In this document: one piece after another, positions 1-23,335 of the stretch | How positions within the stretch are numbered: the first letter of the stretch is position 1 | Layout of the letters: each line of letters starts with the position of its first letter | IMG/VR virus record: IMGVR_UViG_3300033153_006485 | Location: 1 to 23,335 of that record | DNA length: 23,335 bases | Strand: one strand, 5' to 3' | Source of the DNA: a virus | Translations under genes and position numbers: made by a program | Notes under the pieces: generated by a model | Told to the model about the DNA's origin: nothing | Database searches by the model: none | Seen by the model: the letters and a program-made list of their open reading frames with translations, nothing else

Positions 1-108
1 TGTTGGGCTCTTGCCCAACCCAAGGGCGCTGCCGCACAGCGCGTCAAGCTGCGCGCCCGCCGGCAAGTCCCGGATTTCTTCGCGGGTGATTTCACGTAAC
101 GTTTTCAT
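1..108 (-). CDS. N-terminal fragment of a small phage protein, ABA-sandwich-like
   Basis: Only the first 36 codons lie in the window; the gene continues past position 1. The ATG at 108 has a GAAAGGTG ribosome site and overlaps the end of the preceding leftward gene by 17 nt, as is normal in this operon. The visible protein contains LPAGAQLDAL, which resembles the LPAGRELDALVAEKVMG opening of many short phage proteins with the 'phage ABA sandwich' domain. That family has no established function. The assignment rests on this short motif, so only the existence of the gene is fairly secure. Confidence 0.55.
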   Translation of the reverse strand, partial: MKTLREITREEIRDLPAGAQLDALCGSALGLGKSPT

Positions 109-286
109 GGTGTTCACCTTTCAATTCTCTGCACTCTCCTACCCTGCACCCACAACTAGGACAAGTTGGGCTCCACTTGTATCGTTCAGGGAATGTAGGA
201 GTCAACAGCAATTGCCAAAGATGTCCACAACAGGTCCATTGGCGCAACCGCCAGTATCGGTGCCACGTTTCAGCTAACGTCTTCAC
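92..286 (-). CDS. Small zinc-ribbon-like protein (64 aa, GTG start)
   Basis: The GTG at 286 forms a GTGA overlap with the stop of the upstream 47-aa gene and is preceded by AGAGGG, so I prefer it to an ATG further upstream that would overlap that gene more deeply. The 64-aa product has a CC pair near residue 19, CPSCGC about 30 residues later and one more cysteine, which suggests a small zinc-binding knuckle pair. The C-terminus is polar (ELKGEHHENVT). No family is recognised. It belongs to a run of tiny accessory genes with tight overlaps. It could be a nucleic-acid-binding or inhibitor protein, but nothing in the sequence decides this. Confidence 0.5.
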   Translation of the reverse strand: MKTLAETWHRYWRLRQWTCCGHLWQLLLTPTFPERYKWSPTCPSCGCRVGECRELKGEHHENVT

Positions 287-426
287 TTGTTTACCCTCTT
301 CACCAGCACCAACAAAATGCAGCCCAACATCACGCACTCGCCAAAGTTGCCGTCCAGAAGCAGTATCGCTGTCAGTGTTGTGCCTAGGACGAGTAGGAAG
401 CCCCAGTCGAAAGACTGCGTTTTCAT
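283..426 (-). CDS. Tiny membrane protein (47 aa, two hydrophobic segments)
   Basis: The ATG at 426 overlaps the stop codon of the upstream membrane gene (ATGA) and is preceded by GAAAGG, indicating coupled translation. The product has two short hydrophobic stretches (about residues 8-24 and 29-43, the second with CVMLGCILLVLV) joined by an acidic turn (DGNFGE) and ends with basic residues (KRVNK). This is a hairpin-like two-segment membrane protein. Function is unknown; a holin-like or membrane-associated accessory role is conceivable but not shown. Confidence 0.5.
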   Translation of the reverse strand: MKTQSFDWGFLLVLGTTLTAILLLDGNFGECVMLGCILLVLVKRVNK

Positions 427-674
427 GTTTTGCCTTTCTTCGTAATCGTGCCTTGGATAATCCTTAGCGCGGCGAAAACGCCCACGACGACCATTGTGAT
501 TATCTCTCCGGTAAGCCTTGCCGTAACAAACACGCCCACGACAACCACCAAGAGAGCAATCGGCAGCCACGCAGGGGCAAGAACCCACCACCAACTCCAA
601 GAAATCACATCACAGAGTTTCAGCACGATAAAGGCCACCAACAGCATTCCAGGGAAACTTATACTCGCCTTCAT
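423..674 (-). CDS. Small membrane protein resembling prokaryotic 'transmembrane Fragile-X-F' (TMEM185-like) proteins
   Basis: The 83-aa product begins MKASISFPGMLLVAFIVLKL, then DVISWSWWWVLAPAWLPIALLV, followed by a third hydrophobic stretch (IITMVVVGVFAAL) and a basic tail. The LKL-x-x-VISWSWWWVLAPxWLPIAL core is what I recall from small bacterial and phage proteins annotated as transmembrane Fragile-X-F-associated/TMEM185-like, whose function is not established. Its start ATG overlaps the stop of the 97-aa gene (ATGA). Three membrane passages are expected. The family name comes from memory of the motif, not a search. Confidence 0.65.
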   Translation of the reverse strand: MKASISFPGMLLVAFIVLKLCDVISWSWWWVLAPAWLPIALLVVVVGVFVTARLTGEIITMVVVGVFAALRIIQGTITKKGKT

Positions 675-964
675 GCTTTTTTCTCCTCCAACAGTGCCAC
701 GAATGGCTTGAGGGCCTCTGCAATAGCATCCATTGCCGCTTTCCAGGTTCCAGCATCCCTGACCAGCGGTGGACCATTCTGCTCGGCAACGAGCATATCT
801 GCAGCTCGTGCTAGCGCCTTAACGTCGTCGAAGCTGTAAAGTGGTTCGTAGTGCAGCGTGATGGCCTTCTCCAGCGGGTCGCCGATAAAGTCACCCATGC
901 CGACAACACGCACAGGAGTCCCACATTGTGAACAGTATTGCGAACAGTGTTCAACCACCTTCAT
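671..964 (-). CDS. Hypothetical protein (97 aa) with N-terminal CxxxCxxC knuckle
   Basis: The start ATG overlaps the stop of the upstream methyltransferase gene (ATGA), so the two are probably translated in tandem. The N-terminus (residues 7-15) has the spacing C-x3-C-x2-C-G, like half a zinc ribbon; no second pair is seen, so metal binding would need another ligand or a partner. The remainder is predicted helical, with alanine-rich segments (DVKALARAADMLVA and AMDAIAEALKPFVALLEEKKA). I do not recognise the family. Position suggests an accessory protein of the leftward operon. Confidence 0.6.
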   Translation of the reverse strand: MKVVEHCSQYCSQCGTPVRVVGMGDFIGDPLEKAITLHYEPLYSFDDVKALARAADMLVAEQNGPPLVRDAGTWKAAMDAIAEALKPFVALLEEKKA

Positions 965-1518
965 GATTCGCCTTTCTGCAACACCGAAAATAAACGCACT
1001 TTCTTACATGAACCTGTCACAACAGCGATCATTGCTCTTGGAGTCCAATCTTTGCGGTTGTAATTCGCCATGATGAAATGCAGCATCCCAAAGCAGCCAT
1101 TGGGCTTAAGCACTCGGTGCACTTCACGGCAAAACCGATTCAGCGGAAACGGTTTGCATCCGTATTTCTTCGCGTCGTCAGCACTATAGGGTGGGTCACT
1201 TAGGACCAAATCAAACGATTCATCTTGGAATGGAAGCGCGACGGCATCACCAACGACCTGTGGAACACGAACTCCATCATGCACTCGGTCCATTGTTACG
1301 CCTGGGCCTATGACCTTACCTGAAGGACAGTGCAGAATTTCTTGCGCTGTTGGAAAGAGGGCCAATGCTCGTTTTAGGAACGTCGGCGGGTATTGCCCAT
1401 AGAGCGTCGATTTATGCCAAGCTGTACCACAGTACCAAACGCCGTAAATCCAGCCTTTATCCTCAACAGTCTTAGGGTACTTCGGAAAGGTAGCATTCAC
1501 ATTCGCTACATCAAGCAT
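961..1518 (-). CDS. Class I SAM-dependent methyltransferase, DPPY type
   Basis: The 185-aa product carries GDAVALPF (residues 90-97) followed by SFDLVLSDPPYS (101-112), the acidic loop plus motif IV layout of small phage and prophage methyltransferases. DPPY is the catalytic motif of amino-methylating (N6-adenine or N4-cytosine) DNA enzymes. The SAM-binding motif I is weak: residues 60-71 read EILHCPSGKVIG, not FxGxG. After motif IV come RFCREVHRVLKPNGCFGML, the usual helix-strand pair. There is no separate target-recognition domain, so specificity is unknown. An AAAGGAAAG site precedes the ATG. A role in modifying phage DNA against host restriction is plausible. DNA as the substrate is inferred from DPPY only. 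Confidence 0.75.
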   Translation of the reverse strand: MLDVANVNATFPKYPKTVEDKGWIYGVWYCGTAWHKSTLYGQYPPTFLKRALALFPTAQEILHCPSGKVIGPGVTMDRVHDGVRVPQVVGDAVALPFQDESFDLVLSDPPYSADDAKKYGCKPFPLNRFCREVHRVLKPNGCFGMLHFIMANYNRKDWTPRAMIAVVTGSCKKVRLFSVLQKGES

Positions 1519-1600
1519 TCTTCTTTCCTTTTTTCTTCTTTCTCCTAAACCTAGCTACCCGAGCGTGAATTGCTTCCTGGGCCTTCACATTTGGCTTCAT
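1511..1600 (-). CDS. Possible very small basic protein (29 aa)
   Basis: An ATG at 1600 opens a 29-codon frame that overlaps the methyltransferase start by 8 nt, with GAGGT about 8 nt upstream. The peptide is strongly basic, with ARVARFRRKKKKGKK near its C-terminus, as expected for a nucleic-acid-binding or ribosome-associated microprotein. It fills most of the otherwise empty 160-nt gap between the methyltransferase and the 76-aa membrane gene. Part of the lysine-rich tail is a by-product of the purine-rich ribosome site of the next gene, so it could be a chance frame. Confidence 0.35.
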   Translation of the reverse strand: MKPNVKAQEAIHARVARFRRKKKKGKKNA

Positions 1601-1677
1601 TTACATTTACCTCATAGAGACCTAACTCATCGCTCCACCCATTGTGACACCGAAGCCCAAAAAGTCAAGCGAAATGT

Positions 1678-1908
1678 TCAGCAATCAGACGTTTTTCCTT
1701 CTGCCATAAAGCGTTTGTACGCCGCGACTTCTGCTAAGCGCCCCAACAGCAGAAACCCACAAAAGCTCAAGTTTGCGCACACAAAAAGCGTTAGCTTCGC
1801 TTGTGGACTTTGTGTTCCTTGCGCCCAAGTTAGCCCAAGTGCAACGCAACCACCAAGAAGCGAAAACCAACCGAACAATGTGCTCAACCAGTGTTCAAGC
1901 ATTTCCAT
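1678..1908 (-). CDS. Small two-pass membrane protein (76 aa)
   Basis: The ATG at 1908 lies 5 nt after an excellent TGAGGAGGAAC site, which decides the start over an in-frame ATG upstream. Two hydrophobic segments are visible, about residues 8-29 (LFGWFSLLGGCVALGLTWA) and 38-57 (LTLFVCANLSFCGFLLLG), separated by a short polar turn, followed by a polar C-terminal tail. The topology is that of a hairpin membrane protein; no family is recognised. It is the first gene after the structured intergenic region that follows the E1-like gene. Confidence 0.6.
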   Translation of the reverse strand: MEMLEHWLSTLFGWFSLLGGCVALGLTWAQGTQSPQAKLTLFVCANLSFCGFLLLGRLAEVAAYKRFMAEGKTSDC

Positions 1909-1927
1909 GTTGTTCCTCCTCATTTAA

Positions 1928-2008
1928 GGGCTGGCGGGACCGGCCCTTATGGCACACCCGCAACCGGTCTCACCTGACAAGACCCGCCTCAATGTCGCCC
2001 GCCAGCCC
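1928..2008 (-). ncRNA. Possible three-way-junction RNA between E1-like gene and membrane protein gene
   Basis: A perfect 11-bp inverted repeat (GGGCTGGCGGG at 1928-1938, CCCGCCAGCCC at 1998-2008) closes the element. Inside, read leftward, are GACA...TGTC with a 13-nt loop and GACCGG...CCGGTC with a 20-nt loop (1938-1943 with 1974-1979), giving a plausible three-helix junction. It fills most of the 150-nt gap between the E1-like stop and the next gene's ribosome site and has no T-run, so it is not a simple terminator. It could be an mRNA-stability or processing element or a small RNA. The fold is hand-drawn, and since inverted repeats fold on either strand the strand is inferred from the operon. 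Confidence 0.45.
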
Positions 2009-2058
2009 ATGATTCCAAAGAGCACATGCGCTCACACACAACCTCATCCACAGCTCTT

Positions 2059-2766
2059 TCACCTCCGGTCAAGTTTGTACAACTTCTGCTCAGCAATATC
2101 CAGAATCATCTCGTGCGAATTAAGGTCACCACCGATGAACCGTTTAACTGCATGAGCGATAAACCCACCGGCGATTTGTGGACAGTAAACGATACTTCGA
2201 GCCGAGCATGGAAGCTCCAACTCTTCGCCTTCAAGTGACTTGCAGTACTCGTTTACCGCAAGTTGGTCGAGCAGGCTAATGGTGAAAAGGTGCAAGATTT
2301 CTAAACCCATGCGAGCGTCAATCAGGATGCTTGGATTTGTGTTGTTTTGGGCCATCCGGCGGTAGACTTGCCAAACTTGCCTTCGAGCAGCGAGAGAATC
2401 AACACAAGCAAGTGTGACGTCTGCAGCGGGGAGCCGCGTATCTGCAGTGACCGGCCATTCGTATGCGTAAACGTTCCTAGGCGTTACACCTGCATCATCT
2501 ATTATATAGTGCTTCAACGCATCAACTTTAGATTCATCAATGTTCTGCGTGGAAAACAATTGACATCCGACGTTTTCTGCATCGACCGTATCAGGGTCAT
2601 ACAGGTGAAAAGAACCTACGCCAAGTTTCGCAAGGGCGTACGTTGCAAAGGAGCCTATCGCGCCACAGCCGATGACGCTGACAGTCGTCGCTTGAAGTGC
2701 GTCAAATGAAACAGCCGTTTCCTGCCTTGCCCGAAATGTTCTTTGCTCTTCTTCCGTTAACATCAT
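2059..2766 (-). CDS. ThiF/E1-like adenylyltransferase of the ubiquitin-like cassette
   Basis: The 235-aa protein has the ThiF/MoeB/E1 adenylation core: FRARQ near residue 11 (like the conserved RYxRQ opening), VSVIGCGAIGS (29-39, GxGxxG nucleotide loop), LYDPDTVDAENVG (55-67) with ATP-contacting aspartates, K80 and CVDS at 121-124. A downstream PCSARSIVYCPQIAGG segment (186-201) matches the end of the fold, and C187 is a candidate thioester cysteine. The usual arginine of the N-x-x-R-Q motif is replaced by cysteine (NVGCQ), and the MoeB/ThiF zinc cysteines are absent. It probably adenylates the Ubl C-terminus and passes it to the E2-like protein. The ATGATG start overlaps the JAB stop (ATGA) with an AAGGAGAGG site. 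At 235 aa it is a minimal E1 without extra domains. Confidence 0.87.
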   Translation of the reverse strand: MMLTEEEQRTFRARQETAVSFDALQATTVSVIGCGAIGSFATYALAKLGVGSFHLYDPDTVDAENVGCQLFSTQNIDESKVDALKHYIIDDAGVTPRNVYAYEWPVTADTRLPAADVTLACVDSLAARRQVWQVYRRMAQNNTNPSILIDARMGLEILHLFTISLLDQLAVNEYCKSLEGEELELPCSARSIVYCPQIAGGFIAHAVKRFIGGDLNSHEMILDIAEQKLYKLDRR

Positions 2767-3980
2767 GTCCTCTCCTTAAGAAGCTCGGCTGGAAGCCGCT
2801 TGGTTAATGCAGCAAACACCTTAGCAACCTTCTCTTGGAATGGTCTTGTCACAATTCGGTCACTTGGCCACGTAATAGCATCGCCCACTCGAATACAAAT
2901 CTGCGCAAACTTACAGCTCTTGAGGTCACAACCAGCGTACGTCGTTCGCTTCTTGCCAGTCTTGTCAACTGTTGTAATCTGCCTGTTGCACGCAAATTTT
3001 CGCAAGGGCGTCTTGCGAAATGCCTGCAAGAGAAGTTCGGCGTTCTTCGGTGCTGCAGCTTGGCGTCTTTGGAATCGTCGGGCCAAGTCCGTCACGATTT
3101 CGTTGCGTTGCCGCGTTGAATGCACGCCTAAAACCCAGCGATAGTCGAACTTCTGCCAAGTCGGATTGCAGATTGGAGTAAACGGACAAGTCTTGCTACA
3201 GCCGGCTCCATCAGAGCATTCAAGCTCTGCAATGGGGGTGGCTTTAAATTCAATGAGCAGGTCAACCTCGGAGGGCGTAAGTTCACCATCCGGCGCACTG
3301 TGTGCAGGTTTCGCTGGCTGTTTTGCTCCATAATGCGTGCCAAAGAGCGTTGTTTTTGGCTGCGCCAGTCGCTCGACTGTAGGGCTTTCGTGTGTGCTCG
3401 ACGTATCAACAATGCTGCCCACCACGAGTGGTGCTTGACGGGTTGCAGCTTCCTTCCAGGTTTCAACGGCCTTCTCTCGTATTTGTGCATTGTTCAAAGC
3501 CACGTGCACCGGCAAGCCTGTTATTTCTACGCCTGTTGGAAACGAAACCTTTGCCACGAATGCCTTACGTCCGAGGAGAACTGAAACTACGTACGGATAC
3601 CCTGAGTCGAGCATTCGTCGAATCTGCGTGTTATCCTCGTTACTCCATGGACTTGGACCAAGCGTTGCGACCATTGGATGACTGTGTATCCAGCAGTTAT
3701 ACGCCTTGCGCACTTCAGGCTTAAGCTGCGCAGCGGCATCAGCAAACTCTTCCTCTTTAAGCTCAACATGAGCACCAGACACATCCTGTGCTGGAAACCA
3801 CAGGCTGTGAATGTAAAGCGTTCCATCTGCCGCTTCGACTTGGCCCAAAGCCATAAACTCGTCAGGCTTCGCTGCGTCGAAAACGCCAATAAGCTGATTC
3901 GCAGCATCACTTGAAAGCGCAACGTGGACAATGACACCCGTTCCACCTGACCCCTTTGGCAGCTCAATGAGGTTGTCCAT
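2763..3980 (-). CDS. JAB/JAMM metalloprotease with duplicated Cys-rich C-terminal domain
   Basis: Residues 1-170 of 405 form a JAB (Mov34/MPN) domain with an intact zinc site: E41 in DEFMALG, H99 and H101 in IHSHP, and S113-x2-D116. Such proteins hydrolyse isopeptide bonds or process Ubl C-termini, so this is the likely deconjugase of the cassette. Residues about 170-245 are a low-complexity linker. The C-terminal part has two four-cysteine sets (C255, C261, C265, C271 and C331, C351, C356, C362) sharing G-C-x3/4-C-x5-C, presumably zinc or Fe-S sites; their role is unknown. The start at 3980 follows GAAAGGA. An in-frame ATG at 4028 would overlap the E2-like gene. It lies 22 nt after E2 and overlaps E1. 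Confidence 0.87.
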   Translation of the reverse strand: MDNLIELPKGSGGTGVIVHVALSSDAANQLIGVFDAAKPDEFMALGQVEAADGTLYIHSLWFPAQDVSGAHVELKEEEFADAAAQLKPEVRKAYNCWIHSHPMVATLGPSPWSNEDNTQIRRMLDSGYPYVVSVLLGRKAFVAKVSFPTGVEITGLPVHVALNNAQIREKAVETWKEAATRQAPLVVGSIVDTSSTHESPTVERLAQPKTTLFGTHYGAKQPAKPAHSAPDGELTPSEVDLLIEFKATPIAELECSDGAGCSKTCPFTPICNPTWQKFDYRWVLGVHSTRQRNEIVTDLARRFQRRQAAAPKNAELLLQAFRKTPLRKFACNRQITTVDKTGKKRTTYAGCDLKSCKFAQICIRVGDAITWPSDRIVTRPFQEKVAKVFAALTKRLPAELLKERT

Positions 3981-4002
3981 AGCTTTTCCTTTCAGCTTGA
4001 TT

Positions 4003-5562
4003 CTAACCTGTCGCCTTTGCCTCGTCAATCAGCTTTCTGCGCCGTGCCTCCCAAGCAATCGTAGCAGAGCGGGCCGCTTGATAAGCAGCGTCATCCTGCT
4101 GTCCTCGACGCAGTTCCCTTTCTTCACGAAGTGCCCTAATTGGTGGATAGTGCCGGGTGAGCGCCTCTCCAAACCCACAACCGACTCCTGTAAGAGCTGC
4201 CGGGCAGGCTTTTACAGCTTCGCCCCAAGCTGCCAGGTCGTCCGTTGTACTTGTGCAGACACAGGCAGCACAGTTAGTAGGATGCACGTATGCTCGTATG
4301 GGGCAAACGTCATAACAGATGTCCGTCTGTCTGTCTTTGCACCGTGAACATGCCTGTTTGCTGAAACTTAGTGGAGTCTTCGGACAATATGCTGCACACA
4401 CCATCGTATGGGCATATTCGCAGTCTGTGCATGGGTCCAACGTAGCAAGTACCGCCCGAAAATCGTCGAACATCGGGTCAGTTGATGCCGCCGCAGCGTC
4501 AATCCAGCTTCGGAGTGTGTGGTATGGATTTGCTGCGCCGAATGTCCCCAAGATGTGGCGCACGACTTGTAACATCATACGGACGTTTCGTGCCTTAGCC
4601 GCCTGAGTGAACTGCCTGGCACCAGCTCCACCAAGGCAGACATGACCACTGTTGTCAACGTGTGGATGGAGCCCATTATGTGAGACCAACGGGTCTGTGC
4701 AGGGGGCCACGTTCATGTATGGACGTTCCACAAACGAATCATATCCGTCAATGTGGACAGTCCATTGACCAAAGTTCAGGTCGATGTTCAACTCATTATC
4801 GTGCAAGATAAGGTCGTTGGTTATCGCCGTGATGCGTGTTGGACTTGTTGCTCCAACGAAGACATACCCTGCAACCGGTTCCTTGTTCGTAAGTAGGGCT
4901 CTCAGTCCTTCAGGGTCTTTTGCCCCTTGGAGTAACCTCGGGATCGTGGTAGCCTGACCTACACCTAGGCAAAACCGTACGTGCTTCTTCAAACAACGCC
5001 TTGCAGCCAAGACCGTTGCATGATAGAGCTTTGGGTCTTCTATGTCCCAGGAAGCCGTAGGCCAAAATATCCAAGGTGCGTTAGCTGCTCCCCGTGCGTG
5101 CCAGCTCCACCGATTTGGCTCAGATCCCCACTGCGTTGTGTCCCTCAACTGCCTAGAAAAGCCGGATGGGGGAACACCTCTCATGTAGCGGATATGTGTA
5201 TTAGGTGGATCGTCAACCGGCGCAAAGTACCCATCAACTGAGTGTACGCTGTATTCCCCGATGTGGATGATGATCGTAGGTGCGTCAGGGTCAAGCCCCG
5301 TTAGAGGCTGCCTTGAATTTCCACAGACACGGAGTGTGAGACTCGAAAGATTAGATCGTGCAAAAACATCCTCTCCGAACTTCCTAATGCGCTCCAATCG
5401 AGCTGCTGAGAGTTGTGTGCTCTGGGGTCCATCAGGCTCAGTCGTGACGTTTAGCTCTGTCACGACCTGCAACCCTGAAGTCGCTGAACTGGGCGCTTCA
5501 ACCCAAAGCTCTGGTGGGTTGAAGGTCGATGCTGGATAGAGCCGCAGCTCGTAGATGCTCAT
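4003..5562 (-). CDS. E2-like (UBC-fold) conjugating protein with C-terminal Cys-rich domain
   Basis: This 519-aa protein contains H299-P300-H301-V302 then G306-x-V-C309-L, which reproduces the eukaryotic E2 signature HPN[IV]-x3-G-x-V-C-L with the same spacing; C309 is the predicted thioester cysteine. It is preceded by a strand-like WTVHIDGY and ERPYMNVAP, and followed by a helix (residues 318-340), consistent with a UBC fold at about 230-350. Residues 378-393 and 405-420 are two copies of C-x2-C-x7-C-x3-C-P, followed by CAACVC (431-436) and further cysteines, so a metal-binding domain that might serve as a built-in E3-like or scaffold part. The N-terminal 230 residues are unrecognised, and the last 45 are highly charged and helical. 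The ATG at 5562 has AAGAGGAGG upstream. Confidence 0.82.
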   Translation of the reverse strand: MSIYELRLYPASTFNPPELWVEAPSSATSGLQVVTELNVTTEPDGPQSTQLSAARLERIRKFGEDVFARSNLSSLTLRVCGNSRQPLTGLDPDAPTIIIHIGEYSVHSVDGYFAPVDDPPNTHIRYMRGVPPSGFSRQLRDTTQWGSEPNRWSWHARGAANAPWIFWPTASWDIEDPKLYHATVLAARRCLKKHVRFCLGVGQATTIPRLLQGAKDPEGLRALLTNKEPVAGYVFVGATSPTRITAITNDLILHDNELNIDLNFGQWTVHIDGYDSFVERPYMNVAPCTDPLVSHNGLHPHVDNSGHVCLGGAGARQFTQAAKARNVRMMLQVVRHILGTFGAANPYHTLRSWIDAAAASTDPMFDDFRAVLATLDPCTDCEYAHTMVCAAYCPKTPLSFSKQACSRCKDRQTDICYDVCPIRAYVHPTNCAACVCTSTTDDLAAWGEAVKACPAALTGVGCGFGEALTRHYPPIRALREERELRRGQQDDAAYQAARSATIAWEARRRKLIDEAKATG

Positions 5563-5585
5563 GTTGCACCTCCTCTTTTGAATAA

Positions 5586-5640
5586 GCATGTGGGCCGAGG
5601 TCACGTTAGTAGGACGAACGAAACGGCTCGGCCCACAAGC
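5586..5640 (-). promoter_or_regulatory. Long hairpin between Ubl and E2-like genes
   Basis: The arms 5586-5599 and 5627-5640 pair over 14 positions with a single T-T mismatch (10 uninterrupted pairs of GTGGGCCGAG with CTCGGCCCAC), leaving a 27-nt loop. It fills most of the 87-nt Ubl-E2 gap and has no T-run, so it is more likely a 3'-end stabiliser or processing/attenuation site than an intrinsic terminator. Such an element would favour more Ubl mRNA than enzyme mRNA, which suits a modifier needed in excess; that part is inference. Confidence 0.6.
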
Positions 5641-5649
5641 ATCACCGGA

Positions 5650-5859
5650 TCAAGCCCCAGCCATCTTCGGGATGACCAAGATTTGATCGCCATTGCGAAC
5701 AACTGTCTCGTCTGAGCAGCCGTTCGCGTTCAGGCGAACCTGATGCCCAGCATCGACAGCAATGTTCGCCCCAGCCAGCGCATCACCGACGTCTGCACCT
5801 TCAGGAAGGTGCACCGTCACGCTGGCACCACCCAGCTTCTCAACTGTCACGTCCGGCAT
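5650..5859 (-). CDS. Ubiquitin-like beta-grasp modifier (ThiS/MoaD-like, 69 aa)
   Basis: The ATG at 5859 follows an ideal AGGAGGAAGAAAG site, so the mature gene is 69 codons rather than the longer in-frame extension. The protein has the ThiS/MoaD/Ub pattern: two opening strands (VTVEKLG, ASVTVHLPEG), a helix region (VGDALAGA), strands VRLNANG and the hallmark NGDQILVIPK ending at the C-terminus. It ends MAGA, so the terminal pair is Gly-Ala instead of Gly-Gly. Next to E1-, E2- and JAB-like genes it is the presumed conjugated modifier. No tail follows the GA, so no C-terminal trimming seems needed unless A69 itself is removed. A purely sulfur-carrier role is unlikely given the E2. Confidence 0.8.
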   Translation of the reverse strand: MPDVTVEKLGGASVTVHLPEGADVGDALAGANIAVDAGHQVRLNANGCSDETVVRNGDQILVIPKMAGA

Positions 5860-5998
5860 CTTTCTTCCTCCTAACGTGACCTTGAGAGTTTGCCCCGGCG
5901 TCCTTACCGAGGTACTTCCCACAGTCGACGACCTTTCGGCCTTTAACTATCAGTGTTCCACCGTTTCGCACTGCAAAAGACGCCAAACTTGCCATCAT
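5840..5998 (-). CDS. Hypothetical protein (52 aa), first gene of the leftward operon
   Basis: A double ATG at 5998/5995 follows AGAAGGAGG with optimal spacing, and the stop at 5840 overlaps the Ubl start by 20 nt, so the Ubl ribosome site lies inside this frame. The peptide has a strand-like opening (FAVRNGGTLIVKGRKVVDC) and a basic, disordered tail (HVRRKKDAGRDS). No family is recognised. It may be a true small protein of the Ubl system or chiefly serve to couple translation into the Ubl gene. The leader upstream carries two copies of an 18-nt repeat. Confidence 0.55.
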   Translation of the reverse strand: MMASLASFAVRNGGTLIVKGRKVVDCGKYLGKDAGANSQGHVRRKKDAGRDS

Positions 5999-6058
5999 CT
6001 TGCCTCCTTCTAGGGTTCACAAAACTCTAATCGGGCGGGTTTCGCCGCGCCGCCGGCA

Positions 6059-6103
6059 GCAGAAGTCGGCCCGGTTTGCGGCGCGCAGAAGTCGGCCCGG
6101 TTT
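6059..6103 (-). repeat. Two tandem copies of an 18-nt leader motif
   Basis: Read on the minus strand, AAACCGGGCCGACTTCTG occurs twice 26 nt apart (6060-6077 and 6086-6103), between the predicted leftward promoter and the first ATG of the operon. Single-mismatch copies occur in the same sense orientation ahead of the two rightward early genes (6582-6599 and 7118-7135). The position in leaders suggests a phage-specific transcription or translation control site. Confidence 0.75.
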
Positions 6104-6121
6104 CGCTGAACATTGCTCCAA

Positions 6122-6150
6122 ACTATAAATGAATTGACAATTTTTGTCAC
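6122..6150 (-). promoter_or_regulatory. Predicted sigma70-type promoter of the leftward operon
   Basis: On the minus strand GTGACA (6150-6145, one change from TTGACA) is separated by exactly 17 nt from TATAGT (6127-6122, one change from TATAAT). The start of transcription would be near 6115, about 115 nt ahead of the first ATG, and both leader repeats would be transcribed. It overlaps TTTTGCTGAACGATT (6153-6167), a motif repeated elsewhere, so a regulator could control it. Confidence 0.6.
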
Positions 6151-6187
6151 TTTTTGCTGAACGATTTTGAACGTTACGGTACACATT

Positions 6188-6503
6188 GGGGGTAAATAGG
6201 GTCGGTGTAAGTCCTTTCGACCGAACGCTTTACGTCTTGTGTGACAGAGCGTGACAGAGTTTTTTGTCGTCGTAAGTTGTTTGTCTCTCTTATCTTATGA
6301 TAAATAAAGCCTATATATATAAAAACCCGGGAGGACATCTTAGAAAACCATATGTCTCTAGGGGTTTGGGGGTAATCTGGTCTTTTTCCACCTTAAGTCG
6401 TTGCCCTCATTGGACTTCTGTGTAACCAAATCTCTGTCACGCTCTGTCACAGAGGGCGTAAGTCGTTTGTCTCATTGAGTTTGCATTTAGAGCATTTACC
6501 CCC
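6188..6503. other. Candidate replication origin / regulatory hub with iteron-like repeats
   Basis: This non-coding stretch has a near-symmetric layout. GTGACAGAGCGTGACAGAG (6241-6259) is exactly inverted at 6432-6450, and each arm is two copies of a 9-mer separated by one base. GGGGGTAAAT at 6188 and GGGGGTAAT at 6368 face ATTTACCCCC at 6494-6503. GTAAGTC/T-type repeats begin near 6206, 6270, 6393 and 6459, two of them followed by GTTTGTCTC. In the centre lies an AT-rich run (about 6286-6325) with TATATATATAAAAA. Iterons around an AT-rich core between divergent gene sets are typical of phage origins, but no initiator gene is visible to confirm it. I see no convincing gene from 6000 to 6640. 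Confidence 0.5.
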
Positions 6504-6531
6504 GAGCGTACCCCATTTTGCTGAACGCTGA

Positions 6532-6552
6532 ACAAACTATAACCTAGTTTGT
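6532..6552. promoter_or_regulatory. Operator-like inverted repeat with possible -10
   Basis: ACAAACT (6532-6538) and AGTTTGT (6546-6552) are perfect 7-bp inverted arms around ATAACCT. The sequence TATAAC (6538-6543) inside could be the -10 element of a rightward promoter for the early cluster, though no good -35 is seen. A TTTTGCTGAACG copy (6516-6527) sits directly upstream. Confidence 0.35.
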
Positions 6553-6581
6553 CTAAAGTCTACAAAGTCCACAACTGGCGC

Positions 6582-6599
6582 AAAGCGGGCCGACTTCTG
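6582..6599 (+). repeat. Third copy of the 18-nt leader motif
   Basis: AAAGCGGGCCGACTTCTG differs from the leftward leader copies at one position and lies about 45 nt ahead of the first rightward early frame, in sense orientation to it. Confidence 0.7.
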
Positions 6600-6644
6600 A
6601 TTTCGGTTTGGCTGGGGTTTCAAGTGTCTTTAGGAGAAAGTGCG

Positions 6645-6753
6645 ATGACGGTATGCAGAAGAACTCTGGGAAGCGTACGATGCTGGTGTGGCCGAAGGTA
6701 TCGAGTCTGTTTTCAGTGACGCTGTTCTAGGTCCAGAGGAGGAACATGATTGA
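6645..6753 (+). pseudogene. Small early gene apparently frameshifted near its start
   Basis: A good AGGAGAAAG site precedes ATG 6645, but that frame gives an unlikely cysteine/arginine-rich 24-mer. One base over, from about 6652, the frame reads AEELWEAYDAGVAEGIESVF and ends PEEEHD with its TGA overlapping the next ATG (6746), exactly the gene-to-gene overlap seen elsewhere in this phage. That frame has no start codon: TGA lies just upstream at 6646-6648. The simplest reading is a single-base indel within the first few codons, either a real mutation or a sequence error; a programmed shift is less likely. The intended product would be an acidic helical protein of roughly 35 aa. Confidence 0.45.
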
Positions 6754-6820
6754 CAAACGTGCGTTATGGGCTTTCAAGCTGTCTCGACTTTACTCGAAAG
6801 GGCGGTTCAATGCTACTTGA
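6746..6820 (+). CDS. Very small basic protein or leader peptide (24 aa)
   Basis: ATG 6746 follows CCAGAGGAGGAAC, one of the best ribosome sites in the window. The 24-codon frame encodes a basic peptide (MIDKRALWAFKLSRLYSKGR...) and its stop at 6818-6820 overlaps the ATG of the next frame at 6810. It either makes a microprotein or couples translation into the following gene. A TTG start at 6750 in the frame of the next gene could share the same ribosome site, which is the main alternative. Confidence 0.45.
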   Translation: MIDKRALWAFKLSRLYSKGRFNAT

Positions 6821-7028
6821 GCTTGTTGATGCTGGGGTGGAGCGGAAACTAACTGTTGCTCGAACGCTCCTTGTGACGGAACTCAAGCGTGAAGCACAGC
6901 TTGCAGAAGCACAAGCGGAAGAGATCGTCGTCATGGACTTTGAAGACGCGATATTTCGTGAAGTGCTGTTAGAGCGATGTCGAACGTACAATGCTGCATT
7001 GGAAGTCATCAAGAGGCGGTTGGGGTAA
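6810..7028 (+). CDS. Hypothetical helical protein (72 aa)
   Basis: From the ATG at 6810 the product is MLLELVDAGVERKL... and is almost entirely helical and charged (RTLLVTELKREAQLAEAQAEEIVV and RCRTYNAALEVIKRRLG). The start overlaps the stop of the 24-aa frame, and an alternative TTG start at 6750 would add 20 residues and use the strong AGGAGG site. No family is recognised. It lies in the early rightward cluster between the intergenic hub and the helix-turn-helix gene, the usual place for small regulators and host-takeover proteins. Confidence 0.6.
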   Translation: MLLELVDAGVERKLTVARTLLVTELKREAQLAEAQAEEIVVMDFEDAIFREVLLERCRTYNAALEVIKRRLG

Positions 7029-7061
7029 GCTAGTTGGAAGCGCCCATTTGCATTGACAACA

Positions 7062-7090
7062 TTGACATTGACGTAACATGCTGCTATGAC
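7062..7090 (+). promoter_or_regulatory. Predicted promoter for the helix-turn-helix gene
   Basis: A perfect TTGACA (7062-7067) is followed after 17 nt by TATGAC (7085-7090, four of six consensus bases). It lies in a CATTGACA tandem (7051-7067). Transcription would start near 7097, upstream of the leader-motif copy at 7118 and about 130 nt ahead of the ATG at 7227. Confidence 0.5.
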
Positions 7091-7117
7091 AAGGATTAGC
7101 TTAGATGGTGAAAAGCC

Positions 7118-7135
7118 AAACTGGGCCGACTTCTG
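7118..7135 (+). repeat. Fourth copy of the 18-nt leader motif
   Basis: AAACTGGGCCGACTTCTG differs by one base from the leftward leader copies. It lies just downstream of the predicted promoter at 7062-7090 and is in sense orientation to the helix-turn-helix gene. Confidence 0.7.
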
Positions 7136-7226
7136 GTGAGGATAAACTCCTCTTTGAAAGGAACCTAGATGAAGTGAAACTTGTCGGCGGTTTCGTGTGC
7201 CAAAACTCAAGAATGGAGCAAAGAAA

Positions 7227-7751
7227 ATGATCGAAGCAATAGAGATTGCAATCGACAAACTCGACCGAAAAGGACTTTCGCCAAAAGAGATCGCCGACGT
7301 CTTGAATATCGCCGAAAAGGACGTCATCGGGCTTGTTGGCAAGTCTTCGGCCAAAACACGCCGAAGTGCGCCGAAGAGTAAAGCAATGACGCCAAAGGCG
7401 TTTTTCGCCCAAAGAAAAGACGGCAAGACGTTTGAGCAGATTATCAAGGATCAGCTCGAACGCGCCGTTGAGGCCAACAACAAGCGACGTGAGGAGTTAG
7501 GCTTTCCTCCCGTCGCTTGGACGTGGAGTCGGGACGTCCGTCTCCCAATGGCGACAATCTCGCAAGCTTTAGGTTACACCAAGTCGGGCGAAACGCCAGA
7601 TTGGGAGCGCCTTACTGTCGCCTTCGCCGAGATCGGCGTTTACTTGGGCATGCGGATGTGCAACACGCGCAACGGCTACCGGACAATGCAGATCCTCTCG
7701 ACCAAAGCGAGCGACAAGACGGCGACCGTGGAGAACATCCTCGGCCTTTAG
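7227..7751 (+). CDS. Putative DNA-binding regulator with N-terminal helix-turn-helix (174 aa)
   Basis: The ATG at 7227 follows TGGAGCAAAGAAA; a GTG at 7197 is an alternative. Residues 10-38 (DKLDRKGLSPKEIADVLNIAEKDVIGLV) have the length and pattern of a helix-turn-helix, then a basic linker (KTRRSAPKSK), then a 110-residue domain with helices (FEQIIKDQLERAVEANNKRREEL), aromatic WTWSRDVRLP and DWERLTVAFAEIGVYLGMRM that I cannot assign. It is the last gene of the early rightward set and is followed by an intrinsic terminator. Lying between two non-coding regions that share inverted TTTTGCTGAACG motifs, it is a good candidate for the protein that binds them. Confidence 0.65.
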   Translation: MIEAIEIAIDKLDRKGLSPKEIADVLNIAEKDVIGLVGKSSAKTRRSAPKSKAMTPKAFFAQRKDGKTFEQIIKDQLERAVEANNKRREELGFPPVAWTWSRDVRLPMATISQALGYTKSGETPDWERLTVAFAEIGVYLGMRMCNTRNGYRTMQILSTKASDKTATVENILGL

Positions 7752-7773
7752 GCCGCGCGCCTCGTCCAACAAA

Positions 7774-7808
7774 CCCGGGCGGTTTAATCGCCGCCCGGGC
7801 TTTTTTTT
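7774..7808 (+). terminator. Intrinsic (Rho-independent) terminator
   Basis: A 9-bp GC-only stem (CCCGGGCGG at 7774-7782 with CCGCCCGGG at 7791-7799), an 8-nt loop and a run of eight T (7801-7808) make a textbook terminator 22 nt after the helix-turn-helix gene. It separates early from late rightward transcription. From here to 8323 I see no gene. Confidence 0.92.
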
Positions 7809-7974
7809 CGCCTTGATTCTCTTGTGACAATCTTTGTCAGTTTCATCATGCTTTCGCCACAAGTGCTTTCGTCCTCGTGCTTTGTGTCGAATCCCCGAGG
7901 GCTGAAACAAGCCCGGGGGGGACCCCCCAACGCACGCGCGGGGTGAAGAGAAGCGTGCTTGAAAAACGTACATC

Positions 7975-8041
7975 TTTTTTCAATCGTTCAGCAAAAAGAA
8001 AGCCGTAAAAACTTACACGTTTTTTCAATCGTTCAGCAAAA
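7975..8041. repeat. 22-bp direct repeat ahead of the late genes
   Basis: Two identical 22-bp units with core CAATCGTTCAGCAAAA lie 45 bp apart (7975-7996 and 8020-8041). Each is preceded by AAAAACnTACA, and a third partial unit (AAAAAGTACACC) follows near 8058-8070. The last 15 bp of the core, reverse-complemented, occur exactly at 6153-6167 over the leftward promoter and partly at 6516-6527. This looks like a set of binding sites for one regulator controlling the late and leftward transcripts. The surrounding region also has a GC-rich hairpin (GGGCT/AGCCC around 7899-7914). Confidence 0.7.
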
Positions 8042-8106
8042 CCACTACGTTTTACTCAAAAAGTACACCTTTTTCTGCTTTTCTTTCGTTTTTCCAACTT
8101 TTTCTC

Positions 8107-8135
8107 TTGACAAACGCTGTTTTTGGTGTTAAGCT
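8107..8135 (+). promoter_or_regulatory. Possible late promoter
   Basis: A perfect TTGACA at 8107-8112 is followed after 17 nt by TAAGCT, a poor -10, so this is weak by itself. Its position downstream of the direct repeats and ahead of the terminase genes makes it a candidate start for the late transcript. Confidence 0.25.
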
Positions 8136-8323
8136 TTTGAGCGGAATGAAGGGAAAGTCTTTTTGACTTTAAACTAACGAAACTCTTTGCCTTGAGTAGC
8201 GCAAAAGCTTTGCTGAAGCCGCTCAGAAGCAACTCAAGTGCTCATTATAGCTTCGATCCTGCGGTTGGCTTGGTTTGATCCCCAAGAAAAGGATTGAAGC
8301 GTACTTTCGTTGAGGAGCATCTT

Positions 8324-8893
8324 TTGGCCTTTTCGCTCGTTTCACCACGAACACAAGAGATTATGCGTCGGCTTCACCGAGGCCAGAGCGCAAGGCGCAT
8401 CTCTGATTCGCTCGGCATCAAGCTGAAAACGGTTCAGCAGATTTGCAGACGAAAAGATTTTAAGGCTGCGTTCAAACTTTTCGCCGAGGAACGAGATAAA
8501 CGTCTTGCTCAACGAACGCTCGACGCAGCGATACCGGCTTTGGAAGTCGCAAGGGCGTCTCAGCTTGAAGCCATCGACACAATCCTTGAGTTGATGCGCG
8601 GCTCGGAAAGCGAAGAGATGCGCTTCAAAACAGCAAAGGACGTTCTTGACCGGGTGACAACTGCTGGACCACAAAAACAGCAACCAAGCGTCCACATCGA
8701 CACATTCATGCAACAGAACATCGAAAACGGTTTGAGCGAGTTGAAGCTGATTGAAGCTCGTCGAACCCGTGGAGAGGCTTTCGATGCAACGCTCATCTCA
8801 GAAAAAGATTCCGCTGAGGTTCCCGCTTCAGCACCGGCAGCGCTTGAGTCTCCTGCCTCCTCGGATTTGAGCGCTGCTTCTTTTGAGCAGTAA
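8324..8893 (+). CDS. Terminase small subunit-like protein
   Basis: Residues 17-42 (LHRGQSARRISDSLGIKLKTVQQICR) form a clear helix-turn-helix, followed by a long helical region (AQRTLDAAIPALEVARASQLEAIDTILEL) and an acidic, alanine/serine-rich tail. This layout, with the large subunit two genes downstream, fits the small terminase subunit that recognises phage DNA for packaging. I chose the TTG at 8324 because GAGGAG lies 6 nt upstream; a TTG at 8294 would extend the protein by 10 residues but has AGGA directly adjacent to it, too close for normal initiation. The call relies on context and fold pattern since small terminases diverge greatly. Confidence 0.7.
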   Translation: MAFSLVSPRTQEIMRRLHRGQSARRISDSLGIKLKTVQQICRRKDFKAAFKLFAEERDKRLAQRTLDAAIPALEVARASQLEAIDTILELMRGSESEEMRFKTAKDVLDRVTTAGPQKQQPSVHIDTFMQQNIENGLSELKLIEARRTRGEAFDATLISEKDSAEVPASAPAALESPASSDLSAASFEQ

Positions 8894-8898
8894 AAAGC

Positions 8899-9195
8899 AT
8901 GGAATACCTCGAAATCACGGACATTCGGAACTTCATGCGGCTTCTTGCTGCTGTTGGTCCACCGGCTTGGCGCAAGAGCTGCAATTCGATTGCAGCAGAT
9001 TGTGAACAGGCTTTAGCTGGAAAGCCGCCGCAGGTTCACTTGGTTTACGCAACGCTTGAGGAAGCAGCCGAAGCCGAAAAACGTATCGTCCGGAACCTTC
9101 TTGCCCTTCGAGATGAACTTCGCGGTGATAAAGCTGAACCGCCGAAGGGACAAGAGTTCAAGGATGAAGGGGACGAAAATGGCAATCCCGAATGA
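8899..9195 (+). CDS. Hypothetical protein between terminase genes (98 aa)
   Basis: The gene starts 5 nt after the small terminase stop without a strong ribosome site, so it is probably read by coupling. The protein is helical: residues 1-37 include LEITDIRNFMRLLAAVGPPAW, residues 53-78 include ATLEEAAEAEKRIVRNLLALRDEL, and the tail is acidic and disordered. No family is recognised. Its stop overlaps the next small gene by 17 nt, and it probably belongs to the packaging set. Confidence 0.65.
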   Translation: MEYLEITDIRNFMRLLAAVGPPAWRKSCNSIAADCEQALAGKPPQVHLVYATLEEAAEAEKRIVRNLLALRDELRGDKAEPPKGQEFKDEGDENGNPE

Positions 9196-9361
9196 CAAAC
9201 TCGACGAACTTCTTATCGAGCGTATCGACGCAGTTCTCAGTGAACGCATCGACGCAATTCTTGCCAATGACCGAATCGGCGGTTTAGTCAAACAGCGCGT
9301 AGATGCACTCGTTCTCGAACGTCTCGACAATATCATTCTATCCGCAGCGCACAAAGGTTAA
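9179..9361 (+). CDS. Small coiled-coil-like protein (60 aa)
   Basis: The ATG at 9179 has AAGGGGACG upstream and starts inside the end of the previous gene. The peptide shows three or four heptad-like repeats with IDA/VDA at regular spacing (LIERIDAVLSERIDAILAND and VKQRVDALVLERLDNIIL), so a short amphipathic helix or coiled coil that may oligomerise. It lies 2 nt ahead of the large terminase. Function unknown. Confidence 0.6.
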   Translation: MAIPNDKLDELLIERIDAVLSERIDAILANDRIGGLVKQRVDALVLERLDNIILSAAHKG

Positions 9362-9363
9362 AA

Positions 9364-10899
9364 GTGAACCTTTCACCAGAAGTCATTCAAAAGCTCAAGA
9401 CGGTTGCGCTCAACGACTTCTTCTTCTTCTCGAAAGTCGTTCTGAACTACCGTGACTTGAGCCCAACGCTTCACGGTGATATTTGTCACTTTTTGATGAA
9501 CTTGAAGAAGGGCGTAGCGTTATTGAACATCCCTCGCGGATTTTACAAGTCAACGCTTGCGACCATCTGTTACCCGCTTTGGCGTGCTGTCCGTGACCCA
9601 GATATCAGGATTTTGGTTGAAAGCAAAAGCGAACGGCTTGCCTCAGACTCAATCAACGAAATCCGGGGCCGGGTTCAAACTGCTGAGCTTTTTCAGCTTC
9701 TTTTTCCGGAAAGACTTCCGAACTTTAAGTCAAAAGAAGCCCGATGGTCTTCAAAAGCGGCAAGCCTGCGCCGACCGCGTGAGTGGAAAGAAGCAACCTT
9801 CGAGGCTGCCGGTGCTGGAACGCGCGTCATCGGAAGGCACTATCACCTGATTATCGAAGATGACCCAATCTATCCTGAGTTCGACCAGATGACTGGGATG
9901 CAAAGTGTCCCAAGCGATGAGGACGTTCAAAAGGCCATCGGTTGGCACGAGCTTCGACTTCCGCTGATGATTCCACCGGCGACTGAACGCCTGACCCTTT
10001 GTGTTGGAACTCGTTGGAAGAAGTACGACTTCATCGACTACATCAAGCGAACAACGCCGGATTTACTTGCTTTTGAGCGGCCAGCGATAGAAAATGGCAA
10101 AGCAATCTTTCCTGAACAGATGAGCTTAGAGCGCCTTTCAACCTTACGTGCTTCGATGTCCCGGTACACTTGGGCCAGTCAATACATGAACAGCCCAGTC
10201 GCAGACGCTGACATCGTTTTTCGTGAATCCTGGATAAAGGAGTTCGACCGAGCGCCCAACGGCTTACGCAAGGTGATGACTGTTGACCCGGCGATTTCGA
10301 TGCGCGAAAATGCCTGTGACAGCGCAATCGTCGTTGTCGGCGTAGCACCGAACGGGCGTCGTTACGTCCTCGACACCTGGAACAAACACGTGAACGTCAC
10401 AGCTCTCGTCGACCAAATCTTCTCTATGGTGAAGAAGAACCTTGATGGCGAGAAGACGCGGCTCGTTGGCGTTGAAGTTGTTGCGTATCAAGCTGCGCTT
10501 GAACAAATCCTCCGAGAAGAGATGCACAAACGAGATTATTACTTCACGGTTGTTCAGCTTAAACCAAAGACCGTCGACCACCATAAGGACCACCGAATCC
10601 AGGCGCTTGTGCCCTATTTCGAGAATGGAGCGATTTTCCTGCGTAAGGGCCAGGTTGAGCTTCGACAACAGCTCGTTGACTATCCTGCACCAAAGAAAGA
10701 CCTCGTTGATGCGCTCGCTTGGCATCTTCCGATGGTGAAAAGCCGACTTCCTCGACCGACTGAGCCTGAAGACAACAATCCGTTCTTGTTTGAAAACATC
10801 CTCGCGGAGCTTCGTCGACCGAACAAACGTGGGGTGCTTTTCGGCTGCCGAACGCACGTAGGTGATGAAGTTGGCGAACCTGTTTTAGACGCAGGATGA
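9364..10899 (+). CDS. terL: Terminase large subunit (ATPase-nuclease)
   Basis: The 511-aa protein has the two-domain TerL layout. The N-terminal ATPase has IPRGFYKST at 56-64 (a Walker A variant with F-Y where most have G-K) and LIIEDDPI at 162-169 as Walker B, followed by CVGTRW (213-218) as the coupling motif. The C-terminal RNase H-like nuclease has D308 in MTVDPA, E371 in VGVEVV and D446/D449 in DLVDALAWH, the expected acidic triad. It pumps DNA into the prohead and cuts it. The start is GTG at 9364 after AAAGG, 2 nt past the preceding stop. It is the most reliable marker that this is a tailed phage. Confidence 0.93.
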   Translation: MNLSPEVIQKLKTVALNDFFFFSKVVLNYRDLSPTLHGDICHFLMNLKKGVALLNIPRGFYKSTLATICYPLWRAVRDPDIRILVESKSERLASDSINEIRGRVQTAELFQLLFPERLPNFKSKEARWSSKAASLRRPREWKEATFEAAGAGTRVIGRHYHLIIEDDPIYPEFDQMTGMQSVPSDEDVQKAIGWHELRLPLMIPPATERLTLCVGTRWKKYDFIDYIKRTTPDLLAFERPAIENGKAIFPEQMSLERLSTLRASMSRYTWASQYMNSPVADADIVFRESWIKEFDRAPNGLRKVMTVDPAISMRENACDSAIVVVGVAPNGRRYVLDTWNKHVNVTALVDQIFSMVKKNLDGEKTRLVGVEVVAYQAALEQILREEMHKRDYYFTVVQLKPKTVDHHKDHRIQALVPYFENGAIFLRKGQVELRQQLVDYPAPKKDLVDALAWHLPMVKSRLPRPTEPEDNNPFLFENILAELRRPNKRGVLFGCRTHVGDEVGEPVLDAG

Positions 10900-10909
10900 G
10901 GAGAAAAAG

Positions 10910-11077
10910 ATGCCGTTTAAGTGTCCAGTTTGTGAAGGAAGCGGGAAAGTCAACGATGTTGATTGTCACGCTTGCAATGGCACAGGTATCGTTTGGAGTC
11001 CAGTTTACCCAAAGCTGGTTTGCCCATGCCCCAATGCGCAGCCGCGTTACCCTTGGCATACGCACGTTTGGTACTAA
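10910..11077 (+). CDS. DnaJ-type zinc-finger microprotein (55 aa)
   Basis: An AGGAGA site 4 nt after the TerL stop leads to ATG 10910. The peptide carries CPVCEGSGKV and CHACNGTGIV, two CxxCxGxG repeats like the central zinc domain of DnaJ, and later CPCP. In DnaJ pairs of such repeats bind one zinc ion. Many phages encode similar small CxxCxGxG proteins of unknown role near head genes; there is no J domain here. The gene is followed after 3 nt by the next start codon. Confidence 0.75.
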   Translation: MPFKCPVCEGSGKVNDVDCHACNGTGIVWSPVYPKLVCPCPNAQPRYPWHTHVWY

Positions 11078-11080
11078 ATT

Positions 11081-11257
11081 ATGCCCTATCGACGAAAAGG
11101 CAAAGTCGTTTACAGCAAAAGCGGTGGAACTTGGCACGTTAAGCAGCGGTGTTCGAGCGTAGCGGCGGCGATTAGAGCGATGAACCTCCTACGCGGCGTC
11201 GAACACGGTTGGAAGCCCACCCACGTCGCAAATGCAATCAAACGAGGAAAGCGTTGA
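11081..11257 (+). CDS. Small basic hypothetical protein (58 aa)
   Basis: The frame starts 3 nt after the previous stop with no own ribosome site, so coupling is expected, and its TGA overlaps the portal ATG (TGATG). The peptide opens with MPYRRKGKVVYSKSGGTWHV, a beta-hairpin-like basic segment, then a helix (SVAAAIRAMNLLRGVEHG) and ends in KRGKR. This resembles the widespread short 'MPYRxxKKGGKWxV...' phage proteins with no known function. A nucleic-acid-binding role fits the charge only loosely. Confidence 0.6.
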   Translation: MPYRRKGKVVYSKSGGTWHVKQRCSSVAAAIRAMNLLRGVEHGWKPTHVANAIKRGKR

Positions 11258-12999
11258 TGCCTGACGAACAGGTTCGCAAATGGCAAGGCAAAATCCGCGA
11301 GGCGCAGGAGTTTCGCCGGAAGTACGGACGTGACCGAGACTGGAAGCGCTATCGGGACTATTACCGAGCGAACTGGACGCGGTTCGACATGGCGTCATAC
11401 CTTCCGCTTAACGTCGTCTATTCGATGGCTAAAGCGCTTCTCCCGGAGGTTTACCCTCGAACACCAGCAGTTCGTGTAACAGCAACGAAACCTTGGTTCG
11501 AGCCTCACGCAACAATTCTTGAAGCCGTTGACAATTACCTTCTCAGGAAGCTCGACGTTTCGTTTACCATCCGAAAAGCCGCGTTGATGGCTTACCTCTA
11601 TGGCACGGGTCCGATTAAGTTCGGCTTCGACCGGGAGTTCGGAACGCCTTCAGCGCTTCAACAGCTGACACGTGGAACGGTCGTTGGTTCGTTTGAGAAC
11701 CGCCTTGACAAAGGTGGACATTTGCTTGAGTACAACAAGCTCGTTCAACCTGGGATGCCTTGGATGCTCCCGGACCACCCAGGAAACTTTGTCGTTCCCT
11801 GGGGTGTCACCGAACTCAGAAATGCCCCGTGGTGCGCGTTTAGAATCGTCCGTTCGCTCGCTGACGTAAAGAAAGACCCGATGTATCGAAAGGTGAAAGA
11901 CCTTCATCCAACGTGGTTCAATGGTGCGCCGGCACGTTGGGAGCCAACGGACAAAGGCGATGACGTACCGAGGTACGACAGTCCGTCAGAGCTGCTCAAG
12001 CGTTCAGACGATGAGCAATTCGTCGAACTCTGGGAAATCCACGACCTTGAGCGTGGTGAAATCAAAGTTCTCACCCGGGATCATGGCACATGGTTGCGCA
12101 AAGACGAAGATACGCTTCTGCTCGACGGCCTGCCCGCTGATGCAATCATTTTCAACGACGATGACCAAGCATTCTGGGGCATCGCAGACGTTCGATACAT
12201 CGAGCCGCAGCAGCTTGAGATGAACGACATCTTAACCCAGTGGCAAAAGATTCGTCGAACGGCTGTTCCTAAGTTCGTCGCAACGCGTGATTCCATCGAC
12301 GAAGATGAGCTTGCAAAGTTGATGAGCGAAGAAGTCCGGGCGGTTGTCTTCTGCGATGGCGACCCGAAAGCTGCAATCGCAGAGCTTAAACCCACAACGG
12401 GCGGAGACCTCCTTCTTGCCGCAAGGTACGTTTGGGAGAACATCCGCGAAATTTTGGGCTTTTCGCGCAACCAGCTTGGTGAGTTCGACGTTTCAACACG
12501 AAGAACTGCGACAGAAGCAAACATGGTCAAAGAAGGTCACACTGTTCGCATGGGCGACCGGCGGGACGTCGTTGCGAAGGTTCTCCTTCGAGCAGTTCAC
12601 AAGTTCAACCAGATGGTTTTCGCTTTCTGGACCCAGCCGCAGGTCCTTCAAGTTGTCGGCAAAGACGGTATGCGGTACTGGGTTGAGTTCACCGGGGCAC
12701 AGCTTGCAGGTGAGTTTGACTACAAAGTTGACCTTGATGCTGAAGTCCCCCAGACAAAGGACGTTAGGAAGCAAGAAGCGATTATGGCATTTCAAGCGTT
12801 CAACCAAGACCCGCTTATTGACCAGCTTGAGCTTCGCCGGTGGGTTTTGAGCCAAGCTGAAAGCGCACCGGTTGAGCGTCTTTTGGCCCCGGGTTTGGTC
12901 CAACGAGGACAGCCGAATGCAGCAATGCCGTTTAACCAGTTCGTGCAGCAAAGACAGCAACCGAGCGCGCTTGCTGCTCAACTTGGTGGGGGTCGTTGA
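11257..12999 (+). CDS. Portal protein, podovirus type
   Basis: At 580 aa, between the terminase and scaffold/capsid genes, this has the length and position of a portal of P22-like podoviruses. The N-terminal third is rich in charged and aromatic residues (RKYGRDRDWKRYRDYYRANW, then YLPLNVVYSMAKALLPEVYP), a pattern typical of portals. The middle contains FWGIADVRYIEPQQLEMNDI and the C-terminal part is helical (stem and crown regions) and Gln-rich at the end. Twelve copies would form the DNA channel at one capsid vertex. GAGGAAAG precedes the ATG, which overlaps the preceding TGA. An upstream in-frame ATG at 11209 has no ribosome site. Confidence 0.85.
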   Translation: MPDEQVRKWQGKIREAQEFRRKYGRDRDWKRYRDYYRANWTRFDMASYLPLNVVYSMAKALLPEVYPRTPAVRVTATKPWFEPHATILEAVDNYLLRKLDVSFTIRKAALMAYLYGTGPIKFGFDREFGTPSALQQLTRGTVVGSFENRLDKGGHLLEYNKLVQPGMPWMLPDHPGNFVVPWGVTELRNAPWCAFRIVRSLADVKKDPMYRKVKDLHPTWFNGAPARWEPTDKGDDVPRYDSPSELLKRSDDEQFVELWEIHDLERGEIKVLTRDHGTWLRKDEDTLLLDGLPADAIIFNDDDQAFWGIADVRYIEPQQLEMNDILTQWQKIRRTAVPKFVATRDSIDEDELAKLMSEEVRAVVFCDGDPKAAIAELKPTTGGDLLLAARYVWENIREILGFSRNQLGEFDVSTRRTATEANMVKEGHTVRMGDRRDVVAKVLLRAVHKFNQMVFAFWTQPQVLQVVGKDGMRYWVEFTGAQLAGEFDYKVDLDAEVPQTKDVRKQEAIMAFQAFNQDPLIDQLELRRWVLSQAESAPVERLLAPGLVQRGQPNAAMPFNQFVQQRQQPSALAAQLGGGR

Positions 13000-13029
13000 C
13001 GCCTCTTTTTGGACGTAAGGAAACCACCG

Positions 13030-13413
13030 ATGCCCTTGTACGTTTATGAGTGTAAACAATGTCAACACGGCTTCGAGGCATTCTCGTCCGTCAAGCAGCG
13101 CAAAGAGATGGTTTGCCCGCGTTGTGGGAGCAGTTGCAATATAATCTTAACTGCACCGAATGTTCAGGCTACGAAGCCATTCATAACTCCGCACATCGAT
13201 GGAAAGCCACGACTCATAAAGTCGAAGGGGCACATGCGCGAAGTTCTAAAAGAGCACAATGAGCGTACCGGCGAACACCTTTCGTCAAGTTGGCTTGATG
13301 GTGGCGTCGGCAAAAACCCCGAAACGCCCAAGCCCTTACGCGAACTTGAGGATTGGCGCAGACGCGACAAGATAGCAAAGCGAAGAAATGTTCCAATCGA
13401 ACGGGTTTCTTAA
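13030..13413 (+). CDS. FmdB-type zinc-ribbon protein
   Basis: From ATG 13030 (AAGGA upstream) the protein starts MPLYVYECKQCQHGFEAF and continues to MVCPRCGS, the FmdB-family opening of MPxYxYxCxxC-Hx-F with a CPxCG second knuckle. The two CxxC pairs should bind zinc. The remaining 85 residues are basic and partly helical (HMREVLKEHNERTGEHL). FmdB-like proteins are frequent in phage head clusters and their role there is unsettled. It lies 30 nt after the portal. Confidence 0.82.
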   Translation: MPLYVYECKQCQHGFEAFSSVKQRKEMVCPRCGSSCNIILTAPNVQATKPFITPHIDGKPRLIKSKGHMREVLKEHNERTGEHLSSSWLDGGVGKNPETPKPLRELEDWRRRDKIAKRRNVPIERVS

Positions 13414-13424
13414 GGAGGACGCTG

Positions 13425-13604
13425 ATGCCTGGTGGAGACCGAACTGGCCCGAATGGCGAAGGCCCATTAACGGGTCGTGGTTTAGGTGATTGTCGAGAGA
13501 AGAGCTTTACGCCCTTCCTCCGCAGAGGCTTTCGGGGCTTCAGGGGTCTTAGGCGAAGGCGGTTTGACCCACGAGGAGAGGATTATGGAAGACGAAGCGA
13601 CTAG
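13425..13604 (+). CDS. DUF5320-like MPGGDRTGP protein (59 aa)
   Basis: A perfect AAGGAGG lies 8 nt before ATG 13425. The protein begins MPGGDRTGP, continues with PLTGRGLGDC, and then has an arginine/glycine/phenylalanine-rich stretch (LRRGFRGFRGLRRRRF). The first part is the hallmark of DUF5320-like proteins, usually found in the chromosomes of anaerobic and thermophilic bacteria and archaea, often near NifX/NifB- or Mrp-like genes. Function is unknown. Finding it in a capsid operon is unusual. The end overlaps the next gene by 20 nt. Confidence 0.65.
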   Translation: MPGGDRTGPNGEGPLTGRGLGDCREKSFTPFLRRGFRGFRGLRRRRFDPRGEDYGRRSD

Positions 13605-14145
13605 GCTCCTGAAAAATGCCGATGGTGTTGACATCACCGACTCGATGTTGCTCAACCGGCTTCAGCAACTTCGTGATGTTGAAAGCATGAGCGCAGAAGA
13701 AATCGTGAGCGCTGATAAAGTCGCATACATCGACCTTTCAGCCCGCCCGCCCATCGTTCGCATCAGCGGCTTGTGGGTTGGGCGTGACTTGGCGTTGGCG
13801 CAGTCCGTCTTGCGCCGAGCCTACCGTATCAACCGAGGTGTCTTGAAGGCAAAAGGTGTTGGAAAGACTGTTGCCCCAGAAGCTGTTGAGCCGCCGAAGC
13901 CCAAGAAAAAGCGTAAGAAGGCCCTTCGCGGTAAAAAGCTGATGGACCTCCAGCACCAAGCAAACGCAGCGGGTATGACGCTCAGCGAGTTTCTTGAACA
14001 GAAGGACGCACGAAAAGCTGCGCTTAAGCAGATGCAAAAGGATGCGCAAAGCGACTATCTTGCTCAAGTTGAGCAGGGGATTGACCCAACGACGTTGGAT
14101 GTAGCTGATGAACCTACAGGGGAACCCAAGAAAGGAGTAGTTTGA
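13585..14145 (+). CDS. Hypothetical head-cluster protein (186 aa)
   Basis: ATG 13585 follows CGAGGAGAGG; the longer in-frame ATG at 13486 lacks a site and would overlap the previous gene fully. Residues 1-80 look globular (MLLNRLQQLRDVESMSAEEI, then VAYIDLSARPPIVRISGLWV), followed by a proline/lysine hinge (EPPKPKKKRKKALRGKK, about 114-130) and a helical, charged C-terminus. The product is not recognised. Lying between portal and scaffold genes it may be a minor head or assembly protein. Its stop overlaps the next ATG (TGATG). Confidence 0.65.
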   Translation: MEDEATRLLKNADGVDITDSMLLNRLQQLRDVESMSAEEIVSADKVAYIDLSARPPIVRISGLWVGRDLALAQSVLRRAYRINRGVLKAKGVGKTVAPEAVEPPKPKKKRKKALRGKKLMDLQHQANAAGMTLSEFLEQKDARKAALKQMQKDAQSDYLAQVEQGIDPTTLDVADEPTGEPKKGVV

Positions 14146-14795
14146 TGGTGGATGATACCACACAGGAAAATGGCCAGACTGACGACCAGTCTGACAAGGC
14201 TTTGGTCGAACCAAAGCCGAACGAGAGTGCAGCAGAACTGAAGGCGCTCCAGGATCAAGTGGAGGCTCTTCGGCTTCAACTGCAAATGGCTGAAAGTTCA
14301 ACGGTCGAGGAAACACCAAAGGAGGAACCTGGCTTATTTGATGGCCTGAGCGAAGACGAGCTTGAGGCTATGCCTCGAAAGCGCTTTGCTCAAGAGCAGC
14401 AGGAGAAGCTGCTTGCTGCCGTCGAGAAGCAGTTTGGCAATCAGGCTCAGCAGCTTCAGGAACAAATCGCAGCGCTTCAAGCCCAAATCGCAGTAGACCG
14501 CTGCGCGGCAAAGCACCCGGACTTTTGGGACTATCAAGACGCAATGTACAAGATTGCGCTTGAGAACCCAACGATTCTACCTGAAACAGCTTATAGTCTG
14601 GCTAAACTGCAGCAGTCCGAAATGGCTGCCGAGGAAAAAGCCAGGAGAGAAGCTGCGGCCAAGTTGGCGAAATCCGAACGGCCCAGCGGCACCGGCTCTG
14701 ACACGCATCGAAAGGTTCCACTGACAGTCGAGGAGCAATCTGACGCTGCTTGGAACGAAGTAATGGGTGAAGGGTCCGACCACATCAAGAGCTGA
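14145..14795 (+). CDS. Scaffolding-like coiled-coil protein (216 aa)
   Basis: Located directly before the major capsid gene, this acidic protein has an extended N-terminus (TTQENGQTDDQSDK), long glutamine/leucine coiled-coil segments (about residues 25-50 and 85-115, e.g. QLQEQIAALQAQIAVD), a small conserved-looking patch (HPDFWDYQDAMYKIALENPT) and a basic helix-rich C-terminus. Acidic coiled-coil proteins at this position are usually internal scaffolds that guide capsid assembly, and the C-terminal basic helix is where P22-type scaffolds contact coat protein. The ATG overlaps the preceding TGA, with AAAGGAG upstream. Confidence 0.7.
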   Translation: MVDDTTQENGQTDDQSDKALVEPKPNESAAELKALQDQVEALRLQLQMAESSTVEETPKEEPGLFDGLSEDELEAMPRKRFAQEQQEKLLAAVEKQFGNQAQQLQEQIAALQAQIAVDRCAAKHPDFWDYQDAMYKIALENPTILPETAYSLAKLQQSEMAAEEKARREAAAKLAKSERPSGTGSDTHRKVPLTVEEQSDAAWNEVMGEGSDHIKS

Positions 14796-14807
14796 CCGTG
14801 AGCGTTT

Positions 14808-14830
14808 ACGTTCAAACGTAACGTTCAAAC
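14808..14830 (+). repeat. 10-bp direct repeat upstream of the capsid gene
   Basis: ACGTTCAAAC occurs at 14808-14817 and 14821-14830; the first copy also forms part of ACGTTCAAACGT, a small palindrome. It lies in the 53-nt gap between the scaffold-like stop and the capsid start and may affect mRNA folding or initiation there. Confidence 0.4.
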
Positions 14831-14848
14831 CCATAAGGATTGGTGAGT

Positions 14849-15817
14849 ATGGCAATTCCTGCATCTCTCACTGAACAACTCGACAATCTGTACCTGACCA
14901 TTTGGCGGTATCGTCAGGGTGAGGTCCAGGATGCTGTCTTTGGAGACACGCCTTTCTGGGCCTTTATGAGCGCCAAGGGTCGGAAACGCACGTTGGCCGG
15001 TTTCAGGTCAATTGGCGTTCCGATTATGTACGACGAAAACGATACTGTAACTGCTATCGGCAAGGGTGACACAATCTCCACAACGGAGAATGAGTTCCTC
15101 ACGATGGCGGTTTACAACTGGAAGACCATTGCCGGCTCGATTGTTCGCTATTACGAAGACGACCGCATGAATCGTGGAAAAGCTGCGATTATGTCGCTCG
15201 CCAACGCGAAGGTGGACAACCTCAAAATGTCGATGAAGAGCAAGCTGGAAGCAGACCTCTTCGGCGATGGAACCGGCGACGATGGCAAGACCATCAGTGG
15301 GCTTCAGTTGTACATCCCGACAGACCCGACTTCGGGCACAGTCGGAGGTATCAACCGGGCGAACTATACCTGGTGGAGAACCCAGACTAAGACGGCGACC
15401 GGCTCGTTTGCCATCTATGGCAAGGACGAACTCAGGACTGCAATCAATGACTGCTCCAAGGGCCAGGACTCTCCTGATTTGGTCCTTACGGACCAGACCA
15501 ACTGGGAGCGCCTTGCGAGTGAAACCGAGGACCAGAAGCAAATCGTCAACCAAAAGGTCGGCGATGCGGTCTTCGACTCGATTAAGTTCTGGGGCCGGGA
15601 TGTGATGTGGAGTCCGTCTTGCGCACCGGCTGACGCTTTCTATCTCATCAACACAAGCTACCTTTACTGGTATGCTGATGAGTACGCGAACTTCGATATG
15701 ACCGATTGGAAGGTCATCCCGAATCAGCTGGACCGCGTTGCGCAGGTGGTTCTGGTTGGAAACCTCGTGATTTCCAACAGCAAGAGGCACGGGATTTACC
15801 ACACGGTGACTGCGTGA
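14849..15817 (+). CDS. Major capsid protein, HK97-fold type
   Basis: The 322-aa protein starts MAIPASLTEQLDNLY, has a long region rich in MSLANAKVDNLKMSMKSKLE (spine-helix-like), then DGKTISGLQLYIPTDP with GGINRANYTWWR at about residues 150-180, a signature shared by many HK97-fold coats of podo- and siphoviruses, and a C-terminal strand-rich part (FYLINTSYLYWYAD, QVVLVGNLVISNSKRHGIYHTV). Position between a scaffold-like and a decoration-like gene fits. The ATG at 14849 is preferred over the upstream TTG; AAGGA lies 10 nt upstream. Confidence 0.88.
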   Translation: MAIPASLTEQLDNLYLTIWRYRQGEVQDAVFGDTPFWAFMSAKGRKRTLAGFRSIGVPIMYDENDTVTAIGKGDTISTTENEFLTMAVYNWKTIAGSIVRYYEDDRMNRGKAAIMSLANAKVDNLKMSMKSKLEADLFGDGTGDDGKTISGLQLYIPTDPTSGTVGGINRANYTWWRTQTKTATGSFAIYGKDELRTAINDCSKGQDSPDLVLTDQTNWERLASETEDQKQIVNQKVGDAVFDSIKFWGRDVMWSPSCAPADAFYLINTSYLYWYADEYANFDMTDWKVIPNQLDRVAQVVLVGNLVISNSKRHGIYHTVTA

Positions 15818-15909
15818 TGTTGGTTTTACGCGACAAGCCAATGTCGCAAAATGCCCCACTGGCCAACGGTGAAGGGCGAAACAAAGAAGAAAGGAAAGAA
15901 AATGCCTGA
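15817..15909 (+). CDS. Possible 30-aa coupling peptide
   Basis: The ATG overlaps the capsid TGA (TGATG) and the frame ends overlapping the next ATG, so ribosomes leaving the capsid gene could be handed directly to the next gene. The peptide is polar and ends GRNKEERKENA. The ribosome site of the following gene lies within it. It may be no more than a translational bridge. Confidence 0.3.
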   Translation: MLVLRDKPMSQNAPLANGEGRNKEERKENA

Positions 15910-16642
15910 GAGCAGAAAAGCCGTAGATGGAATGGTTCCCCCGAGCCTGGGCATCTACGACGAGGAAGAGACCCAAAGCGTCAAGCTCGGCACCAGAGTC
16001 GAGTTTGACGATGGTTCGGTCTTCCGTTACGTTCACGATGACGGAACTGGTATCGCTGTTGGAATGCTCGTTCAGTACGGCGGCACGGTCAAAGACATCG
16101 ACGCCTCAGACCCGGTTATCAGCGTGACGAACTATGATGGTACGTCCAGCGAATACCCGTGGATTGAGTTCACATCCGGTTCAACTGACCTTACCGCGCA
16201 CGCCTACGACAACGGGTTCTTCGTTGTTGACAGTGGTACTGGTGCGGCGCAGCGCAGGAAAATCCGGGAGAACACAGCGTCAATCGTCAAGCTGTACGAC
16301 CCGCTTATCACGGCGGTTACTGCGAGTTCTCACGGCCACCTGATTCCTAACCCGTACGAGGATGTTAAACTTTCAACGGCGAGCGGTAGCTCGGTTGGGC
16401 TCATCCTTGGCGTCACAGTCAGGGCGATTACGGCAGGCTACTATGCGTGGATTCAAACGCGCGGCTGGGCCGTGGTTCAGGACACAGCAACACCGGCACA
16501 AGGTATTCCGCTGATTCAGGGAACGACCGCCGGTAAGACCCTGGAGCTGGCAGAAGACACGTTCGGCCAGGTGATTGCGGTTCCGCCGTATACCAGCGGC
16601 ACGAATGGCGATGCCATGTTGGTTTACCTGAAGTGTGAATAA
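15902..16642 (+). CDS. Putative capsid decoration / head-stabilising protein (246 aa)
   Basis: Directly after the major capsid gene with AAAGGAAAG before ATG 15902, this beta-rich protein has a central TVRAITAGYYAWIQTRGWAVV segment (about residues 180-200), a motif I associate with capsid-adjacent decoration proteins of many phages, followed by GIPLIQGTTAGKTLELA. The N-terminal part reads GTRVEFDDGSVFRYVHDDGT. It would bind the outside of the capsid lattice. The call is from position and motif memory; a head fibre base is an alternative. The stop directly abuts the tRNA-like element. Confidence 0.6.
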   Translation: MPESRKAVDGMVPPSLGIYDEEETQSVKLGTRVEFDDGSVFRYVHDDGTGIAVGMLVQYGGTVKDIDASDPVISVTNYDGTSSEYPWIEFTSGSTDLTAHAYDNGFFVVDSGTGAAQRRKIRENTASIVKLYDPLITAVTASSHGHLIPNPYEDVKLSTASGSSVGLILGVTVRAITAGYYAWIQTRGWAVVQDTATPAQGIPLIQGTTAGKTLELAEDTFGQVIAVPPYTSGTNGDAMLVYLKCE

Positions 16643-16711
16643 GCGGACGCTTTTGGAAAGCAGCTGGTTGCCAGTTAGCTCACGCGGGTTCGACTCCCGC
16701 CGTCCGCTCCA
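16643..16711 (+). tRNA. tRNA-Gly(GCC)-like RNA with reduced D arm
   Basis: It starts on the base after the preceding stop codon. Acceptor stem GCGGACG (16643-16649) pairs with CGTCCGC (16701-16707), discriminator U and encoded CCA (16709-16711). Anticodon arm GCTGG-TTGCCAG-TTAGC (16663-16679) has U33 and anticodon GCC. A 4-nt variable loop follows, then a perfect T arm GCGGG-TTCGACT-CCCGC (16684-16700). G1-C72, C2-G71 and U73 are bacterial glycine identity features. The D region is only 13 nt (CTTT-TGG-AAAG plus two bases), with no usual 8-9 linker or D loop. At 69 nt it is shorter than a normal tRNA. It may be functional, decaying, or an RNA-processing signal. Confidence 0.65.
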
Positions 16712-16725
16712 AAGATGATTTAAGG

Positions 16726-16791
16726 TGCGGAGGCCCTGACGGCAGTTGAAACTGGACTATAGGCCGGTTAAACCACCCGTTACCCTCCGCA
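16726..16791 (+). ncRNA. Second compact cloverleaf-like RNA element
   Basis: TGCGGAGG (16726-16733) pairs perfectly with CCTCCGCA (16784-16791), enclosing 50 nt that contain small hairpins: GCC-CTGAC-GGC, CAGT-TGAA-ACTG and possibly AACTGG with CCGGTT. The size matches the tRNA-Gly-like element 15 nt upstream, but no T-loop TTCRA, no clear anticodon arm and no CCA are present. It could be a strongly degenerate tRNA or a structured leader of the next gene, whose ribosome site begins about 10 nt downstream. Confidence 0.4.
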
Positions 16792-16809
16792 TCCCCTGAA
16801 AGGAAAGAA

Positions 16810-18111
16810 ATGGCTATTACAGCGACTGTAACCTATGACATGCCGAAGGCCCAACGAATCTCGAATGACCTTCACATGATTACGGGTTCATTCACAACGA
16901 GTGGGACGTATGCAACAGGTGGGTTCGACCTGACCCCTGCACTGACGACCAAACTTCGCAGTGGTGACATCAAGGCCGTCGTCATTGAAGAAAACGTCAC
17001 TGACCCGTACCTGTTCGTTTATGACTACACGAATGACAAAGTGCTTGGTTACGCCGCGACGGGTGCAGGAACAACCGGCGCAGAGGCTGCACACACTCAC
17101 GCTGTTGCGCTCGATGGTGGAGTGAGTGCACTTGGTGCACCTGCGGTTGTGCTCGAAGAGGCAATTGACGTTTCCAGCCACACTGGAACGCTTCAGCATC
17201 TTCCGGCACACATCTTCAGCGTCTATGTGACGACAGGAGGCACAACGGGTGCGTTCACCTGTATTCCAACAGGTAAGACGCCTGTGACAACTCAGTGCGC
17301 TGTGACGTTCACCAGTGGTGTCTTGACGTTCCTCGCTGACGACGCAGTGACCCGTGCGGTTGTGAGCTACATTCCGAAGTACGCTCTCAGCACACCGTCG
17401 GACCTCGTGGTTGATGAAGAGGTTACACCCACAGCCAATGTTGGTGTGTTGGCAAACAACGCCTGTGCGATTTGCACAGTTTGGGAAGATACGGCAACCG
17501 CTGGAAAGCAGCAGTTGAAGATTCGAGAGAAGGGCATCGCAGCTGATGCGTTGGCATCGCTTCAATGTTCAGTGGACTTCACACCGGCGTCGGGCAACAC
17601 TTCGGTCACGTCGAATGACACTGACTGCGGTGCGACTGACCCCCTTCTGGTCACTTATCTAAAGGCTGGCGCTTTCCCGTTGGTCGAAGAGGAAGCCGTC
17701 TCGCTCACTTCCGAGATTGGCACGATGGCTTGGGTTGGCGTGCCTTCAACGGGGCAGTGGTTGAATGCGACGGCTGGAACGACTGGCCCAATGGCTATCG
17801 GTCGAGCGCGCACGAGTGCAACGGGCCTCGGTGGTAGTGTAAGCCAGTTGAAGTACTTCGAGGATACACTCAGCTCAACTGTGGGCTTCGACGAGGGTAC
17901 ACCTGTAACCGGCTGCAAAATCAGCTATGTCATCATCAGCCCGCACAACAGGCACATTGGGGTTGGTCCTGGCTCGCTTGTCGATACAGCCTCCGCCTCT
18001 GGTTCTTCGCATACCCACAGCATCAGTCAAGAAGGCGGTGATGAAATCACCAATGGTGCGACCGTGACGATTTCGACAGGCGTCCACTTTGTTGCAGTTG
18101 GACGCGCATAA
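16810..18111 (+). CDS. Putative virion structural protein (433 aa)
   Basis: AAAGGAAAG precedes ATG 16810. The protein is rich in Thr, Ala, Gly and Val with many short strands and almost no charge clusters, typical of beta-structured virion proteins. It has AAHTHAVALDGG (about residues 93-104) and SSHTHSISQEGG near the C-terminus (about residues 398-409), HTH-type turns found in tail-fibre and head-fibre proteins, and ends with VTISTGVHFVAVGRA. The repeated GTTGA elements suggest internal duplication. A head fibre, tail fibre or decoration role is possible; no specific family is recognised. Confidence 0.6.
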   Translation: MAITATVTYDMPKAQRISNDLHMITGSFTTSGTYATGGFDLTPALTTKLRSGDIKAVVIEENVTDPYLFVYDYTNDKVLGYAATGAGTTGAEAAHTHAVALDGGVSALGAPAVVLEEAIDVSSHTGTLQHLPAHIFSVYVTTGGTTGAFTCIPTGKTPVTTQCAVTFTSGVLTFLADDAVTRAVVSYIPKYALSTPSDLVVDEEVTPTANVGVLANNACAICTVWEDTATAGKQQLKIREKGIAADALASLQCSVDFTPASGNTSVTSNDTDCGATDPLLVTYLKAGAFPLVEEEAVSLTSEIGTMAWVGVPSTGQWLNATAGTTGPMAIGRARTSATGLGGSVSQLKYFEDTLSSTVGFDEGTPVTGCKISYVIISPHNRHIGVGPGSLVDTASASGSSHTHSISQEGGDEITNGATVTISTGVHFVAVGRA

Positions 18112-18135
18112 GAAGACGGGCGATAAACTTAAACC

Positions 18136-18165
18136 GGGTGGGGCGTTCTTTATCGCGCCTCACCC
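18136..18165 (+). promoter_or_regulatory. GC-rich hairpin after the 433-aa gene
   Basis: GGGTGGGGCG (18136-18145) pairs with CGCCTCACCC (18156-18165) over 10 bp with one G-T pair and a 10-nt loop. There is no T-run, so it is not a plain terminator; it may protect the upstream message end or reduce read-through into the next gene. Confidence 0.5.
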
Positions 18166-18183
18166 AACGCCCGAGGAAGAAAG

Positions 18184-18421
18184 ATGCCTGGAAGTGCGTG
18201 TACAGCTTCTCGAAAGACTGTGGATGCTTCTGTTAAGGCATCGAGTGGGCGTCACGCTTTATGACAACACAGCAGGAAGTGGTAAAGTCGTTGCAAAGAT
18301 GATTGTCCCTGGAGCGAACTTCCACGGTGAAGCGCTATTCCCCCAGCCGATAGCCTTTTCAACCGGCCTTTATGCTGTCGTTGCCGGTACAGGCGCGGCT
18401 GCTATTATCTATTACGCTTAA
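18184..18421 (+). pseudogene. Disrupted paralogue of the following 90-aa gene
   Basis: ATG 18184 after GAGGAAG starts a frame with KTVDASVKASSG, matching DRTVKATSGLLRG of the next gene, but it stops at 18264. In a different frame, from about 18251, the rest reads VTLYDNTAGSGKVVAKMIVP and AFSTGLYAVVAGTGAAA, matching LVLYDSVDNSGNIIGKITIP and RFSTALFADVLGTAAA. The pieces lie in frames one base apart and about 14 residues between the SG and LYD motifs are missing, as if 40-odd bases were deleted. The second piece might still be made from ATG 18224 (65 aa). A +1 frameshift joining the two is less likely. Confidence 0.5.
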
Positions 18422-18694
18422 ATGGCTATTTTCACTGGCCCACATACGATTGACCGAACAGTTAAAGCAACGAGCGGATTGCTTCGTGGTTTCAGCGTCT
18501 TTGCTGGAACGACCAATGCAGCTTTGGTGCTCTATGACAGCGTTGACAACTCAGGCAACATCATAGGAAAAATCACCATTCCAAAAGCTGAAAAAGCCTG
18601 GAGCCTGCGTTTTCACACGCCCGTACGCTTTTCAACAGCGCTTTTCGCTGACGTTCTTGGCACCGCCGCAGCTTACTCTGTGGAGTACGAATAA
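18422..18694 (+). CDS. Small beta-rich virion-like protein (90 aa)
   Basis: The ATG follows directly on the stop of the preceding frame, and the TAA overlaps the next ATG (TAATG), so coupling is likely. The protein has alternating strands (RGFSVFAGTTNAALVLYDSVD, NIIGKITIP, FSTALFADVLGTAAAYSVEY), a layout common to short phage head-tail and decoration proteins that follow head genes. The upstream region contains a damaged second copy. Function is not known. Confidence 0.65.
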   Translation: MAIFTGPHTIDRTVKATSGLLRGFSVFAGTTNAALVLYDSVDNSGNIIGKITIPKAEKAWSLRFHTPVRFSTALFADVLGTAAAYSVEYE

Positions 18695-19434
18695 TGACCG
18701 GTGCGGACATCTTAGCCCGGGTAAAGGCAAATCTCGGCAATCGTGATGACCTTGACACGGAAATCTATGCTTGGATTAACATAGCGCAGCGTCACATGGT
18801 TGGCTTGGCGCTTGAACATGGGCACGAGTGGACTTCACTTGAAGCAAATGACGAAACGCAGAGCACAACGGCTGACGTTCGTGAGGGCTCGTTACCGTCG
18901 AACTGTGCAGCAGTCTACGACGTTCGTCTAATTTCGTCGAACAACAGCCGCACGCTCGTTTACGAGCCAGCTCGTGCTGTTGACCGCAATCATCCATATC
19001 CTGAAGACGATAGCACGAACAAGCCGACGCACTACACCATCTGGGACGGAGAGTTCCTCTTTAGGCCAATTCCTGATGATGAATATCCGTACTACGTTCG
19101 TTTCTGCGAATGGCCTGACGACATAGATGGTGACACAACGACCGAACCAATCGCAAAGTCCGGTGGAGTTTTAGTCGCCTATGCAACTGCACTCATTTTC
19201 ACTTCGCTCCAGAACACCGAAATGGCAACGTTCTGGTTCACCATAGCGGACGGCGGTGCTTCACTTGTCAGTGCAACGGCGCGGGGTCAGCGAAAACCTG
19301 CTGGCCTTCTCGGTTCACTCTTACGCGCTGACAAGTACCATGAAGACTATCGTGGAGTCCATAAAGAGTTTCGCAGCAGGCCGATTTTGATTGCTGGCGA
19401 ACCGTGGCTCGACCCGTTTGTTGGCTTAAATTAG
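18694..19434 (+). CDS. Head-to-tail adaptor protein (P22 gp4-like)
   Basis: The 246-aa product opens MTGADILARVKANLGNRDDLDTEIYAWINIAQRHM, the helical start typical of podoviral gp4-type adaptors that dock under the portal. It continues through a beta-rich centre (THYTIWDGEFLFRPIPDDEYPYYVRFCEWPDDI) and an alanine-rich helix (GGVLVAYATALIFTSLQNTEMATFWF), which also matches. Twelve copies would seal the portal and bind the tail hub. GGAG precedes the ATG and the start overlaps the previous stop. Position between head genes and fibre/hub genes supports the call. Confidence 0.72.
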   Translation: MTGADILARVKANLGNRDDLDTEIYAWINIAQRHMVGLALEHGHEWTSLEANDETQSTTADVREGSLPSNCAAVYDVRLISSNNSRTLVYEPARAVDRNHPYPEDDSTNKPTHYTIWDGEFLFRPIPDDEYPYYVRFCEWPDDIDGDTTTEPIAKSGGVLVAYATALIFTSLQNTEMATFWFTIADGGASLVSATARGQRKPAGLLGSLLRADKYHEDYRGVHKEFRSRPILIAGEPWLDPFVGLN

Positions 19435-19443
19435 GAGCAAAAG

Positions 19444-19746
19444 ATGAGTCTCTACTGGGAAGGTGGTGCGCTGAGCGCAACAGCGACGAAAGGAACGAAA
19501 ACGCTTGGTGAGGCGTGTACTTCGTTGTTGGTTTACAATCGTGACACGACGAACGAGGTTTTCATCAACCTCAACAGCGCAACGGTAACAGCCTCGACGA
19601 GCTACTTTCGCCTCGCACCGGGCAAAAGCGTTACCATCGAGGTTGACCATAGCAGTTCGGGCATCACGTCGTTTTCGTACATCTGTGATACGGGCGAGAC
19701 TGCAACTGTAGACTATGCAGCGATGCGCGGTGCCAGGTGTTGGTAA
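19444..19746 (+). CDS. Small virion-associated protein candidate (100 aa)
   Basis: TAGGAGCAAAAG precedes the ATG. The protein has strands separated by short turns (TSLLVYNRDTTNEVFINLNSATV, YFRLAPGKSVTIEVDHSSSG, FSYICDTGETATVDYAA), a jelly-roll-like pattern seen in short tail or decoration proteins. It lies between the adaptor and fibre genes. No specific family is recognised. Confidence 0.6.
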   Translation: MSLYWEGGALSATATKGTKTLGEACTSLLVYNRDTTNEVFINLNSATVTASTSYFRLAPGKSVTIEVDHSSSGITSFSYICDTGETATVDYAAMRGARCW

Positions 19747-19758
19747 GGAAGCAAAATC

Positions 19759-20364
19759 ATGGGTATTGAGTTTGACGACGTCGGCGCGCTAGCTGGGCAT
19801 AGCCACACTGAAAGTGACATCAGTGACCTTGCGCACGAACCGGCGAACCTGAGCGCCATAGGCACGGTCACGATTACTGGTGCCGCTCAGGGTGACATCC
19901 TTCACCGCAACGGCACCGAGTTCGTCAACCTTGCGAAAGGAACCGACGGTCAAGTGCTTCGCTCGACCTCAACTGACGTAGCTTGGGAAGACGATGTTGA
20001 CGCGATTGAAATCCTCATCGACGGCGGCGGGTCGGCAATCACCACAGGCGTCAAAGGCTTTATCGAGGTGCCATACGCTTGCACAATCACCCGTGTCACT
20101 GCACTTGCCGAGGTTTCAGGCTCTATCGTCGTTGATATCTGGAAATGTGCCTACGCCGACTACGACATTTCGACACACCCAGTGAATGGTGATTCAATCA
20201 CAGCGAGCGCGCCTGTGACAATTTCTTCTGCAGTCAAGGCGCAAGATTCGACGTTGACAGGTTGGACGAAGACGCTCGCAGCAGGAGATGTTCTTGCGTA
20301 CAACGTAGACTCGTGTACGACAATCACACGTTTGACTGTCTCGCTTTTGGTGAAACGAACATGA
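19759..20364 (+). CDS. Tail-fibre-like protein (201 aa)
   Basis: AAGGAAG precedes the ATG. The N-terminal 80 residues contain GHSHTESDISDL and AAQGDILHRNGTEFVNLAKGTDGQVLRS, repeated-motif sequences common in phage tail fibres and head fibres. The C-terminal 120 residues (IEILIDGGGSAITTGVKGFIEVPYACTITRVTALAEVSGSIVVDIWK) form a beta-rich domain of a kind often found at fibre tips. This is a good candidate for a short receptor-binding or adhesion protein. The stop overlaps the next ATG. Confidence 0.7.
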   Translation: MGIEFDDVGALAGHSHTESDISDLAHEPANLSAIGTVTITGAAQGDILHRNGTEFVNLAKGTDGQVLRSTSTDVAWEDDVDAIEILIDGGGSAITTGVKGFIEVPYACTITRVTALAEVSGSIVVDIWKCAYADYDISTHPVNGDSITASAPVTISSAVKAQDSTLTGWTKTLAAGDVLAYNVDSCTTITRLTVSLLVKRT

Positions 20365-20780
20365 TTATTGTAGTGTGCGGCCCTCCAGCAGCAGGCGGAC
20401 CAGCGAACTCGTGTAACAGTTGCTCACCGGCGATTCCCGACGATCTTAATTTCATCGGCTCGGACTTCATGTTTGATTGGGCTATTCTGAATGACACTAT
20501 AACGCTTTCGTGGACATCTGGATGCAACTGGAACTACACCTTCGGCGGCGGCGAAACGCTCAACCTCGATTGGGGTGGTTCGCGCTGGGAGCTTGCGTTC
20601 TACAAGAATGCAACGTGTAAGTGGACGAGCACGGGCGAGGGTCCTGTAGACTCCTGCGCGCCACAAGCGGTTTGGTGGACAGATGGTGCACCTCCGGGCG
20701 CTGCTGGTGCTGGATGTGACAATCCCGATTCGGATGACGGCTCCTGGCAGTCGAATGTTGAGATAGCTAACGTACCATAA
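20361..20780 (+). CDS. Cysteine- and tryptophan-rich hypothetical protein (139 aa)
   Basis: The ATG at 20361 overlaps the stop of the fibre-like gene (ATGA). The protein has an N-terminal strand (MIIVVCGPPAAGG), then CNSCSP, DWAILNDTITLSWTSGCNWNYTFGGGETLNLDW and CKWTSTGEG, with nine cysteines and nine tryptophans in total and a Pro/Gly/Asp-rich C-terminus. High Cys, Trp and Gly content with beta strands suggests a surface-exposed adhesion domain. Its coupling with the fibre-like gene suggests a partner or tip protein. No family is recognised. Confidence 0.6.
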   Translation: MIIVVCGPPAAGGPANSCNSCSPAIPDDLNFIGSDFMFDWAILNDTITLSWTSGCNWNYTFGGGETLNLDWGGSRWELAFYKNATCKWTSTGEGPVDSCAPQAVWWTDGAPPGAAGAGCDNPDSDDGSWQSNVEIANVP

Positions 20781-20787
20781 GGAGCTT

Positions 20788-21186
20788 ATGGTGGCTTTGG
20801 AACGAGTTGAATTGCCTGAATGTTGGCGTGGCGAAAAGCGTCTTTGGTTCCTCAGCAAAGGCGCAAAACCTGTTGACGACGCAGGCAAGCCGGTTGATGG
20901 CGTGATGGTTCGTGGTGTTGTTGGCACATGCTACCAAAATCAGTGCTACTGCGTCCATTATAAACGGTTCATTAACCCAAACGGCTTTACGTGCCAACAG
21001 TGTCACGCTCGGCGTTGGCCGGCTGTTGAAGATTGGCGAACGCACCGGCTTCCTTGGATGGTTGTTCACATGAAACCTGAAGACATCGCTGCGGACCTCA
21101 TCGAAGCAGTCAACTGCAAGAAGTTGACTGAAGCGGAGGCGACTTCACTAACGAAGGAGTTCAGCCTTGAGCGACGAGCAGAATAA
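20788..21186 (+). CDS. Zinc-binding-like hypothetical protein (132 aa)
   Basis: TAAGGAG precedes ATG 20788. The central portion CYQNQCYCVHYKRF...FTCQQCHARRW (about residues 48-76) has two Cys clusters with CxxCH, consistent with one zinc site. The C-terminal portion (DIAADLIEAVNCKKLTEAEATSLTKEFSLERRAE) is helical. It overlaps the next gene by 20 nt and contains that gene's ribosome site. Role unknown. Confidence 0.6.
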   Translation: MVALERVELPECWRGEKRLWFLSKGAKPVDDAGKPVDGVMVRGVVGTCYQNQCYCVHYKRFINPNGFTCQQCHARRWPAVEDWRTHRLPWMVVHMKPEDIAADLIEAVNCKKLTEAEATSLTKEFSLERRAE

Positions 21187-21421
21187 GATAATTGCGCAGC
21201 TGGCACGTCTTGATGAGCGCAGTGACCGAACGTTGCTCGTGCTTGAAAAGATTGAAGGCCGACTTGAAGACTTACCGTGCGGGAAACACGCAACGCAAAT
21301 TGCACTTTTGGAGCAGAACAACGTTCGGGCAGCCCGGCTCGCCGGTGGCGTTTTCGGTGCAGTTGGTGCACTCATGGTTGTGGTTCTCCGCTGGCTTCTG
21401 AATCTGGTTGGAGCAAAGTAA
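21167..21421 (+). CDS. XhlA-like holin/lysis-associated membrane protein (84 aa)
   Basis: The TTG at 21167 has GAAGGAG 6 nt upstream, which supports the unusual start. The protein has a charged, helical N-terminus (residues 1-55, coiled-coil-like LDERSDRTLLVLEKIEGRLED), then one transmembrane helix (about 59-80, AGGVFGAVGALMVVVLRWLL) and a short tail. This matches the XhlA/haemolysin-type layout found in phage lysis or tail-adjacent cassettes. Neither endolysin nor a second holin is visible nearby, so the lysis role is inferred. Confidence 0.6.
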   Translation: MSDEQNKIIAQLARLDERSDRTLLVLEKIEGRLEDLPCGKHATQIALLEQNNVRAARLAGGVFGAVGALMVVVLRWLLNLVGAK

Positions 21422-21422
21422 C

Positions 21423-22586
21423 ATGGCTGGCTTCGACGACACAAAAAGCTGGGACGAGAGCCGTCCTGCTGGAACAGTCCACCCTTCGACAATTGACACT
21501 GAGGTTAAGAAGAATTGGGAAGCGCTCCGGTTGCGTCTCGCCGATACTGTCGCGGGCACGGCGAACTCTGAGCACGAAGGCTACACCGACGCGACAACGT
21601 GGCCCTACTTGTACCACAAGGAAGGCTCAGCGAGAATCTTCGTTGACACTCACGCAAACAGACCGGCAGCCGGCTCAGACCACGCTGCAACGGGTATCAC
21701 CATCCGCGAAGGGCACCTTTACTTCGAGAGTGATACACTCAAACTCTTTTACAATGATGGCACAAACTGGATTCAGCTTGTTGGTGGGACACCCCAAAGC
21801 GAACCGAATCTAACCTACTCAACGGGCACAATCAGCGTGACCCAGGGTACAACGACTGGGACACTCTCAGGAACGGGCACAAGCTTTGTCGCAAGCACAG
21901 GCGTTTCAACGTCTTCAATCATCAAAATTACTGAAGCAGACTCCGTTGACCGCTTTTACACTCTAGCAGCGGTCAATTATCATAGCACGAACACCGTTGT
22001 CCTTGGTGCAAACTCGGTTGCTGGTGCGTCAGGCGCAAACTACGTGATTTACAACATCTCAGCACCGCACCTGTTGTCGAAAGCTGGCGGTACAATCAAC
22101 GGAACGCTCACCATCCGTGACGTTGATGCAGTTTTGACCGATGCGAATATCACCTGTTCGGGTACTGAGACCGTCGATGGTGTTGACGTTTCAGCTCACG
22201 ACCACAGTGGCGCAGGCCAAGGTGGCACGGTTGCTGTTGGAAGCGTTACGAATGCACTTCGGATGTACACCGAGCAATATGAGGGCAATGATACGACGAC
22301 GACCCTGACGCCAACAGGCATTACGACAATCAAGTATTTGCGAATTGCCATCTCGCTCAAGTCAACAGGCGCACCGCAGGGCTGGCTTGAGTGGTGGAAC
22401 ACTGACACAGGCTACTTCTGGGCGTGGGGCGCAGGTGGCTTGCAGCATTACGACAACGCAACGTATGGTGGACCGCAGAACGCAGGTTCGGAATCAATCG
22501 ACATAGTCTACAATGCAGCGTCAGGGTTGCTAAACGGGAACAAGTCGACTTATTACTACAACGCTGTCATCTTTGGTGAAGTCTAA
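21423..22586 (+). CDS. Tail fibre/tail spike-like protein (387 aa)
   Basis: The ATG at 21423 lies 9 nt after GGAG and directly after the preceding stop. Residues 1-40 (DTKSWDESRPAGTVHPSTIDTEVKKNWEALRLRLAD) are a typical virion-binding opening; residues 75-110 have the IREGHLYFESDTLKLFYNDGTNWI motif common in fibre shafts. The middle has Thr/Gly-rich repeats (TYSTGTISVTQGTTTGTLSGTGTSF), and near 215-270 are ISAPHLLSKAGGTINGTLTI and DVSAHDHSGAGQGGTV. The C-terminal 100 residues are beta-rich. This is probably a receptor-binding or appendage protein. Confidence 0.75.
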   Translation: MAGFDDTKSWDESRPAGTVHPSTIDTEVKKNWEALRLRLADTVAGTANSEHEGYTDATTWPYLYHKEGSARIFVDTHANRPAAGSDHAATGITIREGHLYFESDTLKLFYNDGTNWIQLVGGTPQSEPNLTYSTGTISVTQGTTTGTLSGTGTSFVASTGVSTSSIIKITEADSVDRFYTLAAVNYHSTNTVVLGANSVAGASGANYVIYNISAPHLLSKAGGTINGTLTIRDVDAVLTDANITCSGTETVDGVDVSAHDHSGAGQGGTVAVGSVTNALRMYTEQYEGNDTTTTLTPTGITTIKYLRIAISLKSTGAPQGWLEWWNTDTGYFWAWGAGGLQHYDNATYGGPQNAGSESIDIVYNAASGLLNGNKSTYYYNAVIFGEV

Positions 22587-22590
22587 GCTG

Positions 22591-23335
22591 ATGCAAGAGC
22601 AAGCGTTAGACATCTTCACACCGGTTAAAGGCTTGGTGACAGCTTACCCACCGACGTTCATCAAGCCGGAGATGGTTCCAAGTTGCAAGAACGTCCGCTT
22701 TGAACATGGCACAGTCCTGAATGCTCCCGGCGTTGTCACAGGAACCATCACTGGTGCTGTCGCTGGCATTCCGCTGGGCATCGCCCGCTTTCGTACGACG
22801 ACAGGAACGAACCACACACTTGTCTTCACCACGACGAAAGTCTATCGTGTTGTCTCCGGCGCTTGGAGCGCCTTCACGGCGGCGAACTGGGGCGCGTCGA
22901 ATGATATTGACAACCGCGTGACTTGGACGACGATGAATGACGCAATCATCTTTTCAAACGGAAACGACGATGTACATTACTGGGCCGGTGCAGGAAACCC
23001 AACAACGCTTACGGGCGTAAAGTGCGATGCGCTTGCATCAATCGGCGCATACGCGATTCAGATTGCACCAACGATTAGCGGAACGAAGTACCCCCATCGT
23101 GTTGCCTGGTCGGATGCTGGTGATTATACCACTTGGGACGGTGCGACAAGCGGAAACGCCAACCTTTACGCTGCACCCGGGATTTGCGTTGGGGGCTTGG
23201 CTTTAGGTCCACTCTTGATGATTTACAAAGAGCGCTCAGTCGTCGCTGGCCGTTACGTCGGTGGAACACGAACGTTTTCGTTTGACCAAGTTGCAGATGT
23301 TGGTTGTCTCGCCGTCAACACAATCCAAGCGATAG
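22591..23335 (+). CDS. Tail hub / nozzle protein (P22 gp10-like), 5' part only
   Basis: The frame begins at ATG 22591 with MQEQALDIFTPVKGLVTAYPP, 4 nt after the fibre gene, and runs off the right edge after 248 codons. It has the gp10/nozzle-type pattern of SCKNVRFEHGTVLNAPGVV, then propeller-like strands (LVFTTTKVYRV, DAIIFSNGNDDVHYWAGAG) and the characteristic YPHRVAWSDAGDYTTWDG near residue 165-185. Podoviral hubs have about 450-600 residues, so around half is present. In P22-like phages this protein follows the gp4 adaptor and closes the channel. Confidence 0.72.
   Translation, partial: MQEQALDIFTPVKGLVTAYPPTFIKPEMVPSCKNVRFEHGTVLNAPGVVTGTITGAVAGIPLGIARFRTTTGTNHTLVFTTTKVYRVVSGAWSAFTAANWGASNDIDNRVTWTTMNDAIIFSNGNDDVHYWAGAGNPTTLTGVKCDALASIGAYAIQIAPTISGTKYPHRVAWSDAGDYTTWDGATSGNANLYAAPGICVGGLALGPLLMIYKERSVVAGRYVGGTRTFSFDQVADVGCLAVNTIQAI

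Follow-up and report, generated by a model that had tools for sequence, protein, structure and literature searches.

A predicted ubiquitin-like conjugation and deconjugation cassette carried by phages

Introduction

Bacterial cells are known to use ubiquitin-like conjugation as a weapon against phages. The locus described here raises the question of what such machinery does when it is encoded by a phage. The analyzed stretch of DNA, referred to as the window, has 23,335 bases and comes from IMG/VR, where it is an incomplete virus record. In this window, genes for a ubiquitin-like protein (Ubl), an E2-like protein, a JAB peptidase and an E1-like protein are found next to each other.

If phages in many lineages, including cultured ones, carry a conserved version of this set, then phages would also use reversible protein tagging. 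Gene annotations such as “thiamine biosynthesis protein” would be corrected, and the additional families (E1, E2, JAB and Ubl) are relevant to how ubiquitin signalling arose in eukaryotes. Operons of the Ubl-E1-E2-JAB type were predicted in bacteria by Iyer et al. in 2006, who also described Ubl and JAB in lambda-type tails (TAPI-JAB); these phage cases comprise Ubl and JAB only, without E1 and E2 (PMC1779556).

The cassette and its phage context

The plus strand of the window harbors genes for the small and large terminase subunits (the latter phrog_38, 1e-79), a major head protein (phrog_9953, 4e-57) and an SU10-type adaptor, as well as a weak match to a portal. These genes identify the contig, at the sequence level, as a phage. 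The cassette is located at 2059-5859 of the minus strand, and its transcription points away from the structural genes (Table 1). The order is Ubl-E2-JAB-E1, with gaps of 87, 22 and -4 nt, and the ORFs are preceded by recognisable ribosome-binding sites. The original prediction of four consecutive genes on one strand, with overlaps or short gaps, is thereby confirmed.

Two other parts of that prediction hold only partly. Late genes are indeed found nearby, but they run (from terminase onward) in the opposite direction and are separated from the cassette by a spacer of some 0.8 kb; on its own strand, the cassette is flanked by small ORFs and a methyltransferase-like gene. A single promoter-like site is located upstream of the cassette, as proposed, but such sites are not in excess in the window (7 vs 5.0 in shuffles, sd 2.4). 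A terminator scan of the window also performed no better than shuffles. The neighbours of the cassette in the window point to no target, and replication genes are absent from this fragment.

The spacer between the divergent gene blocks (5998-6750) contains long inverted repeats (6224-6263/6428-6467 and 6053-6080/6579-6606) as well as direct repeats, and is possibly a regulatory region or an origin. A tRNA-Gly (GCC) is found at 16640-16707, amid the structural genes.

Table 1. Positions of the cassette genes, predicted functional residues and nearby features in the window
Feature	Position	Strand	Basis or remark
E1, 235 aa, single adenylation domain	2059..2766	-	Pfam ThiF
E1 conserved Cys187	2206-2208	-	invariant in 33 relatives
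JAB/JAMM peptidase, 405 aa	2763..3980	-	motif, profiles and Foldseek
E2, 519 aa: N-terminal region, UBC-like core (~residues 230-360) with motif HPHVDNSGHVCLGG, cysteine-rich C-terminal region	4003..5562	-	
E2 predicted catalytic cysteine, Cys309	4636..4638	-	conservation in 45 relatives
E2 cysteine-rich region, residues 378-462, 13 Cys	4177..4431	-	Cys positions and counts
Ubl, 69 aa, beta-grasp, SAMP2/ThiS-like, single domain	5650..5859	-	profiles
Ubl C-terminus ...VIPKMAG-A	Gly68 5656-5658; Ala69 (terminal) 5653-5655	-	
Possible 52-aa ORF	5840..5998	-	overlaps Ubl start; own RBS-like sequence
Promoter-like site (weak evidence)	6122..6150	-	upstream of cassette, 10/12 matches
Methyltransferase-like gene	961-1518	-	same strand as cassette

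Identification of the four genes

Profiles built from the relatives, i.e., without the window protein, single out exactly these four ORFs among 184, with E-values of 1.4e-14 (Ubl), 1.5e-17 (E2), 4.8e-16 (JAB) and 1.3e-50 (E1); the next-best ORF has E > 1 for all four. Because the E2 profile still yields 1.4e-6 when its active-site motif is masked, the motif used for scanning (see below) is not what carries the E2 result. The four identifications are mutually independent and, as far as sequences can tell, support a complete conjugation and deconjugation set. Taken singly, E2 and JAB had no match in Pfam, PHROG or PADLOC or, using tblastn, in phage records, and single-protein searches of the PDB with E2, JAB and Ubl gave chance matches only.

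The window E1 matches Pfam ThiF with E = 5.9e-18. Residues G33, G35, D57, D59, N65, K80, D123, R128, R152 and C187 are invariant in 33 relatives, consistent with an adenylation domain having the Asp/Lys/Arg set and the catalytic Cys. In the PDB, the E1 family profile finds ThiF (9e-22) and also UBA5.

For the E2 family profile, the best match in the PDB is human UBE2W (E = 4e-4), followed by dozens of other E2s. H299, P300, H301 and G306 are invariant and C309 is conserved to at least 90% in 45 relatives. At the profile level, the 519-aa protein is a UBC-fold E2 with a catalytic Cys, as originally predicted. Structure prediction combined with Foldseek, suggested as a check, was successful for JAB, where the model matches Rpn11, but not for E2, where no significant match was obtained with a low-confidence model (mean pLDDT 61). 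Because this model makes the Foldseek search uninformative, the E2 identity rests on profiles, motif and context. Cysteine-rich tails like that of the window E2 are found in about a dozen related E2s. The region is probably zinc-binding and, we infer, has an E3-like role.

In JAB, the residues E41, H99, H101, S113 and D116 constitute a complete JAMM motif (E, HxH, SxxD), invariant in 36-37 relatives, and Prok-JAB is matched by 31 of the 37 relatives. The family profile finds Rpn11 (1.7e-13) and JAMM1 in the PDB, and the JAB model matches Rpn11 (2e-7) and other JAMM enzymes, including BubCD, in Foldseek. The C-terminal half of the protein is cysteine-rich (residues 255-362).

The Pfam ThiS profile matches the window Ubl with E = 4e-4, just below the Pfam cut-off, and the Ubl family profile has SAMP2 as its best match in the PDB (1e-10), with ThiS/MoaD also found. 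Iterated profiles identified 40 Ubl relatives, nearly all adjoining cassette genes. The protein is a beta-grasp Ubl with a conserved C-terminal glycine, which is penultimate in the window (G-A). The C-termini of the relatives mostly end at this glycine or 1-4 residues beyond it (GG, SG, AG, KGN and similar), and therefore fit what a trimming JAB would require. Ala69 could either be trimmed by JAB, like the ends of other Ubl precursors, or itself be the conjugated end, as is tolerated in some CBASS; conjugation by CBASS Cap2 tolerates a C-terminal Ala (PMC10097602). One related Ubl gene (L037:10546-11175) codes for a 210-aa protein with three Ubl units in tandem, resembling a polyubiquitin precursor.

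Relatives in viral contigs and isolated phages

Single-sequence searches of viral contigs with E2, E1 and JAB found no relatives. Only the active-site DNA pattern opened the family: a scan of these contigs for DNA that encodes the window's E2 motif, HPHVxxxGxxCLG, yielded 51 stretches. Nearly all are E2-like, and most have genes with the JAB motif and E1-like genes alongside. With the window proteins as queries, blastp detected E1s in ~40 of these loci and, in several of them, Ubl, E2 and JAB, and iterated profiles collected 42 E1, 55 E2, 46 JAB and 41 Ubl members.

The cassette is found on about 45 viral contigs, mostly with the same gene order. In most loci, across unrelated viral contigs, the Ubl-E2-JAB-E1 order with short gaps or overlaps is preserved; variants have Ubl last, two E2s or E1 ahead of E2. 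Tandem E2 genes are seen in four cassettes (L025, L027, L042 and L051), with one copy lacking the standard motif in L025 and L051.

A terminase is found on 21 of the 43 viral records with the cassette family (phrog_2 in 17, Terminase_6N in 14). The head-protein family of the window is present in only 2 of these 43 records, which indicates that different phage lineages carry the cassette. The nearest phage by major head protein (L054, 77%) begins downstream of the cassette, and no E1 was found in the other head-protein relatives. Genes for DnaB helicase, primase, SSB, Sak4 and Gam are located near cassette relatives.

Cultured phages also carry related genes. In crAss001 (MH675552.1), gp76 (E1) and gp77 (JAB) are strong family matches. 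An E2-like HSHV...PCTG segment in gp78, and a Ubl-like start followed by KSG and a long extension in gp79, were recognised by eye, the profiles being not significant. Flavobacterium phage FpV4 (gp50-gp53) is similar, with E1 and JAB identified by profile and E2 and Ubl by motif only. The Ubl-like proteins of both phages have KSG or KSGG followed by a long C-terminal extension, and genes for a primase and a uracil-DNA glycosylase are found beside both sets. The E1 and JAB genes are currently labelled “thiamine biosynthesis protein”, “metalloprotease” or hypothetical. What crAss001 gp76-79 or the FpV4 set tags can now be tested in culture.

In the Xanthomonas jumbo phage PhiXhv-16 (L104:2760-6633), an 892-aa protein bears the E2 motif (1.6e-10) in its C-terminal third, has a Cys-rich tail and is followed by an E1 (3e-45). 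The 892-aa protein is preceded by a protein ending in ...KASGG, noted by eye (profile not significant), and no JAB was found in this phage.

The gene identities, the conserved catalytic residues, the conserved operon and its distribution among viruses are thus matters of observation. That the phage itself carries the modifying machinery, as originally suggested, is borne out by the full four-gene set with intact catalytic residues, which is phage-borne elsewhere too. The accompanying statement that no characterised phage-borne set of all four parts was known needs qualification. Relatives are carried by ~45 viral contigs and by cultured phages, but no paper describing a complete phage-borne cassette was found in the open-licence literature, the scope of our search. 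A survey of 224 jumbo phages and two 2026 jumbo-phage works, searched by term, mention neither JAB nor ThiF nor a system of this kind.

Relatives in cells and the E1 tree

The same motif scan applied to one genome per species gave 41 matches, of which ~16 have strong family members, mostly in metagenome-assembled genomes (MAGs). No terminase was found on the E1-bearing contig in the 15 cellular assemblies tested, and some of the relatives have cellular neighbours, i.e., electron-transfer flavoprotein genes (L097), SIR2-STALD (L061) and Cpn60 (L071). It therefore seems, from these sequences, that the family is common to viruses and cells. Because some relatives reside in cellular assemblies, the viral use may have been preceded by a function in cell defence or physiology. 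The cellular relative at L061:2261-3697 has an IS21 helper gene close by, in addition to SIR2-STALD.

In the E1 tree, virus and MAG sequences are intermixed on one side of a split with support 92/97. The other side holds ThiF/MoeB, PRTRC, multiubiquitin and BIL/Bub-like bacterial E1s, together with a divergent phage E1 (L105). The window E1 is found inside the viral/MAG group, with L047 and L034 (98/88). E1 matches that cover at least 80% of the protein make up 43 of 89 in annotated phages and 0 of 85 in plasmids.

Comparison with known systems

The systems BIL, Bub and CBASS are described in the literature as cellular. BIL (BilABCD) has the same four components as the window cassette, in the same order, with a JAB expected to pre-process the Ubl, and to this extent the originally proposed likeness stands. 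The features that define BIL are different, namely two consecutive Ubl domains in BilA, a CEHH motif (Cys, Glu at +6, His at +8 and His at +13) in BilB and, in BilD, an inactive and an active adenylation domain together with a Cys domain of approx. 80 aa (PMC11354881). In contrast, the window Ubl is a single 69-aa domain, the E2 has HPHV...CLG with Cys309 followed by LGGAGARQFTQAAKAR, i.e., without E or H at the CEHH places, and the E1 has 235 aa and one domain, without the double adenylation and Cys domains. On these three grounds, membership of BIL was rejected.

Citrobacter BubCD is matched by the JAB model (2e-5, Foldseek) and by the JAB and E1 family profiles (2e-11 for E1), with scores far below those of Rpn11 and ThiF. 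In BubCD the two matches are joined in one chain, whereas the window has separate genes.

The PRTRC plasmid cassette (ParB, ThiF, proteins A-F) also keeps Ubl-sized, JAB, E2-like and ThiF genes together, and its layout, on a reading of the sequences, is comparable to that of the crAss001 E2-like protein. However, the window E1 scores 36.2 bits against a PRTRC_ThiF cut-off of 144.75 and is separate in the E1 tree; PRTRC membership was rejected on this basis. A ParB-like gene is found near a few cassette relatives, e.g., L033. Among the ORFs near the window cassette none was recognised as ParB, only the methyltransferase-like neighbour having been compared with family libraries.

CBASS Cap2/Cap3 resemble the window cassette in combining E1-E2 conjugation with deconjugation by JAB, and a C-terminal Gly or Ala is tolerated. 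However, in Cap2 the E1 and E2 are fused, and it is the cGAS-like enzyme itself that is tagged, whereas the modifier in the window is a small Ubl.

Among solved structures, those of the archaeal SAMP2/JAMM1 and Caldiarchaeum Rpn11-like systems are the closest to the Ubl family and are also close to JAB, but these systems are cellular while the window cassette is viral. SAMP systems are not known to have an E2. The cassette belongs to a widespread, virus-carried variant of ubiquitin-like conjugation that is distinct from BIL and apparently undescribed so far.

Proposed function and alternatives

We consider it likely that the phage encodes its own complete system for ubiquitin-like conjugation and deconjugation, acting on intracellular proteins. 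We infer all targets and every biochemical step, the latter from the conserved residues. The JAB peptidase would cut off the residue(s) beyond the C-terminal glycine of Ubl (...KMAG|A), after which E1 would adenylate the glycine and form a thioester via Cys187. Ubl would then be handed to Cys309 of E2, whose fused zinc-type region may help to pick the target. Proteins within the infected cell would be tagged in this way, and JAB would also take Ubl off again. We tentatively regard replication or host proteins during infection as the likeliest targets, and these are favored over virions because replication genes are the neighbours of the relatives.

A different role, which we view as rather unlikely, is exclusion of superinfecting phages by BIL-like attachment of Ubl to their components, with the carrier being spared by JAB or by lack of the target. 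BIL, composed of the same four parts, attaches Ubl to the central tail fibre of phages and thereby blocks infection (PMC11364771), and the neighbour of one cellular relative (L061), SIR2-STALD, belongs to a defence-associated family. The features that define BIL are, however, not found in the window cassette, and relatives are located by replication genes rather than in identified defence clusters. In addition, exclusion late in infection is of little benefit to a lytic phage; among the window genes identified here, none is an integrase or a repressor.

Modification of the phage's own capsid, tail or assembly proteins was among the roles suggested in the original prediction, and is improbable. 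Structural genes adjoin the cassette in the window, and lambda-type tail assembly genes hold both a Ubl and a JAB domain (PMC1779556). As a first guess it is disfavoured because the cassette is placed opposite the late genes, being transcribed away from them, and because its relatives are found beside replication genes, in replication modules. Furthermore, the main text of the crAss001 virion paper names no gp76-79 among the virion proteins.

Even less probable is a sulfur-carrier pathway, in which Ubl would be a ThiS/MoaD-type carrier, E1 a ThiF/MoeB and JAB a processing enzyme, with no tagging involved. Ubl and E1 do resemble ThiS and ThiF, and ThiS/MoaD-JAB-E1 sulfur operons have been described (PMC1779556). 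This pathway was rejected because an E2 with a conserved catalytic motif occurs across the whole family, the genes identified next to the cassettes include none for sulfur or cofactors, and the E1s are apart from ThiF/MoeB in the tree.

Fusion of a host operon to a phage contig by misassembly is very improbable and was rejected: the exact junction is represented by a single assembly, because the window is an incomplete fragment and L054 starts downstream of the cassette, but base composition is even across the junction, at least 21 contigs with a terminase carry related cassettes, as do isolated phages, and the nearest E1 (L047) resides on a 77-kb contig with a terminase.

Returning to a phage-encoded system acting on intracellular proteins, a more speculative extension is that complete Ubl conjugation systems are a common but unrecognised toolkit by which tailed phages, among them Bacteroides crAss001, Flavobacterium and jumbo phages, control replication or host proteins during infection. 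Cellular defence versions may then be exchanged with viral ones, and some viruses may link the tag to unfolding or degradation. On one contig with the Ubl-E2-JAB-E1 operon (L003), whose viral nature is less sure because no terminase was found on it, a gene for a Clp-type AAA+ unfoldase (Clp_N, AAA, ClpB_D2-small; L003:2874-5390) follows E1, with one small gene between. Together with the replication and recombination neighbours of other relatives, this unfoldase suggests that the targets are intracellular and perhaps, in certain cases, turned over, and its position downstream of the operon suggests tag-directed unfolding or degradation.

Follow-up and report, generated by a model that had tools for sequence, protein, structure and literature searches.

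The locus examined here raises the question of whether a bacterial virus can encode a complete and reversible cascade for the conjugation of a ubiquitin-like protein (Ubl), including an E2 enzyme with a eukaryote-like active site. In bacteria, ubiquitin-like tagging is known mainly from host defence or mobile-element systems, and we found no description of a phage-borne Ubl-conjugation cascade in the open-access literature, subscription papers and preprints lying outside this search. The window, that is, the whole stretch of DNA analyzed, is an IMG/VR record of 23,335 bases (IMGVR_UViG_3300033153_006485) whose plus strand carries genes for the terminase large subunit, the portal and the major capsid protein, which points to a tailed-phage origin. 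Opposite in direction to these head and packaging genes, an operon of four minus-strand genes encodes, in this order, a Ubl (69 aa, 5650..5859), an E2 (519 aa, 4003..5562), a JAB/JAMM isopeptidase of the Rpn11 type (405 aa, 2763..3980), and a ThiF-type E1 adenylating enzyme (235 aa, 2059..2766). Each is preceded by a Shine-Dalgarno sequence, and the genes are closely spaced or overlapping, the E1 ATG overlapping the JAMM stop codon. A 52-aa basic open reading frame (ORF) on the same strand (5840..5998), with a strong Shine-Dalgarno (GGAGGCAAG-ATG), overlaps the Ubl start and is possibly the first gene of the operon, judging from its sequence. A divergent control region (6000-7140, recognized from sequence) separates the leftward cassette from the rightward genes; its part at 6000..6650 contains an inverted repeat with 40-nt arms (6224-6263 / 6428-6467) as well as repeated CAGAAGTCGGCCCGGTTT sites, several of which occur across the region in either orientation, and a promoter-like match on the minus strand (6150-6122), the latter two being consensus matches only. 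A DNA methyltransferase-like gene (961-1518; phrog_3816, 2.4e-24) lies left of the cassette, likewise on the minus strand.

The reading frame of the E2 gene is open up to a GTG at 5604, and we preferred the ATG at 5562, which has GAGGAGGTGCAAC in front and gives the 519-aa protein and the numbering used below. An initial reading of the DNA had proposed a eukaryotic type of catalytic site, and the 10-residue His-Cys spacing is indeed exact in the segment H299-P-H-V-D-N-S-G306-H-V-C309, followed by L310 (4636..4668, minus strand; delimited on a 28-sequence alignment), whereas the asparagine of the HPN motif is replaced by His301, in the window E2 as in most relatives. Searches with the single sequence (Pfam, PHROGs, NCBIfam, PADLOC, PDB phmmer, related loci, phage tblastn) yielded nothing credible, so relatives were fetched with a DNA pattern of the active site. 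H299, P300, C309, and G311 are invariant in the resulting alignment (the window and 27 relatives) and G265, H301, and G306 nearly so, a conservation that is partly circular given the way in which the relatives were retrieved. Structure prediction bore out the expectation of a ubiquitin-conjugating (UBC) fold around residues 230-350: the AlphaFold model of residues 205-373 (4444..4950, minus strand) has UBC topology with pLDDT values mostly of about 75-91. All 50 PDB chains listed by VIA-align 2 for this core are E2s (Z 8.2-9.1, 123-132 residues aligned, rmsd 3.3-4.2); Foldseek also returned E2s as best matches, but only at 4e-3, and gave no credible match among viral models. A profile of the family matched eukaryotic E2s in 60 of the 60 PDB sequences listed (best E 6e-4), with HPx...C in register and C309 aligned to the catalytic cysteine, and the segment L..YNP.SPY that follows the active site is reminiscent of L..PNP.SPL in E2s. 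A chance origin of the motif was rejected on the fold, profile, and operon evidence. The predicted role of the protein as a Ubl carrier is thus well supported by its UBC fold, the alignment of C309 and its Ubl, JAMM, and E1 operon partners. Like the E2s of eukaryotes (Ubc13, UBE2S, UBE2D), the window protein combines a UBC fold with an HPx...GxxCL site of 10-residue spacing, but it differs from them by HPH in place of HPN, by a lineage-specific N-terminus, and by a fused Cys module. The N-terminal region (residues 1-204; 4951..5562, minus strand) is as unrecognized as first described: some 200 residues are without a match in any library searched, and model confidence is low there. The substrate-recruiting part suggested by the initial reading is hypothetical; the corresponding regions of relatives are either different or absent.

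The Cys module (residues 378-462; 4177..4431, minus strand) was also described correctly from the start, with exactly two exact copies of C-x2-C-x7-C-x3-C-P at 378-394 and 405-421 and the additional cysteines C431, C434, C436, C453, and C462. CxxC...CxxxCP arrangements recall ferredoxins. The loci then gathered contain 12,660 stop-to-stop ORFs, of which a single one, the window E2 itself, has the exact motif, and the repeat was not found in relatives. Pfam gave no match to the E2, Cys module included, and AlphaFold confidence on the module is low (pLDDT mostly below 50); zinc, iron-sulfur, and RING-like types would all be possible, and the model cannot tell them apart. Cys-rich tails nevertheless follow the UBC domain directly in many relatives, with up to 14 CxxC pairs and at least 6 cysteines in 14 of 40 cases, and an IBR-domain model weakly matches one member of the E2 set. 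A C-x(8-22)-C-x4-C-x5-C pattern ends the E2 candidates of several loci and is found again in the C-terminal half of the window JAMM protein, which contains two Cys clusters (C255-x5-C261-x3-C265-P-x4-C271, 3168..3218; C331-x19-C351-x4-C356-x5-C362, 2895..2990; both on the minus strand and read from sequence), the second of them with this pattern. These recurring patterns in E2 tails and in the window JAMM protein argue for a metal-binding accessory module that is recurrent in such cassettes. The window module is probably metal-binding and may play a ligase-like role.

The three partner proteins were assigned to families with varying ease. E1 is the only cassette protein confidently recognized by a library (PF00899, 65.3 bits for a cut-off of 28.1), the window E2 and JAB having zero matches to Pfam, NCBIfam, or PADLOC models; E1 profiles further matched ThiF (6.4e-19) and UBA5 (1.9e-18). 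Its ATP-binding GxGxxG (G33xG35xxG38) is invariant in the E1 alignment, and a putative catalytic cysteine, Cys187, lies in an LPCSAR segment (LPC(S/T)xR) and is conserved in five of the six aligned E1s. We take this segment to resemble the catalytic CTLK motif of UBA1. The E1 tree has long branches and supports only the grouping of the window E1 with that of locus L002, itself a long-branch join. The JAMM family profile matched Rpn11 from Caldiarchaeum and yeast (1.5e-11 and about 1e-9) and JAMM1 (8e-9), while a PHROG search with the window JAB gave a chance-level match only. The metal and catalytic residues E...HxH...SxxD are kept (E41, H99, H101, S113, D116), as seen from the alignment and the sequence of the motif HSHPMVATLGPSPWSNED (3633..3686, minus strand); the distance from HxH to S is 11 residues in the window versus 7 in the aligned relatives, and this 4-residue insertion may mean that the protease is altered. 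The Ubl is a single beta-grasp domain in the AlphaFold model (beta-beta-alpha-beta-beta, pLDDT 91.9), for which Foldseek ranked SAMP1, Caldiarchaeum ubiquitin, the small subunit of molybdopterin synthase, ISG15, and SUMO highest. Its family profile matched SAMP2 at 2.5e-9, and PF02597 (ThiS) gave an E-value of 4e-4, just below the cut-off. Its sequence ends in ...PKMAGA, that is, in Gly68-Ala69 and not Gly-Gly; several relatives do have Gly-Gly, and Gly-Gly or Gly-Ala ends are common in Ubls near E2 genes, often with short tails, 0 to about 15 residues following the glycine. In the solved JAMM-Ubl complexes 5lda and 6fnn, the Ubl profile matches one half and the JAB profile the other.

The cassette recurs in other viral genomes. 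Searching a viral collection with the DNA pattern HPHxxxxGx[V/I/M]CxG retrieved 9 stretches, in each of which the motif is part of a long ORF, most often beside JAB and E1 genes; a loosened pattern retrieved 39. The His-Cys spacing of these relatives is dictated by the pattern itself; in independent relatives, it is 10 (L033:5177, L040:963, L047, L050, L055) or, in L053, 9. A search seeded with three E1 sequences (the window and two pattern-found contigs, an alignment of six being too diverse) detected 64 viral loci, with a JAMM gene adjoining E1 in 59; given the origin of its seeds, its independence from the E2 pattern is limited to the scanning step. After pooling both searches and removing copies, 72 E1-JAMM pairs were obtained; a motif-bearing E2 candidate (H-P- or N-P-H...C-type) is adjacent in 40 of these, both an E2 and a Ubl are present in 25, and the remaining pairs have divergent proteins, partly read by eye, in the E2 position. 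HPH...C is found in most of the relative E2s that could be read well. UQ_con matched 7 of 33 E2s and E2 candidates (best 1.8e-12), and the Pfam Prok-E2 models, which cover the known bacterial E2 families, matched none of the 33 at an E-value of 0.1. Relatives of the cassette thus occur in dozens of phage genomes, their genes mostly unnamed or called thiamine-synthesis genes, with the proviso that Terminase_6C was detected in 12 of 40 viral records and that most relatives lack independent proof of being tailed phages. In other phages, the cassette has replication genes for neighbors at a distance of no more than a few kb (DnaB-type helicase, AAA_24 ATPase, SNF2 helicase, primase). In 23 viral contigs (within L072-L106), a reverse transcriptase gene is located about 1-2 kb downstream of E1 (RVT_1 6.4e-20 for L072), mostly together with a JAMM protein of the GHSHVNM type. 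Tandem E2-like genes precede JAMM and E1 in L033 and L035 (two genes) and in L040 (three), several of them with very Cys-rich tails.

Most of the proteins that the pattern matched in bacterial genomes had neither an E1 nor a JAMM gene near them in the stretch examined. Only one, on a Zixibacteria metagenome-assembled genome (MAG) contig (L110), belongs to an E2-JAMM-E1 run, which a Ubl accompanies, so the cassette may also reside in prophages or bacterial genomes; in another (L124), an E2-like ORF stands beside an E1 fragment. Lachnospiraceae MAGs (L108, L109, L115, L118, L120, L123, L126-L128) have in common a protein of 423-437 aa with HPHIYNQGLVC(V/I)G, again with no E1 or JAMM match in the stretch examined. 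A related cluster was found in Bacteroides phage PhiCrAssBcn18 (L041), Flavobacterium phage Fpv3 (L042), and bajarodcaudo virus 1 (L043), which are culturable or complete phage genomes. There, the gene run is Ubl-like/unknown/JAMM/E1, a "thiamine biosynthesis" annotation is present in two of the three, and genes for a primase, UDG, or ribonucleotide reductase are close by. The crAss-like (Kehishuvirus) and Fpv3 clusters have a Ubl-like N-terminus, a protein with a His/Cys segment, JAMM, and E1 in the same order as the window, but their E2 candidate has no HPH...C and no confident Pfam match. The family phrog_15310, whose function is unassigned, matches two of the scanned members, probably these two. 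Neither ubiquitin nor ThiF nor JAB is named in the main text of a survey of crAss-like phages (Yutin 2021, PMC7886860).

With this operon, the folds or families of its products, their conserved catalytic residues, and their recurrence in other phages in hand, we assign a probability of about 0.82 to the reading that the phage encodes a reversible Ubl-conjugation cascade, E2 included, from one operon. In the scheme that we infer, the JAMM enzyme would, where needed, trim the tail of the Ubl and expose its glycine (the window Ubl ending in Gly68-Ala69); E1 would adenylate this glycine and accept the Ubl on Cys187; thioester transfer would then bring the Ubl to C309 in the canonical UBC site of E2, with HPH instead of HPN, from which it would pass to a lysine of a target. 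In place of a separate E3, the Cys module fused to the E2, with the metal that it probably binds, would serve to dock the Ubl, E1, or targets. Cleavage of the resulting isopeptide bond between Ubl and target would again fall to the JAMM enzyme. The Gly-Ala end of the Ubl, the HPH variant, the insertion in the JAMM motif, and the modest Foldseek value of the E2 model count against this reading. E1-to-E2 transfer is not assured either, because the E1 is short and lacks the separate inactive adenylation and Cys domains of the BilD protein discussed below; moreover, since the window is a 23-kb contig, partner genes located elsewhere could be missing from it.

Among the closest known systems is the bacterial ISG15-like defence system BilABCD, in which BilA has two Ubl domains, BilB a CEHH motif (Cys, then Glu at +6, His at +8, and His at +13), and BilD an inactive and an active adenylation domain together with a Cys domain (PMC11354881). 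Both systems comprise a Ubl, a UBC-type E2, a JAMM deconjugase, and a ThiF-type E1. Their gene order agrees as well. By contrast, the window Ubl has one domain (69 aa) and not two; the HPH of its E2 precedes the cysteine, with no Glu or His at the CEHH spacings after C309; its E1 is a single 235-aa module with one ThiF match; its E2 has the Cys module and, at the N-terminus, a further region of 200 aa; and the cassette is phage-carried. The window cassette has the BilABCD composition, but three Bil features (two-domain Ubl, CEHH, and multi-domain E1) are absent from it. This resemblance makes it conceivable, but in our opinion unlikely, that the same cascade serves the phage or prophage as an anti-phage weapon, tagging proteins of competing phages in superinfection exclusion as BilABCD does on tail proteins. 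The component set equals that of BilABCD (PMC11354881), PADLOC E1-E2 defence models match the window E1 (best 7.4e-19), and PADLOC JAB models weakly match relatives; these matches, however, reflect common ThiF and JAB folds, the window E2, JAB, and Ubl have no PADLOC match at all, and the cassette is near replication genes in many relatives.

Operon type 6d of Iyer et al. (2006) groups a Ubl, a JAB, an E1, an E2, and a helical protein, and its E2 lacks the conserved histidine of classical E2s (PMC1779556). The window is similar to it in having separate genes for the Ubl, E2, JAB, and E1, and different in that its E2 has HPH. We take the 6d operon to correspond to PRTRC cassettes. The PRTRC_ThiF model scored 36.2 bits against the window E1, far from its cut-off of 144.75, and the E2 and JAB had no NCBIfam match at all, so that a PRTRC identity was rejected. 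In profile searches with the Ubl and JAMM families, the archaeal pairs SAMP2-JAMM1 and Caldiarchaeum ubiquitin-Rpn11 rank first or near the top among solved relatives. To our knowledge, SAMP systems need no E2; the window cassette differs from these archaeal pairs in having one. Given the kinship of the Ubl with ThiS and of the E1 with ThiF, and given that JAMM enzymes are also found with sulfur carriers (PMC1779556), the "thiamine biosynthesis" labels of crAss-like genomes could be taken literally, the system then being a sulfur carrier of the ThiS/MoaD/CysO type for cofactor synthesis or tRNA thiolation. This is improbable: sulfur transfer includes no step for an E2 that has a UBC active site, and among the recurrent neighbors whose families were checked there is no sulfurtransferase and no thiazole or molybdopterin gene.

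The Gly-Ala end, HPH, and the 4-residue insertion in the JAMM loop would also suit a decaying or pseudo-enzymatic cassette, which would once have carried out conjugation and now be retained solely for binding, but we judge this very improbable, as the four frames are open and have ribosome sites, E2, E1, and JAB retain their catalytic residues, and HPH is the usual form among the relatives found. Hardly credible, finally, is a role in virion assembly like that of lambda TAPI/TAPK: the pairing of Ubl and JAB peptidase genes in tailed phages has been described (PMC1779556), but lambda-type clusters consist of a Ubl and a JAB with NlpC/P60 beside tail genes, whereas the cassette of the window adds E1 and E2 and is oriented against the head and packaging genes, outside a tail cluster.

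As to what a phage conjugation cascade would be used for, the replication-type neighbors and the reverse transcriptase speak more for an early role linked to replication than for one in virion assembly, which is the weakest step of the argument. Our best guess, to which we grant slightly less than an even chance, is that it would modify host or replication proteins early in infection. A full phage cascade, if confirmed, would mean that bacterial viruses tag proteins reversibly to their own benefit, with a system that recurs in many viral genomes, goes unnoticed in culturable phages behind the label "thiamine biosynthesis", and has an E2 whose eukaryote-like active site is fused to a probable metal module. 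Its relatives in isolated crAss-like and Flavobacterium phages render the question testable. For the broader reading, we see the odds as evenly balanced: the window would then represent a widespread and hitherto undescribed class of phage Ubl cascades, in which an E2 and an E3-like metal module form one chain, and with which tailed phages, crAss-like gut phages included, may tag host or viral proteins during infection.
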